A DNA stretch of 64,000 bases from Candidatus Gastranaerophilales bacterium (GTDB lineage Bacteria; Cyanobacteriota; Vampirovibrionia; Gastranaerophilales; Gastranaerophilaceae): positions 248,001 through 312,000 of the forward strand of contig CALUVV010000002.1 of assembly GCA_944324305.1 (NCBI GenBank), given 5' to 3'. The notes under the pieces were generated by a model. That model ran no database searches. It was not told the DNA's origin and was given only the letters and a program-made list of their open reading frames with translations. The position numbers and the translations under genes are program-made. Below, one piece after another: positions 1-64,000 of this stretch. How positions within the stretch are numbered: position 1 is the stretch's first letter; every line of letters starts with the position of its first letter.

Positions 1-176
1 ATTCTTTTTAAAAGGTCTAAATGAGTATCCAGTAATGATTTCGCAACATTTTTTCCACTAAAAGATATTATATCTTTTTGCATATAATTATTTACATTAA
101 AATTATTATTGTTATTATTATTTGTATTATTTTTAGCCGACTTTGCAGAAGCAATATTAATAGGCAGTATTCTCAT
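1..176 (-). CDS. Unknown protein, N-terminal part only
   Basis: An ATG at 176 follows GGAG with 7-nt spacing and opens a frame that stays free of stops to the window edge (58 codons). The peptide starts MRILPINIASAKSAK, continues into an Asn-rich linker (about residues 16-31) and then reads IISFSGKN. A short hydrophobic 'SFSG'-type motif near the N-terminus also appears in the small protein at 55353 (VTFSAN), so the two may share an N-terminal tag; that is inference. No domain is recognisable in the visible part and no function is proposed. Confidence 0.6.
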   Translation of the reverse strand, partial: MRILPINIASAKSAKNNTNNNNNNNFNVNNYMQKDIISFSGKNVAKSLLDTHLDLLKR

Positions 177-456
177 CTAATATCTCCTTAAACTACTCAG
201 CAATAAAAAATATGTAAAAAAACAAATTTGCTAGACTATTAATATAAATTTACATATAATTTATAGACTGAGTGTTTATTTACATCCCTAATTATCATAC
301 TCGCCAACTCTATGGTAAATATATGCAAATTCAATATTTTAAATTAGTAAGCAGTATATTCTTTATATCAAAATAAATAAAAACAGTAAGACAATATAAA
401 TAGTTTATTTCAAGCAATATTATTATCACATAAAAAATTTTATATGGGGATAATAT
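177..456. other. AT-rich divergent intergenic region
   Basis: About 280 bases between the divergent gene ending at 176 and the autotransporter starting at 457. It is very AT-rich, with many TATAAT-like stretches and no open frame or strong hairpin. It must hold the promoters of both genes, but I cannot place them with confidence. Confidence 0.4.
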
Positions 457-3400
457 ATGACTTTTAATAAATTTTTCCAAATATTATGCAGCTGTTTCAT
501 AATAATATTTTATTCAAACTTAAATGTATCAGCGGAAGATTTTGATGCTGACAATACTTCAAGCTTTGAAGCTGCTTTATCAAAAGCGAATTCACAGCCT
601 GAACAGCAGCATACAATTAATATAAACGGAGATATCTCGTTAGATTCTTCTATAAGCGAAGCAATCAGCTTGGAATTAAAAGGAAGTAACAGCGAAGATT
701 ATTATAATTTTACTTTAAACGGGCATACATTCACATATGAAGGAGCGGACAAAAGTTCAGAAATATCGAATTTGCATATTTTAACAGATATTGACGGAAG
801 CGGAATAGCAGTTAAAAACCAAAACTTAACAATCAATAATACGAATTTTACAGGAAGTTCAACTATTAAAAATGACATAAGTGCAATAACAAATAACGGC
901 GGGGATTTATACATTACCAATTCAGCTTTTACAAAAAATTCAAGCGGGCTGACAGCAGGAGCAATAAACAACACAGGAAACGGGACTTTAAGAATTTCCG
1001 ATTCACTAATATCAGAAAATTACGGATTTAACGGAGGAGCTTTTTATCAAAACAACGGCGATACAGTTATTACTGATACAAAGATATCAGATAATACCGC
1101 AAGCCGTTTCGGAGGAGCAATATATGTAAATGACGGTACGTTAGATATTAAAGATTCTTTACTGAGTAACAATTCAACCGACGCGTACGGCGGAGCAATG
1201 TACATAAACGGAGGAACAGTTACAATTGATAATACGAATTTCGAAGAAAACAAAGTTACGGGTAATTCAATAGGCGGGGCTATTTATAACAGCAATAACG
1301 GGAATTTAATTATTCAAAACGGTTCATCATTTATAAACAACAGCGTAGAGAAAGGTGCTGCAGGAGCAATCAACAATCTTGGGAAGTTAACGGTAGATAA
1401 CACGCTTTTTGACGGGAACAGCGCGTTAAATGAAGGCGGAGGTATAGATAATTCAGGAACTTTGACCGTAACGAATTCCACATTCAGCAACAATTCAAGT
1501 ACTAATTCATACGGAGGAGCAATAGGAGGCGGAGGAGATATAACAATAAGCGGCAGCACATTTGATAATAATTCGGCAAAAGAATACGGCGGGGCAATTT
1601 CCATAATGGCAGGAAACGGAGTAATTTCAAATTGCAAATTTACAAACAACTCGGCAGAATCCATATGGGGCGGCGGTGCGATAATAAATTATATGAGTAC
1701 AATTGACTTAAATAATTCAAATATTTTTGAAAATAATACATCATCCGGACGCGGAGGAGCAATAACCGCAACAACAAGGTCAGTGACAAATATTACAGGT
1801 TCTGCAAGTTTTATTAACAACACTGCGGAAGATTTGGGCGGCGCAATATTTGCCCAGGGCACAGTTAATATTAACGCAAATAATCCCGATGCTCCTGTCA
1901 TTTTTTCAGGTAACAAAGATTCTACGGGAAGCAACGCTTTTCATCTTGATATTTATTATAATGACGATCCGATCAGCATAGGTACAATGAACCTTAATGT
2001 TTCAAACGGAGCAAAAATTATTCTCGCTGATAATATTTCAGGTGTTGAAGGTACCAAACTCAATATTAAAGGGACTTCATCATATAATGACAAAGTTTAT
2101 TTAGGTTCTGCTAATGAGAATTTAAAAAGTGATGTTACGACCGATAACATCAGTCTTGAATTTTACAATGAGCAGTCCGGTTTGCCTAACGGGAAAATAA
2201 GTGCAGCAAATACACATTTTAATTTAATGAACGGATTTATAACCGACAGTCAAATGAATTTGGACTTATCCGGCGGAGGAAACTCTTTATCCATTGACGT
2301 TGACCCTGCGGCACTAACCTGTGATTACATTGATATGACAGGAGATCCGGCAAATATAACGCAGCTTGTAATCAGAGATATAACAGTTTTAAGCGATCCT
2401 ATACAATCTGTAACTATTTTTGATATCTTTGACCATGATAAATACGGTACTGATTTAGTACTGTCGCCCGAACTGAAAAATTCCATTGTTTACGGTGCCC
2501 TGAAAACATATAAGTGGGCACTCACACCAAAACTTACACTAATAGAATTGGGCGGATTTAATCCTAATATCCAGAGATATCAGGCAGCTACGGCAGCAGC
2601 TTTTATGAACCAGATGCTCAGCTATGACTATTCGTTAAACAGGACTGATGAAATATATACAAATTTAAGAGAACAAAAACTCGCATCAAGAAAATTAAAC
2701 TCTTACGCTTTTGCAGGACCCGGCGGAATGTATATCGACCAGTATTATGAAGACGGCACTGCATTCTGGATGAGACCTTATGTAAATATTGAATCTTTTC
2801 ATCTGTCAAATGCATATGCTTCAGTAAACAACCAATCTTACGGAGCAATGCTCGGATTCGATTTTCCTATGATTGAAACAAAAAAATATGATTGGAAAAT
2901 ATTTCCAACAGTTTACGCATCATACATAGGTTCATGCCAGCAATATATAGATTCGGAAATGTACCAAAACGGAGGTTACGGCGGTTTTCTTCTGAGCGCG
3001 TATAAAGATGACTTTTACGCGGGCTGGACGATTAACGGAGGCGGTCTCGGAGTGGAATCAAAATACGGTTACGGAAAAGACGATTATGCAATAATAACTG
3101 CCGGTACAGCATTAAAACTTGCTTATAACTGGAAAATCCGCAGCAGATTTATATTGCAACCGAACTTCACAACCGCATATACATTTTTAAATCCCACAAA
3201 TCTGGTGAATTTCCAAAGCGTTGATATAAGCCAATCGCAGGTTAACGGATTAACCATCGCACCGTCTTTAAGGCTGACTTACAGAAATGAAGAAGGATAT
3301 GAGCCATACATTTTCGGCGGATGTGTAATTCCTCTTATGAGCGACGTAAAACTTACCGCTGACGGAAACCATCTTGACAAACTTACACTTAATGCCTGGG

Positions 3401-3525
3401 CGCAATTCGGTGCAGGCGTGAGAAAACGAATAACCGAAAGAATAACCTGTTTTGCCGAAACGGTTATCAGGACCGGCGGCAGAACAGGCTGGGGATTTAT
3501 GTTTAACATTCAAATTGCACTTTAG
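457..3525 (+). CDS. Autotransporter (type V secretion) with beta-helix passenger
   Basis: A 1022-residue surface protein. Residues 1-26 form a signal peptide ending in VSA. Residues about 100-480 consist of imperfect repeats with NNS and GGAI/GGAM turns, typical of right-handed beta-helix (pectate-lyase-like/polymorphic membrane protein) passengers. From about residue 730 to the end the sequence alternates aromatic and polar strands (SYGAMLGFDFP, GGYGGFLLSAYK, FGAGVRKRI), as in a C-terminal autotransporter beta-barrel. Family members usually end in Phe; this one ends IQIAL, so the terminal outer-membrane signal is slightly atypical. The start follows GGGGA at good spacing. It probably exports its passenger to the cell surface, as an adhesin or other surface factor; the ligand is unknown. 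Confidence 0.85.
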   Translation: MTFNKFFQILCSCFIIIFYSNLNVSAEDFDADNTSSFEAALSKANSQPEQQHTININGDISLDSSISEAISLELKGSNSEDYYNFTLNGHTFTYEGADKSSEISNLHILTDIDGSGIAVKNQNLTINNTNFTGSSTIKNDISAITNNGGDLYITNSAFTKNSSGLTAGAINNTGNGTLRISDSLISENYGFNGGAFYQNNGDTVITDTKISDNTASRFGGAIYVNDGTLDIKDSLLSNNSTDAYGGAMYINGGTVTIDNTNFEENKVTGNSIGGAIYNSNNGNLIIQNGSSFINNSVEKGAAGAINNLGKLTVDNTLFDGNSALNEGGGIDNSGTLTVTNSTFSNNSSTNSYGGAIGGGGDITISGSTFDNNSAKEYGGAISIMAGNGVISNCKFTNNSAESIWGGGAIINYMSTIDLNNSNIFENNTSSGRGGAITATTRSVTNITGSASFINNTAEDLGGAIFAQGTVNINANNPDAPVIFSGNKDSTGSNAFHLDIYYNDDPISIGTMNLNVSNGAKIILADNISGVEGTKLNIKGTSSYNDKVYLGSANENLKSDVTTDNISLEFYNEQSGLPNGKISAANTHFNLMNGFITDSQMNLDLSGGGNSLSIDVDPAALTCDYIDMTGDPANITQLVIRDITVLSDPIQSVTIFDIFDHDKYGTDLVLSPELKNSIVYGALKTYKWALTPKLTLIELGGFNPNIQRYQAATAAAFMNQMLSYDYSLNRTDEIYTNLREQKLASRKLNSYAFAGPGGMYIDQYYEDGTAFWMRPYVNIESFHLSNAYASVNNQSYGAMLGFDFPMIETKKYDWKIFPTVYASYIGSCQQYIDSEMYQNGGYGGFLLSAYKDDFYAGWTINGGGLGVESKYGYGKDDYAIITAGTALKLAYNWKIRSRFILQPNFTTAYTFLNPTNLVNFQSVDISQSQVNGLTIAPSLRLTYRNEEGYEPYIFGGCVIPLMSDVKLTADGNHLDKLTLNAWAQFGAGVRKRITERITCFAETVIRTGGRTGWGFMFNIQIAL

Positions 3526-3529
3526 TGCA

Positions 3530-5065
3530 TTATTCCAAAATTTCTTGCAAATCTTGTTCCGCAGTTGTAATCGGTTTTATTTTAAATTTATCGACAAGAA
3601 TATTCAAAACATTGTCGGAAACAAATGCAGGAAGGCTCGGACCAAGACGTATATTTTCAATACCGAGATATAGTAATGTCAAAAGAATACATACCGCTTT
3701 TTGTTCGTACCATGAAAGCACAAGCGAGAGGGGAAGTTCATTTACGGAACAATTAAATGCTTTTGACAATTCAACCGCAACTTTAATCGCACTGTATGCA
3801 TCGTTGCATTGTCCCATATCAAGAAGACGCGGAATACCTTCGATATCTCCGAGGTTAAGATCATTAAATCTGTATTTGCCGCAAGCGAGTGTTAATACTA
3901 AAGTATTTGAAGGTGTTTGTTTTACAAATTCGGTATAATAATTTCTTACCGGTCTTGCGACGTCACAGCCGCCCACTAAAAATATATGCTTTAAAGCTCC
4001 TGATTTAACTGCTTCTATAACCTTATCAGCAGCAGACAAAACCGTATTATGCCCGAAACCTACTGTAAGAACATCACCGCCGTTTATCCCTGTCATTTTT
4101 TTATCTTCGGGATATCCGCCAAGTTCCAGAGCTTTTTCGATTAGCGGAGTAAAGTCTTTATCATCTCCTATATGCCTGCATTCAGGGTATGCAACTACAG
4201 AAGTCGTAAATACTCTGTCTTTGTAGCTTTCTTTAACGGGCATTATACAGTTTGTGGTAAAAAGTATCGGAGCGGGAACATTATCAAATTCTTTCTGCTG
4301 ATTTTGCCATGCCGTACCGAAATTTCCTTTAAGATGCGAATATTTTTTTAATTCCGGATACGCATGACAAGGAAGCATTTCACCGTGAGTATAAATATTT
4401 ATACCTTTATCTTTCGTTTGTTCAAGCAAAAGCGCAAGATCATGCAAATCATGTCCCGTAACAATTATAAACGGTCCCTTTTCAATATTTGTTGTAATCT
4501 TTGCAGGTTCCGGACTGCCGTAAGTTTCCGTATTGGCTCTGTCAAGAAGCTCCATGCATTTTAAATTTATTTCTCCGGTTTTTAATACCATAGCAAGAAG
4601 CTCATCTGTTGAATTCATATTTGAAATTGCCTGAAGTGCTTCATAAAAAAAGTTATCGACTTCATCGTCTTTATAACCCAATATACGCGCATGGTGGGCA
4701 TAAGCCGCCATTCCTTTAACCCCGAAAAGAATTAATGATTTTAAGCTTCTTATATCTTCATCGCATTCCCAAACTTTTTTGATGTCAAAAACACTATCAC
4801 AATGAATTTGTGATCTGACTTTATTTATAAATTCTTTTATTGAATTATTGTCGAAATTCACATTAGTAACTGTAATAAAAAGTCCGTTTATTAATAATTC
4901 AGTATTTTGTTCGTTTTTTTCGCCGCAATTTGCAAGCTTTATAAGACTGCTTGTCAGTTCATCCTGTAAATTTGCAGTATCCGCTTTTTTCCCGCAAACA
5001 CCCTGTGCCATAGTGCATCCCTTGCCGCCTGCGGTTTGTTCACATTGAAAACAAAACATTGTCAT
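3530..5065 (-). CDS. hcp: Hydroxylamine reductase / hybrid cluster protein
   Basis: A 511-residue hybrid-cluster protein. The N-terminal cysteines C5, C8, C17 and C23 (CX2C-X8-CX5C) match the [4Fe-4S] ligand pattern of the anaerobe type rather than the enterobacterial [2Fe-2S] type. Downstream hybrid-cluster ligand regions are recognisable: MLPCHAYPE, TTNCIMP, VVAYPEC, LVGGCD and LTLACGKYR. The family reduces hydroxylamine and acts as an NO reductase in nitrosative-stress defence in the cytoplasm. The start follows AAGGAG with 7-nt spacing. It is divergent from a Crp/Fnr regulator at 5221, the usual HcpR-hcp arrangement, so NO-responsive control is likely. Its 3' end nearly abuts the convergent autotransporter. 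Confidence 0.95.
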   Translation of the reverse strand: MTMFCFQCEQTAGGKGCTMAQGVCGKKADTANLQDELTSSLIKLANCGEKNEQNTELLINGLFITVTNVNFDNNSIKEFINKVRSQIHCDSVFDIKKVWECDEDIRSLKSLILFGVKGMAAYAHHARILGYKDDEVDNFFYEALQAISNMNSTDELLAMVLKTGEINLKCMELLDRANTETYGSPEPAKITTNIEKGPFIIVTGHDLHDLALLLEQTKDKGINIYTHGEMLPCHAYPELKKYSHLKGNFGTAWQNQQKEFDNVPAPILFTTNCIMPVKESYKDRVFTTSVVAYPECRHIGDDKDFTPLIEKALELGGYPEDKKMTGINGGDVLTVGFGHNTVLSAADKVIEAVKSGALKHIFLVGGCDVARPVRNYYTEFVKQTPSNTLVLTLACGKYRFNDLNLGDIEGIPRLLDMGQCNDAYSAIKVAVELSKAFNCSVNELPLSLVLSWYEQKAVCILLTLLYLGIENIRLGPSLPAFVSDNVLNILVDKFKIKPITTAEQDLQEILE

Positions 5066-5187
5066 TTTTTTCTCCTTAACATTAGTTGTTTATTTAATAT
5101 AAAAATTTACTAAAGTTATTTCATCACCTTTAAGACTATAAAATAACCTTGATAAATTCAGTATAAACTGTTATATTAAAATAATCC

Positions 5188-5201
5188 GTTGCAAATGCAA
5201 C
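5188..5201. promoter_or_regulatory. Candidate Crp/Fnr-type operator
   Basis: The sequence GTTGCAAATGCAAC is a perfect inverted repeat with arms GTTGC/GCAAC. It has the TTGN-n4-NCAA layout of Crp/Fnr-family boxes. It lies 20 bases before the regulator's start codon, in the hcp/regulator divergent region, so autoregulation and hcp control are plausible inferences. Confidence 0.5.
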
Positions 5202-5220
5202 AAAATGTTTAAGGAAAATT

Positions 5221-5850
5221 ATGAATATATTTGACGGAATTAATGATGATGAGTTTGAGCTTCTTACAAAATGTTTACAGGCTGTAAAAAAAACTTATAA
5301 GAAGGATGAAATTATTTTTGACATCGGAGACGAGATAAAATCGGCGGCATATATTCTTGAAGGAAGCGTTCAGCTTGCAAAAGACGATTATGCAGGAAAT
5401 AAAATCATAATCAATCATTTATCAAAAGGTGATACTTTTGCGGAAGCAATGGTTTTTGCCGGCGCGGAAGAAAGTGCTGTATGCGCTAAAGCCATTGAAG
5501 AAAGTTGCATTTTATTTTTGAATTTTGAAAAAATACTTTCAATTTGTTCAAACAGCTGCCGTTTTCACAAAAAACTTATATCAAATATCATAAAAATAAT
5601 TTCATTAAAAAATTTAGATTTACGAGAGAGAATAGAGTTACTATCGAAAAAAAATTTGAGAGAAAGAATTTTATGCATGCTTCATAAAGCAAAGTTAAAT
5701 TCAAAAAGTAATATTTTCAAAATTCCTTATTCACGCGAGCAGATGGCAGAGTTTATAGGAGCAGACAGAAGCGCGCTTTCGCGTGAACTTTCAAGAATGA
5801 AAAGAGAAGGACTTATTGATTATCATAAAAATACGTTCAGATTAATTTAA
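5221..5850 (+). CDS. Crp/Fnr-family regulator, HcpR-like
   Basis: A 209-residue transcription factor: a cyclic-nucleotide-binding-like beta-roll (about residues 10-115, with LEGSVQLAKDD and GDTFAEAMVF), a dimerisation helix, then a winged helix (residues about 145-209) with the recognition helix in ADRSALSRELSRMKREG. No N-terminal Fnr-type cysteine cluster is present, so oxygen sensing by an Fe-S cluster is unlikely. Such proteins next to hcp (HcpR) respond to nitric oxide, in known cases through heme. The start follows AAGGAAA. Assignment to the HcpR group rests on gene context. Confidence 0.85.
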   Translation: MNIFDGINDDEFELLTKCLQAVKKTYKKDEIIFDIGDEIKSAAYILEGSVQLAKDDYAGNKIIINHLSKGDTFAEAMVFAGAEESAVCAKAIEESCILFLNFEKILSICSNSCRFHKKLISNIIKIISLKNLDLRERIELLSKKNLRERILCMLHKAKLNSKSNIFKIPYSREQMAEFIGADRSALSRELSRMKREGLIDYHKNTFRLI

Positions 5851-5927
5851 AAGTTGACATCTGCCGTGTTGTTATTGTAGGATTATAAAGGGGTAGAATT
5901 TTCTACCGCTTAATAACCGGAGAGAGT

Positions 5928-7472
5928 ATGAATAATACATTTACAGACCAGACCGAAAAAAAGATTAATCCCTGGATAGTAATGATACCTGTCATGTTGT
6001 CGGTATTTATGTTTGCGTTGGATGAAACAATTTCAAACGTTGCATTGCCTTATATGGCAGGAAGTTTTTCCATAAGCCACAACGAATCCACCTGGATTAT
6101 CACAAGTTATCTTGTTTCAAGCGGCGTTGTAATACCTGCAGTTGATTTCTTCTCAAAACTTCTGGGAAGAAAAACTTACTTCCTTATAAGTGTAACAATA
6201 TTCACAATAGCATCCGTTTTATGCGGACTGTCAACATCAATGCCGATGATACTGCTTGCACGTATACTTCAAGGTATAGGCGGGGGCGGTATAATGCCGA
6301 TTTCACAGGCTATAATTTTTGAAATTTTCCCGAAAGAACAACGTGCGGGAGCAATGGCAGTTTTCGGGCTGGGGGTTGTAATGGCTCCGATTATGGGGCC
6401 TGCTCTCGGTGGATGGCTTACCGAAACATGGTCATGGCCTTTTATCTATTTTATTAATGTACCTTTCGGTATAATTGCGTTTCATTTAATAAAAAAACTT
6501 GTATTTGATCCGCCTTATGCAAGAAAACAGAAAAACGTAACAATGGATTATTCAGGATTTTTCTTTTTGTGCGTATGGCTTTTGACCTTGCAAATCGTAC
6601 TGGATAAAGGTAACGATGCAGACTGGTTTTCCGCGGCTTGGATTTGCAAAACCTTTGCAATTTCAATGATGGCTATGATTGCGTTTTTCACTATTCAGGT
6701 AAAAAAGAAAAAGCCTTTAATTGATTTATCAATTCTGAAAGACGGAAATTTCTTCTTCGGCACTATCGTATTAATGGTATTAATGGGCGTAATGATGGCA
6801 TCTGCGGCAATATTACCTTCCATGCTCCAGCAGTTAATGGGTTATACTTCATTTTTAAGCGGGCTTTCTATGGTGCCGCGAGGCGGAGGATGTCTTTTAG
6901 CTACTGTAATTTGCGGAATTCTTACACCGAAAATCGGGACAAAACCGCTTATTGTCGCAGGTCTGATAATACTGGGGATAGGCGGCTTAATGTTCGGCCA
7001 GATTAATACAAATATAGCACTTGTTGATATTGCAATGCCAAACTTTGTTTTCGGGCTCGGAATGATTATGGCAATGGTTCCCATGATGAATTTATCATGC
7101 AGCACATTAACAAATGATCAGCAGACAAATGCCGCAGGTGTTCAAAACCTTCTGAAAAACACAGGTGCCGCAATCGGAACATCTGTTGCCACAACTATGA
7201 TTGCAAGATTTTCTCAGGTACATCAAATGATGATGGTTGGACACTTAAATTTTTCAAGTGACACTTATATGCAGAAATTAAATGCTCTAGCTTCAACATT
7301 TGCTGCTAATACCGATTGGGCAACGGCATTGCACATGGCTGAAGCTCAAATATACAATCAATTACTGCAGCAGTCAAGTTTATGGGGTTATGTTGAAACT
7401 TTCAGGTACTTCGGTCTGGCAGCATTTGTAATAATCCCCTTAGTGCTTATAATCCGCAGAAAAACTGCCTAG
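5928..7472 (+). CDS. DHA2-family MFS multidrug exporter (EmrB/QacA-like)
   Basis: A 514-residue, about 14-helix inner-membrane transporter. The DHA2 signatures are visible: LDETISNVALP in helix 1, the motif A-like loop FFSKLLGRKTYF, RILQGIGGGG, and the motif C-like antiporter segment FGLGVVMAPIMGPALGGWL. Proteins of this family expel drugs by proton antiport. No EmrA-type periplasmic adaptor lies next to it, so its partner, if any, is elsewhere. The start follows GGAGAG. It is 77 bases downstream of the Crp/Fnr regulator on the same strand and may be co-regulated. Confidence 0.9.
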   Translation: MNNTFTDQTEKKINPWIVMIPVMLSVFMFALDETISNVALPYMAGSFSISHNESTWIITSYLVSSGVVIPAVDFFSKLLGRKTYFLISVTIFTIASVLCGLSTSMPMILLARILQGIGGGGIMPISQAIIFEIFPKEQRAGAMAVFGLGVVMAPIMGPALGGWLTETWSWPFIYFINVPFGIIAFHLIKKLVFDPPYARKQKNVTMDYSGFFFLCVWLLTLQIVLDKGNDADWFSAAWICKTFAISMMAMIAFFTIQVKKKKPLIDLSILKDGNFFFGTIVLMVLMGVMMASAAILPSMLQQLMGYTSFLSGLSMVPRGGGCLLATVICGILTPKIGTKPLIVAGLIILGIGGLMFGQINTNIALVDIAMPNFVFGLGMIMAMVPMMNLSCSTLTNDQQTNAAGVQNLLKNTGAAIGTSVATTMIARFSQVHQMMMVGHLNFSSDTYMQKLNALASTFAANTDWATALHMAEAQIYNQLLQQSSLWGYVETFRYFGLAAFVIIPLVLIIRRKTA

Positions 7473-7530
7473 GCAGGTATGGGAATTATGTTTTTTCTCC
7501 TGTTTAATATTTTTAAAAGGAGGAAAATAT

Positions 7531-7836
7531 ATGTTTTACAATGTATTAAAAGCAAAAGATATTATTGACTTGGGCGAAGAAAAATTTAAGCGTGAGGTTT
7601 TAATGCAGAATAACGACAGCAGTTTGTCGGTTATAGCATTAAAAAAAGATGAAATCATTGATACTCATACATCAATTTGTGACGCGGCTGTTTATGTGTT
7701 AGACGGGGAAATAGAAATGCATTTTGATGCTGAAAAGTTTAAAGTCGATAAAGGTGAAATTTTAATGTTCAAAAAAGACGCACAACACAAAGTAGTTTCG
7801 TTAAAAGACAGCAAATTTCTTTTAATCAAAATATAA
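7531..7836 (+). CDS. Small cupin-domain protein
   Basis: A 101-residue single-domain protein with the cupin conserved-barrel pattern: HTSICDAAVYVLDGEIEMHF (motif 1 region), then KVDKGEILMFKKDAQHKV (motif 2 region, with the late His). It starts 10 bases after AGGAGG. Metal or ligand cannot be told from the sequence. It follows the exporter by 58 bases and may be a sensor or a small-molecule-binding protein co-transcribed with it. Confidence 0.75.
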   Translation: MFYNVLKAKDIIDLGEEKFKREVLMQNNDSSLSVIALKKDEIIDTHTSICDAAVYVLDGEIEMHFDAEKFKVDKGEILMFKKDAQHKVVSLKDSKFLLIKI

Positions 7837-7843
7837 AATTGGA

Positions 7844-8161
7844 CTAATGAGCTAATTTTAAACAAGCAACACCCATAACAATAAACAATACACCGGCTAT
7901 TCTCATTAAATTAAGTGCATCTTGAAAAAACAAAACGCCGATAAAAAATGTACAAGAAGCTCCAATACCTGTCCACACAGCATACGCAGTTCCGACAGGT
8001 ATTTGCTTTTGCGCAAAGTACAGAAACACGCCGCTTAATGTCATAGTAACAATTGCAAATAATATCCACCAAAATTTATTTCCGCTATTTGCTGCCATTT
8101 TTAAGCCAAACGGCCAGCCCACCTCAAAAATTGCAGCTATTAACAAATAAATCCAACTCAT
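7844..8161 (-). CDS. gdx: Small multidrug resistance transporter, Gdx/SugE type
   Basis: A 105-residue four-helix SMR protein starting MSWIYLLIAAIFEVGWP, with the essential membrane glutamate (E17 region) and the subtype motif PVGTAYAVWTGIGA shared with E. coli SugE/Gdx. Gdx proteins export guanidinium by proton exchange. I see no guanidine riboswitch: only about 37 bases separate the start from tRNA-Glu upstream on the same strand. The SD is AAGGAGAAT. It is convergent with the cupin gene, 8 bases away. Confidence 0.85.
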   Translation of the reverse strand: MSWIYLLIAAIFEVGWPFGLKMAANSGNKFWWILFAIVTMTLSGVFLYFAQKQIPVGTAYAVWTGIGASCTFFIGVLFFQDALNLMRIAGVLFIVMGVACLKLAH

Positions 8162-8198
8162 ATATTAATTCTCCTTAATTAAAGTAAATTATAATATA

Positions 8199-8270
8199 TG
8201 GCGGCAACGGGAATTGAACCCGTGTCAACAGAATGAGAATCTGCTATCCTAACCTCTAGACGATGCCGCT
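8199..8270 (-). tRNA. tRNA-Glu (CTC anticodon)
   Basis: The complementary strand folds as a tRNA: D arm with GTCTAGAGGTTAGGAT, anticodon arm GCAGA-TTCTCAT-TCTGT giving anticodon CTC (Glu, GAG codons), and T arm ACGGG-TTCAATT-CCCGT. The acceptor stem pairs GCGGCA with TGCCGC. The outermost pair appears to be A1.C72 rather than G-C, which is unusual. CCA is not encoded. The SMR gene lies immediately downstream on the same strand. Confidence 0.92.
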
Positions 8271-8305
8271 GCATCCCTGTTTGCAACTATTATACATCAA
8301 AAAAT

Positions 8306-9019
8306 TTATTCGCATTGCTTATTTATGCATAAATCTTCGCACAATATAATCGGAATTTCTTCACCTGCTTTTGCATGGTATTTAAGTCCGGGTGTAATTA
8401 ATCCCGTAATCAAACCGACCGTAGTACCAACAGGAATACCTATAGCATATCCTACACCGAGTTTTGCGGGGTTTGGAATAAATGCAAATCCCGTACCCGC
8501 ACCTGCGCCGACAATCCCGAGTCCCAGCGTATAACCGAACAATTTTCCCGCAGTATGCCATGGTCCTTCTTTCAAAGATGAATCTTTGGTTAAAGGTTTA
8601 GCATTCATCTCAATTGCTGTGCCGTCAGGCAGCACCAGACATTCAAAGTTCAAATACACACGGGCATTTTTATTCGGTATTCTTTGTTTTTCAATACGAA
8701 TTACAGTGCCCACAACTTTTGAGCAGGCGGGGATTAACAATGTTCCTTCCTGAGTATAAATTGCCTGAGGGACTGAAAAATTAACTCTTTCCCCTGCTTT
8801 TGCGCATTCCGACCAGAATTTGCAGTCAAAAGCAACTTTAAAAACATTTCCTCTGCAAATTATGTTTCTTAAATTGGTGACAGTAACATTATTGCTCAAA
8901 GCACCTTTTTCACAAAACATGTGTTCTTGAGCCAAAACCTGTTCTTCACACCCGCAATCCTGCGCCTGAACAGATATTCCCGCCAACATTATAAACAGAA
9001 AAATAAATATTCTTTTCAT
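8306..9019 (-). CDS. Secreted Cys-containing protein with glycine-zipper segment
   Basis: Read from ATG at 9019, the 237-residue product has a signal peptide (MKRIFIFLFIMLAGISVQAQ), a region with several cysteines (DCGCEE, CRGN, DCKFWSEC), a beta-rich middle (LLIPACSKVVGTVI, ARVYLNFECLVLPDG) and a glycine-rich hydrophobic segment (about residues 165-210: LGLGIVGAGAGTGFAF, GIPVGTTVGLITGL). The middle recalls the 'P-G-T-x-hydrophobic-x-G' beta-barrel style of TrbI/VirB10-like proteins, but this is only a resemblance. An in-frame GTG at 9028 is another possible start; neither has a good SD. Function is unknown; periplasmic or membrane-associated location is likely. Confidence 0.65.
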   Translation of the reverse strand: MKRIFIFLFIMLAGISVQAQDCGCEEQVLAQEHMFCEKGALSNNVTVTNLRNIICRGNVFKVAFDCKFWSECAKAGERVNFSVPQAIYTQEGTLLIPACSKVVGTVIRIEKQRIPNKNARVYLNFECLVLPDGTAIEMNAKPLTKDSSLKEGPWHTAGKLFGYTLGLGIVGAGAGTGFAFIPNPAKLGVGYAIGIPVGTTVGLITGLITPGLKYHAKAGEEIPIILCEDLCINKQCE

Positions 9020-9159
9020 AGCAGTCACATAATTTCTCAGGTTATGAATAAATTCTATTGCCTGATTTGCTATTCGAAAGACTTATAAAAAAATATCTCA
9101 ATGCGGTAATGGCAAACTTTTTATTTTAAATGATTATTAAATTAAAAAGGAGGAGAGTT

Positions 9160-10119
9160 ATGACAGAACCGCATTTAGACAAGATAACCGGAGCTTTTAT
9201 AGAGGACATTCAATCAAGAAACGGCAAACCCTTATATGAAATAAGCCCTGAAGAAGCAAGAGAATTCCTGTGTAATTTGCAAAAAGAATTTCATACCGAA
9301 ATTGATGCAAACACAGAGGATATAACTATTTTCAGTACAATTGCCGGTGACATAAGCGTAAGGCTTGTCCGTCCCGAAAAACATACCGATGAGAAACTCC
9401 CCGTAATTGTTTACTGCCATGGAGGCGGCTGGGTTATGGGCGACGCCGATGCTTTCGATATGACAATAAGAACAATTGCAGTACATACAAAATCGGTTGT
9501 TGCATTTATTAATTACCCGCGCTCACCCGAATTTCAATATCCTGATGCGCTAAACCAAATTTATGCGGCAATAAAATATTTTGCAGAAAACGGAAGCGAC
9601 CATAACATAGATACAAAACGTATTGCCGTTGCAGGCGACAGCGCCGGCGGGAATATGGCTGCGGCAGCGGCAATTAAAGTAAAAAAAGAAGGCGGTCCGA
9701 GATTACGTTTTCAGGCACTTATTTATCCGGTCACCGATGCGGATATGAATACGGAATCTTACAAAGAATTTAAAGACGGACCATGGCTTACAAAAAAAGC
9801 AATGGAATACTTCTGGGACTGCTATGTGCCTGAAAAAGACAAACGCAAAGAAATTTATGTATCTCCGCTGAAAGCAGAAATTGAAGACTTAAAAGGTCTG
9901 CCTCAAACTTTAATTATTACCGATGAAAATGATGTATTAAGGGATGAAGGCGAAGCTTACGCACGAAAACTTATTGAAGCAGGTGTTGATACGGCTTGCG
10001 TAAGAATTAATAACACATTCCATGATTTTCTTCTGCTAAATGCTGTTCGCGAAAGCAAAGCTACAAAAGCGGCTTATAAATTATTATGCAAATTCCTAAA
10101 ACACGCATTGCATGATTAA
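9160..10119 (+). CDS. Alpha/beta-hydrolase, hormone-sensitive-lipase family
   Basis: A 319-residue esterase/lipase. The oxyanion-hole motif HGGGW, nucleophile motif GDSAGGN, acid in DENDVLRDEG and terminal FHDF histidine form the HSL-family catalytic set. I use the ATG at 9160 because AGGAGGAG stands 5 bases before it; an upstream ATG at 9130 has no SD. No signal peptide, so cytoplasmic. The substrate is probably a short-chain ester. The stop codon overlaps the convergent alcohol dehydrogenase by 4 bases. Confidence 0.88.
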   Translation: MTEPHLDKITGAFIEDIQSRNGKPLYEISPEEAREFLCNLQKEFHTEIDANTEDITIFSTIAGDISVRLVRPEKHTDEKLPVIVYCHGGGWVMGDADAFDMTIRTIAVHTKSVVAFINYPRSPEFQYPDALNQIYAAIKYFAENGSDHNIDTKRIAVAGDSAGGNMAAAAAIKVKKEGGPRLRFQALIYPVTDADMNTESYKEFKDGPWLTKKAMEYFWDCYVPEKDKRKEIYVSPLKAEIEDLKGLPQTLIITDENDVLRDEGEAYARKLIEAGVDTACVRINNTFHDFLLLNAVRESKATKAAYKLLCKFLKHALHD

Positions 10120-11138
10120 TATTCAACGGCAACTTTTAAGCAGTTTTCGGATTTTTCTTCAAAAAGTTTGTAAGCATCTTTTATATTGTCAAAAGAAAAT
10201 CTGTGAGTAATTAAAAAGTCAGTTGTTATTTTACCTTCGGCAATAAGTTTGACAAGTTCTTTACAGTGAACGGCGTCAACACCGCCGGTTTTAAAAATCA
10301 AATTCTTCCCGTACATTTCAGGCAGCGGAAGAATTTGATTTTTTTCATACATTGCAACAAGTGCGACAACAGCATTCGGGCGCGCAATTTTATAAGCAAG
10401 CTCAAATGTATTTTCCCCGCCTGCTGCCTCAATTACGGCATCTGCACCGTACTTAGTAATCTCTTTAATGCTTTCTTCGCAATTTTCAGGCTCTGAAATA
10501 AAATCCGCAAAACCGAGTTTTTGAGCAAGTTCAAGCCTGTTTTTATCAATATCAACGGCAATAACTTTACCTGCTCCGAGAATTTTAGCGCACTGCATTG
10601 CACAAAGCCCCACAGGCCCCGCTCCGATAACCGCAATCGTATCACCCTTTGTAATTTCACAAAGCTCTGCGCCCCAATATCCGCTTGAAAGAATATCGCC
10701 GACAAACAAAGCGTTTTCATAACTTACATTGTCAGGCAGCTTTGTCAAACCGTTATCCGCATAAGGCACTCTTACATATTCCGCCTGACATCCGTCAATT
10801 TTACATCCAAGCTCCCAGCCGCCGTTTATACAATTATTTACAAAACCTTTCTTGCAAAAGCCGCAAACTCCGCAGAAGGTTTCACAATTAACCGAAACTC
10901 TGTCGCCTTTTTTAAAATCTTTTACGCCATCGCCCGTTTCAACGACTTCGCCTGCAAATTCATGCCCCAGCACAACCCCGTCTTTTGCAAGCGGCACAAA
11001 TCCGTGAATTATATGCAGGTCACTTGTACAAATCGATGAAAGAGTAACTTTTATAATGGCATCAGTATTCTTTTCAATAACAGGGACAGTTTTTTCAACC
11101 GTTTCAATTTTACCGTTTTTACAAATTAAAGCTTTCAT
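10116..11138 (-). CDS. Zinc-dependent alcohol dehydrogenase (MDR superfamily)
   Basis: A 340-residue medium-chain dehydrogenase. It has the catalytic-zinc segment CTSDLHIIHG...GHEFAGEVVETG, a four-cysteine structural-zinc loop (NCETFCGVCGFCKKGFVNNC) and the Rossmann motif GAGPVGLCAMQCA followed by an acidic residue (IAVDIDKNR), which favours NAD over NADP. Relatives oxidise secondary alcohols, threonine or butanediol; the substrate cannot be chosen from the sequence. It is convergent with the esterase and shares 4 bases with it. Confidence 0.87.
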   Translation of the reverse strand: MKALICKNGKIETVEKTVPVIEKNTDAIIKVTLSSICTSDLHIIHGFVPLAKDGVVLGHEFAGEVVETGDGVKDFKKGDRVSVNCETFCGVCGFCKKGFVNNCINGGWELGCKIDGCQAEYVRVPYADNGLTKLPDNVSYENALFVGDILSSGYWGAELCEITKGDTIAVIGAGPVGLCAMQCAKILGAGKVIAVDIDKNRLELAQKLGFADFISEPENCEESIKEITKYGADAVIEAAGGENTFELAYKIARPNAVVALVAMYEKNQILPLPEMYGKNLIFKTGGVDAVHCKELVKLIAEGKITTDFLITHRFSFDNIKDAYKLFEEKSENCLKVAVEY

Positions 11139-11164
11139 AACAAAGTGAGTTTACCACAAATGAA

Positions 11165-11485
11165 TTAATTTATCAGGCTTTTATGAATTTTATACAGAGT
11201 TTGTAAATGCTTTTCGTCAGAACTCTTTAAAAGATTTTTAAATTCGTCTTTAATATAATCCGCATCTTTTAATCCGTCAAAATTAAAAATATCTTTCAAT
11301 TCGACATTCAAAGCCGCCGCTATTCTTTCAAGAGTTTCAATAGAAGGATAAGACCCTGCAATTTCAAGTTTCGAAATATGTTTAGTATCACGTCCGATGA
11401 GTTCTGCCAGTTTCTCCTGCGTCAGTCCTCTGCTCTTACGAATTTGTTTTAACCTTTTTGCCAATAATTGTTTTGTGGTCTGCAT
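11165..11485 (-). CDS. XRE-family helix-turn-helix regulator
   Basis: A 106-residue protein with an N-terminal Cro/C1-type HTH (about residues 8-62: RLKQIRKSRGLTQEKLAELIG, then the recognition helix near KHISKLE) and a helical C-terminal tail of about 40 residues, probably for dimerisation. It resembles the XRE proteins beside the pseudopilins at 34419 and 42407, but its divergent neighbour is the FkbM methyltransferase rather than a pseudopilin. It probably regulates that gene or itself. Confidence 0.85.
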   Translation of the reverse strand: MQTTKQLLAKRLKQIRKSRGLTQEKLAELIGRDTKHISKLEIAGSYPSIETLERIAAALNVELKDIFNFDGLKDADYIKDEFKNLLKSSDEKHLQTLYKIHKSLIN

Positions 11486-11616
11486 AATTATCCTTAGTAA
11501 ACTAATAGTATAATCTTATTAATTTATAAATAACCGCTTGAAATAATTACTTTTATATGTTAAGTTATCATTACAGTAGCATTTTTATTAAAAAATTATG
11601 TATTTAACGGTGATTT

Positions 11617-12723
11617 ATGAGTATCAAAAAGAGAATAAACGATAATATAAAAAATTTAAATCGGGAATGCGAACAATTTAAAAACTCGCCAATAGTAATA
11701 TTCGGAACCGCATCATGCGGCAATATGGCTTACGAAACATTTAAGTCATCGGGTGAAAAAATCGAAGCATTTATCGATAATAATCAGGAAAAAAATAACG
11801 GTATTATTGTCGACAATATTAAATGTTATCTTCCCGAAAAATTCATCTCAGAAGCATCAGAGCCTTTTATATATATAATTGCCGCGGGAACACATTTATA
11901 CGATATTTTGAAAAAACAGGTTAAAGATTTGCTTGAAAAATACAATAAAAAAGGTGCCGTATTTACTTTCAACGAATACGTAATCTCGCAAAACTTTGAC
12001 AGAATTAAAAATGTATACAAATATCTTTCAGACAAAAAGTCAAAGCAAATTTACGAACAAATAATTTTAGCAAGGCTTATAAATTGTACGGACGGTTTCA
12101 AGGATATTTTTGAGCCTGTGCAGTATTTTTGTCTGCCTGAATTCAGCCAGTCAGGAATGGCAGACGAAATTTTTGCGGACTGCGGAGCTTATGTCGGGGA
12201 TACTATAGAAAAATATCTTTTTTACTGCGGTTATCTTTTCAAAAAGATTTATGCGTTTGAACCTGTGGAACAGGCTTTTCAGGCATTGAACACAAGAGCT
12301 GCAAGATTAAAAAAAGAATGGGGCTTAAAAGACGATCAAATCGAATGTATTAACAAAGGCGTCGGCGATATTGACAAGAAATTATATCTTGCTGAAGGCA
12401 CTATAGATATCGGCGGCTCACTTATAAAAGAAATTTATTCCGATGGAAACAGTGAGTGCGAAGTATGCTCTATCGACAAAACTATAGACGGAAAAATTGA
12501 TTTTATCAAAGCAGATATTGAAGGCTATGAATTGAAAATGCTTAAAGGTGCCGAAAAACACATTAAAACATATAAACCTAAAATTGCGGTATGTATTTAT
12601 CATTCACCGTCTGATTTATTCACAATAGCTGAATATATAAAAAAACTTGTCCCCGAATATAAAATGAAATTAAGACATCACAGTACATGTTTTTACGAGT
12701 CTGTACTGTATTGTTACATATAA
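11617..12723 (+). CDS. FkbM-family methyltransferase
   Basis: A 368-residue protein. Residues about 24-75 form a Rossmann-like segment (VIFGTASCGNMAYETF, then AFIDNN), as in sugar/nucleotide-binding N-terminal domains. The C-terminal half is an FkbM-type SAM methyltransferase: DCGAYVGDTIEKYL (SAM-binding loop), YAFEPVEQAF (acidic ribose ligand) and DFIKADIEGYELKMLKGA (the family's signature). Such enzymes usually methylate sugars in surface glycans or lipids. It is divergent from an XRE regulator and ends at a shared terminator. Confidence 0.85.
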   Translation: MSIKKRINDNIKNLNRECEQFKNSPIVIFGTASCGNMAYETFKSSGEKIEAFIDNNQEKNNGIIVDNIKCYLPEKFISEASEPFIYIIAAGTHLYDILKKQVKDLLEKYNKKGAVFTFNEYVISQNFDRIKNVYKYLSDKKSKQIYEQIILARLINCTDGFKDIFEPVQYFCLPEFSQSGMADEIFADCGAYVGDTIEKYLFYCGYLFKKIYAFEPVEQAFQALNTRAARLKKEWGLKDDQIECINKGVGDIDKKLYLAEGTIDIGGSLIKEIYSDGNSECEVCSIDKTIDGKIDFIKADIEGYELKMLKGAEKHIKTYKPKIAVCIYHSPSDLFTIAEYIKKLVPEYKMKLRHHSTCFYESVLYCYI

Positions 12724-12750
12724 AAAAAGCTCCGATAACGGAGCTTTTTT
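12723..12750. terminator. Bidirectional Rho-independent terminator
   Basis: AAAAAAGCTCCG and CGGAGCTTTTTT flank the loop ATAA. It overlaps the methyltransferase stop codon and serves both this gene and the convergent membrane protein at 12751. Confidence 0.9.
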
Positions 12751-13098
12751 CTAATCTGCATTATTAAGCGTAACCATATTGATGATAAGACCAAGGAATG
12801 AAAGAACAACCGACCCGAGAAATGCGCTTAAAAAACCGTCAACTTCAACACCCGGAGCCACATAGCCCGCTAACATAAATAACAGAGCATTTATAATCAG
12901 CGTAAATAAACCAAGCGTTAAAATATTAATCGGCAGTGTGATGAAAACAATCAGCGGCCTTATAAAAATATTTATAAGCGCGATGATAACAGTCACAAGC
13001 ATTGCACTCTGGAAGCTGCTTACTTCAATTCCCGGCACCAGCCAGGCCACAAAGATTATTGCTAATGCAAACAGTATCCAACGTAAAAGTAAAACCAT
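12751..13098 (-). CDS. Small four-helix membrane protein (phage-holin superfamily IV / DUF360)
   Basis: A 115-residue protein with four hydrophobic segments (starting LLRWILFALAIIFVAWLVPG, then SAMLVTVIIALINIFIRPLI, TLGLFTLIINALLFMLAG and FLSAFLGSVVLSFLGLIIN). This layout and the IRPL...TLPI loop are typical of the 'Mycobacterium 4TMS holin-like' family (PF04020). Despite the name these are common chromosomal proteins of unknown function; nothing nearby indicates a phage. Confidence 0.85.
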   Translation of the reverse strand: MVLLLRWILFALAIIFVAWLVPGIEVSSFQSAMLVTVIIALINIFIRPLIVFITLPINILTLGLFTLIINALLFMLAGYVAPGVEVDGFLSAFLGSVVLSFLGLIINMVTLNNAD

Positions 13099-13239
13099 AA
13101 TATTTTCCTTTCTACATAAATATTTTAAATTTTTGCCCCTATCTTTTCATTACCCTTAAGTGTAATATCTTACTTGCTAATACTAAACTTTATATGTATA
13201 ATAAAACCCGTAAATACAAAGGTTAGAAAAGAGGGTTTT

Positions 13240-13626
13240 ATGAAAGAAAATATCTTAATCGGACTTGCAGTGTTAATACTTGCAACAATGTGGCTTCAAA
13301 TTGCAAATATGAATACTAAAAACAGATATGATGTTGTTACCGGAAGCAATATGCTTACTATTCTTGTCGATAAAAAGACAGGTGAAACATGGAGAAATTG
13401 TATCTGCGGCGAAAAATCCAATGTTCCGGGCTGCTGGGAAAAAATGGTTACCTTAAATCCGGAACCGTTCAACAAACCTGCCGGAGAAGTTAAAGCACTC
13501 AAAAAAATGGATGCTCTTATGAAAAAACAGGAAAAATTACAAAAAGAACTTGATAAAACAAAACAGAATAATCAGCAAAAACCGCAGCCGCAAGAGCAGA
13601 ATGAACCTTTAAGAATTGGCGGTTAA
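13240..13626 (+). CDS. Small membrane-anchored protein, unknown
   Basis: ATG at 13240 follows GAGGG with 5-nt spacing and gives 128 residues; an upstream in-frame ATG at 13174 lacks an SD. Residues about 5-23 form a single membrane anchor or signal (ILIGLAVLILATMWLQIANM). The next part contains a compact C-I-C motif and W-R-N, then a Lys/Gln-rich coiled-coil-like tail (MKKQEKLQKELDKTKQ). No family recognised. Confidence 0.65.
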   Translation: MKENILIGLAVLILATMWLQIANMNTKNRYDVVTGSNMLTILVDKKTGETWRNCICGEKSNVPGCWEKMVTLNPEPFNKPAGEVKALKKMDALMKKQEKLQKELDKTKQNNQQKPQPQEQNEPLRIGG

Positions 13627-13627
13627 T

Positions 13628-13660
13628 AAAAAAAAGAAGCTTTTAAAAGCTTCTTTTTTT
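13628..13660. terminator. Bidirectional Rho-independent terminator
   Basis: The stem AGAAGCTTTT/AAAAGCTTCT lies between an A run and a T run and separates two convergent genes. Confidence 0.88.
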
Positions 13661-14007
13661 TACTTTTTATCCAAAACTTTAATTAAATGCCATCCGAACT
13701 GTGTATAAACAGGATTGGAAACTTCTCCGACAGGTGTATTAAACGCTGCCTTTTCAAACTCTTTAACCATTTGTCCGCGGCCGAAATATCCTAAATCACC
13801 GCCGTTTTGACCTGAAGGGCAGAGTGAATATGTTCTGGCATAATATTCAAAGTCCCCGCCGTTATCAATATCTTTTTTAATCTGCTGCGCTTCTGCAGCA
13901 GTTTTTACAAGTATGTGTTCCGCATGAACCTGTGAATATTCTTCGGCAGACACAACCCCTGTTAACAAAAATACCATAATAAACAATTTACAAATGTTTT
14001 TAATCAT
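13660..14007 (-). CDS. Periplasmic parvulin-type peptidyl-prolyl isomerase
   Basis: A 115-residue protein with a signal peptide (residues 1-21, ending VSA) followed by a single rotamase (PpiC/parvulin) domain: HAEHILVKT, then YARTYSLCPSGQNGGDLGYFGRGQMVKEFEKAAF and GWHLIKVLDKK. It has no extra chaperone arms as in SurA/PrsA, so it is probably a minimal periplasmic foldase. SD AGGATG precedes the start. Confidence 0.9.
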   Translation of the reverse strand: MIKNICKLFIMVFLLTGVVSAEEYSQVHAEHILVKTAAEAQQIKKDIDNGGDFEYYARTYSLCPSGQNGGDLGYFGRGQMVKEFEKAAFNTPVGEVSNPVYTQFGWHLIKVLDKK

Positions 14008-14039
14008 AATTACATCCTATCTTTAAGTTTTACATATAT

Positions 14040-14714
14040 CTATTGACCGGCTGAGCTAACCCTGTTACGCCCGCTGTTTTTTGCATTATACAAAGCTTTG
14101 TCGGCATCGTCAAACATTTCCTGCGGAGTTTTAAAATCCGTATTTGAACTTACGCCTATACTTACCGTAACTTTAAGGATTTCTCCGCCGAATTTGAAAT
14201 TATAATTCTCAATTGCCTTACGCAGTCTTTCAAGAGGAATAAGCGCATTTTCACCCGATGTTTCAGTAAGAATAACGGCAAATTCTTCCCCGCCGTATCT
14301 GAATACAAAGTCTGTCTGCCTGAAATTGTTCAGCATCAGATAAGCCGCCTCTTTCAAAACATAATCCCCGCAGGAATGCCCGTATGTGTCATTAAACTTT
14401 TTGAAAAAATCAATGTCTATTATCGCAAGACTTAATTCGCTGTTGTAACGTTTCGCACGCTTGTATTCCCGTTCAAAATCACTTTCAAACCGGCGGCGGT
14501 TATAAAGCCTTGTCAAAGCATCCGTTACAGACATTTGCTTTGTCTGCGTGTACATAAAATTAATCTTTTTTATAACATCCGTCTTGTTATCGTCGGGGAT
14601 ATCAAAACCTTCAATGATATTTTGAATATTTTTCTGAATTTCATCCAAAACATCAGAAGGTATTTCAAAATCTTTATCATTAATATTTATATTTTCCATA
14701 ACCTTATTTATCAT
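14040..14714 (-). CDS. Diguanylate cyclase (GGDEF domain)
   Basis: A 224-residue cytoplasmic protein. Residues about 1-55 are helical without a known sensor fold. Residues about 60-220 form a GGDEF domain (DALTRLYNRRRFESDF at its start, active loop RYGGEEFAVIL). The GGEEF loop is intact, so it should make cyclic-di-GMP. I see no clear RxxD inhibitory site before the loop. It is divergent from the HD protein at 14765. Confidence 0.9.
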   Translation of the reverse strand: MINKVMENININDKDFEIPSDVLDEIQKNIQNIIEGFDIPDDNKTDVIKKINFMYTQTKQMSVTDALTRLYNRRRFESDFEREYKRAKRYNSELSLAIIDIDFFKKFNDTYGHSCGDYVLKEAAYLMLNNFRQTDFVFRYGGEEFAVILTETSGENALIPLERLRKAIENYNFKFGGEILKVTVSIGVSSNTDFKTPQEMFDDADKALYNAKNSGRNRVSSAGQ

Positions 14715-14764
14715 ATCAAAAATATTGTCCGTTATCCATTTTTTTGCTAAACTTAATGTAAATT

Positions 14765-15352
14765 ATGAAATTATCTGCAGAAGAATTGCTTAACAAATTT
14801 TCAAAAAGCTCATCGCACCCTCTGGAAGTGAGAAGAATTTCCATGATGATTTTTGATGAAGCAAGCGAAAAAATCCGTGAAATGTCTAATAAAGAAAGAA
14901 AATATCTGGAAGCGGCAGCATTGCTTCATGATATCGGTTATTATATAGATTCCAAAGGACATAACAAGCACAGCATGAGAATGGTTATAGAAAACGGTAT
15001 ATCAGGTTTTGATGAAAGAGAAGAAAAAATTATAGGCTGCATATGCCGTTACCACAGAGGCGGGCTGCCTGACAAAAATGAACATGAAGTTTACAGCACT
15101 CTCGAAAAAAAAGACAGAAAAATTATAAAAAGACTTGCAGGAATTCTAAAAATAGCCGACGGACTTGACAGAGGACATCTTAATCTGATAAAAAAAATTC
15201 ATTTATCTTACAATGAGGAAAATAATATTACTGAATTTATATTAACCCCGAATACACCTGAATTCAGACCTGATATATCATCTGCAATCAGAAAACGCGA
15301 CTTGTTCGAAATAGGCTTTAAGTGCCAGAGTGTTTTAAAATTCAGCGAATAA
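14765..15352 (+). CDS. Stand-alone HD-domain protein, Ppx/GppA C-terminal type
   Basis: A 195-residue protein with an HD hydrolase core: HPLEVRR, then the HD pair in AALLHDIGYYI, HNKHS and CRYHRGGLP. The order and spacing match the C-terminal HD module of exopolyphosphatase/pppGpp phosphohydrolase (Ppx/GppA), but the N-terminal ASKHA phosphatase domains are absent. A phosphohydrolase role in nucleotide or polyphosphate metabolism is possible; the substrate is unknown. Confidence 0.8.
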   Translation: MKLSAEELLNKFSKSSSHPLEVRRISMMIFDEASEKIREMSNKERKYLEAAALLHDIGYYIDSKGHNKHSMRMVIENGISGFDEREEKIIGCICRYHRGGLPDKNEHEVYSTLEKKDRKIIKRLAGILKIADGLDRGHLNLIKKIHLSYNEENNITEFILTPNTPEFRPDISSAIRKRDLFEIGFKCQSVLKFSE

Positions 15353-15368
15353 CATATTGTAAAAATTT

Positions 15369-15395
15369 TGTTACAAACCGGATTATTTTGTAACA
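15369..15395. promoter_or_regulatory. Perfect 9-bp inverted repeat upstream of small ORF
   Basis: TGTTACAAA and TTTGTAACA flank a 9-base spacer, about 57 bases before the gene at 15452. It is a plausible repressor or activator site; the cognate protein is unknown. Confidence 0.4.
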
Positions 15396-15451
15396 TTTCT
15401 TCATGAAAAATACTTTATATATATAAGGGAAAAATATAAAGGAAAAAAGTC

Positions 15452-15730
15452 ATGAGTTTCGATGTAAATGTTTTGAGTACAAAACCGGTTATCAAAGCAG
15501 CTGCATCTATGCAAAACGACGGCGGTGCAGGTAACTTAGGTTACATGGCTCAAGGGGAAAAAGAAGAAAAGAAAGAAAAAAAATATCTTGATGAAAGTAT
15601 TTTTATGAAGAAAGAAAAAGGAGATATTTTCACATTCGACAGAGAACCCGAAATGCCTGAAGAACAATTTTCAATATCTAAGCTTATTGCAGAAATAATC
15701 CTCAAAATTAAAAAATTATTTATTAAATAA
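15452..15730 (+). CDS. Small charged protein, unknown
   Basis: A 92-residue protein beginning MSFDVNVLSTKPV, with a Gly-rich patch, a Lys/Glu-rich middle (EKEEKKEKKYLDES) and an amphipathic C-terminal helix (ISKLIAEIILKIKKLFIK). It follows AAAGGAAAAAAGTC. No family recognised; the short N-terminal part resembles those of other small proteins in this genome type. Confidence 0.6.
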   Translation: MSFDVNVLSTKPVIKAAASMQNDGGAGNLGYMAQGEKEEKKEKKYLDESIFMKKEKGDIFTFDREPEMPEEQFSISKLIAEIILKIKKLFIK

Positions 15731-15756
15731 AAACTTATTTATGTTAAGATTTTAAT

Positions 15757-17031
15757 ATGGATAAGAAAAATAAAATTAAAATCGGATTAATCGGGCTCGG
15801 AACAGTTGGGTCGGGAGTGTTTAAGACTTTAAAGTCTTTTGATAATGTAGAAGTTAAAAGTATTGCGGTACGCAATATTAACAAAAAAAGAGATATTGAA
15901 GGGCTGGATAATTCAATCATTACCGATGATGCTTATAAAATCGTTAATGACCCCGAAATTGATATTGTTGCGGAACTTGTCGGAGGTATAGAACCTGCTT
16001 TTGATTTAATAACAACCGCAATCAAAAACGGAAAACATATTGTTACCGCTAATAAAGAATTACTTGCAAAACGCGGCGAGGAACTTTTTACGACAGCTGA
16101 AAAATATAACAGGGTAATTTTGTATGAAGCTGCAATTGCAGGAGGAATTCCTATTATTATGCCGATAAAGACAATTCTTGCAGGCAATAAAATTAACCAT
16201 ATTGAAGCTATAGTAAACGGAACAACAAATTACATTTTAACCAAAATGGATGTTCAGGGTGCACAATATTCAGATGTTTTGAAAGAAGCTCAGGAACTCG
16301 GGTACGCAGAAGCAGATCCGACAGGTGATGTTGAAGGTTTTGATGCCGCATACAAAATTGCAACACTCGCTTCAATAACTTTTCAAAAACGTATTAAAAT
16401 CGAAAATGTTTACAGAGAAGGGATTACGCAAATCCGCGCGGAAGATATGAAAGCCGCAAATGATTTAGGATACAAAATTAAACTGATAGCATCAGCACAT
16501 CTGGACGATAACGGCAGTGCAGATGTAAGAGTTCATCCTATGCTTGTTTCAAAAAAATCTACGCTGGCTCATATTGATTATGTCACAAATGCTGTTTCAT
16601 TAAGCGGACATCCTGTCGGAAGCATTACACTTTCAGGCCCCGGAGCCGGAGAATTTCCAACCGCAAGCTCTGTTGTAGGCGACATTCTGGCAATAGCAGC
16701 TGAACTCGGGAAAACCGAATATATTCTTCCCATGATGAGATGCAGACACGGTGAAGCCGCCAAAATGATTAGTATTGCAGACACAACAAACAAATATTAC
16801 ATTTCTATCAATGCGAAAAACAACAAAGGCGTAATAGGAAAAATCGGTACAATATGCGCCGATAATAATATAAGCCTTGCAAGTATCGTACAACGCTGTG
16901 TTTCTGATGACAATACCGCAGATATCACGGTTATTACCGAGCTTGTAAAAGAAAAAGATATGCAAAATGCAATAAAACAAATTGAACAAGACGGAAATAA
17001 AGTTCAAAGCCTTATAAGAGTTCAAGTATAA
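15757..17031 (+). CDS. hom: Homoserine dehydrogenase
   Basis: A 424-residue enzyme reducing aspartate semialdehyde to homoserine. It has the NAD(P)-binding motif [16 protein letters not shown], the catalytic-domain signatures [22 protein letters not shown] and [16 protein letters not shown], and a C-terminal ACT domain (about residues 347-424) for threonine feedback. Thirteen bases separate it from thrC, so the two form an operon. Neither a homoserine kinase (thrB) nor an aspartokinase gene is adjacent. Confidence 0.95.
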
Positions 17032-17044
17032 AAAAGGAAAGATA

Positions 17045-18097
17045 ATGTATTATCAAGGATTAATCAACACATTCAGAGAATATTTACCTGTAACGGATAA
17101 GACACCTGTTGTAACACTAAACGAAGGCAACACTCCGTTAATTAAAGCTGATAACTTAGCTAAAAAAATCGGAGTAGAAGCCGAGATTTATTTGAAATTT
17201 GAAGGATGCAACCCGACAGGAAGTTTCAAAGACCGCGGAATGACAATGGCGGTATCAAAAGCCAAAGAAGCGGGTGCAGGTGCAATTATTTGTGCATCAA
17301 CAGGCAACACATCCGCATCAGCAGCCGCATACGGGGCAAAAGCAGGAATGAGAACTTTTGTGCTTATTCCTGACGGTTATATTGCACTTGGAAAACTTTC
17401 TCAAGCTATGATGTACGGAGCGGAGATTATCGCAATTCAGGGAAATTTTGACGAAGCCCTTGAAATGGTAAGAAAAATTTCCGATAATTATCCGATTACA
17501 CTTGTTAACTCGGTAAACCCATACAGAATTGAAGGTCAAAAAACAGGTGCTTTTGAAATCTGCAATGCGTTAGGTCAGGCACCGGATTATCATTTTATAC
17601 CTGTCGGAAACGCCGGTAACATTACAGCTTACTGGAAAGGCTACAAGGAATTTCACAAACTCGGAAAAATCCGTAACCTTCCTAAAATGATGGGATTTGA
17701 AGCGGAAGGAGCTGCAGCAATAGTTAAGGGAGAAAGAATTTTACATCCTGAAACACTTGCAACCGCAATTCGTATCGGAAACCCCGCAAGCTGGAAATTT
17801 GCGGAAGCGGCACGTGATGAAAGTAACGGCATGATTAATTTTGTAACCGATGAAGAAATTGTAAAAGCTTACAAAATGATAGCATCAACCGAAGGCATAC
17901 TTGCAGAACCCGCAAGTGCCGCATCAGTTGCAGGTTTGATTAAAGTTAAGGATCAAATAAAAGAAGGAACAAAAATTGTTTGTATATTAACGGGAAACGG
18001 TTTAAAAGATCCTGACAATGCTATTAAATATTCAAATTCTGATGTTAAGAAAACATCATCGGATATGACGGAAATTTTAAAAGCTATGAATATTTAA
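17045..18097 (+). CDS. thrC: Threonine synthase
   Basis: A 350-residue PLP enzyme converting O-phosphohomoserine to threonine. The PLP lysine lies in GSFKDRGM, the phosphate-binding loop is [14 protein letters not shown], and substrate/cofactor residues lie in [16 protein letters not shown]. The short length matches the non-plant, non-yeast class. SD AAAGGAAAG stands just before the start. It ends at a strong terminator. Confidence 0.95.
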
Positions 18098-18107
18098 AAA
18101 AAAAGAA

Positions 18108-18140
18108 AAAGACTGCATATTGCAGTCTTTAATTTTTTTT
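18108..18140 (+). terminator. Rho-independent terminator of hom-thrC
   Basis: AAAGACTGCA pairs with TGCAGTCTTT around a TAT loop, followed by eight T after AA. Confidence 0.93.
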
Positions 18141-18215
18141 GTTTCCCTTTAACCTTATTTTGTTTCCTTGTATTTAAATTTACGGTATTATACAAAAAAA
18201 CTTTACAGTACTCTC

Positions 18216-18240
18216 TCTATTCTATTCTATTCTATTCTAT
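18216..18240. repeat. Pentanucleotide tandem repeat (TCTAT)x5
   Basis: Five perfect TCTAT units follow CTCTC. The array lies between convergent gene ends (thrC and a pseudopilin), so it is not in an obvious promoter or reading frame. It could vary in copy number. Confidence 0.9.
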
Positions 18241-18286
18241 GAGGGATTATAAGCGGGTTTCGGACATATTGAAATACGTATTTACA

Positions 18287-18311
18287 ATTTGTTACATGAT
18301 AAGTAACAAAT
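18287..18311. repeat. 9-bp inverted repeat downstream of pseudopilin
   Basis: ATTTGTTAC and GTAACAAAT flank a 7-base loop, 22 bases past the stop of the pseudopilin at 18333. No T run follows on its strand, so it is an RNA-end hairpin or protein site rather than a standard terminator. Confidence 0.55.
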
Positions 18312-18332
18312 CACATTGCATCTTGGCAATAC

Positions 18333-19046
18333 TTAAAAGCTAATTCGTTTAGGATAATTATCAGGTACTTTCCAGCCGTTTATGTAAATAATTGCAGTGC
18401 AGTAGTTGCCGTTTCCTTCTTTACATCCATAATATGCATTAGAATATAGAGTTTGTTCATCTCCATCCCACAAATAAAAATAAGCTTCCATTCCTTTATT
18501 ATACAAATACTTCCAATCTTTATTATTACTAATAGGGTAAAATTGAAAACAAAAAGCACATACTCCAAAGCTTTCATTTTTAGGCAATTTTAAGCATTTT
18601 TCTGCATTTTTCGGAAAAAAAACTACTTCTCTGTTCTGGGTAGCCTGATAAGCAAACGCACTCCCGTCAGAAAAGTAATATAATATTCTTTTTTGTCCGT
18701 CACCGTCAGTTAACTCTTTCTTTTCTATTACTTTTAAATACGGGGCAAGATATTTTTGAAAAGATAAATCGGAAATATCTGACTTATTTATATATACACC
18801 GCCATCATCCGGAGTTTCCTCAATAAAAAAACTCCAATTTTCAACTTCGCCATTTTCATTAACGGAATGCAAAATTGCCTGGTTCATTACAGAATAAAAT
18901 TTTTTTAATCTGGTTTCAACAACGCTTGCCCTGTAATCAGCAATCAGGTTCGGTAAGGTTAATGCAGCTAGAACGCCGATAATACCAAGTGTTATCAAAA
19001 CTTCAGCAAGTGTAAAACCAATTTGGCAGTTCAATTTCATACTCAT
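18333..19046 (-). CDS. Orphan type IV pilin-like protein (XRE-linked)
   Basis: A 237-residue secreted-type protein. The N-terminus carries the prepilin motif G-FTLAEVLITLGIIGVLAALTL; prepilin peptidase would cleave before F11 and methylate it. The helix is followed by ADYRAS...RLKKFYSVMNQAI, shared with the other family members. The C-terminal domain contains about four cysteines and ends NGWKVPDNYPKRISF, a tail signature also in the pseudopilins at 23459 and 28560. It is a single gene, divergent from an XRE regulator at 19151. Its promoter places the transcription start at or next to the ATG. The role (pseudopilus tip, surface binding) is inference; no assembly genes are nearby. Confidence 0.85.
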   Translation of the reverse strand: MSMKLNCQIGFTLAEVLITLGIIGVLAALTLPNLIADYRASVVETRLKKFYSVMNQAILHSVNENGEVENWSFFIEETPDDGGVYINKSDISDLSFQKYLAPYLKVIEKKELTDGDGQKRILYYFSDGSAFAYQATQNREVVFFPKNAEKCLKLPKNESFGVCAFCFQFYPISNNKDWKYLYNKGMEAYFYLWDGDEQTLYSNAYYGCKEGNGNYCTAIIYINGWKVPDNYPKRISF

Positions 19047-19052
19047 ATTAAC

Positions 19053-19105
19053 AGTATGACATGTTTAAATGCCTTTGTCAATATTATAATACTACCTTAT
19101 AATAT
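19053..19105 (-). promoter_or_regulatory. Pseudopilin promoter and overlapping operator
   Basis: On the minus strand TTGACA (19076-19081), a 17-base spacer and CATACT (19053-19058) form a sigma-70 promoter only 6 bases from the ATG, implying a leaderless transcript. Abutting the -35 is an inverted repeat, ATATTATAA (19081-19089) and TTATAATAT (19097-19105), a likely site for the neighbouring XRE protein. Confidence 0.6.
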
Positions 19106-19150
19106 TTATAATAATGTTTATTAAGTTCTTTAATACTATATCATTAAAGA

Positions 19151-19381
19151 ATGAACGGAGACGACTTATTAAAAATTTTCGGTTTTAACGTAAAAGTCGA
19201 AAGAATGAAAAAAGGCTTAACTCAGGCTCAATTCGCCGAAATATTAAATGTGCATGAAAAGCACATCTGTAAAATTGAGACCGGAAAACAAAATGTCACA
19301 TTGAAGACGCTTGCAAAGATTGCAGCTGCTTTAGGAGTAAAAGAATCAGTTCTAATAGAAGATTACAAAGGAACTCCATAA
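19151..19381 (+). CDS. XRE-family HTH regulator paired with pseudopilin
   Basis: A 76-residue minimal Cro/C1-type repressor: VERMKKGLTQAQFAEILNVHEKHICKIE spans the HTH, and no separate effector domain follows. It is divergent from the pseudopilin at 18333, with 104 bases between. It most likely represses that gene and itself via the inverted repeat at 19081-19105. Confidence 0.85.
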   Translation: MNGDDLLKIFGFNVKVERMKKGLTQAQFAEILNVHEKHICKIETGKQNVTLKTLAKIAAALGVKESVLIEDYKGTP

Positions 19382-19416
19382 GTAGGGCTTGTATTTCCGC
19401 ATTATATTAATATTTC

Positions 19417-19953
19417 TTACCGGTTTCTTAAATCTTCCGTTATTATACCGCCTGAACCACGGTCGATTTCACGTTTTACAGGCTTGTCATTTTCATCGAA
19501 ATAAGTTTTAACTGTTCCGCGTTCTTCTATTTTTTCAATACGCTTGCCTTTTTCATCATAACGGATATAGGTAGTAATTTCTCCCGGAAATTCACTTATT
19601 ATTTCGGATTTTTTTGTATTATCGTCATAGTATTCTATATCATATTCTTTTTTTCTGGCAAGCTTATTATGTTCATCATAAACTGATTCATATTTATAAA
19701 TAACGTTGCCTGCTTCATCGTACTGGTTTCCGATTTCGAAGTTTCTGTGACGCGCAAAATCCACAATAAGCCGGTTATTTTTATTATAACTTCTGAAAAT
19801 CAGAGCCCCGTCAGGACATTTTTCATAAACCGTCAGGCCGAACTCTTCCTGCTTTTCTATAACCTGAGTACCGTCAGGTTTTATATATGAAGGAGCCATA
19901 GGATCCTTTTTTTCTTTTTTTTCAAAGGGATTTGCAAAAAAATTTTTAGTCAT
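19417..19953 (-). CDS. Repeat protein with RHS/YwqK-like strands, unknown
   Basis: A 178-residue hydrophilic protein made of short beta repeats with Y-D-E-x-G/N-K-x-I patterns (QYDEAGNVIYKYE, VYDEHNKLARKKEY, RYDEKGKRIEK, YFDENDKPVKRE). Similar repeats are found in RHS and in YwqK-type (MORN-like) proteins. There is no signal peptide and no toxin domain, so an RHS toxin assignment is not supported. Function unknown. Confidence 0.6.
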   Translation of the reverse strand: MTKNFFANPFEKKEKKDPMAPSYIKPDGTQVIEKQEEFGLTVYEKCPDGALIFRSYNKNNRLIVDFARHRNFEIGNQYDEAGNVIYKYESVYDEHNKLARKKEYDIEYYDDNTKKSEIISEFPGEITTYIRYDEKGKRIEKIEERGTVKTYFDENDKPVKREIDRGSGGIITEDLRNR

Positions 19954-20032
19954 GGTATTAATTTTATCGGTATAAAATCATTAAACTTTAATTTTCTCAT
20001 ACATTTAGACTAAATCATGCTATAATGCAGGT

Positions 20033-20917
20033 ATGAAGAAATTTATTCTTTTATGTTTAATATTTCCTTGTATGGCTGCAGCATCAAGCGAATTAACAGA
20101 GGATTATTTTGATATAGCAGCGAATTATGCCGTTTACGGAAAATATTCCGATGCAATAATTTACCTTGATAAAATTTTACAGCTTGAGCCTTCCTCTGAG
20201 GAAGCCGAAAATTTAAAAGATACTCTTTTAAGGGTTAATAATCCGAACTCCAAATCCTACCTGACAACTAAAAATAAAAATATCAGAGAGGCAAAGAATT
20301 TTAAAATGCAAGGTAACAATTCAAAAGAAATTTCCGCATTAACTGCTGACGGCAGGGATTTTTGGTCACTTTACACACTTGCGGAATACTATAGAAATTG
20401 TGAAGATTATAAAAATGCAATTTATTATTACCAAAAAGCTTCAGAGTTAAAACCGGATTATTCACAAAGCAGTCTCGGAATAGCACTGGCATATTCGGCC
20501 GTTGATGATTACACAAATGCGCTGAAATCATTAAACAAATATATTGAACGTAATAAAGAATCCGATATTGCTTATGCATTAAGGGCAGAGGCAAATATGA
20601 AATTAAACAGCCTCAATGATGCCGAAAATGATATAAAAAAAGCACTCAGTATTGACAAGAATTTGTCCTACCTGCTTACAGATGCTAAAATTTCATACTT
20701 AAAAGGGGAATATCAAACCGCCCGCAGAAAATTTGACGCTCTTTGTGCGAACCTGCAAACAGCGGAAGTTTACAAATACTTAGGTTTATGCGATTATGCA
20801 CTGAACAGTTATGCATCGGCTCTGCTAAACCTTGATAAAGCAATCATACTCTCTGATGAAGACAAAAATTTACATTCAAAGTATAATGAAATAAAATCAG
20901 CGTTGGAAAAGAAATGA
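20033..20917 (+). CDS. Secreted TPR-repeat protein
   Basis: A 294-residue protein with a signal peptide (MKKFILLCLIFPCMAAAS) followed by about six to seven tetratricopeptide repeats: YAVYGKYSDAIIYLDKILQLEP, YRNCEDYKNAIYYYQKASELKP, SAVDDYTNALKSLNKYI and more to the C-terminus. Likely a periplasmic or membrane-side scaffold for protein contacts. It overlaps the next frame by 4 bases if that gene starts upstream, and both probably form one transcript. Confidence 0.8.
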   Translation: MKKFILLCLIFPCMAAASSELTEDYFDIAANYAVYGKYSDAIIYLDKILQLEPSSEEAENLKDTLLRVNNPNSKSYLTTKNKNIREAKNFKMQGNNSKEISALTADGRDFWSLYTLAEYYRNCEDYKNAIYYYQKASELKPDYSQSSLGIALAYSAVDDYTNALKSLNKYIERNKESDIAYALRAEANMKLNSLNDAENDIKKALSIDKNLSYLLTDAKISYLKGEYQTARRKFDALCANLQTAEVYKYLGLCDYALNSYASALLNLDKAIILSDEDKNLHSKYNEIKSALEKK

Positions 20918-20958
20918 CAAGAAGGCATAAAAAGAGTATTATAAAAAAGGAAACAATC

Positions 20959-21900
20959 ATGACAAGAATAAAAAACTGGTCAATATCAATATTGCTTGCA
21001 GGAGCAATGCTTTTCGGGCTTCAGTGTTACAGCAGTACTTCAAGCTTGAAATTTGCACAGGTAAGCGACGTGCATTACTATACGGGACAGAACAACACTA
21101 CTTACAAGATGATTGCTGAATCCCCGAAACTTTTAGATGATGCAATTGACCAGATAAATTCAACACCAAACGTTTCTTTTGTAATGTTTACGGGCGACCA
21201 GATTGACAAGCCTTTTGAAAAAGAATTAAGCGCATTTCTGCCCCATACCGAAAAGATTAATGTCCCCTGGTATTTTGCATTCGGCAACCACGATACCATG
21301 GTCGGAGGATACTTAAATCCTTCAGTCTACATGCAGCTTGTAAACAAATATAATAAAAATTACAAATTTGAAAAGTCATATTACTCGTTTGTGCCGCAGA
21401 AGGGGTATAAAGTTATAGTTCTGGACACAATTATCCGCGATAGACTGACGTCAAACGGAAGGATGGGAGATGAACAGTTAAAATGGCTTGATAATGAACT
21501 TGCAAATTCAAAAAAAGATACTGTTTTAATCTTTATGCATGTTCCCGTAATCGAACCTTACAACAGTCCTAATCACAGACTTACGGATGCTGACAAAATG
21601 GAAGAAATTCTTTCCAAATATAAAAATCCGATTGGTGTATTTCAGGGACATTACCATGGTGCAAAAATTACTCAAAAAGACAACATATTATATGTAAGCT
21701 GTCCTGCGCTTGTTTCATACCCGAATGCTTTCAGGATGGTGACTGTTTCAAATTACAGGAACAAAGTTGTTTTTAACATAGAAAATAAAGAAACAAGGTT
21801 AACAAATATACAGAAACTTGCTAAAATACTTGTATTCGGGACAACTGTCTATACAGGCGAAGAAAAAGACCAAAATGCAACAATTACAATAAAAAAATAG
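20959..21900 (+). CDS. Secreted calcineurin-like metallophosphoesterase
   Basis: Read from ATG at 20959 (SD AAGGAAA), the product has 313 residues; an earlier in-frame ATG at 20914 overlaps the TPR gene and lacks a good SD. A signal peptide (about residues 1-24, ending near LQCYSS) is followed by all the dimetal-site motifs: DVHYY, FTGDQID, GNHDT, FMHVP and GHYHGA. The substrate (nucleotide, phospholipid or phosphoprotein) cannot be told. Probably periplasmic. Confidence 0.88.
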   Translation: MTRIKNWSISILLAGAMLFGLQCYSSTSSLKFAQVSDVHYYTGQNNTTYKMIAESPKLLDDAIDQINSTPNVSFVMFTGDQIDKPFEKELSAFLPHTEKINVPWYFAFGNHDTMVGGYLNPSVYMQLVNKYNKNYKFEKSYYSFVPQKGYKVIVLDTIIRDRLTSNGRMGDEQLKWLDNELANSKKDTVLIFMHVPVIEPYNSPNHRLTDADKMEEILSKYKNPIGVFQGHYHGAKITQKDNILYVSCPALVSYPNAFRMVTVSNYRNKVVFNIENKETRLTNIQKLAKILVFGTTVYTGEEKDQNATITIKK

Positions 21901-21958
21901 GAGCGGCACGCTCCACAGCCGCAAAGGCTTTGTACAAACTTTAAAGAAGGAAAAAACA

Positions 21959-22885
21959 ATGAGCGAATTCAAAATAAAATTCAGAGGAGTAAGAGGAAGT
22001 TATCCTATAGCTGACAAAGACTTTTTACAATACGGCGGCAACACTTCCTGCGTGGAAGTTAATGTCAACGGACACTTGATAATCCTTGATGCCGGAACAG
22101 GGCTGATAAATATAGGGCACGAGCTTATGGGAAAATATATTTCATCGGGAGCAAATGCCGCTGAAAGAACACCTATTAAAGCTACGGTTTTGATTTCGCA
22201 TATTCATCAAGACCATTTGCAGGGATTTACCTTTTTCAGACCGCTGCATATTCCTTCATCCGTAATAAATGTTTTCGGCAACGTTAACTATAATGAAAGC
22301 CTTGCTGACGAAATGTCGGAACTTCTTTTCGGAAAATCTTTTCCTCTGGATTTGGGCGATATTGCCGGAAATTTAAATATTAAAGACTTAAATGAAACAG
22401 AAGGAATTGTTCTGCGCCATGGAGAAGCACCGATTATAAAACGCATTGAAACCGAAGATGATGCAAAAGTTGAAGGTGATGATGTGCTTATAACTTGCTA
22501 CCGTTCATATGCTCATCCTCAGGAAGGTGTTTTAATTTATAAAATTTCTTACCGTGATAAAGTACTTGTGTATGCAACGGACAAAGAAAGCTATCATGGC
22601 GGAGATAAGAAATTAATCAACTTCGCACGCGGATGTAATTTATTAATTCATGATGCTCAATATACAACAGAAGATTACATGGATGCATTTTCGCCAAAAC
22701 AGGGTTACGGGCACTCAACATTCGATATGGCGGTTGATGCAAAAAATCAATCAGGGGCGGAAAAGCTTGTATTTTTCCACTTTGATCCCGGTTATGACGA
22801 TAATAAATTAAACTGTATTAAAGAACATTATAAACAGGATGATATCTTTTTTGCACAAGAAGGTATGGAACTTTCACTAATTTAG
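21959..22885 (+). CDS. MBL-fold metal-dependent hydrolase
   Basis: A 308-residue metallo-beta-lactamase-fold protein: GTGLINIG, the metal motif SHIHQDHLQGF (HxHxDH), later ligands in YATDKE and a C-terminal FFHFDP. The overall plan resembles RNase Z/PhnP-like and cyclic-nucleotide phosphodiesterase members. It starts after GAAGGAAAAAAC and lies 6 bases before the TPR gene downstream. Cytoplasmic; substrate unknown. Confidence 0.85.
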   Translation: MSEFKIKFRGVRGSYPIADKDFLQYGGNTSCVEVNVNGHLIILDAGTGLINIGHELMGKYISSGANAAERTPIKATVLISHIHQDHLQGFTFFRPLHIPSSVINVFGNVNYNESLADEMSELLFGKSFPLDLGDIAGNLNIKDLNETEGIVLRHGEAPIIKRIETEDDAKVEGDDVLITCYRSYAHPQEGVLIYKISYRDKVLVYATDKESYHGGDKKLINFARGCNLLIHDAQYTTEDYMDAFSPKQGYGHSTFDMAVDAKNQSGAEKLVFFHFDPGYDDNKLNCIKEHYKQDDIFFAQEGMELSLI

Positions 22886-22890
22886 CTAAA

Positions 22891-23451
22891 ATGAAAAAAG
22901 GTTTAATAATACTTTTATTATTTTTAAGTTTTGCCGCATCGGGTTACAGAAAACCTGATGTCTATGTAATTGATGCAACAAAAAATGCTTATCTGCATAA
23001 TAATATGGGGCTTCGTTATATGAACGAGCGTTTGTATTATGCTGCAATTCAGGAATTTAAAATTGCGATAAGCTTAAATCCGAATACTCAGGCAACAGCG
23101 GTGTATTACAATAATATAGGAGATGCCTATATGGCAATCGGGTACCCTGATATGGCGCGTCAGCCTTATGAAGATGCGGTTAAACAATACAGCCTTAATT
23201 TTCAATATTATCAGGATTTAGCTAAATGCTACAAGGCATTGGGGTTAGTAAATTCAAAAATAAAGGAATACAGCAGAGAAGGCAATGCATTAAATAAGGT
23301 AATGCTCGGGCTTCTTTATGCGGAAAGCGGGAATTTAAAGCGCGGGATAATAACTCTTGACGAGTTTACAATGTCAGAACCCGATTTGCTTATAACTCCC
23401 GCCGTCAAGCAGCATATAAAAGAATTGGTTAAACAAATTGATGATTTATAA
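22891..23451 (+). CDS. TPR-repeat protein with signal peptide
   Basis: A 186-residue protein: signal peptide (MKKGLIILLLFLSFAASG), then TPR units NMGLRYMNERLYYAAIQEFKIAISLNP, YNNIGDAYMAIGYPDMARQPYEDAV and YYQDLAKCYKALGLV. It starts 5 bases after the MBL gene stop, so translation is probably coupled. Likely a periplasmic scaffold. Confidence 0.8.
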   Translation: MKKGLIILLLFLSFAASGYRKPDVYVIDATKNAYLHNNMGLRYMNERLYYAAIQEFKIAISLNPNTQATAVYYNNIGDAYMAIGYPDMARQPYEDAVKQYSLNFQYYQDLAKCYKALGLVNSKIKEYSREGNALNKVMLGLLYAESGNLKRGIITLDEFTMSEPDLLITPAVKQHIKELVKQIDDL

Positions 23452-23458
23452 TCAGCAT

Positions 23459-24259
23459 CTAAAAACGTATCGGATAGTCATCAGGGATTTCCCAGCCGTT
23501 ACATTCAATAAGCATTAAGCACAGAGCGGAATGTCCAGTTGAAGACTTACATTGTGACAGTAACAGGCTTCTGTTGTCAGTACAAGATTTAACTCCCCAT
23601 TTTTCAGCCCAGGGTTTTACATCAACAACCCCTTTAGACAAATCCATAAAAAACGTAAAATATTCTTTACCGCTGATATATTTACTTTTAGTATTTTCTC
23701 TTATCAGTACACCGATTTGCAGTAAACCGCTATTTTCATTTATGCCGTTAGGAACATGAATAGTTTCTCCGGTTTTTAATTTTAAACCGCTTGCATATCC
23801 GCCGTTCATAGTAAAAGAATCGTTACCGTCAGAAGATGAAACATATACTCTATACCCTGCAAGCTCACTTTCACTTATAAAAGAGCTCCCCGGTAAATAC
23901 GGTAAAAAATATTTTTTTATTACATCCGCAGATCCGGCGGGTTCCCAATTTTTCGGCTCACCGTAATCAACTTCGGCAAGCTTTACAACGCTGTTTAATA
24001 CGGATGCAATCCTTTTTAATCTTGTTTCGGCAATATTTTTATTGTGATTTGAAATTAACACAGGCAGTGTCATAGCTGCAACAATGCCGATTATACCTAA
24101 AGTTATTAAGACTTCTGCGAGTGTAAAAGCATGTTTGTGATGTACCATATCACTAATATAACATTTTTTTATTATTTTTTCAACTCTGCAAAAGTTAAAC
24201 GGAGCAGCTGTTAAATTGCCCCCCCCCCCGACTTTTCCGAAAATTAAAGATTTTTTCAT
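23459..24259 (-). CDS. Phase-variable pilin-like protein, ON state (11 G)
   Basis: Read from ATG at 24259 (SD GGGAG, 8-nt spacing), a leader starting MKKSLIFGKVGGGGNL runs through an 11-G tract and joins the prepilin motif HAFTLAEVLITLGIIGIVAAMTLP at about residue 45. A GTG at 24268 is a weaker start. The leader is unusually long for a prepilin, and an internal ATG (MVHHKHAF) just before the motif could serve as a short-leader start whatever the tract length. The C-terminal domain has paired cysteines and ends NGWEIPDDYPIRF, shared with the pseudopilins at 18333 and 28560. No regulator gene is adjacent. Loss of one G would give GCA ATT TAA, a stop. Confidence 0.82.
   Translation of the reverse strand: MKKSLIFGKVGGGGNLTAAPFNFCRVEKIIKKCYISDMVHHKHAFTLAEVLITLGIIGIVAAMTLPVLISNHNKNIAETRLKRIASVLNSVVKLAEVDYGEPKNWEPAGSADVIKKYFLPYLPGSSFISESELAGYRVYVSSSDGNDSFTMNGGYASGLKLKTGETIHVPNGINENSGLLQIGVLIRENTKSKYISGKEYFTFFMDLSKGVVDVKPWAEKWGVKSCTDNRSLLLSQCKSSTGHSALCLMLIECNGWEIPDDYPIRF
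24219..24229. repeat. Homopolymer tract, 11 C (11 G in the gene sense)
   Basis: The tract lies about 30 bases inside the pseudopilin gene and keeps the leader in frame with the prepilin motif. Its sense-strand 3' flank, CAATTTAACAGCTGCTCC, resembles the flanks of the tracts at 48673, 51085 and 61064. Such runs are prone to slipped-strand changes. Confidence 0.9.
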
Positions 24260-24303
24260 AATTACCACTCCCTTTATTCTTATACTTAATTATTTTAACA
24301 TAT

Positions 24304-25386
24304 TTATTTTAACTTTTCAATTAATTCAATTTCTTCTTCAATTGTCATCTGGGGTTTTATAAGCTTTTGTTTCAGTAATTCATCAAATATTTCCTGATAT
24401 TTTGGCGACGGCTTTATACCCAGATTTTGCAGGTCTTTGCCCGTAACTGATATTTTTATATTGCGTAAATCGTCTAAATAATGCCTTGCACCTGCTTCAT
24501 CTTTCAAAATTCCATAAAGCAAAATACTTTCAATACGAACATTTTCAAATGATTTATAAATTTCAAAATCACTATTCAAAATTTTATCAGGAACATCGTC
24601 AAGAATTTTTTGCTCAATTTTTGTAAGAGGAAGACGTGACAAATCACCAAGCACGCCAGCATAAATTAGCCACACATGCTCCGGTTTGTAATCATTAACC
24701 AGCTTTTCAATATTAGTTTCAGGCAATTGAACATCATTTTCAGTTACAAGTTTATAAATTTTTTCATTAATAAATTTTTCAAATGCAATTTGAGAATTAA
24801 GGTTAAATGTTTCAACAAGCTCTTTTTTAACCCTTTTATAACTCATATCGTAATTTATATTTGATAAATAGTTTTCCTGCAATCTGCGTGTATGCTCATC
24901 GAGTTCAAAGCCGAAGCGGACAGAAAATTTTAAGCCCCTAATAATTCTTGTCGGGTCATCAATAAAGCTTTCATCATGCAGCACCCGCAGTTTTTTATTC
25001 TTCAAATCCTCAAGCCCGCCTGTATAATCGACAATTTCGCCTGCAGCAACGGATTTTGCAAGCGCATTAATCGTAAAATCGCGGCGCATAACGTCTTCCC
25101 TTAAAGAACATCCTATTTTCTCCACAACAGGCAAATGCCCTTTGCGCGGATAGCTTTCCGAACGGGTTGAAGCAAAATCAACCTCACGCCCGCCGACATT
25201 GACCCTTACAGTGCCGAAATCAGGATTTTTCTGAATAACTTCGCCGAAACGCGGACAATATTCAATCGCGTTTCCTTCATACGTTATGTCAATGTCAAAA
25301 GACTGACGCCCAAGAAGTTCATCGCGGACAACACCCCCGATATAAAACAATTTGTTCGAAGTATCATTTATATTGATGATTTCCAT
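24304..25386 (-). CDS. cca: CCA-adding enzyme / poly(A) polymerase family
   Basis: Read from ATG at 25386 (MEIININDTSNK), the product has 360 residues. It has the class II nucleotidyltransferase head: GGVVRDELLG, the catalytic carboxylates in SFDIDIT, RRDFTINALA, GGLEDLKNKKLRVLHDESFIDDPTRIIR (ATP/CTP-selecting region). The C-terminal part is the helical tRNA-binding body. It adds or repairs the 3' CCA of tRNAs, which fits the CCA-less tRNA-Glu gene here. A poly(A) polymerase role cannot be excluded. No strong SD is seen. Confidence 0.88.
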   Translation of the reverse strand: MEIININDTSNKLFYIGGVVRDELLGRQSFDIDITYEGNAIEYCPRFGEVIQKNPDFGTVRVNVGGREVDFASTRSESYPRKGHLPVVEKIGCSLREDVMRRDFTINALAKSVAAGEIVDYTGGLEDLKNKKLRVLHDESFIDDPTRIIRGLKFSVRFGFELDEHTRRLQENYLSNINYDMSYKRVKKELVETFNLNSQIAFEKFINEKIYKLVTENDVQLPETNIEKLVNDYKPEHVWLIYAGVLGDLSRLPLTKIEQKILDDVPDKILNSDFEIYKSFENVRIESILLYGILKDEAGARHYLDDLRNIKISVTGKDLQNLGIKPSPKYQEIFDELLKQKLIKPQMTIEEEIELIEKLK

Positions 25387-25437
25387 TACAGCTATTTTAG
25401 CGTAAAATAATAGAAAATGGAACAGGAGTAACAACAC

Positions 25438-28400
25438 ATGCTACAGGAAGCTTCACGCGCTATAAATTCGGCATTTAATAACAGTTTTATAAAAAAATTA
25501 AGCCAGTATCTTCACGACTGCGTAAGAGAAGAAGTTAAAAGCTCTACATTCAGAAACCTTAAAGGAGATAAAGACAACAAATGGATTTTCCTTAAAGGCG
25601 AAGAACAGCTTTTCTCAACAGGTGCCGAATACGTATCTCTTGACGGAAGCGACCCGAAATTGACAGAACTTATGATTCAGAGCGATTTGGGGCAGAAAGA
25701 TAAATACCTGATTTACGGCTATCTTTTCCTTGTCGGCAAAAGTTCGAAATCAAAAAAACAAAATGAATTTTTAACCCCGCTGTTATATATGCCCTGCAAG
25801 CTTGAAAGAAACGGCGTAAATATAAACTGTCTCCCGCTTGATGAAGTTTTATCACTGAATACAGGCGCGCTTGCGGCTTTAATGCGTAAAAACGATGATG
25901 AAGATGAAGTTGATTTATTGCTTGAAGGAATTCTTGATGTAGTACCTGACCTGCCTATAACGCAGGAAAAACTTGATATTTTCCTTACAACCCTCAAATC
26001 GCTTGTTCCCGAAATAGAAATTTCAAACAACAGCGACGATTATAAAGAGGACGATAATGTTTCCAAGTCAAAGGATTTTTACAAAGAAAAAATAGACGGC
26101 GAAAACCTCGAAGAAATCATAGAAGAAGAAACCGAACAGGAAAAACAAAAAGTAAAGCTTGAAAAAGTTGCCGTAACTTATCAGAGTGCAATTATTTTGA
26201 CCAAACGCCCCTCTGTTACGGCAGGAGTTTTGCATGAGCTTACACAAATCGCAGAAAAACCATCAGGAGTTTACAGAGAAACAGCATTAAGCATCATAAA
26301 TGAAGAATATGCACAAAGCAAAGAAAAATCAGTTCCTTTAAAGGATATGAATAAAATTACGGATTTCTACCCGATAACCCCGCTTTCTTTAAGCGACAGC
26401 CAGTTACAGGTAATAAAAAACATTGATAACAGCAAATTTGTAGCTGTTCAAGGCCCCCCGGGTACAGGGAAATCTCAGACAATCGTAAACCTTGTTGCAC
26501 ACCTTGTGGCAAACGGCAAAACCGTTCTTGTGGCATCGCGTATGGACAAAGCAGTTGATGTTGTTGCAGAACGATTAAACGACCTCGGCGCAAGCCACAT
26601 GGCACTTCGCGCAGGCCGTTTAAATTATCAAAGACAATTAAGTGAAGAATTAAATAATCTGCTTTCCCAAAACAGCGATTTAGATGAAAATGTAGAAGAT
26701 ATTCTTCTTGTTGACACGAAAGACATGAAGGACCATCTTGACATGCTTAAAAACATGGAAGTTAAGTCAGAAACCATAATTAAGCTTGAAAAAGACTGGC
26801 ACGACAAGTTATTGGAAGTTGAAGAACAGGAAAAACTTCTAGGCAAAAAAGAATTCATCAAAAAAAGTCTGAAAAAAGGTGAAATTGATATTGTTGCGGG
26901 AATTATAAAAGTTCTTGAACACAATATGGAAAAAGCAGGCTTTATCTCAAAAATTGCAAACTTCACAAGCCTCGGACAATTGAAAAAAATTCTTAATCTG
27001 AAAGATTTTGATGTAAATTATGAAAACTTAGGTAAATTAAAACAAGAACTTGATTTTGCCAATATGGAATGGGCTTTAAGAAAAATAGAAGCCGATATTC
27101 AAAAAACAGGCAACCTTCACATGCTCTCCGAGCAAATAAGAACAATGAAACGCAAGCAAAAAACACTTGCGACAAATATTCTGAAAAACAAACGCCGCGA
27201 AGCTTTAAAAGAACTTCTCCGTGACGAAAATAAACGCAGAAGATTGAAAGTTCATGCAAAATCGCTTGTTACAAACAGAAAACGTCTTCAAAACAATATT
27301 CTTGAAGAAGAAGATTTTAAACCCCTTCTGGAAGCTTTCCCGTGCTGGTGCGTAACAACTTATGCAGTATCGGATTCACTTCCTCTTAAACCCGGAATGT
27401 TTGATGTGGCAATCATTGATGAAGCATCACAATGTGATATTGCAAGCTGTTTTCCTATACTTTTCCGCGCAAAACGCGCCGTAATCGTCGGCGATGACAA
27501 ACAATTACCACACCTTTCATTCTTAGAAAAAGCAAAAGAACAATCATTCTTAAGTCAATATGGAATTCCTGACAAATACCAGCTTATGTGGCGTTTCAGA
27601 ACAAATTCAATGTTTGATTTAGCCGACTACTATTCTATGAATTCCGTTATGCTTGATGAACATTTCAGAAGCCTTCCGCCTGTTATTAACTTCTCAAACC
27701 ATGAATTCTATAATGACAGAATTCGCGTTATGAGAAAAGATAAATCAGATGAAAAAGTTCTGGAACTTGTAGAAGTCCTTGACGGAAAAGTAGATTTTGA
27801 CGCTACAAGAAATCTGCCCGAAATCGAAGCATTGGTTAAAAGGTTACATGAAATAATCATAGAAGATGAACGCAAGAACCCTGATACCCCTGTTACAGTC
27901 GGTATAATTTCACCGTTCAGAGCACAGGTTGAACAATTGAAAGTTTCTGTTTCAAAAGTCCTGTCAGACTATATGATTAAAAAACACCAGATAGAAATCG
28001 GTACCGCTCACACATTTCAGGGTGATGAACGCGATATTATGCTGATTTCATGGGCTTTTGCCGATAACAGCTATATGCAAAGTTTAACATTCTTGCAAAA
28101 ACCAAACCTGTTTAATGTAGCAATAACCCGCGGCAGAAATAAAGTAATTAACTTTATATCACGTAATCCGCGTGAACTCCCCGAAGGTCATTTCAGAAAT
28201 TACATATCCTATATGCAAAACTATCAAGACCGCAAAAAAGCAATGCTTTCAGGCGATATAGACGAAAATATTTACAAAAACCCGCTTGAACGAGAAATCG
28301 CCGATAAAATAAGGGAATTAGACCACAAAGTTATAGCTGGAGCTGATATTGCAGGTCTAAGTGCAGATTTACTTGTTGATGATAAATTTGTAATTGAAAT

Positions 28401-28554
28401 TGATGGATTAGATGACAAAATTAAATCACATATTTCTAATATGAAAAAACAGGCAATAATTGAACGTTCAGGCTATAAAGTAAAACGTATAACATTTAGA
28501 GAATGGCACTATTCACCAAAAGCATGCCTTGACAGAGTATTAATTGAAGAATAA
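25438..28554 (+). CDS. SF1 DNA/RNA helicase with C-terminal nuclease-like domain
   Basis: A 1038-residue protein. Walker A GPPGTGKSQ (about residue 338) and motif Ia follow an N-terminal domain of about 330 residues. A coiled-coil insertion (about residues 400-620) precedes motif II (DVAIIDEASQCD, about 655-666), motif III (VGDDKQLPHL), motif V (IGTAHTFQGDERDI) and motif VI (NVAITRGRNK), a UPF1/DNA2-like set. Residues about 940-1038 (EREIADKIRE...DLLVDDKFVIEIDG...YKVKRITFREW) look like a PD-(D/E)XK/Vsr-type nuclease core. It may act in DNA repair or defence; neither is proven. SD AGGAG precedes the start. Confidence 0.85.
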   Translation: MLQEASRAINSAFNNSFIKKLSQYLHDCVREEVKSSTFRNLKGDKDNKWIFLKGEEQLFSTGAEYVSLDGSDPKLTELMIQSDLGQKDKYLIYGYLFLVGKSSKSKKQNEFLTPLLYMPCKLERNGVNINCLPLDEVLSLNTGALAALMRKNDDEDEVDLLLEGILDVVPDLPITQEKLDIFLTTLKSLVPEIEISNNSDDYKEDDNVSKSKDFYKEKIDGENLEEIIEEETEQEKQKVKLEKVAVTYQSAIILTKRPSVTAGVLHELTQIAEKPSGVYRETALSIINEEYAQSKEKSVPLKDMNKITDFYPITPLSLSDSQLQVIKNIDNSKFVAVQGPPGTGKSQTIVNLVAHLVANGKTVLVASRMDKAVDVVAERLNDLGASHMALRAGRLNYQRQLSEELNNLLSQNSDLDENVEDILLVDTKDMKDHLDMLKNMEVKSETIIKLEKDWHDKLLEVEEQEKLLGKKEFIKKSLKKGEIDIVAGIIKVLEHNMEKAGFISKIANFTSLGQLKKILNLKDFDVNYENLGKLKQELDFANMEWALRKIEADIQKTGNLHMLSEQIRTMKRKQKTLATNILKNKRREALKELLRDENKRRRLKVHAKSLVTNRKRLQNNILEEEDFKPLLEAFPCWCVTTYAVSDSLPLKPGMFDVAIIDEASQCDIASCFPILFRAKRAVIVGDDKQLPHLSFLEKAKEQSFLSQYGIPDKYQLMWRFRTNSMFDLADYYSMNSVMLDEHFRSLPPVINFSNHEFYNDRIRVMRKDKSDEKVLELVEVLDGKVDFDATRNLPEIEALVKRLHEIIIEDERKNPDTPVTVGIISPFRAQVEQLKVSVSKVLSDYMIKKHQIEIGTAHTFQGDERDIMLISWAFADNSYMQSLTFLQKPNLFNVAITRGRNKVINFISRNPRELPEGHFRNYISYMQNYQDRKKAMLSGDIDENIYKNPLEREIADKIRELDHKVIAGADIAGLSADLLVDDKFVIEIDGLDDKIKSHISNMKKQAIIERSGYKVKRITFREWHYSPKACLDRVLIEE

Positions 28555-28559
28555 AAAAA

Positions 28560-29243
28560 TTACCATGGATAATCCGGCATAATTTCCCACCCATCTGCCA
28601 TGATTTTTCCGCCGCAGCTGCGTGAATACTCTGTAGACTTTTTAATATTGGCTGCTGTACAAAGATTTTTGCTTCCAAATCCTGATATTACACCATTATT
28701 TATATTTATTATAAACTGAAATACATCTTTTCCGATTACATTAGGCTTTTTAGGACCATTCAAGTCTATTGATAACAGTTGAAGGCGTTGTCTGTTATCT
28801 TCCGTAGAATTTAAATTATACGGTCTTAAATATGCATAAGTTCCGTCACCGTAAATAAAACCGGGCACATTTGCAAATTGTCCGTAATATACATAATTAC
28901 TTTTATTAGATAAACTCGCATAACCTGTAATATCATAACCGCATTCATTCATAGTAGTACACACTTTAATTATCTTTAAATACGGTTTCCAATATGTTTC
29001 AAAATACTTTAAATTATCTTCATAAGAACTCGAAGGCTCAGTAACTGCCCAACTCGAGGCATCACCAAATTCATATTGCGCTTGAACCAGTGCCTGTGCA
29101 AAAGTTGAATATGCCTTCTTTAATTGAGCCGATGTTTGCTTTTTCTGATAATTGGTAATAACTGCGGGCATAGTTAAAGCAGCCACAACACCTATAATAC
29201 CTAGTGTTATCAAAACTTCCGCTAAAGTAAATGCTTTATTCAT
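28560..29243 (-). CDS. Orphan type IV pilin-like protein (XRE-linked)
   Basis: A 227-residue protein with a very short leader (MNKA) before FTLAEVLITLGIIGVVAALTMP. The conserved post-helix region LKKAYSTFAQALVQAQ follows. The middle carries DLNGPKKPNVIGKDVFQF, a motif shared in form (D-x-NG...PN-x2-G-x-D) with the pseudopilins at 33572, 41354, 50339 and 57264; the end reads DGWEIMPDYPW, the tail signature of those at 18333 and 23459. So it links both subgroups. SD AAGGAGC precedes the start. Divergent XRE gene at 29313. Convergent with the helicase, 6 bases apart. Confidence 0.87.
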   Translation of the reverse strand: MNKAFTLAEVLITLGIIGVVAALTMPAVITNYQKKQTSAQLKKAYSTFAQALVQAQYEFGDASSWAVTEPSSSYEDNLKYFETYWKPYLKIIKVCTTMNECGYDITGYASLSNKSNYVYYGQFANVPGFIYGDGTYAYLRPYNLNSTEDNRQRLQLLSIDLNGPKKPNVIGKDVFQFIININNGVISGFGSKNLCTAANIKKSTEYSRSCGGKIMADGWEIMPDYPW

Positions 29244-29262
29244 AATATTGCTCCTTACAATT

Positions 29263-29288
29263 TGTCGCTTATAGCGACAGTCACTGTC
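29263..29288. promoter_or_regulatory. Two overlapping palindromes, likely XRE operators
   Basis: TGTCGC-TTATA-GCGACA (29263-29279) and GACAGTCACTGTC (29276-29288) overlap by four bases in the 69-base gap between the pseudopilin and its XRE gene. They would lie in the 5' region of both transcripts, which suits a dual repressor site. Confidence 0.6.
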
Positions 29289-29312
29289 AGTAACATAGCA
29301 TAAAATATAAAT

Positions 29313-29570
29313 ATGTGCAATGACTTTAAAAAAGAACTCGGTGTTAACATAAGGAAAATAAGATTAAATAAAGGTTTTACACAAGAAACACTTTCACTTG
29401 AATCTACCGTTTCACGCTCGCATATTGCCATGATCGAAGCCGGGAAAAGAGATATAACTATTAGTGCACTATATAAAATATCCAGAGCTTTAGGAACAGA
29501 TTTGAAAGAAATTTTTTCATTCGATAACATCAATAAATTCAAGTTTGATATTGAAAAATTTTATCAATAG
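29313..29570 (+). CDS. XRE-family HTH regulator paired with pseudopilin
   Basis: An 85-residue Cro/C1-type regulator: NIRKIRLNKGFTQETLSLESTVSRSHIAMIEAGKRDITISALYKISRALG covers the five-helix fold. It resembles small controller-type XRE proteins without an effector domain. Divergent from the pseudopilin at 28560, 69 bases apart, with two palindromes between. Confidence 0.88.
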   Translation: MCNDFKKELGVNIRKIRLNKGFTQETLSLESTVSRSHIAMIEAGKRDITISALYKISRALGTDLKEIFSFDNINKFKFDIEKFYQ

Positions 29571-29618
29571 CTCTTTAAAAGGATTTACAGAATATAAATA
29601 TTTGCTTATAATGCATTT

Positions 29619-30332
29619 ATGTTTAAACGAATTTTGTTGGTTATCATAACATTTGGCGCAATGATACAAAACGTATGCGCGGGAGATTTGCACTTTAACG
29701 GCTTTATAGCTGATGAAGCTCAGGTAATATCGGCAAATAACGAAGCATCATTAAATGCGCTTTTATATGATCTTCAGAAAAAAACAAAAGCGGATATTGC
29801 TGTTGTAACTTTAGCTGCACTTGACGGACAGCCTATAGAAGACGCAGCACTTAACATCGGCCGAAAATATAAAATCGGAGATAAAAAGCTTAATAGCGGT
29901 GCTGTAGTGCTTGTTGTTCCAAATGACAGACAAGCAAGAATTGAAATAGGATACGGACTTGAAGGAGCAATAACCGATGCACATGCAGGAAGAATTTTAG
30001 ACGATTACATGATACCTTATTTCAGACAGAATAACTACGAAAAGGGTATTATTGACGGAACAACCGTACTTGCAGTTGATATTGCAGATTACTACGGCGT
30101 AAAAATTTCCGCATCAAAACCAATTCCGCCAACAAATGACGAAGGTTCAGGTCTTGCTGTTTTACTATTTCTGATAATATGGCTTTCCATATATTTCTCA
30201 ATCACCAAAAACGGCGGGGGCGGAGGCGGTTTCTATTTTGGCGGCGGCTCTTTCGGCGGCGGTGGCGGAAGTTTCGGAGGTTTTGGCGGCGGCGGCGGTT
30301 TCGGCGGAGGCGGAGCTTCACGCGGATGGTAA
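29619..30332 (+). CDS. TPM-domain membrane protein (YgcG family)
   Basis: A 237-residue protein: signal peptide (residues 1-21, ending CAG), a TPM domain (about residues 25-155; FIADEAQVIS, KKTKADIAVVTL, IEIGYGLEGAITDAHAGRIL), one transmembrane helix (GLAVLLFLIIWLSIYFSI) and a Gly/Phe-rich tail ending ASRGW. It is followed 30 bases later by lemA, a common pairing. The family is linked to membrane stress and, in plants and cyanobacteria, to photosystem II repair; the role here is unknown. Confidence 0.88.
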   Translation: MFKRILLVIITFGAMIQNVCAGDLHFNGFIADEAQVISANNEASLNALLYDLQKKTKADIAVVTLAALDGQPIEDAALNIGRKYKIGDKKLNSGAVVLVVPNDRQARIEIGYGLEGAITDAHAGRILDDYMIPYFRQNNYEKGIIDGTTVLAVDIADYYGVKISASKPIPPTNDEGSGLAVLLFLIIWLSIYFSITKNGGGGGGFYFGGGSFGGGGGSFGGFGGGGGFGGGGASRGW

Positions 30333-30362
30333 AAAATTGTACACAATTATAAAGGAGATATC

Positions 30363-30938
30363 ATGAAAAACACAGGTTTAATTATTTTAGGAGTTCTAAT
30401 CCTTGCAATTATAGCGATTGCAGGGTTTTTCATCGGGACTTACAACAAATTGCAGGTTATGGACGAAAATGTTACGGCAAACTGGGCACAGGTTGAAAAC
30501 CAGCTTAAAAGAAGAAACGATTTAATCCCGAACCTTGTAAATACAGTAAAAGGTTACGCAAAACATGAAAACGAAATTTTCACAAATATTGCAAACGCCC
30601 GCGCAAAACTGTCAGGTGCTATGAACTCCAATGACGTTAAAGCGGTACAGCAGAGTACAAACGAATTAAACAGCGCACTGTCAAGACTTCTTGTAGTTGT
30701 TGAAAATTACCCTAATCTTAAAGCCGATAAAGCATTTACAGGTCTGCAAGACGAACTTGCCGGAACTGAAAACAGGCTTGCAGTTGCAAGAAGAGATTAC
30801 AATGAAAGCGTTAAAACAATAAATGCCCTTATAAGAACATTCCCGACATCTCTTGTAGCCGCTATGTCAGGGGTTAAGTCCAGAGATTATTTCGAAATAA
30901 CCGATCAGGAAAAACAAACTCCAAAAGTTGAATTTTAA
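30363..30938 (+). CDS. lemA: LemA family protein
   Basis: A 191-residue protein with an N-terminal membrane anchor (LIILGVLILAIIAIAGFFIG) and the family core: NVTANWAQVENQLKRRNDLIPNLVNTVKGYAKHE, then NYPNLKADKAFTGLQDELAGTENRLAVARRDYN. It forms a helical bundle facing the periplasm or outside. SD AAAGGAG precedes the start. It forms an operon with the TPM protein and ends at a strong terminator. Molecular role is not established. Confidence 0.93.
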   Translation: MKNTGLIILGVLILAIIAIAGFFIGTYNKLQVMDENVTANWAQVENQLKRRNDLIPNLVNTVKGYAKHENEIFTNIANARAKLSGAMNSNDVKAVQQSTNELNSALSRLLVVVENYPNLKADKAFTGLQDELAGTENRLAVARRDYNESVKTINALIRTFPTSLVAAMSGVKSRDYFEITDQEKQTPKVEF

Positions 30939-30945
30939 AACCAAT

Positions 30946-30974
30946 AAAAAAGCCCTCAATATGAGGGCTTTTTT
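30946..30974. terminator. Bidirectional Rho-independent terminator
   Basis: AAAAAAGCCCTCA pairs with TGAGGGCTTTTTT around ATA, between the convergent lemA and fabF genes. Confidence 0.93.
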
Positions 30975-30989
30975 ATAAAATGATAAAAG

Positions 30990-32243
30990 TTATTCAGCTT
31001 CTTTGATAACAACAGAAGCATTTTGGCCGCCAAATCCGAATGAATTTGACAATGCTACATGAATGTCTGCTTTTCTTGCTTTATGAGGTACATAATCAAG
31101 GTTTCCGACTTTTTCATCCTGATTATCAAGGTTAATAGTCGGAGGAACAATACCTTCATTAATAGCCTTAACACAAGCTATACATTCAACAGCACCGGTA
31201 GCGCCCAATAAGTGTCCGTGCATTGATTTTGTTGAACTTACAAGAAGTTTTTTATTTTCATCTTTGCTTCCGAACAATCCTTCAATAGCTTTAGATTCAG
31301 CAATATCGCCCAAACCTGTGCTTGTTCCGTGAGCATTGATATAATCAACATCCTGAGGTTTCAAACCTGCATCTTCAAGAGCAAATCTCATTGAATTTGT
31401 AGCACCTTTTCCTTCCGGATCGGGGGCAACAACATCATATGCATCCGCAGTCTGACCATATCCGACAACTTCCGCATAAATTTTAGCTCCGCGTTTTTTA
31501 GCATGTTCGTATTCTTCCAAAATAAGAACACCGGCACCTTCAGACATAACAAAACCGTCTCTTTCAACATCCCAGGGACGAGAAGCTTTAGTAGGTTCAT
31601 CATTACGTTTGGATAATGTTCTTGCGCTTGAGAAAGCACCTATACCAACGTCGCAAATTGTAGCTTCCGCACCGCCCGTAACCATAATATCGGCATCACC
31701 GTATTGAATTGCACGGAATGCGTCACCTACGGAGTGAGTACCTGTTGCACAGGCAGAAACAACAACTTTATTAATACCTTTGAAACCATATTTCATAGAA
31801 ATACGACCGGATGCCATATTTACAATCATCATAGGAATTGTAAACGGAGAACATTTGTTAGGCCCTTTTTCAAGAATTCTGATATGGTTTTCTTCGAAAG
31901 TTCTGAAACCGCCGGCTGCAGAACTGACTATAACACCGATTTTATAAGGGTCAACATCTTTGACTTCTTCTAATTTAGCGTCTTTAATCGCTTCATCAGC
32001 AGCTATAACGGCAAACTGAATATATCTGTCCATTTTTTTAGCTTCTTTAGGATCAAGATATTCATCAGGGTTAAAATTTTTGCATTCACCCGATATTTTT
32101 ACAACGTGCTTATCAATATCAATAAGCTCTGATGTACTAATTCCGCTTTTTCCTTCAACAAGACTATTCCAAAATTTCTCAACACCGACACCGAATGGTG
32201 TAACCGCTCCAAGTCCTGTGATAACTACTCTTCTTTTTGTCAT
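30990..32243 (-). CDS. fabF: 3-oxoacyl-ACP synthase II
   Basis: A 417-residue elongating condensing enzyme of fatty-acid synthesis. The Cys-His-His triad is present: Cys in VVSACATGTHS, His in NAHGTSTGLGD and His in STKSMHGHLLGATGA. It accepts malonyl-ACP made with FabD and uses AcpP encoded just upstream (gap about 100 bases). It is the last gene of the fatty-acid cluster on this strand. Confidence 0.96.
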   Translation of the reverse strand: MTKRRVVITGLGAVTPFGVGVEKFWNSLVEGKSGISTSELIDIDKHVVKISGECKNFNPDEYLDPKEAKKMDRYIQFAVIAADEAIKDAKLEEVKDVDPYKIGVIVSSAAGGFRTFEENHIRILEKGPNKCSPFTIPMMIVNMASGRISMKYGFKGINKVVVSACATGTHSVGDAFRAIQYGDADIMVTGGAEATICDVGIGAFSSARTLSKRNDEPTKASRPWDVERDGFVMSEGAGVLILEEYEHAKKRGAKIYAEVVGYGQTADAYDVVAPDPEGKGATNSMRFALEDAGLKPQDVDYINAHGTSTGLGDIAESKAIEGLFGSKDENKKLLVSSTKSMHGHLLGATGAVECIACVKAINEGIVPPTINLDNQDEKVGNLDYVPHKARKADIHVALSNSFGFGGQNASVVIKEAE

Positions 32244-32345
32244 CTCTTTACCTTTTAATTTATTCTGATAAATATACGAGGGGAAAATGAATATTCAATT
32301 TTCACCCTCGCAACTTTTTATAAACAGTGGCTACACGCACATCAC

Positions 32346-32576
32346 TTATTTGTGAGAGTCGATGTAGTTAACTGCATCTTGAACAGTTTGAATTTTTTCA
32401 GCTTCTTCATCAGGAATTTCGCAGCCGAATTCTTCTTCAAAAGCCATAACTAATTCAACAGTATCTAAAGAGTCAGCACCTAAGTCAGCTGTGAAGCTAG
32501 CTTCCGGAGTAACTAAAGCTTCATCAACGCTTAATTGATCTACTACAACTTTTTTAACTTTTTCGAATGTACTCAT
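32346..32576 (-). CDS. acpP: Acyl carrier protein
   Basis: A 76-residue acidic helical protein starting [12 protein letters not shown], with the phosphopantetheine serine in [16 protein letters not shown] use ATG at 32576 because it matches the usual ACP N-terminus and follows GAGG; an in-frame ATG 15 bases upstream is less likely. It carries acyl chains for FabD/H/G/F encoded around it. Confidence 0.96.
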
Positions 32577-32702
32577 TTCTAATTTCCTCATAATTTAAAT
32601 TGTATACTATACTATTTGTTCTCTAATATTATACTTAGAGCAAGATTTTTTTGCAAGGAATTTACAATCCTGCATACATATTGTTAAAAATCTTAACTTT
32701 TA

Positions 32703-33434
32703 CTAAATTATTAAAGCGCCTGCTACTTCGATAGCCTGACCTGAAACGTAATCAGCATCAAGTGCAAGATATTTTACTGTTTTTGCAATATCTTCGGGAG
32801 TTCCCAATCTCTTCATCGGGATAGCTTTCAAGTATTCTTCGATATTAGGAAGATTTGCAGTCATGGCTGTTTGGATAAATCCGGGGCATACAGCGTTAAC
32901 TCTGATATTTCTTGAGCCGAATTCTTTTGCAAGAGTTTTAGTCAAGCCGATTAAACCAGCTTTAGAAGCTGAATAGTTTGCCTGACCGGGGTTTCCGTGT
33001 AAGCCTACAACACTTGACATGTTAATAATTGATCCCTGACGTGCTTTCATCATGTGTTTGATAACGGCATGAGTTACACAGTAAGCACTTGTCAGGTTAA
33101 TTTTAATAACTCTTTCCCATTGTTCCATATCCATTCTGATGAACAGACCGTCTTTTGTAATACCTGCATTGTTAAGCAGAACATCAATTTTACCGTGTTC
33201 AGCAATCATTTTATCAACATTTGTCTGAACTTCTTCATCATTTGAAACGTCAAATCTGTAGAAATAAGCATTTACTCCGCAAGCTTTGATTTCATCTAAA
33301 GCCGGCTGTGCTTTTTCAGCTTCACAAATATCATTAATAATGATATCACATCCTGCTTTTGCAAGTTCCAGTGCGCAAGCCAAACCGATACCGCGGGAAC
33401 CGCCTGTTACCAATGCAATTTTTCTTTCAGTCAT
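32703..33434 (-). CDS. fabG: 3-oxoacyl-ACP reductase
   Basis: A 243-residue SDR. It has the cofactor motif TGGSRGIGLA, NNAGIT, the catalytic Ser in NMSSVVG and the YSASKAG tyrosine-lysine pair. It reduces 3-ketoacyl-ACP with NADPH. SD AAGGAGA precedes the start. An inverted-repeat operator lies upstream. In many bacteria fabG directly follows fabD; here a pseudopilin/XRE pair stands between them. Confidence 0.95.
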   Translation of the reverse strand: MTERKIALVTGGSRGIGLACALELAKAGCDIIINDICEAEKAQPALDEIKACGVNAYFYRFDVSNDEEVQTNVDKMIAEHGKIDVLLNNAGITKDGLFIRMDMEQWERVIKINLTSAYCVTHAVIKHMMKARQGSIINMSSVVGLHGNPGQANYSASKAGLIGLTKTLAKEFGSRNIRVNAVCPGFIQTAMTANLPNIEEYLKAIPMKRLGTPEDIAKTVKYLALDADYVSGQAIEVAGALII

Positions 33435-33506
33435 TAATTTTCTCCTTATAATTGTCAGGTTAACCCCGACCTACATCTCTTCTCTATAAAATATTATCCC
33501 TACAGA

Positions 33507-33539
33507 TGTGATTATAGCATAAATATAGCTATAATCACA
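33507..33539 (-). promoter_or_regulatory. 12-bp inverted repeat over fabG promoter
   Basis: TGTGATTATAGC and GCTATAATCACA flank a 9-base loop. On the minus strand the second part of the site contains TGCTATAAT, an extended -10 for fabG. A repressor bound here would block fabG-acpP-fabF. The regulator is not known. Confidence 0.6.
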
Positions 33540-33571
33540 GTTTATGACTTTTTATTACATACTTTGTAACA

Positions 33572-34276
33572 TTAAAATTCGATATTGTCTGAATATTTCT
33601 TGTAATTTAATTTATTGTTCACGAAAATGGACTTTAAACATCCGAAATTACTATCATTAGGCTCCAATTTTTTGTCTTGAACTATTATTTGATGCACATC
33701 AGCTCCATATTGATTAGGACCTTTAAATTCTCCGTTTACATCAATAATAACTGTCGCACATCTGGTTTCAGTAACGGTATAAGTTTCACCGGTATAAAAA
33801 CCGTTCTCGTCTTTTTTATTTGCAGTATATGTATACGGAGTGCAATTATCCCGTATATCACGTAAATAGATAGAACTGCCGTCAACATTATTAATTCTCG
33901 GGAAACCGAAATCTTCTAAAGATATTCCTCCTGTACCGTTATTCACAGGAGTTGCAGTCCTCACCTTATATTCGTTCCCGCAGCCTTTATTTTTTGCCGT
34001 ACAAACCTGTGAACCATTATAAAATTTTGCTATATTTTGTGCAATTTGGGCGGCACTTTCTCCGGTAGCAAATATATCAGCATAATTAGTACATTCATTT
34101 TCGGCTTCCATTCTTTTAATTACATTTAAAAAGTTTGTATAACTTTTCTTTGCCTGACTAATTAATACCATGTCTTTGAAGTGTTGAACTAATGCAGGCA
34201 TTGTCAGAGCCGAAACTACTCCGATCACTCCGAGTGTCACGAGAACCTCTGCTAATGTAAATGCTTTTTTGCACAT
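33572..34276 (-). CDS. Orphan type IV pilin-like protein (XRE-linked)
   Basis: A 234-residue protein with leader MCKKA before FTLAEVLVTLGVIGVVSALTMP. The region AKKSYTNFLNVIKRMEAE continues the helix. About seven cysteines follow (CTNYAD, QVCTAKNKGCGNEY, DNCTPY, ETRCAT), suggesting disulfides outside the membrane. DVNGEFKGPNQYGAD is the shared motif and nearly matches FDVNGLKGPNQYGAD of the pseudopilin at 50339, so these two are close paralogues. Divergent XRE gene at 34419. The pair sits inside the fatty-acid cluster. Confidence 0.87.
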   Translation of the reverse strand: MCKKAFTLAEVLVTLGVIGVVSALTMPALVQHFKDMVLISQAKKSYTNFLNVIKRMEAENECTNYADIFATGESAAQIAQNIAKFYNGSQVCTAKNKGCGNEYKVRTATPVNNGTGGISLEDFGFPRINNVDGSSIYLRDIRDNCTPYTYTANKKDENGFYTGETYTVTETRCATVIIDVNGEFKGPNQYGADVHQIIVQDKKLEPNDSNFGCLKSIFVNNKLNYKKYSDNIEF

Positions 34277-34286
34277 AATATTCCTC

Positions 34287-34410
34287 TTTCATTCGTAAAA
34301 CAATTAATTTTATATAATTTATAATTATAATACGCATGATTTTAGATTATTTTCATTCGTTTGTCAATATGTTTTAAAGAAAAATAGAGTATTATCCTAT
34401 TAATATAGGA
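34287..34410. promoter_or_regulatory. Direct and inverted repeats in pseudopilin/XRE promoter region
   Basis: TTTCATTCGT occurs twice in direct orientation (34287-34296 and 34351-34360). A further inverted repeat, TCCTAT-TAAT-ATAGGA (34395-34410), overlaps the SD of the XRE gene. These are the only repeats in the 142-base divergent gap and are likely sites for the XRE protein. Confidence 0.5.
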
Positions 34411-34418
34411 GATTAAAC

Positions 34419-34763
34419 ATGGACTCATGCAGAAAAATGCTCGGCAAAAGAATTAAAGAGCTGAGAAAAAGCAAAAATCTGACACAGGAAAAACTTTCCG
34501 AATTAGTTGGATTTGAGCCGAACCATATTACCAAAATTGAAGCCGGTAAACATTTTCCCCAGCCGGAAAAACTTGAAATACTGGCAAAAATATTCGATGT
34601 GCAGGTCAAAGATTTGTTCGACTATGAACATAAAATCTCAAAACAAACACTAAAACAGAAAATTATCGAATGGCTTGATGATGCACAGTCTGCAGAGATA
34701 GAATATGTTTACAAAATGATAAACAGTTTAAAGGAATTAAAAAGAGAAATACGGCGGGATTAA
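34419..34763 (+). CDS. XRE-family HTH regulator paired with pseudopilin
   Basis: A 114-residue protein: Cro/C1 HTH at residues about 9-65 (RIKELRKSKNLTQEKLSELVGFEPNHITKIEAGKHFPQPEKLEILAKIF), then a helical tail (about 75-110) for oligomerisation. It resembles the XRE at 11165. SD AGGAG overlaps an inverted repeat, hinting at autoregulation. It is convergent with fabD. Confidence 0.88.
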   Translation: MDSCRKMLGKRIKELRKSKNLTQEKLSELVGFEPNHITKIEAGKHFPQPEKLEILAKIFDVQVKDLFDYEHKISKQTLKQKIIEWLDDAQSAEIEYVYKMINSLKELKREIRRD

Positions 34764-34781
34764 CCCGCCGTAAACCTTTTT
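34751..34781. terminator. Hairpin terminator between convergent XRE and fabD
   Basis: ACGGCGGG pairs with CCCGCCGT around ATTAA, and a short T run follows on the plus strand. The stem includes the XRE stop codon. Confidence 0.7.
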
Positions 34782-35727
34782 ATACTAATGCCATTTCTTC
34801 TTTTAAAGAAATAATTGCTGCATCCAATGATGCTTTATCAAATATATTAAAGACTTTTGCATCGGGAACAATTTTTTTATTCAAACCTGCCAGTACCTTA
34901 CCGGGTCCGATTTCAACAAAAATTTCAACACCGTCGGCAGCCATTTTTTGAATTGTCTGCGTCCAGTGAACGGATGAATATATTTGTTTAGGCATTTTAG
35001 ACCTAAAGTCACTGCTTTCTGTCGTTGCAGATGCATCTGCATTTGTAATTACAGGAACTTGAGCATTGTTCAATTCCAATTCAGACACAAAATTTGCAAA
35101 TTCATGCCCTGCATCTTCCATAAATTTAGAGTGAAAAGCACCAGATACAGGAAGGGGAACAACACGTCTTGCACCTTTAGCCATAAGAAGTTCGCCCGCC
35201 TTAGCCACAGCAGCTTCATCACCTGTGATTACAACCTGAGCAGGTGAATTATAATTTGCAACATCAACATAACCTGTTTTTGATGCTTCTTCCAATGCCT
35301 CTTTCAAAGCTTCGTCAGAGGCATTAAGAACTGCAGACATAGCCCCGCCATGAGTCTGCCCCATAAGATCCGCTCTTTTTTGAATAGCCTTCAATGCAGT
35401 TTCCAAGTCCATTACGCCTGCACAATACATTGCACAATATTCTCCTAGAGAATGGCCTGCTGTATAATCGGGTTTAATGTCACATTGAGACTTTAAAGCT
35501 TCCAGAGCCGCAATTGACATTGTTACAATGCAAGGCTGGGTGTTAACAGTTTGTTTTAATGCATCTTCAGGCCCTTCAAAACATAACGTTGTAACACTTT
35601 TCCCCAGCACTTTATCAGCAGTATCAAAAACTGATTTTGCACTTTCAAAATTATCATACAAATCTTTTCCCATGCCTACAGCCTGAGAGCCTTGTCCCGG
35701 AAAAAGAAAAGCAACCTTTTTAGACAT
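34780..35727 (-). CDS. fabD: Malonyl-CoA:ACP transacylase
   Basis: A 315-residue enzyme loading malonyl onto ACP. It starts KKVAFLFPGQGSQAVGMGK; the nucleophile is in AGHSLGEYCA and the catalytic His in SGAFHSKFM. SD AAGGAG precedes the start. It follows a 70-residue unknown protein by 3 bases in the plsX-fabH-fabD transcript. Confidence 0.96.
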   Translation of the reverse strand: MSKKVAFLFPGQGSQAVGMGKDLYDNFESAKSVFDTADKVLGKSVTTLCFEGPEDALKQTVNTQPCIVTMSIAALEALKSQCDIKPDYTAGHSLGEYCAMYCAGVMDLETALKAIQKRADLMGQTHGGAMSAVLNASDEALKEALEEASKTGYVDVANYNSPAQVVITGDEAAVAKAGELLMAKGARRVVPLPVSGAFHSKFMEDAGHEFANFVSELELNNAQVPVITNADASATTESSDFRSKMPKQIYSSVHWTQTIQKMAADGVEIFVEIGPGKVLAGLNKKIVPDAKVFNIFDKASLDAAIISLKEEMALV

Positions 35728-35730
35728 AAT

Positions 35731-35943
35731 TTACTCCTTACTTAACTTTTCAGCCTGTTTAACAAATACATCGTCATTTAACAGTCCGATTTTTTCTTTG
35801 CAAAATTCACATAAAGGTTTTAAAGGCTTGTAACCGTAAAAAGTTTCAGTTTTAACCTTTTTTACCTGTTTTATAAAGTCAGGATTTCCGTAATGGAGTA
35901 CAAAAATTCCAGATTTTTCAGCGCATCCGATTTTAATACTCAC
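35731..35943 (-). CDS. Small protein between fabH and fabD, unknown
   Basis: A 70-residue protein. GTG at 35943 overlaps the fabH stop (TAGTG), which indicates translational coupling. It has IGCAEKSGIFVLHYGNPDF and a CxxC pair in KPLCEFCKEKIGLLND, possibly a metal site. No family recognised; its place inside the fatty-acid operon suggests a related role but proves nothing. Confidence 0.65.
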   Translation of the reverse strand: MSIKIGCAEKSGIFVLHYGNPDFIKQVKKVKTETFYGYKPLKPLCEFCKEKIGLLNDDVFVKQAEKLSKE

Positions 35944-36953
35944 TAGCAAATTCCCTCTCTAAGTCTTACAATTGCGCCGCCCCAGGTCATACCTGCACCA
36001 AAGCCGCAAAGAACTGCTGTTGTTCCGAGTTTTACATTGCCTTTTTCAACGCTTTCCGCCAGTGCGATAGGAATAGAAGCTGCTGATGTGTTGCCGTAAT
36101 ATTTAATATTAGTAACAACTTTGTCATCAGAATAGCCTAATCTTTCCTGAACAGCCTGAATAATTCTGATATTCGCCTGATGCGGAATTAAATAATCAAT
36201 ATCTTCAGGTTTTAAGCCTGCATTTGAAATAAGATTTTCAACATAATGAGGAAGAACTTTAGCTACAAATGTATAAACACCGCGTCCGTTCATTCTTATA
36301 CCTTTCGGTTTTTCTTCATACTGTTCAACCAGCGGGCAATTTTTACCGTCAAATGAAAGCTCAATTAAATTCCCATAGTTTCCGTCAGCTTTAATATCAA
36401 CAGCAATAACATCGTCAATTCCGTCCTCTGCCTGAGTTACAACCATTGCACCCGCTCCGTCGCCGAAAAGAATTGAGGTAGCTCTGTCTTCCCAGTTTAC
36501 AAGACGGGAATTGTTATCGGTTGCAACTATCAAAATATTTTTGTACATTCCGGAAGAAATATATGCTTTTGCAATGCTTAACCCGTATATTAATCCCGAG
36601 CATGCCGCAGTAATATCAAAAGCAGGAATTTGAGCTTTAATACCAAGTCTTTGATGAATATGACACGCAATTGCAGGATATAAATCAGGCGGTGCCGAAG
36701 ATGCCGCAACAATTAAGTCGATGTCGTCAGGGTTCATTTTTGCTTTTTCCAAAGCTTTTTGAGCAGCTTCAAAGCCTAAATCTATGGCGTTTTGCTCACC
36801 TGAAACAACACGTCTTTCTTTAATTCCGGTACGTGTATAAATCCATTCGTCAGATGTTTCGTATAATTTGGTTAAATCATCGTTAGTTATAACCGTTTCG
36901 GGTAAACTGTATCCGACACCCGCAATTCTTAACGGAATTAATTTATCTGTCAT
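35943..36953 (-). CDS. fabH: 3-oxoacyl-ACP synthase III
   Basis: A 336-residue initiating condensing enzyme joining acetyl-CoA and malonyl-ACP. The Cys-His-Asn triad is visible: DITAACSGLIYG, IPHQANIRI and YYGNTSAAS. Six bases separate it from plsX. Confidence 0.96.
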   Translation of the reverse strand: MTDKLIPLRIAGVGYSLPETVITNDDLTKLYETSDEWIYTRTGIKERRVVSGEQNAIDLGFEAAQKALEKAKMNPDDIDLIVAASSAPPDLYPAIACHIHQRLGIKAQIPAFDITAACSGLIYGLSIAKAYISSGMYKNILIVATDNNSRLVNWEDRATSILFGDGAGAMVVTQAEDGIDDVIAVDIKADGNYGNLIELSFDGKNCPLVEQYEEKPKGIRMNGRGVYTFVAKVLPHYVENLISNAGLKPEDIDYLIPHQANIRIIQAVQERLGYSDDKVVTNIKYYGNTSAASIPIALAESVEKGNVKLGTTAVLCGFGAGMTWGGAIVRLREGIC

Positions 36954-36958
36954 ATATT

Positions 36959-38017
36959 TTATTCCTCATAAAACTTAGCTATTTTTTCGTTCACACCAGT
37001 TTCTACAGCGTGTTTTGCAACTCTGACGGCATTTTTAATTGCATACGCTTTGCTTCTGCCGTGAGAAATAACGGTAATGCCTTTAACACCCAAAAGCAAT
37101 GCACCGCCGAATTCTTCGTAATTAATCTTTGTATAAATTCTTTTCATAAACGGTTTTGCAAGAAGTCCGATAATTTTACCGGCCAAATCAGCTTTAAATT
37201 CCTGCTTCAACATTCTGAAAAGCATCTGTGATGTTCCTTCGGTAACTTTCAAAGCTACGTTGCCGACAAAGCCGTCACATACAACAACATCGCACACGCT
37301 TAAGAAAATTTCTTTACCTTCAATGTTGCCGACAAAGTTTAATTTTTCCTGATGCTGTTCAAGAATTTTATATGTAGCCTGTGCGAGCTCATTACCTTTG
37401 CCTGCTTCTTCTCCGATATTCAAAACACCGATACGCGGATGTTCAATACCGAGAACGTTTTTAGAGAATGTTGCACCCATAATTGCAAACTGGTATAACA
37501 TTTCGGGCGTACAATTGCTGTTAGCTCCGCCGTCTATAACAACAATAGGTTTTTTAATGGTCGGAAGCGTAACCGCAATAGCAGGTCTGTCAATTCCGGG
37601 AATTCTGCCTAAACCGAATAAGCTTGAAGCCATTGCAGCTCCAGTAGAACCTGCCGCAACAACGGCATCGGAGCTTCCTTGAGCAACAGCGTCAACTGCC
37701 AGAACAATAGATGACTTTTTCTTTTTACGAATAGCTTGTCCGGGGGCTTCACCCATTTCAATAACTTCCGATGCGTGGGTAATTTTTATATCAAGTTTGG
37801 ACGTATCAATTTTAACACGATACTTAGCGGCTCCGCCTTTGCCGTAATCGGTCATAAAACCTTCATGGGAAATCTTATCGAGTTCCTGTTCAATTCTGTC
37901 TTGTTTTCCGACTAACTCAATTGCGACCCCGTATTCTTTAGCTGCCCATACAGCTCCTGCAACTATCTCATGCGGAGCATGGTCACCACCCATTGCGTCT
38001 ATTGCTATTCTCGTCAT
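36959..38017 (-). CDS. plsX: Phosphate acyltransferase PlsX
   Basis: A 352-residue enzyme making acyl-phosphate from acyl-ACP for phospholipid synthesis. Signatures: RIAIDAMGGDHAPHEIVAGA, EVIEMGEAPGQAIRKKK, AAGSTGAAMAS and CDGFVGNVALKVTEG. It heads the plsX-fabH-fabD group. A hairpin with a T run between rpmF and plsX may act as terminator or attenuator. Confidence 0.96.
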   Translation of the reverse strand: MTRIAIDAMGGDHAPHEIVAGAVWAAKEYGVAIELVGKQDRIEQELDKISHEGFMTDYGKGGAAKYRVKIDTSKLDIKITHASEVIEMGEAPGQAIRKKKKSSIVLAVDAVAQGSSDAVVAAGSTGAAMASSLFGLGRIPGIDRPAIAVTLPTIKKPIVVIDGGANSNCTPEMLYQFAIMGATFSKNVLGIEHPRIGVLNIGEEAGKGNELAQATYKILEQHQEKLNFVGNIEGKEIFLSVCDVVVCDGFVGNVALKVTEGTSQMLFRMLKQEFKADLAGKIIGLLAKPFMKRIYTKINYEEFGGALLLGVKGITVISHGRSKAYAIKNAVRVAKHAVETGVNEKIAKFYEE

Positions 38018-38056
38018 CTTATCCCTCTCAAAGTCTTATATTTAAATTTAACGGTT

Positions 38057-38092
38057 AAAAGGCGGGGACTGAAAAATTTTTCAGCCGCCCGG
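38057..38092 (-). terminator. Terminator or attenuator after rpmF
   Basis: On the minus strand GGCGG and CCGCC enclose CTGAAAA...TTTTTCAG, followed by TTTT. It would reduce read-through from rpmF into plsX. Confidence 0.65.
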
Positions 38093-38103
38093 CTTTTATA
38101 GAG

Positions 38104-38448
38104 TTATTTTTCTTCTGTTTCGGAAGTTTCTTCTACGGGAGCTTCTTCTTTTGCTTCTTCAACAACTGCTTCCGCTTTAACTTCTTCTACTTTTGTTTCT
38201 TCAGCTTTTTCAGCCTTCTTAGTTGATTTTTTAGCGGGTTTCTTTTCTTCTTTAACCGCTGTTTCTTCAACTCTGTCTTTAATGCTTACGGGTTTGCCTT
38301 TGTAAGTTCCGCAAGCTGTGCATACTGTGTGCGTTAATACTGTTTCACCGCAGTTAGGGCACTTTGTAGTTTCCGGTTTTGTAGCTTTCCAGTTGCTTCT
38401 TCTGTGTCCTTGTGCTGAGTGTCCTGTTCTTTTCTTAGGTACTGCCAT
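38104..38448 (-). CDS. rpmF: Ribosomal protein L32 with long acidic/lysine-rich tail
   Basis: A 114-residue protein. Residues 1-57 are normal L32 (MAVPKKRTGHSAQGHRRS, then zinc ligands in CPNCGE...CTACGTYKG). From about residue 58 there is an extra tail, rich in Lys, Glu, Val and Ala (DRVEETAVKEEKKPAKKSTK and on), ending TEEK. Bacterial L32 is usually about 57-60 residues, so the tail doubles the protein. The tail is likely disordered. It follows yceD by 33 bases, the standard order. Confidence 0.95.
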   Translation of the reverse strand: MAVPKKRTGHSAQGHRRSNWKATKPETTKCPNCGETVLTHTVCTACGTYKGKPVSIKDRVEETAVKEEKKPAKKSTKKAEKAEETKVEEVKAEAVVEEAKEEAPVEETSETEEK

Positions 38449-38481
38449 TTTCTTTTTTCCTTTTTTATTTTCTTATACTAC

Positions 38482-38979
38482 TTATATTTCTTTTTTACCT
38501 TCGATTTTAATGTTTTTGAACACATCTAATCTCGGGTCGGACAAATTTTCTTCTTTTAGAAATTTATCCCCATTACAATTTATACCACAAACTTTCTTAT
38601 TTGGTAAATTTAATATTACAGATTGATACAATAAGTCATAAATATCAATTTCATCTGCGCCTTCAAGGTCAGTTACAAACTGTCCGTCTTTGAGCTCGAA
38701 CTCTTGCCCGTAATCCTCTAAGAGAGCATTTTTTGCAAACATTTCGTCGAGACTGAAATCAAGTTTGTATTCAAACTCTTTCAGGCACAAATCGCATTCA
38801 AGTTTAATAATTCCTTTAACATTTCCGGTTACTTCAATAAATTCACCGAGAGATTTTATTTCCAGATCGGAAGTTACGGGGGTAACACAATCCACGCCCT
38901 TGATATAATCTTCGAAATGAAAATCAAGAGTTTTAGACGGTGAATTTTCCAGTTCATCTATCGAAATTTTGTAATTCAT
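38482..38979 (-). CDS. yceD: YceD/DUF177 family protein
   Basis: A 165-residue protein with the DUF177 core: GIIKLECDLCLKEFEYKLDF (CxxC pair), EFELKDGQFVTDLEGADEIDIYDLLYQSVILNLPNKKVC. The family is coupled to rpmF and has been tied to 23S rRNA accumulation in bacteria and chloroplasts. It starts one base after the small protein upstream. Confidence 0.92.
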   Translation of the reverse strand: MNYKISIDELENSPSKTLDFHFEDYIKGVDCVTPVTSDLEIKSLGEFIEVTGNVKGIIKLECDLCLKEFEYKLDFSLDEMFAKNALLEDYGQEFELKDGQFVTDLEGADEIDIYDLLYQSVILNLPNKKVCGINCNGDKFLKEENLSDPRLDVFKNIKIEGKKEI

Positions 38980-38980
38980 G

Positions 38981-39232
38981 TTATCCTACGTACTGTTCTT
39001 CCTGAATAGCGAGAGCCGCAATCTGATTTGATATAAAGCAGACTTTTTTCAAAGGTCCTAAAGTTTCTTTTTCGATTAAGACGGCAGCTGCGCTTTTGAC
39101 TGCCTGCTGTAATTCGGCATAGAGTTCTTCGGGCTTTTCAACATACAACACCAGAGGTGCTGTTGATCCTTTTAAGAATACAAGTACCGAAATTCTTTTT
39201 TTAATATTTTGAGCATTAAATTGTTGTGCCAT
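38981..39232 (-). CDS. Small conserved-looking protein, unknown
   Basis: An 83-residue protein (MAQQFNAQNIKKRISVLVFLKGSTAP) with strand-helix-strand style segments: LVLYVEKPEELYAELQQAVKSAAAVL, LKKVCFISNQIAALAIQEEQYVG. SD AAGGAG precedes it. It is adjacent to yceD and probably co-transcribed. I do not recognise the family; it might bind nucleic acid or the ribosome by context only. Confidence 0.65.
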   Translation of the reverse strand: MAQQFNAQNIKKRISVLVFLKGSTAPLVLYVEKPEELYAELQQAVKSAAAVLIEKETLGPLKKVCFISNQIAALAIQEEQYVG

Positions 39233-39307
39233 TTTGCACTCCTTTTCTTAATTATACAGGTATAATGAATTATAAAATAAAAGCAGGTGCATTGTCAATT
39301 TTTAAAC

Positions 39308-39342
39308 AAAAAGACAGGACTTATAACAAATCCTGTCTTTTT
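39308..39342 (-). terminator. Terminator after tpiA
   Basis: AAAAAGACAGGA pairs with TCCTGTCTTTTT; on the minus strand it lies 17 bases after the tpiA stop. Confidence 0.9.
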
Positions 39343-39358
39343 ATATTTGTAAATAAAA

Positions 39359-40153
39359 CTATTTCATAAGTTTCATGGTTTTTTCGATAATTTCATTTAA
39401 GCTTTCTGCTTTCAATGAAGCACCGCCGATTAAAGCACCGTCGATATCTGATTTAGACATTTGTTCTTCAATTGTGGAAGGTTTAACGGAACCGCCGTAA
39501 AGAATTCTGATAGAATCAGCAGCTTCTGCTCCAGCTACTTCTTTAACAACTCCTCTAATCATAGCGATAACTCTGTTAGCTTCATCAGCGTCGCAAGTTT
39601 TACCGGTACCGATAGCCCAGATAGGTTCGTAAGCGATTACTGATTTTGCAACATCAGCGGGAGAAATTCCTTCCAATGCAGCTTTAATTTGTCCTGCAAT
39701 CCAGCTGTCTGTAACACCTGCTTCTCTTTGTTCAAGAGTTTCGCCGCAGCAGATAATGGGAATTAAGCCTTCAGCTAAAATAGCTTTTGCTTTTTTGTTA
39801 ATCATTTCATCTGTTTCCGAGAAATACTGTCTTCTTTCGGAGTGACCGATAATTACGTAATCACATCCTGCATCTTTCAACATTTCAACAGAAATTTCAC
39901 CTGTATATGCGCCAGATTTTTCCCAGTGGCAGTTTTGACCCGCAATAGAAATTTTGTTTCCGCCGCATCCGCAATCACATCTGACAGCTTCTACTGCTGC
40001 AATTGATGTAAATACAGGAGCAATGACAACTGTAGGCAATTCAACCGCTGTATAATCTTTTACAAAATTTTTAACCCCTTCAAAAACTTCTTTAGCTTCT
40101 GAACGCAATAAATTCATTTTCCAGTTTCCTGCAATAATAGGTTTTCTAGACAT
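39359..40153 (-). CDS. tpiA: Triosephosphate isomerase
   Basis: A 264-residue glycolytic enzyme. Substrate Lys in GNWKMN, catalytic His in IIGHSERRQYF, catalytic Glu in AYEPIWAIGTGK, phosphate loop ILYGGSVKP. Slightly longer than usual because of a Cys-rich insertion CDCGCGGN near residue 60. SD AAAGGAGA precedes the start. Monocistronic by its terminator. Confidence 0.96.
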   Translation of the reverse strand: MSRKPIIAGNWKMNLLRSEAKEVFEGVKNFVKDYTAVELPTVVIAPVFTSIAAVEAVRCDCGCGGNKISIAGQNCHWEKSGAYTGEISVEMLKDAGCDYVIIGHSERRQYFSETDEMINKKAKAILAEGLIPIICCGETLEQREAGVTDSWIAGQIKAALEGISPADVAKSVIAYEPIWAIGTGKTCDADEANRVIAMIRGVVKEVAGAEAADSIRILYGGSVKPSTIEEQMSKSDIDGALIGGASLKAESLNEIIEKTMKLMK

Positions 40154-40223
40154 AATATTCTCTCCTTTTCCTTTAATTAATTATTATTATATGAGGAAAA
40201 TATTTTATTGCAACGAGTTAGAC

Positions 40224-40252
40224 TTGAAATTTATAAAAACATAGGTTATAAT
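40224..40252 (+). promoter_or_regulatory. Near-consensus sigma-70 promoter
   Basis: TTGAAA (40224-40229), a 17-base spacer and TATAAT (40247-40252) stand with no protein-coding frame downstream on the plus strand. This points to an RNA gene. Confidence 0.7.
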
Positions 40253-40258
40253 AAAAAA

Positions 40259-40351
40259 GAAGGGCGAGAGGATTGCGCTCCTCTCTTTAAAAGCCCCGTT
40301 ATTTGAGTTTAAGCGTTAGTATTATCAGAAAGATAAGCACTAACGCTTTTT
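40259..40351 (+). ncRNA. Candidate small RNA between tpiA and the DGR
   Basis: The predicted ~93-nt transcript begins near 40259. It has a hairpin GAGAGGA/TCCTCTC (40266-40285) nested in GGGC (40262-40265)/GCCC (40293-40296), and ends with a long stem AAGCGTTAGT (40311-40320)/ACTAACGCTT (40339-40348) followed by T's, which acts as terminator. It does not match 4.5S, 6S or tmRNA as far as I can see. The remaining gap to 40520 shows no frame or strong structure to me. Confidence 0.5.
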
Positions 40352-40520
40352 CAGTTACACTGAATTCCACTCTATCACCCCCTTTCCTCTATCGGTTTAA
40401 CAAATTTGAAGTTTGCGCCGCAGAGGTAAGTTAATGATATCAGGGCTTACCCGCTTTTTATCTTATATTTTTACAAGAAAAAAGTCAATATTATTAAAAT
40501 TATAGTATTATATTCACAAC

Positions 40521-40547
40521 AAAAAAAGGGTATCAACCCTTTTTTTT
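40521..40547 (-). terminator. Terminator right after DGR template repeat
   Basis: AAAAAAAGGGT pairs with ACCCTTTTTTT around ATCA. On the minus strand it begins about 10 bases after the template repeat, so the template RNA ends here. Confidence 0.9.
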
Positions 40548-40556
40548 AATTTATCA

Positions 40557-40678
40557 CCTGACGCAGCGGACATTGTTCCCATTGGACTTAGAGTTCCTGT
40601 TGCGGTTGCCATTGTTGAAATTCTGGTTCCAGCCCAACTCTGCGGAAGCCTCAGAGGCAGACCAATAGTTGCCTGACG
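40557..40678 (-). repeat. DGR template repeat (TR)
   Basis: This 122-bp segment matches the variable repeat at 41360-41481 at constant offset 803, with 12 mismatches. All 12 are at T on the plus strand, i.e. at A on the template sense strand. It contains 32 such adenines, including 11 AAC/AAT codons when read in the target frame. It lies outside any gene and is preceded by a small hairpin (CGCTG-TT-CAGCG). Confidence 0.97.
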
Positions 40679-40803
40679 CTGAACAGCGGATTAACAATCA
40701 TTTATATCGAATCTTTCAATAAAAATGACTTCTGCACATATGCAAAACTTTGGTTGCTATATTTAACAACCACCGCTGACGAGATAAATTTGAGCACACC
40801 CTG

Positions 40804-41178
40804 TTACACCTTGGCATAAGCAGGCTCCGGCTCAGTTTCAAAGGATGATTTCAACCACCCTTGAGCTTGTTTGGCAATCGAATATGTTTTTTCGATTAAG
40901 CAGCAATACTTTGGCTGTGGAATTATTTTCAGATCAAAAGACATCCGCAAAAATAAATCCAAAAATTGAACTTCATTTAAAATTTCATAAATAAAATCTT
41001 TCTTATCTTTACTGCTGTTTGCTTTATAAATCAAAACAAGCAGTTCAATAACATGATTTTGAATTTTTTCGCCTAACGAAAATTTAAAATCCCGCGGAAA
41101 ATCTTTTGTAGTATTCATTAATTCTACAAGCAAATCATATGCCGTTTTGTAAATAGGCAGGTGTTGGTATTGTGCCAT
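40804..41178 (-). CDS. avd: DGR accessory variability determinant Avd
   Basis: A 124-residue, all-helical basic protein of the four-helix-bundle Avd family: LPIYKTAYDLLVELMNTTKDFPRDFKFSLGEKIQ, VLIYKANSSKDKKDFIYEIL, FLDLFLRMSFDLKIIPQPKY and LIEKTYSIAKQAQGWLKS. Avd forms a pentamer that binds the RT and template RNA and is needed for mutagenic retrohoming. SD AGGAG precedes the start. It lies between target and TR as in the classic element. Confidence 0.93.
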   Translation of the reverse strand: MAQYQHLPIYKTAYDLLVELMNTTKDFPRDFKFSLGEKIQNHVIELLVLIYKANSSKDKKDFIYEILNEVQFLDLFLRMSFDLKIIPQPKYCCLIEKTYSIAKQAQGWLKSSFETEPEPAYAKV

Positions 41179-41353
41179 ATTAATCTCCTATAATCCTTGA
41201 TTTGTAAAGTTTCATGTAGTATTTATTGCCTAAAACTTGTGTTATATAAGGTTTTATGGTATAATAAATGTTGTAAATAATTGTTATTAGGTAATTTAAG
41301 GAGGTTTTACCGCGCAAAAATATTCGCGTTAAATAACTAAATAATTAAATAAC

Positions 41354-42262
41354 TTATCTCCTGACGCAGCGGACATAGTACCCACTGGACTTAGAGGACC
41401 TGCCGCGGTCGCCATTGTGGAAATACTGGCTCCAGCCCAACTCTGCGGAAGCCTCAGAGGCAGACCAATAGGTGCCTGACGTAATTCCAAGAAGATTGGA
41501 GTTAAAGTACATTGCAAGGAGTTCATCTCGATTGGGGAGAGTATATTCAGGGTCGAGTTTTGCACAGCTTGCTCCTGCGTTATAAAAATTTGCAGATGAT
41601 GCATTCTTTTTGTGGACATCCGGAGCCACGGCTTGAGTTCGGATATCAGGATATAATACAGTTACAAAACCTATGTCTTTACCAACCTCATTGGGCTGTG
41701 CAAGCCCGTTCATATCATAAATTGCATTTACACATACTCTGTCCTGTCCCCAATGGTTAGCATCTTTATCATCACTGAGACATGACGGGTTGTAAAACAA
41801 ATTTACAGAATATCCGTTTGCCATGACAAAACCATAACTCGTTGATGACGGATCCGTAACATTACCGCTTGATATACCCGATGCCAATTCTTTAACTGTT
41901 TTAGGCATCGTAATCTTTGTTTCGGCTAATGATAAAATTTTATTGCTTTCCGTTTCAATTCCGCAATCTCTTAAATTATTATTATCGCAAGTTTTAGCTA
42001 TTTGCAGCTGTTTTTTTAAATAGTTCTCGACAAAATCCTGCGCATTCGAAGCGTCTCTTATACTTCCTTTTACAGTTATTAACCTTACAGCTTCCCCGAT
42101 TGTTGCAAGAGCTTTTTTGCGTGCAACTGCATATTCCTTCTCTTTGGTTTCATTAATTAAAGTCGGTAAAATCATTGCCGCAACAACTCCTATTATACCG
42201 ATTGTCAACAACACTTCAGCAAGAGTAAAAGCTTTCTTAATTTTAAAATTCTTTCTTTCCAT
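41354..42262 (-). CDS. DGR-diversified type IV pilin-like protein
   Basis: A 302-residue DGR target. Leader MERKNFKIKKA precedes the prepilin motif FTLAEVLLTIGIIGVVAAMILP (cleavage before F12). The middle has NGLAQPNEVGKD, the motif shared with other pseudopilins here. The C-terminus (about 235-302: YTLPNRDELLAMYF, GTYWSASEAS, YYVRCVRR) is a DUF1566/Lcl-type C-type-lectin fold, a known DGR scaffold. Variable residues are 264, 278, 280, 282, 285, 287, 289, 293, 295 and 296. SD AAGGAGC. Divergent from XRE 42407. It should be exported and displayed with its variable face outside; the ligand is unknown. Confidence 0.94.
   Translation of the reverse strand: MERKNFKIKKAFTLAEVLLTIGIIGVVAAMILPTLINETKEKEYAVARKKALATIGEAVRLITVKGSIRDASNAQDFVENYLKKQLQIAKTCDNNNLRDCGIETESNKILSLAETKITMPKTVKELASGISSGNVTDPSSTSYGFVMANGYSVNLFYNPSCLSDDKDANHWGQDRVCVNAIYDMNGLAQPNEVGKDIGFVTVLYPDIRTQAVAPDVHKKNASSANFYNAGASCAKLDPEYTLPNRDELLAMYFNSNLLGITSGTYWSASEASAELGWSQYFHNGDRGRSSKSSGYYVRCVRR
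41360..41481 (-). repeat. DGR variable repeat (VR)
   Basis: The 3' end of the target gene, matching the template repeat except at 12 template adenines. Ten of 11 template AAC/AAT codons differ: N to T, S, Y, H, D, G, S, S, Y, Y; one AAT is unchanged. The GC-rich end TCCGCTGCGTCAGG before the stop fits an initiation-of-mutagenic-homing site; the next base differs between VR (A) and TR (T). Confidence 0.97.
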
Positions 42263-42308
42263 AAATTGCTCCTTTTTCTTTTTGATTACATATTAGCCAT
42301 ATGGATAA

Positions 42309-42396
42309 ATTATACTACTTATTAGATAATATTGTCAAGTAATTATTACCTAACAGCTCATTAAATTTTATTACAATATTAAGGATAATAATTACT
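42309..42396. promoter_or_regulatory. DGR target promoter with paired operator-like repeats
   Basis: On the minus strand TTGACA (42333-42338), an 18-base spacer and TATAAT (42309-42314) form a near-consensus promoter for the target gene. AGTAATTATTA (42338-42348) and TAATAATTACT (42386-42396) are a perfect 11-bp inverted pair, one overlapping the -35 and one just before the XRE start. This suits looping or cooperative repression by the XRE protein. Confidence 0.7.
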
Positions 42397-42406
42397 CAGG
42401 TGGAGT

Positions 42407-42724
42407 ATGTATCAAATCAAGAACCTCTTAGGAGCAAAAATAAAATCATTACGCAATGAAAAAGGAATTACACAGGAATATTTCGCGGAACAAATCGGAA
42501 TCAGCCCCAGAAGTGTAAGCTTCATCGAAAACGGAAAAAATTACCCTGCTCCTGAAACTCTTGCAGCAATTTGTCAAATACTTAACGTTGAACCTTATAA
42601 ATTATTTTTGTTCCCCATTGAAAAAACTCCGGGTGAAATTAAACGTATTTTAATAAATAAAATTAATGAAGATGATGATTTTGCCCTGTATTTATATGAC
42701 TGTGCAAGACAACTTTTAACTTAG
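42407..42724 (+). CDS. XRE-family HTH regulator inside the DGR
   Basis: A 105-residue protein: HTH at residues about 10-64 (KIKSLRNEKGITQEYFAEQIGISPRSVSFIENGKNYPAPETLAAICQIL), followed by a helical tail. Divergent from the DGR target and sharing its operator region. Its last 62 bases overlap the 3' end of the RT gene in antisense, so transcription of one could interfere with the other. Probably represses the target and itself. Confidence 0.88.
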   Translation: MYQIKNLLGAKIKSLRNEKGITQEYFAEQIGISPRSVSFIENGKNYPAPETLAAICQILNVEPYKLFLFPIEKTPGEIKRILINKINEDDDFALYLYDCARQLLT

Positions 42725-43820
42725 TAAACTCATCGTCACATATAACAAACAGGTTTATACATCGTAAACAGATTTCTTTTCTTAAAATATAACCGTTCGT
42801 GTTTCTAAGCATCCCAAGGTAACTGTTAATTGTTGAAGTAAATTTTTCAAGCTCTTCTTCATAAAACCACTGCTCATTTAACTTTTGTCCGCTGATTATT
42901 TTAAAAATTCTCTTTATTGTTTTTTGCCTGAGACTTGTTCTGTATGGTTTTACGACAAAACCGACAAAGTCTATACCTTTATCAACTTTATTAATTAATT
43001 TTTTATGCTGATGAAGTTCAAGATTAAGCCTTTCTTTAAGAAAAACGGTTAAATCTTTATGTATTTTATTTAAATATTGCGGATTTTTATGCATAATCAC
43101 AAAATCATCAACATATCTGCAATAATATTTACACTTAAGATGATGTTTTATATATTGGTCCAGAATATTCAAATATACATTACTAAAAAACTGGCTTGTC
43201 AGATTGCCTATCGGTAAACCTTTATCTGATGGAGTGTACCAGAGACTTTTATATTTTGGAAGACAGTTAAATTTATATGACGGAGACTTTATGCAGACAT
43301 CTGTTTTCGGGTTGTGAAAAATTACCTGCCTGATAAGCTCCAACATCCATTCTTCATCCACAAACTTTTGAATTTCCGCATATAAAATATTTTTATCAAT
43401 ACTCACAAAAAAATTTTTTAAATCTGCTTTCAAAAAGTAAGCTGTTTCAGTATAATTATTTGTTATCGATGCGGCATATGCTTTAACCGACTTAACCGCG
43501 TTTGTGGTTCCTCTGGCGGGAATACAGCTGTATGTGTCTTTAATAAACCTTTTATAAAATCTGTCTTTAATCTCATTATAAATCAGATGGTGGACAATTC
43601 TGTCTCTAAAGTCCGCAGCCCAGACCTCTCTTGGTTTTGGGTAAAGCACAATGAAACATATACTCTGCCCTATTTTATACTCCCCGCTTGCAAGATCTTC
43701 ATACAGCTTCAAAAGATTTTGCTCAAGATTATACTCAAACATCAATGCATTAACGGTATTTCTCTTATGCTTCCTGCAATCAAGATAAGCTTGAAAAAGC
43801 TTTTCAAAAGTTAATCCCAT
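42663..43820 (-). CDS. DGR reverse transcriptase
   Basis: A 385-residue RT. FLKADLKNFFVSID holds the first catalytic Asp (about 133); LPIGNLTSQFFSNVYLN (202-218) is the DGR/retron-like motif 4 with Gln; CRYVDDFVIM (236-239 YVDD) is the active site; GIDFVGFVVKPY follows in the thumb region. No maturase or endonuclease domain is present, which excludes a group II intron. It copies the template RNA with adenine infidelity. It is upstream of the target and has its own promoter 5 bases before the ATG (no SD). Confidence 0.95.
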   Translation of the reverse strand: MGLTFEKLFQAYLDCRKHKRNTVNALMFEYNLEQNLLKLYEDLASGEYKIGQSICFIVLYPKPREVWAADFRDRIVHHLIYNEIKDRFYKRFIKDTYSCIPARGTTNAVKSVKAYAASITNNYTETAYFLKADLKNFFVSIDKNILYAEIQKFVDEEWMLELIRQVIFHNPKTDVCIKSPSYKFNCLPKYKSLWYTPSDKGLPIGNLTSQFFSNVYLNILDQYIKHHLKCKYYCRYVDDFVIMHKNPQYLNKIHKDLTVFLKERLNLELHQHKKLINKVDKGIDFVGFVVKPYRTSLRQKTIKRIFKIISGQKLNEQWFYEEELEKFTSTINSYLGMLRNTNGYILRKEICLRCINLFVICDDEFTKLKVVLHSHINTGQNHHLH

Positions 43821-43825
43821 ATGAT

Positions 43826-43855
43826 ATTATAGAAATCCTGAAAATTATTATTCAA
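43826..43855 (-). promoter_or_regulatory. RT promoter, leaderless layout
   Basis: TTGAAT (43850-43855), an 18-base spacer and TATAAT (43826-43831) end 5 bases before the RT ATG on the minus strand. The transcript would start at or beside the start codon. Confidence 0.55.
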
Positions 43856-43891
43856 TTAGACGAAAAGGTATTTTCATGATAAAATAAACTT

Positions 43892-44482
43892 ATGTTTACA
43901 GGGATTGTGGAAGAAACAGGATTTATAAAAAGCTTTGACGGCAAAAAACTCGTCGTTGAATGTTCAAAAGTTCTTGAAGGAACACAGATCGGCGACAGCA
44001 TTGCAATTGACGGCTGCTGCCAGACAGTTGTCTCAATCGGCACAAACACGTTTCAGGCAGATGTAAGTTCTGAAACTTTAAAAATTACAAAAGGATTTAA
44101 AACAGGCGAATGCGTTAACCTTGAACGCGCCTTAACACCTCAAAGCCGTATGGGCGGACATATTGTTCAGGGACACGTTGACGGAACCGCAAAATACTTA
44201 GGAGATATGACTTTTGCAGTTCCCAAAGAACTTGATAAATACATTGTTTATAAAGGTTCAATTACCGTAAACGGCGTAAGTTTAACCGTTTCTAAAAATC
44301 AAAATAATACCTTCAGCGTCGCAATTATCCCTCACACGCTTGAAAATACAAACCTCAAATTTCTTAAAACAGGCGGTCTTGTGAATATCGAAACTGATAT
44401 TTTGGGGCGGTATGTTGAAAAATTTTTATCAACGAAAAATAATAATATTACAGAAGATTTTTTAAAGGAAAACGGGTTTTAA
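43892..44482 (+). CDS. ribE: Riboflavin synthase (alpha subunit)
   Basis: A 196-residue protein with two lumazine-binding repeats: MFTGIVEETGFI...IDGCCQTVVSIG and MGGHIVQGHVDGT...ITVNGVSLTVSK. It converts 6,7-dimethyl-8-ribityllumazine to riboflavin. One base separates its stop from ribBA. I see no FMN riboswitch in the 71 bases before the start. Confidence 0.95.
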   Translation: MFTGIVEETGFIKSFDGKKLVVECSKVLEGTQIGDSIAIDGCCQTVVSIGTNTFQADVSSETLKITKGFKTGECVNLERALTPQSRMGGHIVQGHVDGTAKYLGDMTFAVPKELDKYIVYKGSITVNGVSLTVSKNQNNTFSVAIIPHTLENTNLKFLKTGGLVNIETDILGRYVEKFLSTKNNNITEDFLKENGF

Positions 44483-44483
44483 T

Positions 44484-45692
44484 ATGGGAAATTTTAAATT
44501 TGATTCAATTGAAGATGCATTGGAAGATTTTAAAAACGGTAAAATGATTATCGTTGCCGATGATGAGGACAGGGAAAACGAAGGAGATTTAATCTGCTCC
44601 GGTCAAATGGTTACACCCGAAATTATAAAATTTATGGCAGAAAATGCAAAAGGGTTAATCTGCCTTGCTGTATCTAATGAAATCGCTGAAAAAATGCAGC
44701 TTCACCAGATGGTAGAACAAAATACGGAAAGTATGAGAACAGCCTTTACGGTAAGCATTGATGCTCATGAAAAATACGGTGTAACAACAGGAATTTCGGC
44801 ATTTGACAGGGCAAAAACAATTGAAGTCTGCCTTGCTCCGGACGCTCAGCCTTCCGACCTTCGCCGCCCCGGACATTTGTTCCCCTGTGTGGCACGAAAA
44901 GGCGGAGTGCTTACACGTACAGGACATACGGAAGCTGTTGTCGACCTTGCAAAACTCTGCGGGCATATTCCCGCAGGCGCAATGTGCGAAATCATGGGTA
45001 AAGACGGACATATGGCAAAGCGCGATGAACTTTACGAATTTGCACAAAAACACGGGATTAAATTTATCTCTGTTGCAGAATTAATCGCTTACCGTCTTAA
45101 ATCGGAAAAAATCGTAACGCGTGAAGCAGAAGCTCATCTTCCGACCCAATTCGGAGAATTCGAAATTTACGGATATGTTAATCACGTTACGGGGCAGGAA
45201 AGTGTTGCACTCGTTAAAAATGACGGGTCCGATAAAATTCCTCTTATCCGCGTTCACAGCGAATGCCTTACGGGAGATATTTTCCACAGCCTTAAATGCG
45301 ATTGCAATTATCAGCTCCACAGCGCGCTTGAAATGATTAATGAATACGGAAAAGGTGCTTTAATTTATATGAAAGGCCATGAAGGACGCGGAATTGGAAT
45401 AATTAACAAAATTAAAGCCTACAAACTGCAGGAATGCGGTCAGGATACCGTTGAAGCAAATCTTTCGCTCGGATTTAAGGAAGATTTAAGAGATTACGGC
45501 ATGGGCGCGCAGATTATACTTGATTTAGGCTTTAACAACTTTAATCTCATCACAAATAATCCGAAAAAAATCGTCGGTTTGAACGGTTACGGATTAACTG
45601 TGCATGATATAGTTAAAATACCGCCGTATATTAACAAGTACAATAAAAAATATATGGAAACAAAAAAAGATAAAATGCACCATTTGCTGTAA
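44484..45692 (+). CDS. ribBA: Bifunctional DHBP synthase / GTP cyclohydrolase II
   Basis: A 402-residue fusion. Residues about 1-205 are RibB (acidic motif DDEDRENEGDLIC, then RPGHLFPCVARKGGVLTRTGHTEA). Residues about 206-402 are RibA, with zinc cysteines in VHSECLTGDIFHSLKCDC and the GHEGRGIGI loop. Both activities feed riboflavin synthesis from ribulose-5-phosphate and GTP. Coupled to ribE. A ribD or ribH gene is not in the window. Confidence 0.96.
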   Translation: MGNFKFDSIEDALEDFKNGKMIIVADDEDRENEGDLICSGQMVTPEIIKFMAENAKGLICLAVSNEIAEKMQLHQMVEQNTESMRTAFTVSIDAHEKYGVTTGISAFDRAKTIEVCLAPDAQPSDLRRPGHLFPCVARKGGVLTRTGHTEAVVDLAKLCGHIPAGAMCEIMGKDGHMAKRDELYEFAQKHGIKFISVAELIAYRLKSEKIVTREAEAHLPTQFGEFEIYGYVNHVTGQESVALVKNDGSDKIPLIRVHSECLTGDIFHSLKCDCNYQLHSALEMINEYGKGALIYMKGHEGRGIGIINKIKAYKLQECGQDTVEANLSLGFKEDLRDYGMGAQIILDLGFNNFNLITNNPKKIVGLNGYGLTVHDIVKIPPYINKYNKKYMETKKDKMHHLL

Positions 45693-45707
45693 GTAAGGAA
45701 TTAAGAA

Positions 45708-46703
45708 ATGAACGGTGATACAATTAACTTTGAAGCAAGATTATTAACTCCGAATGATTACAAAGGTTTTGTAACCATTTACAACGACTTTCGAAACAGA
45801 GCAATTGACGAATATATGTTTGAACTTGAACCGTTAGGTTTTGAGGATTTTGCCGATGCTGTCGAGAAAAAATTAATAGAATGTCTTGTCTTGTTTGAAA
45901 ATACAATTCCGGTTGCATTTCTTGTCTACACTACGGCAATCTCGGAAGCCATAGAATTAAATATAATCCACTCTTTTAAAATGGAAAATACTGCTGAACG
46001 TGCAATGTATTTGATTAAAAAATTCCTTGAACTTACAAAATCGGAAAGATTTGATAAAGTAGTCTGCTACCCTATGCTGGGTGAACAAAAACATCTTATC
46101 GGAGATATAGCGCGCTACGGTTTTAAATTCGTAGGAATTGCTGTTTTAAGATTTATGATGGCAGGAACAAATTCAAGAGAAATCCTGAAAATTACGCAGC
46201 TTTCGGAACTCGATAAAGATTATAAACTTGTTGACTGGCAGTCTAAGTATTTTGAAGATGCAGTGGAAGTTGTTCAGGAAGGTTTTGAAACCAGCGCGGA
46301 TGCACTGTTTGACCCCAGATTTAAAACAATGGAAGGTACAAGAGATATTATTGCCAAAATTGTTGATAATATTTATGCGGAATTTCTTCCCGAGGCAACA
46401 ACAGTAATGCTTTACAATAATATTCCCGTGGGTTTTTGCTTCATGAACCTTACGGGCGGAAGAATTGCCAATATCCCGATTGTTGCTATAAGAAAAGAAC
46501 ATCAGGGTAAAGGACTTTCAAAACACATGCTAAAAAAATCAGTTGAAAAACTTATACAATGGGCTGATAACGGTGAAAAGCCCATTACGGAAGTCAATAC
46601 AACAACCGAAACAAACAATTTTCAAGCATTAAAAATGTACAGGCATCTCGGGTTTAAGGAAGATTATAATTATCCTCAATCCTATCTCCCGATAAAACAT
46701 TAA
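45708..46703 (+). CDS. GNAT-family N-acetyltransferase, probably tandem
   Basis: A 331-residue protein. The C-terminal half has a clear GNAT fold: PIVAIRKEHQGKGLSKHMLKKSVEKL (acetyl-CoA loop) and NTTTETNNFQALKMYRHLGF. The N-terminal half (residues about 10-160) resembles a degenerate second GNAT unit without the Q/RxxGxG/A loop. SD AAGGAA precedes the start, 15 bases after ribBA. Acceptor unknown. Confidence 0.82.
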   Translation: MNGDTINFEARLLTPNDYKGFVTIYNDFRNRAIDEYMFELEPLGFEDFADAVEKKLIECLVLFENTIPVAFLVYTTAISEAIELNIIHSFKMENTAERAMYLIKKFLELTKSERFDKVVCYPMLGEQKHLIGDIARYGFKFVGIAVLRFMMAGTNSREILKITQLSELDKDYKLVDWQSKYFEDAVEVVQEGFETSADALFDPRFKTMEGTRDIIAKIVDNIYAEFLPEATTVMLYNNIPVGFCFMNLTGGRIANIPIVAIRKEHQGKGLSKHMLKKSVEKLIQWADNGEKPITEVNTTTETNNFQALKMYRHLGFKEDYNYPQSYLPIKH

Positions 46704-46714
46704 TTAATATAAGA

Positions 46715-46746
46715 AAAGGAAAAAGGTACCGAATTCACGGTACCTT
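46715..46746 (-). terminator. Terminator of the Cys-rich pseudopilin
   Basis: AAGGTACCG pairs with CGGTACCTT around a 6-base loop; on the minus strand TTTTTCCTTTT follows. Confidence 0.7.
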
Positions 46747-46787
46747 ACTTCTAACTCCACATTTTATAATACTATAGAGCAATTGAG

Positions 46788-48712
46788 TTAGAAGAAAAAT
46801 TTTACAGGCTGTATCTGTTTTACACGGCACATCGAATTGTAATTGCCGGTACATTCACTTGCCTTTGTATAGGATGTTCCGTTTTTGCAATAAGGGGTTG
46901 CATCGCCCACGTAACCCGAGATACAAGCACCTTCTTTAAACGGAACACTCTTAGCAAGCCATTTTGTCGCACGCTTCCCGCCGGAGTAATTCTCGTTCTC
47001 CACGCTGACTTGCAAATGACGAGAACTGTCACCACCGCTTTGATTTAAATTAGATGTATCGTAGGCGGGAATGATTTTACCGGATAAAGTTATGTAGAAG
47101 GGATAAACATCACTCCATAATTGAGAATCACCTTTGGCGCCGTCGATATCTACATAAACAGTATAACCGTAAGAGTTGGTATTAGGTACGCCGTCATAAG
47201 AACCGCCTTGAGTATTATTTGCTAACATAGAGATGGCACTTGCATCGCTATGCATATTATAAATGCGCAAACCGTTACGGAGAGTGATATCAGGTGTTTT
47301 GGTTGAAAAGTCGGTTGTGCCATTACTGATTACACTGCCGCTGCATACACCGCTGCCGCTCATGATATTAGCGTGACGTTCAAATAATTTACAGAAATTT
47401 TTACCCTTACGAGGTAAAGTACGGGGGGATGGAATACATTTACATTGATCATCACTCCATTCATAAGTCTCGTCGCTGCAAGTACGGTTAAAGCCTGTAA
47501 TATCACTGATTATTCCTGTTTCACTGTCACAAGTTTTTCCGCAGCCCGGGTCAGAAGGACATTGACTGATACAGTTACAACTTGAATTTAAATGCTGGCC
47601 GGAAGGGCAAGTTTTTACAGAGCCTGTTAAACTGCAGGTGTTTTCATCCCATGCCTGCCCGCACGGTATTTGCGCAGGTTTATTATTACAAGACGGGCAT
47701 TCCGAATAACTTCCTTTTTTAGAACCGTCCCAACAGGTTACGGAAGGCGGACAAGCAGATTGGCTTACTGCATAACTGCCATCCCAACAGGTGACCTTTG
47801 AAGGACATTTTGACGCATTAACAGCATAACTTCCGTCCCAGCATTCTATTTTGGGAGGGCAATCAGCTGTTGTATCGGCTTTTGAGCCATCCCAGCAAGT
47901 AACCTGTGGATTTTTCTCACATTTGCAGGTACTTTCATTCATTGTATAACCGAATTGGCAGGCAAGTTGATAACCTTTAAGCTTACAATTCTGTGCATCC
48001 CAGGTTTGTCCGCAGGGTATTTTTGCGGGTTTATTAGTACAAGCAGGACATTTTGACAGACTTGTAGCGTAACTCCCGTCCCAGCATTCTACTTTGGAAG
48101 GGCAATCAGCTGCTGTATCGGCTTTTGAGCCATCCCAGCAAGTAACCTGTGAATTTTTCTCACATTTGCATGTTATAGGATTTAATGTTCCTAGCAAACA
48201 AGCTACTGCACCGCAAGAACCTCCGACAGGCCCTCCAATATCTACTTTTTGAGGTTCACATTTACAGGTTCTAGCGTTCCAAACAGTACCTTTCGGACAA
48301 GTAGCAAAAGATTCCGTTCCGCCATCCCAGCCCGTACCCTGACTGCAGGAATCTACCGGATCTACAGGCGTAGTGACAGTATTATATGCGAATACAGGCT
48401 GAAAGAAGTATGCAAGCAATCCTTTGTTTTTTAAATCAGGTTTATGTGCCTGTTTGTAATCATCATCTTTAGGATCCCAATCCGCAAGCATTTCTGTTGA
48501 GATAGAACGTAATGTTGAATAGGCAGAATAATATGTGTAAGATACAACGTTATCAAGTTTGGCTCTGGTAATACCGATTGTAACAGCAACAATTACCGCA
48601 ATAATAAGCATCACGATAATAATTTCTGCCAATGTATAGGCTAAAACAATGGATTTAGGAGCTTTTAGGCTGCCCCCCCCCCGCGAAACACGCGATTAAT
48701 CAACTTTTTCAT
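46788..48712 (-). CDS. Phase-variable pilin-like protein with Cys-rich repeats, OFF state (10 G)
   Basis: ATG at 48712 (SD AAGGAGC) begins MKKLINRVFRGGG; with the 10-G tract here the frame ends at once (...GGGAA, stop). One extra G joins it to KAPKSIVLAYTLAEIIIVMLIIAVIVAV, the prepilin helix, and a frame running to 46788 (about 640 residues). After the helix come Cys-rich units of the type CWDGSxA...CP (about residues 130-350 of the long frame), then PGCGKTCDSETG, and a globular C-terminus (about 440-614) with YVDIDGAKGDSQLWSDVYPFY. No regulator gene is adjacent. The long frame is intact, so OFF looks reversible rather than decayed. Confidence 0.8.
47582..48242 (-). repeat. Coding repeats of CWDGS / CP units
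   Basis: The pair CWDGSKAD(T)AADCP and CWDGSYA...KCP occurs twice, with a longer unit (NKPAKIPCGQTWD...CK) also duplicated and further single CWDGS copies, at least six CWDGS in all. DNA copies are nearly identical in places (for example the GTTACTTGCTGGGATGGCTC type), so recombination could change the copy number. Confidence 0.8.
48673..48682. repeat. Homopolymer tract, 10 C (10 G in the gene sense)
   Basis: Lies 30 bases after the ATG at 48712. Its 3' sense flank CAGCCTAAAAGCTCC places TAA in frame when the tract has 10 G. Confidence 0.9.
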
Positions 48713-48810
48713 AAACTGCTCCTTGGTTATAAAGTATCCTTTTATATTTTAGCACATTATTGAATTTATTTCAACTGGACAAGTATTTAAAAATCGTTAT
48801 AATAAAATTT

Positions 48811-49923
48811 ATGGCGGATTTGAATTTAGGTCATTTAATTTCAAAATTTGTAAACTATCAGGCACTTAATGCACAAAAGCAGGCACCTGCAAATAAGCCT
48901 GTTCAAACATCATTCACACCTGCACCCAAGCAGCCGGCGGGAACGTCACAAAATTCCATGCCTTCAGCACAGTTTGCGAATATGGGAAGTGCAGATCAGT
49001 CAGTATATGTTAAAGATATGATGAACCTGCCTAAAAATCTTAATGAACTTTTGTATATTTTGCAAAAGAATATAACTCTTGCACAATTTAACCAGCGTTT
49101 TGCAAATCAGATTGCCATGCAGAGAAATTCTCTTTCACAGACGCAGGCGCAAATTCTTGCACAGCTTCAGGGGCTGTCGCTCACTGAAGCTCAAAATATG
49201 CTTCTTACAGGCAATAAAGCAGTATTAAGCCAGCTTCAAAATTCTATAAAAAATTTGGCAATATCTTCAAACGGACTTATTAACCTATCCGAAATAGCAG
49301 CTATGATACACGCTAACGGTAAAGATGCAATTGCAAAACTTATAACGACAATGGCAAATTCCGCAAAACTCGGAATTGCGGATTTAACACAGCTTAAAGA
49401 AACGGCTAAGCTTATAAATGCGAGTATTGCCGCTGCATCTCAAAATGATTCGGCGCAAACAATGAAACTTCTTATGCTTTTATATCTTCCGTGGCTTCCT
49501 CTGCAGGAAGGTGTAGGTTTTGATTTGGACATAGAAACCGGAGAAAACAGTGACGGTTCTGACAGCATTCTCATAATAACAATAACAACTTTAAACTACG
49601 GAAATGTGATTGCAACTTTAATTCTCGAAAGCTCCAATTCCGTTCATGTAAACATAGAATGTGTAAAAGAATTTCCTAAAGATGAACTATTGCTGAGGAT
49701 TGAAGGAGATGAAAAACACTATTCAATGGAATCGGTTGTTTCATTTGAAACAAGCTCTCAAACAACAGTTAATGAAAAACAGGAAAAGCCGCAGGCAAAA
49801 ATTAACATGAGCAATACCAATGAAATTAACCCGTATTTGCTGTTAATGTCACACACAATAATAAGACATGTTATAGAAATTGACAAAAACACCTCAAAAG
49901 GTGTAGTATCTCATGTAGATTAA
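48811..49923 (+). CDS. Unknown Gln/Ala-rich protein
   Basis: ATG at 48811 (MADLNLGHLISKFV) gives 370 residues. A TATAAT at 48798-48803 stands 7 bases before it, so the message may be leaderless; an earlier in-frame start at 48760 would lie upstream of this promoter. The N-terminal half is Gln/Asn/Ala-rich and helical; residues about 240-320 form a compact beta-like domain (LPLQEGVGFDLDIE, ILIITITTLNYGNVIATLIL), vaguely like the C-terminal domain of FliK-type ruler proteins. No firm family. Confidence 0.6.
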   Translation: MADLNLGHLISKFVNYQALNAQKQAPANKPVQTSFTPAPKQPAGTSQNSMPSAQFANMGSADQSVYVKDMMNLPKNLNELLYILQKNITLAQFNQRFANQIAMQRNSLSQTQAQILAQLQGLSLTEAQNMLLTGNKAVLSQLQNSIKNLAISSNGLINLSEIAAMIHANGKDAIAKLITTMANSAKLGIADLTQLKETAKLINASIAAASQNDSAQTMKLLMLLYLPWLPLQEGVGFDLDIETGENSDGSDSILIITITTLNYGNVIATLILESSNSVHVNIECVKEFPKDELLLRIEGDEKHYSMESVVSFETSSQTTVNEKQEKPQAKINMSNTNEINPYLLLMSHTIIRHVIEIDKNTSKGVVSHVD

Positions 49924-49950
49924 AAAGGTAAATAAAAAAAAGGGGAAAAA

Positions 49951-50328
49951 ATGAAGTTCTTACATGCAATGATTAGAGTAAAAAATATTGATGAAGCAAT
50001 GAAGTTTTACACAGAACTTTTAGATTTAAACAGAACAGGTGAAGTTAAGCTTGATGACAGCACTTTATATTACCTGAGCGACGAAGACGGCCAGACACAG
50101 CTTGAATTAACTTACAACAATGAAACTCCCGCAGAAGGGTATCAAAACGGAAATGCATTCGGACATTTTGCTTTTGAAACAAATTCAATGGAAGAATTCA
50201 CCGAAAAAATGAATAAGTTCGGTTATAAATATATTTATGAACCCTTTTTCATGCCTGAAGTAAATATGTATATTGCATTCTTAAAAGATCCTGACGGAAA
50301 TGAAATTGAAATTATGTCAAAAAAATAA
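49951..50328 (+). CDS. gloA: Glyoxalase I (lactoylglutathione lyase-like)
   Basis: A 125-residue VOC-fold protein with two beta-alpha-beta-beta-beta units. Candidate metal ligands match glyoxalase I: H5 (FLHAMIRV), E in LELTYN, H in GHFAFE and E in GNEIEIM. It detoxifies methylglyoxal hemithioacetal; whether this organism uses glutathione is unknown. SD AAGGGGA precedes the start. Confidence 0.85.
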   Translation: MKFLHAMIRVKNIDEAMKFYTELLDLNRTGEVKLDDSTLYYLSDEDGQTQLELTYNNETPAEGYQNGNAFGHFAFETNSMEEFTEKMNKFGYKYIYEPFFMPEVNMYIAFLKDPDGNEIEIMSKK

Positions 50329-50356
50329 AAAACAGGGATTAATTCCCTGTTTTTTT
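50327..50356. terminator. Bidirectional Rho-independent terminator
   Basis: AAAAAACAGGGA pairs with TCCCTGTTTTTT between convergent gloA and a pseudopilin; it overlaps the pseudopilin's last codons. Confidence 0.9.
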
Positions 50357-51132
50357 GAAGCTTCCGTTTAAATCATATTTTTGTGCGGAAAGTTTATTAT
50401 TACTGATAACATCGTTAATAGTACCTGTACTTTGTATATAGCTGTACGGTGTAATGTAAATTAAATATGCATCCGCACCATACTGGTTAGGACCTTTCAG
50501 ACCGTTTACATCAAAAAATACATGCCCGCAATCAGTTTCCGGAACCAAATGTTCTCCTGTCTTATTGCCTGATGAATCCAGAATATAATTTCCGTCAGCA
50601 TCCGTATCCCATGCAGTAAAATAGTCTTGACAGCTCCCTGAATATTGGGATTGATGTACGCCGATTATCGAACCGTCAGCAAGAACAGCCCGTGAAAAAT
50701 AAGAAAGCGTCTCGGGCTGTCTATAATTCCCGTAACCGTCGTTAGTCGCTTTGGCATACTTTACTTTATAGTCCCTTAAACAATTGGTATCATTTGCTTT
50801 ACATCTTTGTACAACATTCATATTTGCAAAAATAATATCGGCCGTAGCATCCGAAGTGTTGGATGAAATAAATATTTCTCCGTTATTTTCAACCTCTGCC
50901 TCTGCTTTAGCCGCTGAAACAGCATTTAACACAATTGATAAAGATCTTTTAGCCTGTGCTATCAATACCTTTTCTTTATAAGCTCCAATTAAGGAAGGCA
51001 TAGTCAATGCAGCTACAACACCTATAATCCCGAGTGTAATTAAAACTTCAGCAAGTGTAAATGCACTAAAGGAGCTTAAATTTGCCCCCCCCCCGACATT
51101 GCGGATGTCTGCTTTAATTGATTTCTTAACAT
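50339..51132 (-). CDS. Phase-variable pilin-like protein, OFF state (10 G)
   Basis: ATG at 51132 (SD GAGGAGC) reads MLRNQLKQTSAMSGGGQI and stops with the 10-G tract given. With one more G it reads SGGGANLSSFSAFTLAEVL and continues through the prepilin helix (TLGIIGVVAALTMPSLIGAY) to 50339, about 264 residues. The body has FFDVNGLKGPNQYGAD, nearly the same as in the pseudopilin at 33572, and spaced cysteines (RCKANDTNCLRD, GSCQDY, TDCGH). So the two are paralogues under different control. The downstream frame is undamaged. Confidence 0.82.
51085..51094. repeat. Homopolymer tract, 10 C (10 G in the gene sense)
   Basis: Lies 38 bases after the ATG at 51132. The sense 3' flank CAAATTTAAGCTCC puts TAA in frame with 10 G. 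Confidence 0.9.
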
Positions 51133-51175
51133 AAATTTGCTCCTCATAAATTATACATTTTACATTTTAACATAT

Positions 51176-52711
51176 TCAGCCCAGTAATTCAAGACTTGAC
51201 AGCTTTTCTCTGATTTCATTCATAAGATTAACATCATCAGTCTGCCTTGCATAGTTTTGTGCTTTTGTCAGAAGACCTTTTGCCTTTGAAACATTGCTGT
51301 GTTCAACCATAATATCAGCCGCTTTTGAGTAATTCTGCGCGACTTTTAACGGAGCCTCGGCATCCGCATAGTGTTTTACGGCTTTTGAATAAAATTTTAA
51401 AGCCTGTTGAGGTTCGCCGAATTTTTCGTAAGCATTACCCCGGCTTGAAGATACAAAACCTTTTATCCTTGAGTTATCTGTCTGCGAAGCTAAATCGTCT
51501 GCCACTGAATAATAATTCATCGCTTCATCTTCATACATATCAGTAAATATGTTTCCCATTTTTGTTAAAGATGTTGACTGGGCAGCAAGGTTTTCAGCTT
51601 CACCCGCGTAGGAGATTGAGTTGAAATAATGATCAAGCGCAGGTTCAATCTGATTTACGTCATCGTAAATTTGCGCCATTGAATAGTGCGCTTTTGTTTT
51701 AACGTTGTTGTCCGTTGTATTTTGAAGAGATTTATTATAACTGGTTAAGGCCTGTGTATAATAATCATAGTCATCATAAATTCTGCCGACTTCGTAATAA
51801 ATTTTTGATTTGGTTTCGGTATCACCTACTTCATCGGCTCTTTGCAAAGCTTTTTGGAAAGTTTCCAGTGCTTTTTCGGGTTTGTTCGCATAAGCAAGTT
51901 TTTTGGACTGAATGAATAAAGATTTAAGCTCTTTATCCTGCGGAATAAGAGAAATAACTTTAGCATTTGTTTCAATTTCCTGTTGAACAGGTTCTGTTAC
52001 GGTTTCCTGGACTGCAGTTTTGTTATCCGTTTTTTCTTCCCGCTGAGTACTTCCTTCGGGAAATTTCACCAAAAATTGAGGGTTTATTTCATTTTCGTTG
52101 TATTTAAAGTCAATCTGCTGCAGGAATAATGCATCTACCCAGTTTTCAACAACTTTTGAATCCTTGTTTAGGGTTTGAGAAATATAAGTATCAAGTATTG
52201 ACGATGCATTTTTTAAGTTTGATTTAACAAGTTTTGTGTTGGGGTTATCTTTTTGAACCTGCGCTTCTATCAAAGATAAATACCCGTTGACTTCTTCTTT
52301 CAAATCATCAGGGGTTCCGATAGCGGCGGCAGTATTTCTGAAATCTTTAAGAATTTGCGCAATATTAATAACGGTGCTTCTGCCGGAAAGTGTTTTTGTA
52401 GGGGTAATTTCCTGCGTTTGGGCAGCAGTCTGCGGTGCTGGATGTAAATTTCTTGCCTGCGCCTGACTTTGAATTTGTGAGCGCATCTGACGCCAGTCAA
52501 CCTGTTCGCCGTTATTCTGCTGTTGATAAGCGGGAGTATAAGACGGTTTCTTCTGCTCAACATATTGAAGACCTTTGCTTCTTGCATTCTGATTTGTCTG
52601 TTCTTCGCGCTGAGCTCCGTAAGACGCGTTCTTTTCTTCATCTTGTTTCTTTTTAACAAGATTTCTTGCGTCTTTATTCAAATAAGGTCGTTGAAATACA
52701 CCGTTTAACAC
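51176..52711 (-). CDS. Large TPR-repeat protein
   Basis: A 511-residue protein. The first ~220 residues are Gln/Lys-rich and partly disordered, with a helical segment (STVINIAQILKDFRNTAAAI). Residues about 250-500 hold about seven TPRs (KKLAYANKPEKALETFQKALQ, YYEVGRIYDDYDYYTQALTSYNKSL, SRGNAYEKFGEPQQALKFYSKAVKHY). No signal peptide, so a cytoplasmic scaffold is likely. It follows the OFF pseudopilin's upstream region but is separated from it. Confidence 0.8.
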   Translation of the reverse strand: MLNGVFQRPYLNKDARNLVKKKQDEEKNASYGAQREEQTNQNARSKGLQYVEQKKPSYTPAYQQQNNGEQVDWRQMRSQIQSQAQARNLHPAPQTAAQTQEITPTKTLSGRSTVINIAQILKDFRNTAAAIGTPDDLKEEVNGYLSLIEAQVQKDNPNTKLVKSNLKNASSILDTYISQTLNKDSKVVENWVDALFLQQIDFKYNENEINPQFLVKFPEGSTQREEKTDNKTAVQETVTEPVQQEIETNAKVISLIPQDKELKSLFIQSKKLAYANKPEKALETFQKALQRADEVGDTETKSKIYYEVGRIYDDYDYYTQALTSYNKSLQNTTDNNVKTKAHYSMAQIYDDVNQIEPALDHYFNSISYAGEAENLAAQSTSLTKMGNIFTDMYEDEAMNYYSVADDLASQTDNSRIKGFVSSSRGNAYEKFGEPQQALKFYSKAVKHYADAEAPLKVAQNYSKAADIMVEHSNVSKAKGLLTKAQNYARQTDDVNLMNEIREKLSSLELLG

Positions 52712-52838
52712 AAATCTACCCTCTGGTACATATAAATATATACCAAAACCTGCATTCCTTGCTCATACTTTCGTATGAAATCTACAGGTTTTATTTAAGG
52801 TTTTTTACCGTAAAGTCAAAACATGATATCATGTTTGT

Positions 52839-53609
52839 ATGAAGAAATTTTTTCTAAAAACTGAGGATAGTATAAATATCGCTGTGAATCACATAAAAAA
52901 TAATCGTAAAGAAGTGATTATACTTGTTCATGGCTGGTTTATGACAAAAGACAGCAGGGCTTTTTCAGATCTTGCTAAAGATTTTTCAAAATATTTTGAT
53001 GTAATTTCTTTTGACTGCAGAGGGCATGGAAAAAGTTCGGGATTTTACACTTTTACAAGTAAAGAGACGATTGATTTAAAAACAGTTGTTGATTTTGCTA
53101 AAAAAGATTATGAAAAAATTTATTTAATCGGATTTTCGCTCGGCGGCGCACTCGTATTAATCCACAGCGCACTTAACAAAGATGTTGATAAAGTTATAGC
53201 AGTTTCCGCGCCTTCTGATTTTAACAAAATCGAAAATCAGATGTGGAAAAAAGAAGCGTGGCTTCCGACATTAAAAAAATTTGAACCCGAACGGTGGTTT
53301 TCAATCCGCCCTTCTTTAATTATGCGGGAAAAGATTAAGCCCGTTGAAATTATAAAAAATCTTGAAGCACCAACGCTTTTCATTGCCGGAAAAAAAGACC
53401 CGACAGTCTGCCCGTGGCACACTGAAAAACTTTATAACGAAGCCTTATGCACTAAAAAATTTGAGTTATTTGACAGTATTCACGCGGAAGATTTGTATCT
53501 TGACGAGCCCGAAAAATTTGTTAAAATCTGTGTTAACTGGCTTCAATCACCATCTCGCAATTTGAACAATCAAATTTCAGAGGATATTTCTTTCCCTTTT
53601 CATCAATGA
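52839..53609 (+). CDS. Alpha/beta-hydrolase
   Basis: A 256-residue hydrolase: oxyanion region LVHGWFMT, nucleophile in GFSLGGA, acid in AGKKDPTVCP and catalytic His near DSIHAED. Resembles serine aminopeptidase S33/monoglyceride-lipase-like enzymes. The last 77 bases overlap the 3' end of the convergent U32 peptidase gene in antisense. Confidence 0.85.
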   Translation: MKKFFLKTEDSINIAVNHIKNNRKEVIILVHGWFMTKDSRAFSDLAKDFSKYFDVISFDCRGHGKSSGFYTFTSKETIDLKTVVDFAKKDYEKIYLIGFSLGGALVLIHSALNKDVDKVIAVSAPSDFNKIENQMWKKEAWLPTLKKFEPERWFSIRPSLIMREKIKPVEIIKNLEAPTLFIAGKKDPTVCPWHTEKLYNEALCTKKFELFDSIHAEDLYLDEPEKFVKICVNWLQSPSRNLNNQISEDISFPFHQ

Positions 53610-55275
53610 GAAAAAGTTTTTTAGGAGATTTACACATATTAAATGCGAACTTTAAACAATGTTTTGTGCGCATTAATTCCGCAGGGAAAGCCCCGTTCTC
53701 GGCTGACATTTCGCAAACCTTGCAGCCGCTGTTTTCGTAAAAACATTTTGCTTCACTGTTATGAATATTTGCCTTATAGTCCAATTTTTCCTTCGGGAAT
53801 TTCACATATTTCAGCGGTTTTTGCAATTCTCTTTTGTAATTTTTTAAACGCTCGTTCATTAAATCGGAAAGGATTTTACGGCGGACTTCATTAATCTGTG
53901 AAACAGGCATAAACGGAAGTTCGCCAGTTACATCAGCATCTAAAACATAAAAATCGCTTTCGCCTGTTTTTTTAAGCTGATTTATAAAGTTTTCCCTCAT
54001 TTTTTCGGGATTTTTCGGAATTTCACCTTCGGGCAAATTTACATTTACAGAGTTTCCGTCCTCATCTTCGGCATATAAAAAACCGTCAGAATACTTAAAT
54101 CTAGCACCTATTCTGCGTTTGATTTTAGAATTTTCAAGCTGTTTTTCAAATTTACTGTCAAAATTTCTGTAAACCTCAACACCGACGGCAATACCGTCCA
54201 TTTTATTTGGATAAATTCTTCTTCCTTCAACGTTATTCACAAGACACCCCTGCCCGTTGAAATAAAGCCCGTCCTGTTTTGAAACATCCGCGTTTAGTTC
54301 AAAGTAGTCTTTTCCTGCTTTAGTAATTTTTCCGAGTTTCTCACCGAGAGATTTCGGGCTTTCAAAATTAAAACATTTTTTACGGCCGTCTAAAAAGTAG
54401 CCGGTAAATCCACGGTTAAAACTTTTTCTTACATCAGGCTCAAAATCTGAAAAAACTTTTCCTGATGAAGTTTTTCGGGCAAATTTGTCAATTTCACGCC
54501 TGTAACATAAAACAACATTTTTCACATAATTTTCATCTTTAAGCCGTCCTTCAATCTTAAATGATTTAACTCCCGCATCTGTTAAATCTTTCAAATAACG
54601 GGAAGCGTTAAAATCCTTCATGCTCAAAAGATATTTGTCTTTTGCGATAATACTGCCGTTTTCGTCAACAAGGGTATATTTTTTACGGCAGGCCTGCGCG
54701 CATTCTCCTCTGTTTGCCGAACGTCCGCCGATATAGTGGCTGAAATAACACTGCCCGCTGTAAGATACACACAATGCACCGTGAATAAAAGTTTCAATTT
54801 CAGCTTTTGAATTTTTGCATATTTCTTTAATTTGTTCTAAAGATAATTCGCGCGCCAGAATAACCCGTGAAATTCCCATATTATCAAAAAACTTTACTTT
54901 TTCAAGAGTTCGGTTATCGCACTGCGTGCTTGCATGAAGCGCAATCGGAGGCAATTTACCGTCAAGAGCAAGCTTAAATATTCCCATGTCCTGAACAATT
55001 ATTGCATCAACTCCGATGTCATAAAGTTTTTGAATTAACTCTGCTGCTTGAAGAAGTTCTTCATCAGTCAAAATCGTATTTATCGTTACGTGGACTTTAA
55101 CATAAAATTTATGAGCATAATCCACGATTTCTTTTATATCTTCCAAAGAATTTCCTACCCTTTTTCGTGCGCCGAAATTTGATGCGCCGATGTAGATTGC
55201 ATCGCATCCCGAATTTATCGCAGCTATTGCCGTATTTTTGTCTTTTGCGGGGGCAAGAAGTTCAACTTTTTTCAT
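53533..55275 (-). CDS. Peptidase U32 family protein (RNA hydroxylation type)
   Basis: Read from ATG at 55275, a 580-residue protein beginning KKVELLAPAKDKNTAIAAINSGCDAIYIG, a TIM-barrel start. The U32 signature with cysteine ligands is visible: ETFIHGALCVSYSGQCYFSHY...GGRSANRGECAQACRKKY. A further domain occupies the C-terminal half. Characterised E. coli relatives (RlhA, TrhP) take part in hydroxylation of rRNA or tRNA with prephenate, rather than proteolysis. The exact target here is unknown. Confidence 0.87.
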   Translation of the reverse strand: MKKVELLAPAKDKNTAIAAINSGCDAIYIGASNFGARKRVGNSLEDIKEIVDYAHKFYVKVHVTINTILTDEELLQAAELIQKLYDIGVDAIIVQDMGIFKLALDGKLPPIALHASTQCDNRTLEKVKFFDNMGISRVILARELSLEQIKEICKNSKAEIETFIHGALCVSYSGQCYFSHYIGGRSANRGECAQACRKKYTLVDENGSIIAKDKYLLSMKDFNASRYLKDLTDAGVKSFKIEGRLKDENYVKNVVLCYRREIDKFARKTSSGKVFSDFEPDVRKSFNRGFTGYFLDGRKKCFNFESPKSLGEKLGKITKAGKDYFELNADVSKQDGLYFNGQGCLVNNVEGRRIYPNKMDGIAVGVEVYRNFDSKFEKQLENSKIKRRIGARFKYSDGFLYAEDEDGNSVNVNLPEGEIPKNPEKMRENFINQLKKTGESDFYVLDADVTGELPFMPVSQINEVRRKILSDLMNERLKNYKRELQKPLKYVKFPKEKLDYKANIHNSEAKCFYENSGCKVCEMSAENGAFPAELMRTKHCLKFAFNMCKSPKKLFLIDEKGKKYPLKFDCSNCEMVIEAS

Positions 55276-55352
55276 AAAATTTATTATAATACAAACCAAA
55301 AATTTTTCTTGTAGTATAATCATGAAAGTGACCCGTTCGGAAAGAGAAAAAT

Positions 55353-55646
55353 ATGATATACCCTGTAACTTTCAGTGCAAATACGCAGAATAATTACAAT
55401 ACAAAGAAAGACCAAAACAGCATGGAAGGTCTTAAAGTCCGTCCTATGCCGAAAATCAGCCCCGTTAAATCGGGTTTGAATACAACTGCGGCCTGGTTCG
55501 GCTTTGGTGTTGTGCTGGACAGGGTTGTCAGCTTTGCGGGAAAGTTTCTCAAAACAAAACCGCTTACAACCTCTGTGATTGCCAACGGTGTAATTGCGGC
55601 AGGCGCGGGAACATATACTTATATAAAAGCAAAATCAAACAAATAG
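55353..55646 (+). CDS. Small protein with membrane segment, unknown
   Basis: A 97-residue protein. N-terminus MIYPVTFSANTQNN, an Asn/Lys linker, then hydrophobic segments (TTAAWFGFGVVLDRVVSFAG and TTSVIANGVIAAGAGTYTYI). The opening VTFSAN resembles the SFSG motif in the partial gene at window start. No function assigned. Confidence 0.6.
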   Translation: MIYPVTFSANTQNNYNTKKDQNSMEGLKVRPMPKISPVKSGLNTTAAWFGFGVVLDRVVSFAGKFLKTKPLTTSVIANGVIAAGAGTYTYIKAKSNK

Positions 55647-55647
55647 T

Positions 55648-55677
55648 AAAAAGCCCTTGTTTAAAACAAGGGCTTTT
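55648..55677. terminator. Bidirectional Rho-independent terminator
   Basis: AAAAGCCCTTGTTT and its complement AAACAAGGGCTTTT sit between convergent genes. Confidence 0.9.
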
Positions 55678-55683
55678 ATATTT

Positions 55684-56892
55684 CTATAAAGGTTTAACAG
55701 AATTTCTGTAAATTTCTTTGACGACCTCTCTGCCGTTTCCTGACGGTGCAATGTCCAAAAGCCCCGCAAGAGAAGGTGTTGTATAAACCAGATCCGTAAG
55801 TTTTTCAACATCGGCTTCCGTAAAGCCTTCATCTTCGAGTTTTTCTTTAACATCAACAGAGAACAGCCAATCCTGAACAAGTTTTGCGGCTTTATCCGCT
55901 TCCGAAGCTTCACCTTTAAGCCCCGGAGCAATCGGTGCAAGAATATCAGCCAATACATGCGGTTTATCTTTATAAATTGTTTTAACAACCGCAGGCAGTA
56001 ATATTGCAAGCCCCAAACCATGCGACAATTCGGGTTTAACTGCGCTTAGCGGATGTTCAAGTGCGTGTGTATAGTGTAATAAACCGTTATCAAAGCTTAC
56101 GCCGCCCATCATCGCCGCATAAGCAAGGAAGTAACGCGCCTGAAGGTCATCAGGATTTGCAATTGCTTTCGGAAGATATTCGGCAACCAGTTCAATAACC
56201 TGTTTTGCAAGAGAAATTGAATAAGGTGAAGCAACAGCAGAAGTTGCAGCTTCAACAACATGGTTAACCGCATCAATTGAAACATATCTTGTTTGTTTCG
56301 GCGACAATTTAGTCATTAATTGCGGGTCATCGATTGCAAACATAGGATAAATACAATCATAAGCGATTGCGGGTTTAAAGTTCTTTTCAAGGTTAGTTAC
56401 AACCGCAAATCTGTTTGTTTCCGTACCTGTTCCGTGTGTTAAGTTAATGGACACAATCGGAGCGGCTTTTTCAGGTGTAAATGTGAAATCATAAATATCT
56501 TCCGCAGTTTTTTCGGGATATTCAAGCAGAATTGCAACCGATTTCCCTGCATCTGTCGGAGAGCCTCCGCCTATGGCGATAACAGCTTTTGCACCGAAAT
56601 CTTTTGCAAGTTTTGCCGCATCATTAACATGATGTGTTGTCGGGTTGGGAGTAACTTCAGCGTAATTTACATAACCTATACCGTTATCTTTTAGTGCTTT
56701 TTCAACGTAATCCCATGCGCCTGTAGCTTTGTAAGCGTTTCTTCCCGACATTACGATAACTTTATCAATACCTTTTTCTTTTAAAACTTTAGCAATGTCA
56801 TCAATTTTCCTGATAGCACCGACACCAAAATAAACCGTAGTTCTTGTGCGGATTTCTTTGATCTCGTTAATGTTAATATCCTTTTCCCACAT
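55684..56892 (-). CDS. Iron-containing alcohol dehydrogenase
   Basis: A 402-residue group III dehydrogenase. NAD(P) motif GGGSPTDAGKS, metal ligands in DAVNHVVEA, HALEHPLSA and SHGLGLAILLP. Probably reduces aldehydes to alcohols in fermentation, or acts as a butanol dehydrogenase-like enzyme. SD AAAGGAG precedes the start. Monocistronic. Confidence 0.92.
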   Translation of the reverse strand: MWEKDININEIKEIRTRTTVYFGVGAIRKIDDIAKVLKEKGIDKVIVMSGRNAYKATGAWDYVEKALKDNGIGYVNYAEVTPNPTTHHVNDAAKLAKDFGAKAVIAIGGGSPTDAGKSVAILLEYPEKTAEDIYDFTFTPEKAAPIVSINLTHGTGTETNRFAVVTNLEKNFKPAIAYDCIYPMFAIDDPQLMTKLSPKQTRYVSIDAVNHVVEAATSAVASPYSISLAKQVIELVAEYLPKAIANPDDLQARYFLAYAAMMGGVSFDNGLLHYTHALEHPLSAVKPELSHGLGLAILLPAVVKTIYKDKPHVLADILAPIAPGLKGEASEADKAAKLVQDWLFSVDVKEKLEDEGFTEADVEKLTDLVYTTPSLAGLLDIAPSGNGREVVKEIYRNSVKPL

Positions 56893-56961
56893 AATAAACT
56901 CTCCTTTCTTATATCTGCATGGATATTATAGAGAAGGGAAAAGATAATTGCAATACTGTAA

Positions 56962-57144
56962 TTATATCAAACCGTTTTCATCAATAAAATTAATCATCCA
57001 TTTTTCAATTTTCAATGTAGGTGTAGTTTGATTTTTAATGCACGCTTTTTTAAATAAATCCCATAATTCTTCATTAATCATTATACTTGTCTTTTTAGTT
57101 TTATTACGTGTCAAATCAATTATTTTATCCGTCTTATTACCCAT
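56962..57144 (-). CDS. Ribbon-helix-helix-like regulator paired with pseudopilin
   Basis: ATG at 57144 (SD GAGGG) gives 60 residues. The layout strand-helix-helix (TKKTSIMI, NEELWDLFKKACIKN, TPTLKIEKWMINFIDEN) matches CopG/Arc-type ribbon-helix-helix DNA-binding proteins. It is divergent from the pseudopilin at 57264 and replaces the XRE gene found beside the other regulator-linked pseudopilins. It probably binds the palindrome at 57204-57216. Confidence 0.65.
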   Translation of the reverse strand: MGNKTDKIIDLTRNKTKKTSIMINEELWDLFKKACIKNQTTPTLKIEKWMINFIDENGLI

Positions 57145-57197
57145 ATAACCCTCTTTTAAATAAATTCGCATAATATATTGGTATTTTCAACCGTAAC

Positions 57198-57226
57198 TTG
57201 ACAGGTAATAATTACCATGATATTTT
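57198..57226 (+). promoter_or_regulatory. Pseudopilin promoter with operator in the spacer
   Basis: TTGACA (57198-57203) and TATTTT (57221-57226) are 17 bases apart, and the spacer begins with the palindrome GGTAATAATTACC (57204-57216). The same GGTAATAATTAC core overlaps the -35 of the DGR target promoter. Confidence 0.65.
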
Positions 57227-57263
57227 ATGGTATAAAATACGGTATAATAAAGGAGCTGGCAAT

Positions 57264-57989
57264 ATGGGTAAGGGTTTTACGTTAGCTGAAACTTTGGTTA
57301 CAATCGGGATTATAGGAGTTGTTGCTGCTTTGACTATGCCAAGTTTGATTGTAAAACATAAAGAAAAAGAAACTTGTGCCAGGCTAAAAAAAGCTTATTC
57401 AACAATTTCACAGGCATTTATTTACGCAGTTCAGGAAAAAGGCACTCCCGATGAATGGGGAATGCTTGAAAAATATAATCCCGAAACACATATTATCATG
57501 GCAAATAACTTTAAGCCTTATATGAATGTAATTCAAGATTGCACAGGTCAGGACATAACTTTTGTCAACAAAAACTGTTTTGCTAAAAATGACTATCATG
57601 TTACAGCCCCGAATACTTCAACAGCATTTGTAATAAATGACGGAATAAGTTTGTCTTTCAGAAATTGGGAAGAATCCTGCAATCAAACAATGGGCAGCAT
57701 AAAGAATGTATGCGGCTCAATTGTTGTAGATATAAACGGCTTAAAAAAGCCTAATCAATTGGGATATGATATCTTTTATTTCTATATGACCAAAGAAAAA
57801 ATTGTACCTGTCGGAACAAAAGATGATCGTCTAAGTTTCAAATCAAGTTGTGACAGACATAACTCCAGCCCCATACCAAACTTTGACGGAAAGTTTATAG
57901 GCTGCGCCGCATGGGTTATATATAATGAAAATATGGACTACCTGCACTGTGATGATTTGGACTGGGGAGTAAAAAATAAATGCAAATAA
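57264..57989 (+). CDS. Orphan type IV pilin-like protein (RHH-linked)
   Basis: ATG at 57264 (SD AAAGGAGC) gives 241 residues with leader MGKG before FTLAETLVTIGIIGVVAALTMP. The next part RLKKAYSTISQAFIYAVQEKG matches the pseudopilin at 28560. The body has DINGLKKPNQLGYDIFYF and about nine cysteines (CTGQD, NCFAK, SCNQT, VCGS, SCDRH, GCAAW, LHCDD, NKCK). Divergent from a ribbon-helix-helix gene. It ends immediately at the start of the convergent UDP-xylose synthase stop. Confidence 0.87.
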   Translation: MGKGFTLAETLVTIGIIGVVAALTMPSLIVKHKEKETCARLKKAYSTISQAFIYAVQEKGTPDEWGMLEKYNPETHIIMANNFKPYMNVIQDCTGQDITFVNKNCFAKNDYHVTAPNTSTAFVINDGISLSFRNWEESCNQTMGSIKNVCGSIVVDINGLKKPNQLGYDIFYFYMTKEKIVPVGTKDDRLSFKSSCDRHNSSPIPNFDGKFIGCAAWVIYNENMDYLHCDDLDWGVKNKCK

Positions 57990-58919
57990 CTATATAACTT
58001 TTTCAAAATATTTAATTGTTTTCATTAACCCGTCGCGTACATGGACAGCCGGTTCATAACCGAGCTTTTCTTTTGCCAGAGTTAAGTCGGGACGCCGCTG
58101 TGAAGGGTCGTCAGACGGTAAAGGTTTAAAAATTATTTTTGAAGTTGAATTTGAAAGCTCTATAATCATTTTTGCAAGATCCAAAATCGTATATTCTCCG
58201 TCATTACCGACATTTACAGGTCCCATGAAGTTTTCCGTATTCATAAGCGAAATCATTCCGCGAACCAAATCATCCACGTAACAGAAAGAACGCGTCTGCC
58301 GGCCGTCGCCGTAAATCGTTATATCTTCATTTTTTAAAGCCTGTATTATAAAGTTTGATACAACACGGCCGTCATTCTGTGCCATACGAGGGCCGTATGT
58401 GTTAAATATTCTTATAATCCTTATATCAACGTTATGCTGTCTGTGATAATCCATCATTAAGGCTTCCGCTACCCGTTTGCCTTCGTCATAGCAGCTTCTC
58501 AAGCCGATAGGGTTAACATTGCCCCAGTAATCCTCTTTCTGCGGATGAACCGTCGGATCCCCGTAGACTTCACTTGTTGAAGCCTGTAAAATTCTTGCTT
58601 TTGTTTCATCTGCCAGATCAAGCATATTCGTAACACCGAGGACATTCGTTTTTATAGTTTTAATTGCGTTAAACTGATAATGAATAGGGCTTGCGGGGCA
58701 GGCAAGATTATAAATTTGATCAACTTCCAAAATAATCGGCTCAATTATATCATGTCTTATAAGCTCAAACTCTCTGTTATCCATAAGATGCTCAATATTT
58801 TTTCTTGAACCCGTAAAAAAGTTATCAAGACATATTATGTGATTTCCTTCCTGAAGAAGTTTTTCACATAAATGTGAGCCTATAAAACCTGCACCGCCTG
58901 TAATTAAAATATTTTTCAT
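57990..58919 (-). CDS. UDP-glucuronate decarboxylase (UDP-xylose synthase)
   Basis: A 309-residue extended [27 protein letters not shown], catalytic Tyr/Lys in SCYDEGKR, then [18 protein letters not shown] and [18 protein letters not shown]. The combination is typical of UXS enzymes that make UDP-xylose from UDP-glucuronate for surface glycans. No glycosyltransferases are adjacent. Confidence 0.9.
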
Positions 58920-58941
58920 GAAATTCCTCGTAAATTTATTT

Positions 58942-58980
58942 TAACACAAAAAAGGAAAACTCCCGCAATTAAGCGGGAGA
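58942..58980 (-). terminator. Terminator of the YadA/S74 pseudopilin
   Basis: On the minus strand CTCCCGC pairs with GCGGGAG, followed by TTTTCCTTTTTT. A second hairpin TGGCGG/CCGCCA stands at 59003-59020. Confidence 0.75.
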
Positions 58981-59076
58981 AGGAATGAAAGTTAAGTAAA
59001 CCTGGCGGTTTAATCCGCCATTGGGATTATCGTGATATTTACACGTTAATGGCTTACTTATTTTTCAGTATGAAAT

Positions 59077-61157
59077 TTATTTTATTTTTGCTTCAAGTTT
59101 TTCAATGCGGACTTTCAGCTCCTGATTTTCTTTTTCAAGTGTTGTTATTCGTCTGTCAAGCTCTTTTATTGCATTTACCGCTGCATAGAACATATCTTCA
59201 AAACGGATTGTTAAAAATCCGTCTTTGCCTTTTTTAACTGCATCGGGAAAGACTTTTTGCAAATCCTGTGCGATTACACCGACATGAAGTGTTTTAGTTT
59301 TGTCTTTTTTAAAGGTATAATTAAAAACCTTAAGTTCGCGAATTTTATCTAAACCGGATGTAAATTCCTTGCCGACATATTTTAAACGCAAGTCTGAAAA
59401 ACCTGCACCCCCGTTGGAAAAATACGCGTCAAAACCATGACCGCTTTCGATGCTGTAGCGTAATGAAGCGTTTTGTTCATCTTCTTTTGATCTTTCCAAA
59501 ACTCTGTAACCTGTTACATAATTGCCGTATCTGTCAACTATCCAGGATGAAATCAATCCTTTTACTATTAAATTGCCGTTTATAACAACAGTTGAATCAC
59601 TTGCACTAAACTGATTGCCATCGTGAGCATATACACGATTACCGGTATTATGAACTTCCAAGACAGCCGCACCGCCGTTGAATTTTGACTGGCCGCCGAT
59701 AAAGACACGTTCATAATCGTCACGAGCCCAGCTTGAACCGCTTTTGGGACCCGAATTAGCCCCTATACAAGTTTTGTTAGTACCTGTAGCGTATTGGCAA
59801 GCATTATAACCTAAAGCAGTATTATAATTATTAACGGCCTTAGCATTATTTCCGATAGCAACAGCACTATGACCGCTTGCATCGGCAGAATACCCTAAGG
59901 CTGCTGAATAATTTCCGCCATTTACTTTACTGTTTTGTCCAATAGCAACACTTTGACTGCCTTGCGCTTTTGCCTGATCACCTATTGCGATAGATGCATG
60001 CTCCGTTGCTCTTGAAAATTCTCCTATAGATATTGCATAATTCGCACTGGCACCAGATTGACTACCCAGGGCTACAGACGCATAAGAAGAAGATTCTGCG
60101 CTTGGTCCAACTGCAACTGAACGATAAGCTGTTGCTTCTGACCAACTGCCCAAAGATAAAGATCCATCTCCGGAGGAAATTGAACTGGTACCCATGGCAA
60201 TTGCGTCTTCATCAGAAGATGTTGCTTTTTCGCCTATTGATATAGAACTATCTGCAATGGCAGTTGCATTACCTATGGCTATTGCTTTTGCATTTAAAGT
60301 AGAAGAATTTGCCCCAACAGCCACAGAACCGGTACCGTTTGCATAAGAAGAAAAACCTACAGCGGTACTGTTAGTAAAAGTTGTTAAGGTTTGATTTTTA
60401 TAATTTGAATTTGCACCTATTGCTACATTACCGTCACCATTACCGTACCATAAAGCGTTTGTTCCTAAGGCGACATTGTTTTGACCGCTGCCTTCAGACA
60501 TGGCGTCACCGCCGATTATAGTATTGCTGCCGCCGGTGCCCGATTGATAAGCATTGCTACCGATAGCTACATTATAATGACCGCCAGTATTGGATATCAA
60601 TGCACCGGCACCGATAGCAATGTTACTGCTGCCGCTGGTCACTTGAGTTAAATTATTGGGACCTATACTGATATTATTACTGCCATCAGTTAAGTGGTCC
60701 AAACTACCATTACCTAAGACTAAGTTGGTATCCACAAACTGTAAACGACCCAAGGTAGTATTGTCACGTTTAAATGACAAATGAACGGGCAATGAACTGC
60801 TAGAGTTTAAAATTAAACGCGCTGCATCGTCCGTTTCCAGTTTATTGGGTTGGCCGATCATTGCTATCTGGCTTTCACCGGGACCAAAATAGGCATCAGA
60901 TAAATTCTCAGGTGAATAACGCCAAGGAGACGAACTGTCTGCCTTGCTACGTGTTGTCATGACAGGGGCCATAGCAGCCAAAATTATGCTCATGATGAGC
61001 ATGACGACCATCATTTCTGCTAACGTAAAGCCCGAAAAACCTTTAAAGGAGCGGCTTAAACTGCCCCCCCCCCGGCACTACGTGCGTAGACACCACAACA
61101 CAAGCTGGAGTCAACTTGAGATAACTCGGCATCTGTTTTACTTAATAACTTTCTCAT
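59077..61157 (-). CDS. Phase-variable pilin-like protein with YadA-head repeats and S74 domain, OFF state (10 G)
   Basis: ATG at 61157 (SD AAGGAG) opens a 33-residue leader that stops (...SAGGGAV) with 10 G. With 11 G it reads AGGGGSLSRSFKGFSG and joins FTLAEMMVVMLIMSIILAAMAP, the prepilin helix, giving about 693 residues. Residues about 110-440 of the long frame are YadA/Hep-type head repeats (SVAIGxxSxA, AIAIGNATAIADSSISIG). Residues 540-645 match the S74 intramolecular chaperone (SDLRLKYVGKEF, HVGVIAQDLQKVFP) ending in a coiled coil. S74 domains trimerise and self-cleave in phage tailspikes; here cleavage is not certain. The join of pilin, adhesin head and chaperone is unusual. Confidence 0.82.
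61064..61073. repeat. Homopolymer tract, 10 C (10 G in the gene sense)
   Basis: Lies 84 bases after the ATG at 61157. The sense 3' flank CAGTTTAAGCCGCTCC places TAA in frame with 10 G. Confidence 0.9.
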
Positions 61158-61225
61158 TACTTCCACTCCTTTTTTCTCATTATTTACGATGTTTTTTGTT
61201 TTTTAAAGGAAGTAAGAAGTCACAT

Positions 61226-61256
61226 AAAAACTCCCTGATAAATTCAGGGAGTTTTT
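61226..61256 (-). terminator. Terminator after pgk
   Basis: AAAAACTCCCTGA pairs with TTCAGGGAGTTTTT, 15 bases past the pgk stop on the minus strand. Confidence 0.9.
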
Positions 61257-61270
61257 ATAAATTATATTAA

Positions 61271-62473
61271 TTATTTTTCATCCAGAGCTGCAACACCGGG
61301 CAATACTTTTCCTTCAATAAATTCAAGAGAAGCACCGCCGCCTGTTGAAACGTGAGTGAAATCTTCAGCTTTAAAATATTTTTTAGCAGCTGAAACAGAG
61401 TCACCGCCGCCGATTACGGAAACAGCACCGTTTTTGGTTGCGTCAACAATTGCCTGCAATACCGCTTTTGTACCTTCTGCAAATTTCGGATTTTCGAATG
61501 CACCTACAGGGCCGTTCATCAAAATTGTTTTTGAATTTTTGATTACTTCCGCAAAAGCTTTTTGGCTGTCCGGACCTGCGTCAACGCCTTCAAATCCGTC
61601 AGGAATTTCGTTAATAGGAACGATTTTATTAGTTCCGTTTCCTGAGAAATCATCTGCGGCAAGAACATCTGTTGCCATAACAAGTTTTACACCCTTATCA
61701 GCAGCTTTCTTTTCAATAGCTTTTGCAACTTCCATTTGATCATCTTCACAAATAGAGTTACCGATTTTACCGCCGTTAGCTTTTACGAATGTGTAAGCCA
61801 TACCGCCGCCGATAATTAAGTTATCAACTTTGTCGATTAAGTTTTCCAAAACACCGATTTTAGAAGAAACTTTAGCTCCGCCAACTACTGCGGTGAAAGG
61901 TCTTTCAGGATTATCAAGAGCTTGAGACAAACATCTGATTTCTTTTTCCATTAACAAACCTGCAACAGCGGGTTTCAAAATATGAGCAACTTTTGCTGTT
62001 GATGTGTGTTTTCTGTGAGCTGCACCGAATGCATCGTTTACATAGAAATCACCTAATTTAGCAAGTTCTTCCGCAAAAGTCATATCATCGTCTTTTGCTT
62101 CTTCTGCTTTGTAGTAACGGATGTTTTCCAACAATGCAACCTGACCGTCTTTTAAAGCTTCCAATTCTTTATCTGCGCCTTCGCCGACCGGAGATTTAAC
62201 AAACAAAACATCTTCACCCAAAACTTTTGACATATATTTAGCAACAGGTTCAAGAGTAAATTCAGGTTTCCATTCACCTTTCGGTCTGCCTAAGTGAGCC
62301 ATTAAAATAATTTTAGCTCCCTTTTCCTGCAAAGCTCTTACAGTCGGCACAATTGCCTGAATTCTCGTGTCATCCGTTACATTGTGATTTTCGTCAAGAG
62401 GTACGTTAACGTCAACTCTTACAAGAGCGCGTTTACCTTTTACGTCGCCTAAATCGTTAATTGATTTTTTCAT
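61271..62473 (-). CDS. pgk: Phosphoglycerate kinase
   Basis: A 400-residue glycolytic enzyme: KRALVRVDVNVPLD, AHLGRPKG, GLLMEKEI, VVGGAKVSSKIGVL, and the nucleotide loop GGGDSVSAAKKY. Produces ATP from 1,3-bisphosphoglycerate. SD AAGGAG precedes the start. Monocistronic, divergent from the OmpH-like gene. Confidence 0.97.
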   Translation of the reverse strand: MKKSINDLGDVKGKRALVRVDVNVPLDENHNVTDDTRIQAIVPTVRALQEKGAKIILMAHLGRPKGEWKPEFTLEPVAKYMSKVLGEDVLFVKSPVGEGADKELEALKDGQVALLENIRYYKAEEAKDDDMTFAEELAKLGDFYVNDAFGAAHRKHTSTAKVAHILKPAVAGLLMEKEIRCLSQALDNPERPFTAVVGGAKVSSKIGVLENLIDKVDNLIIGGGMAYTFVKANGGKIGNSICEDDQMEVAKAIEKKAADKGVKLVMATDVLAADDFSGNGTNKIVPINEIPDGFEGVDAGPDSQKAFAEVIKNSKTILMNGPVGAFENPKFAEGTKAVLQAIVDATKNGAVSVIGGGDSVSAAKKYFKAEDFTHVSTGGGASLEFIEGKVLPGVAALDEK

Positions 62474-62605
62474 AATATATTCTCCTTATTTAAAAATAGA
62501 AAAATTTCGCACAATTATCATACAAAAAACATGAAATTAATCCAAGTAACCAATTAAAAATTTTATAATTCATTTTATCTTATGACTAAAAGAAAGGATT
62601 TACAG

Positions 62606-63073
62606 ATGAAGAAAAAAATATTAGCTGCACTTGTTGTAACAGGTGCCTTTGTTGCAGGTTATTCGATTAACAGCATTGCTGTTTCAAATACCAATCCTGA
62701 ATTCAGGGTTGCTGTAGTTGACATTCAAAAAATTGTCTCAAGTTCCTCGGAAATTAGAGCGTTAAAACTCGATCAGGATAAGCAGGTGAAAAATATGCAG
62801 GCTACAATCGAAAAAGCACGGGCAGAAATCGCGAAAGAAAAAGATCCCGCAAAAGTATCCGCATTAGAAGAAAAATACCGCAACGAAATTAACAAACAAA
62901 AACTCGCACTTGACACATCATATAACAATAAGTTAACCGCAATTGACAATAAAATTAAAACTGCCGTCGTTGAAAAAGCCCGTTCAATGAATTATAATAT
63001 GGTACTGCCGAAAAACACAGTACTTTTCGGCGGTGATGATATTACCGAGCAGGTTTCAACAATAATTAAATAA
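62606..63073 (+). CDS. OmpH/Skp-family periplasmic chaperone-like protein
   Basis: Read from ATG at 62606 (SD AAAGGA), 155 residues. Signal segment MKKKILAALVVTGAFVAGYS, then FRVAVVDIQKIVSSSSEIRALKLDQDKQ, the typical OmpH start, followed by a long charged coiled coil and a C-terminal strand (YNMVLPKNTVLFGGDDITEQV). Skp holds outer-membrane proteins during transport, consistent with the autotransporter here. Confidence 0.88.
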   Translation: MKKKILAALVVTGAFVAGYSINSIAVSNTNPEFRVAVVDIQKIVSSSSEIRALKLDQDKQVKNMQATIEKARAEIAKEKDPAKVSALEEKYRNEINKQKLALDTSYNNKLTAIDNKIKTAVVEKARSMNYNMVLPKNTVLFGGDDITEQVSTIIK

Positions 63074-63074
63074 C

Positions 63075-63515
63075 TTATTTCATAAAAATATTTATCATAA
63101 TCGGACTTGAACCTTTATCATGTGTATCGCGCCAAATCTGATTAGTAATTTGTTTTTGCTGAATATTCCTGCTGTACTGGTCATTAACAAAAAGCTGACG
63201 CTTTCTCAATGTTTCATAGCAAGTGCTGCTTAAATCACTTTGAAGAGCATCGCATTCCGCAAGGCCCAATTCAAAATCTTTTCTTCTTTCCGCCCAATAA
63301 TTATATATGGCTTGAGTAGACTTTGTTCCCTCAGGCCAAAACCATTTAATTTCTTTATACTCGGCTTTTTCAAGCCCCTTAGGACAAAAGTCTTTCCATA
63401 CCGGACGGGATGCCGCAGCAGCAGCTAATAAAGGCAGGCTTTCCGCATTTGCATACTGAAAAACAAAAATTAAGGCCGATATTAAAAAAATAAGTTTGCT
63501 AAATCCCTCTCTCAT
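63075..63515 (-). CDS. Small secreted Cys-containing protein, unknown
   Basis: A 146-residue protein with a signal peptide (residues 1-24, ending ANA) and four cysteines (DFCPKG, ECDALQ, STCYET). The body is Trp- and Arg-rich (EIKWFWPEG, YNYWAERRKDFE). Its 3' end abuts the OmpH-like gene, 2 bases away. No family recognised. Confidence 0.65.
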   Translation of the reverse strand: MREGFSKLIFLISALIFVFQYANAESLPLLAAAAASRPVWKDFCPKGLEKAEYKEIKWFWPEGTKSTQAIYNYWAERRKDFELGLAECDALQSDLSSTCYETLRKRQLFVNDQYSRNIQQKQITNQIWRDTHDKGSSPIMINIFMK

Positions 63516-63586
63516 ATTTATATATTATAAATTATGTAATAAATTTTTGCAATCTCTCAACAATTATATATGCTATAATAGTAGTG

Positions 63587-64000
63587 ATGAATGAGAATTT
63601 AAAACAAACATTAAAACTGCTTCCGTCGCTTCCGGGATGTTATATTTATTATAACAAAGAGGGAGAAGTTATCTATGTCGGGAAAGCAAAAATTCTCAAA
63701 CGCCGTGTACTAAGCTACTTTAACAGGAAACATGACAGCGTTAAGGTTAATGTTCTTGTTTCACAAATTGAACGGCTTGAATACATTATTACGAATACGG
63801 AAGTCGAAGCTCTAATCTTAGAAAGTCATTTAATCAAAAAATACAAACCGAGATATAATGTATTGCTTAAAGATGATAAAAAATATCCGTACTTTTTGAT
63901 TACAGACGAAGATTTTCCGCGGATTACCATTGTCCGCAAAAAAAACATGAACCCCGAAAAAGGAAGATATTACGGTCCCTACACTGATGTAAGAGCCATG
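63587..64000 (+). CDS. uvrC: Excinuclease ABC subunit C, N-terminal part
   Basis: The frame from ATG at 63587 runs open to the window end (138 residues). It is the GIY-YIG nuclease domain of UvrC: LPSLPGCYIYYNKEGEVIYVGKAK, VEALILESHLIKKYKPRYNVLLKDDKKYP and GRYYGPYTD. UvrC makes both incisions in nucleotide excision repair. TGCTATAAT, an extended -10, stands upstream at about 63571-63579. The gene continues beyond the window. Confidence 0.95.
   Translation, partial: MNENLKQTLKLLPSLPGCYIYYNKEGEVIYVGKAKILKRRVLSYFNRKHDSVKVNVLVSQIERLEYIITNTEVEALILESHLIKKYKPRYNVLLKDDKKYPYFLITDEDFPRITIVRKKNMNPEKGRYYGPYTDVRAM

Follow-up and report, generated by a model that had tools for sequence, protein, structure and literature searches.

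A complete diversity-generating retroelement whose prepilin-lectin target is a likely hypervariable tip of a type IV pilus-like filament

The window (the whole 64-kb stretch of DNA analyzed here), from a bacterium that is likely a gut-dwelling relative of the cyanobacteria, carries a complete diversity-generating retroelement (DGR), in which a reverse transcriptase (RT) and Avd likely copy a template repeat (TR), with errors at adenines, into a prepilin-lectin gene, whose product would likely form a hypervariable binding tip on a type IV pilus-like filament. The completeness claimed in a preliminary description of this DNA is confirmed at the sequence level, with the RT, Avd, a 132-nt TR, and a target gene that has a variable repeat (VR) at its end all present on the minus strand. 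Its overall interpretation, namely display on a pilus or pseudopilus giving hypervariable binding, is supported, and is one we infer from the features below.

40214..43870, minus strand: whole cassette, 3657 bp, ends placed by comparison with relatives
40521..40546, minus strand: terminator-like hairpin after the TR (terminator scan; symmetric, printed by the scan on the plus strand)
40547..40678, minus strand: TR, 132 nt (TR/VR comparison)
40804..41178, minus strand: Avd, 124 a.a (bAvd and phrog_3206 matches)
41346..41365, minus strand: VR end, candidate IMH (TR/VR end comparison)
41350..41481, minus strand: VR, 132 nt, at the target 3′ end (TR/VR comparison)
41354..42262, minus strand: target gene, prepilin-lectin, 302 a.a (open reading frame, profile and structure matches)
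41357..41686, minus strand: codons of the predicted C-type-lectin-like end, about residues 193–302 (structure model)
42071..42223, minus strand: codons of the predicted long N-terminal helix, residues 14–64 (AlphaFold2 model)
42309..42338, minus strand: sigma-70-like promoter of the target (12/12 consensus bases, spacer 18; consensus match only)
42338–42348 and 42386–42396, no strand assigned: inverted repeat with 11-nt perfect arms, beside the target promoter
42407..42724, plus strand: Cro/C1-type HTH protein, 105 a.a (HTH_3, 63 bits)
42663..43820, minus strand: DGR-type RT, 385 a.a (RVT_1, phrog_1423 and 8ub7_A matches)
43826..43855, minus strand: sigma-70-like promoter before the RT (10/12 consensus bases; consensus match only)

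The cassette was found in the genome of the window and in a sister species (G001), between ribE and tpiA, and the gap between these two genes measures 83–92 nt in six relatives without the cassette, which places the ends near 40214 and 43870. The flanking frames, judged by eye, resemble what we take to be fabH, plsX, rpmF, tpiA, ribE, and ribBA, and given these neighbors a prophage origin is unlikely. The preliminary description omitted the cassette ends and the HTH gene inside the element. Rfam returned no match at E ≤ 1 for the region 40100–44100, and the sole RNA found in the window was one tRNA.

The RT has an intact reading frame and matched RVT_1 (65.1 bits against a cut-off of 29.6) and the RT family phrog_1423 (1.5e-105), its best solved relative being 8ub7_A (4.1e-40), which we take to be the BPP-1 DGR RT. 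Both GNLTSQ and YVDD, presumably the DGR motifs in RT, were read directly in the sequence, in agreement with the RT with YVDD and DGR motif 4 described previously. PADLOC names for this gene correspond to generic RT and DRT models, and we have not adopted its assignment as a defense gene. The scan that placed a promoter before the RT found 20 sites against 15.1 expected. Avd, also claimed previously, was recovered above the bAvd cut-off (58.3 against 40 bits) and by phrog_3206, “Avd protein of DGR” (1.9e-25); it scored 60 bits with the NCBIfam Avd model, below the cut-off of 80, and had no match to solved chains with phmmer.

The TR and VR, offset by 803, differ at 14 of 132 nt, with 13 of these 14 mismatches at TR adenines (six A>G, four A>T, and three A>C; binomial p = 7e-7 given 37 adenines in 132 nt). 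A VR and adenine-specific change had been proposed previously and both stand, but the proposed VR coordinates (41354–41500) are corrected to 41350–41481 and the 32 template-adenine sites to 37, with 31 of them within codons 264–301. Eleven codons derive from AAY templates (residues 264, 278, 280, 282, 283, 285, 287, 289, 293, 295, and 296), from which we calculate 15^11, or about 8.6 × 10^12, possible combinations at the 11 variable residues. At the candidate IMH, the TR differs at two bases in both the window and G001; this end difference is the same in the two and, at the T/A site, also in G104, while the TR end of G091 carries the VR-type AGATAA. A hairpin lies just past the VR in the DGR of BPP-1, and the sequence past the VR can be folded as a hairpin in the window (−9.2 kcal/mol) and in G001 (−7.5 kcal/mol; both as DNA), but we do not claim one directly past the VR here, the flanks in other genera being without it. 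The TR RNA gave a fold z of −2.94 against shuffles. The terminator noted previously is present as a hairpin after the TR, also in the RNA fold, yet it is weak on its own because the scan found two where 2.1 were expected.

Comparison with the sister species leaves a footprint of TR-to-VR transfer in the sequences themselves. While G001 diverges from the window by 8.3% in the RT, 9.1% in Avd, and 10.2% in the target body, its TR differs by one substitution and one gap in 132, and 16 of the 17 differences between the two VRs (of 132 nt) fall at TR adenines, the remaining one repeating the TR substitution. Five natural homologues of the target are identical over residues 9–261 (253 body residues) and differ pairwise at 7–11 of 38 VR residues; 95 of the 101 pairwise differences lie at AAY codons, six at other adenine codons, and none elsewhere. 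Similarly, all seven differences between the P0001 and L008 targets lie at AAY codons of their own species’ TR. The excess variation at template-adenine sites anticipated for natural populations is thus seen, the homologues varying mainly at template-adenine codons, and because relatives differ only at such codons, an ever-changing surface binding tip is likely.

The target carries the prepilin motif KKAFTLAE with both F+1 and E+5 (class III signal peptide); cleavage is predicted directly before F12, the residue from which mature type IV pilins align. With the TIGR02532 prepilin profile also over its cut-off (19.0 against 16.3 bits), the prepilin N-terminus recognized previously holds; N_methyl scored below the Pfam cut-off on the protein (19.6 against 21.2 bits) and above it in the genome scan (23.4 bits). 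A single profile of the target matches both pilins and Lcl. Lcl_C, presumably the later name of DUF1566, scored 29.2 bits, below the Pfam cut-off of 34.9 (E 1.2e-6), and several homologues carry PF07603 in precomputed annotation. The AlphaFold2 model (pLDDT 90.1) has the expected long N-terminal helix and a C-type-lectin end, with fold matches to C-type lectin like that of Legionella Lcl. The DUF1566/C-type-lectin variable end is therefore borne out by predicted fold, as an Lcl_C-like C-type lectin, with the Pfam score under cut-off. The N-terminal part alone had no Foldseek match at E ≤ 0.001 and a weak fold match to solved pilins.

The genome carries PilB-like and PilC-like genes and one prepilin peptidase (C1:103267-103659). 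In the proposed mechanism, the RT and Avd would copy the 132-nt TR into the 3′ part of the target gene, reading adenines with random errors; the peptidase would cleave the product, which may then be built as a minor (tip) pilin into an extracellular type IV pilus-like filament, where the 11 variable residues would bind ligands. A distinctly less probable arrangement is an active DGR with a prepilin-lectin that stays outside any pilus, as a pseudopilin or a lectin held in the membrane, the prepilin signal serving for membrane insertion or export only. This would fit the number of N_methyl matches, which reaches at least 146 in a single genome and exceeds the need of one pilus, and the weak similarity in fold between pilins and the N-terminal part. 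Set against it, the profile aligns with solved pilins starting at the mature N-terminus, the assembly genes and peptidase are in the genome, and a modular-pilin plan is known elsewhere, as described in passages of PMC8179133.

It is less probable again that the same element and display serve for escape from phages or host recognition and not for new ligands, although pilus tips are known phage receptors (one case is named in the same passages of PMC8179133). Set against escape, the variable residues lie within a lectin-type domain like that of Lcl. Such a domain is the usual binding scaffold of DGRs, which also counts against escape as the benefit. If pilus display holds, new adhesive pilus tips would be possible with the filament unchanged, the purpose of DGR variation in a gut commensal would become testable, VR alleles could be read per host from metagenomes, and the lectins could be screened for ligands.

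The HTH gene is divergent from the target and shares 62 nt with the 3′ end of the RT gene, and HTH homologues occur at 14 of the 123 searched loci (nine genomes). It is likely a regulator and may control the element, and the inverted repeat (counterpart in L008, 9 nt perfect) is a possible HTH operator.

Genomes from other genera of this family have dispersed genes for prepilin-lectins that match a single TR. One such genome has eight VRs for one TR, another has 28 aligned VR-like ends with weaker adenine bias, and in one case TR and VR are 90 kb apart. VRs remote from the one TR that they match were found in G104 (by whole-genome search), G040, and G091. Among paralogues in G104, G112, and G004 (18 stretches), there were target-to-target matches only and none of TR-to-VR type, and the G077 TR had no match in G004 or G249. 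A second target in the window’s own genome was rejected, its TR matching only itself and the one VR; at E ≤ 1e-15, the count for this genome includes a second homologue of the target. That the DGR is a relic, with VR variety from paralogue recombination or ordinary selection, is highly improbable: target homologues with no RT found at E 1e-20 (e.g., G002, 51% identity) and the non-adenine differences in many G091 VR-like ends would fit it, but the window’s TR has the single VR as partner, the RT frame is intact, the TR is nearly unchanged beside neighbors 8–10% diverged in G001, and differences are located at template-adenine codons. Tentatively, single-template DGRs of the family might diversify a dispersed type IV pilin-lectin repertoire in trans, with one template and RT serving up to ~30 scattered prepilin genes, pilus tips drawn from a self-mutating library, and the window as the one-target form. 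This repertoire is the least expected part and, if true, would be the counterpart in bacteria of a receptor repertoire; relatives in which a single template stands against eight to about 30 scattered pilin genes with VR-like ends offer a test of one DGR serving many remote targets.

The DGR of Bordetella phage BPP-1 comprises an RT, Avd, a TR, and a VR in Mtd. The window element resembles it in having these parts, with a lectin-fold gene that ends in the VR, in adenine-specific change, and in the TR/VR end difference; unlike it, the element is chromosomal, between housekeeping genes, with a prepilin N-terminus on the target and an HTH gene within the cassette. The C-terminal domain of Legionella Lcl (8q4e) belongs to a protein whose N-terminal part differs from that of the target, and we know of no DGR link for Lcl. 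According to passages of PMC12632263, Macadangdang (2024) is reported to have found DGRs of Bacteroides that target type V tip pilins. That system, like the one proposed here, has DGR-driven change in the part of a pilus tip protein that binds, and in gut bacteria, but type V pilins are lipoproteins with another assembly route, whereas the N-terminus of the present target is of the type IV prepilin kind. A passage of PMC6642488, citing an earlier survey, mentions “putative pilin structures” for DUF1566 targets of DGRs, the same kind of domain and a link to pilins; this is a single phrase, and the passage offers neither allele evidence nor a lineage nor a dispersed repertoire. Lectin-fold targets of DGRs, “putative pilins” included, are already published. 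PilB of Streptococcus sanguinis, a modular type IV pilin in passages of PMC8179133, also joins a binding module to a pilin module and is modeled at the pilus tip, but there the module is vWA and has no DGR. Finally, a single DGR with many remote targets is a sequence-based inference in other bacteria in passages of PMC10907252, which describe trans-acting targets in Thiohalocapsa PB-PSB1; the remote VRs of G104, G040, and G091 match one TR in like manner, while the Thiohalocapsa targets are putative conflict-system sensors and not pilins.

The element spans 40214-43870 (3657 bp, limits set by locus comparison) between ribE and tpiA, and comprises the following parts.

Parts of the element, by position in the window
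43820-42663, minus strand, reverse transcriptase (RT), 385 aa
42407-42724, plus strand, HTH gene, between the target and the RT and divergent from the target
42262-41354, minus strand, target, 302 aa
41481-41350, minus strand, variable repeat (VR), 132 nt, offset 803 from the template repeat
41178-40804, minus strand, Avd, 124 aa
40678-40547, minus strand, template repeat (TR), 132 nt
40546-40521, minus strand, terminator-like hairpin (terminator scan; 2 sites found vs. 2.1 expected, weak alone)

The TR and VR differ at 14 positions, 13 of which correspond to adenines in the TR (read as G in six cases, T in four, and C in three; binomial p = 7e-7, given 37 adenines in 132), and the fourteenth is a T>A difference at the repeat end. 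A profile search of the window's genome returned a single RVT_1 match, and the TR matched only itself and the window VR in that genome. Past the TR, the cassette also carries a small ORF (40299-40370, minus strand) with a strong ribosome-binding site, encoding a hydrophobic 23-aa peptide with an identical copy in the sister species (G001 record L008, from 6523), which we take to resemble the small membrane peptides of type I toxin-antitoxin pairs.

In diversity-generating retroelements (DGRs), the reverse transcriptase makes cDNA from TR RNA, misreading adenines, and the VR is then replaced by this copy. Here, TR RNA would be copied into cDNA with its adenines miscopied, and this cDNA would take the place of the VR in the target. 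The target product would be inserted in the membrane as a prepilin, cleaved just before F12, and likely become a minor subunit of a type IV pilus-like filament. Its bulky end would suit the filament tip, by analogy with modular pilins, for which such a fit has been argued (PMC8179133).

The sister species, G001, carries a syntenic cassette, diverged from that of the window by 8.3% in the RT, 9.4% in the HTH gene, 9.1% in Avd, and 10.2% in the target body. The TRs of the two differ by one substitution and one gap in 132, and the VRs by 17 substitutions in 132, 16 of which coincide with adenines of the TR. The remaining one (41435) is the same change as the sole TR substitution, at 40632 (41435 - 803), indicating that one base change reached both repeats. 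The targets of L008 and P0001 (a cluster with 231 members), both from the G001 species, are identical up to residue 277. Seven VR residues separate them, all at AAY codons (template codons of the 11 variable VR residues) of their own species' TR.

In another close group of target homologues (P0003, P0005, P0007, P0009, and P0010), residues 9-261 are identical in all 10 pairs, and 7-11 of 38 VR residues differ per pair. With the window TR taken as template, the 101 pairwise VR differences comprise 95 at AAY codons, six at other adenine codons, and none at adenine-free codons. Across 15 mutually close homologues with a retained VR (picked from 120 listed of 430 found), whose variants may equally be alleles or paralogues as judged from the sequences, residues showed on average 7.6 states at AAY codons, against 1.6 at the remaining codons with adenine, 1.26 at adenine-free VR codons, and 1.16 in the target body. 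The VR of P0007 reads almost as the template would without mutation, with Asn at all but one of the 11 AAY sites and the final residue absent, and may be a fresh TR copy or an assembly chimaera with the TR.

At E ≤ 1e-20, the RT was found in three of 33 genomes of the genus (G000, the window's own; G001; and G004). ribE was matched in all 33, and in the 30 ribE loci fetched the RT adjoins ribE in two, while tpiA follows without an intervening RT in 11 (gap of 83-92 nt in six); in the remaining 17, the fetched flank showed no tpiA. The simplest reading of these loci is that the cassette was gained before the G000/G001 split.

The promoter-like site of the target abuts an inverted repeat whose two 11-nt arms match perfectly. 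Since HTH homologues occurred in 14 of 123 searched loci, belonging to nine genomes, the HTH protein is a probable regulator of the target. In G002 (89% complete; RT not found), a target homologue lies beside a divergent HTH gene (L106, 4152-5141), and the pair may thus persist without a DGR.

The window's genome encodes adjacent PilB-like (C2:8469-9641) and PilC-like (C2:7240-8217) proteins, a second PilC-like protein on contig C7, and one prepilin peptidase. A scan of this 2.2 Mb genome, in which 150 of 211 candidates were scored, gave at least 146 N_methyl (prepilin) matches. This is a very large number of prepilins, alongside one peptidase; the matches in the window are listed here.

N_methyl matches in the window
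18957-19031
24068-24139
29172-29240
34205-34273
42167-42238, the target
57270-57335
60970-61038

Elsewhere in the window, a 614-aa frame (46788-48632, minus strand) opens with a hydrophobic segment and carries CWDGS...CP repeat units; a Pfam search of it gave nothing over cut-off except one CXCXC match (E 0.025).

Across the family, the RT (E ≤ 1e-25) was found in 46 of 383 genomes and 14 of 41 genera, and target homologues (E ≤ 1e-15; up to six candidates scored per genome) in 111 genomes and 27 genera. Some homologues are named 'Candidatus Gastranaerophilaceae bacterium' (Cyanobacteriota/Melainabacteria group) and others 'Heliobacteriaceae bacterium'. The records of L008 (FR900457.1, 'Fusobacterium sp. 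CAG:439'), L009, and L010 (JAIRZW, 'Heliobacteriaceae bacterium') belong to the window's genus or family, and their titles look misnamed. The window's genome likely comes from a Gastranaerophilales bacterium, a name that suggests a gut habitat.

A local repeat pair with mismatches mostly at adenines of one copy was present in seven of 20 fetched RT loci (L071-L076 and L078), the pair in L073 having three mismatches in all, two at adenine. Other VRs lie far from their TR. In genome G104, a VR at C1:250421 matches a TR at C1:340794, 90 kb apart; nine of the 10 mismatches between them fall on adenines of the TR, and the repeat ends show the T/A difference also seen in the window. In G040, one TR matches eight VRs spread over seven contigs, with 15/16, 11/17, 14/15, 11/21, 15/15, 14/19, 10/24, and 14/24 mismatches at TR adenines (nominal p 5e-11 to 0.031).

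The largest set was seen in G091, where one TR (C30:20261-20404) has 31 further matches, most of them held by 27 fetched loci from which 28 stretches of at least 80 nt were aligned. Across these stretches, 428 of 858 mismatches fell at TR adenines (29% expected), with divergence of 0.38 at adenine sites and 0.16 at other sites. Nominal bias (p < 0.05, uncorrected) was seen in 19 stretches and none at that level in nine; given this and the weaker adenine bias, the set likely includes older paralogues no longer reached by the TR. Unlike the window TR, that of G091 has the VR-type AGATAA at its end; the TR/VR end difference of the window is therefore not universal. G189 gave 20 matches, many located at contig ends. 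Of 29 frames bearing a VR, 13 had a prepilin motif (some frames run off contigs and some were wrongly chosen), as had at least nine of 28 G091 frames (two rows blank, 16 off the stretch end, one without a frame). Judged from sequence, the G091 and G189 matches are a large dispersed set of predicted prepilin-lectin genes.

Literature searches on DGRs with pilin, type IV pili, or prepilin, which covered few subscription papers and no preprints, gave no account of a prepilin-lectin DGR, and the term DGR was absent among the matches listed under melainabacterial names. The main text of one metagenome survey lacks 'pilin', 'pili', and 'Melainabacteria' (PMC8144416). Within the searched literature, we thus found no earlier account of a variant that combines type IV prepilin targets, allele evidence, and a dispersed repertoire. 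DGRs acting on lectin-fold, pilin-like targets are already known: lectin-fold DUF1566 targets have been published, with 'putative pilin structures' noted among targets (PMC6642488), a match to a Bacteroides pilin tip was reported for phage DGR targets (PMC6199706), and Bacteroides DGRs alter type V tip pilins (PMC12632263).
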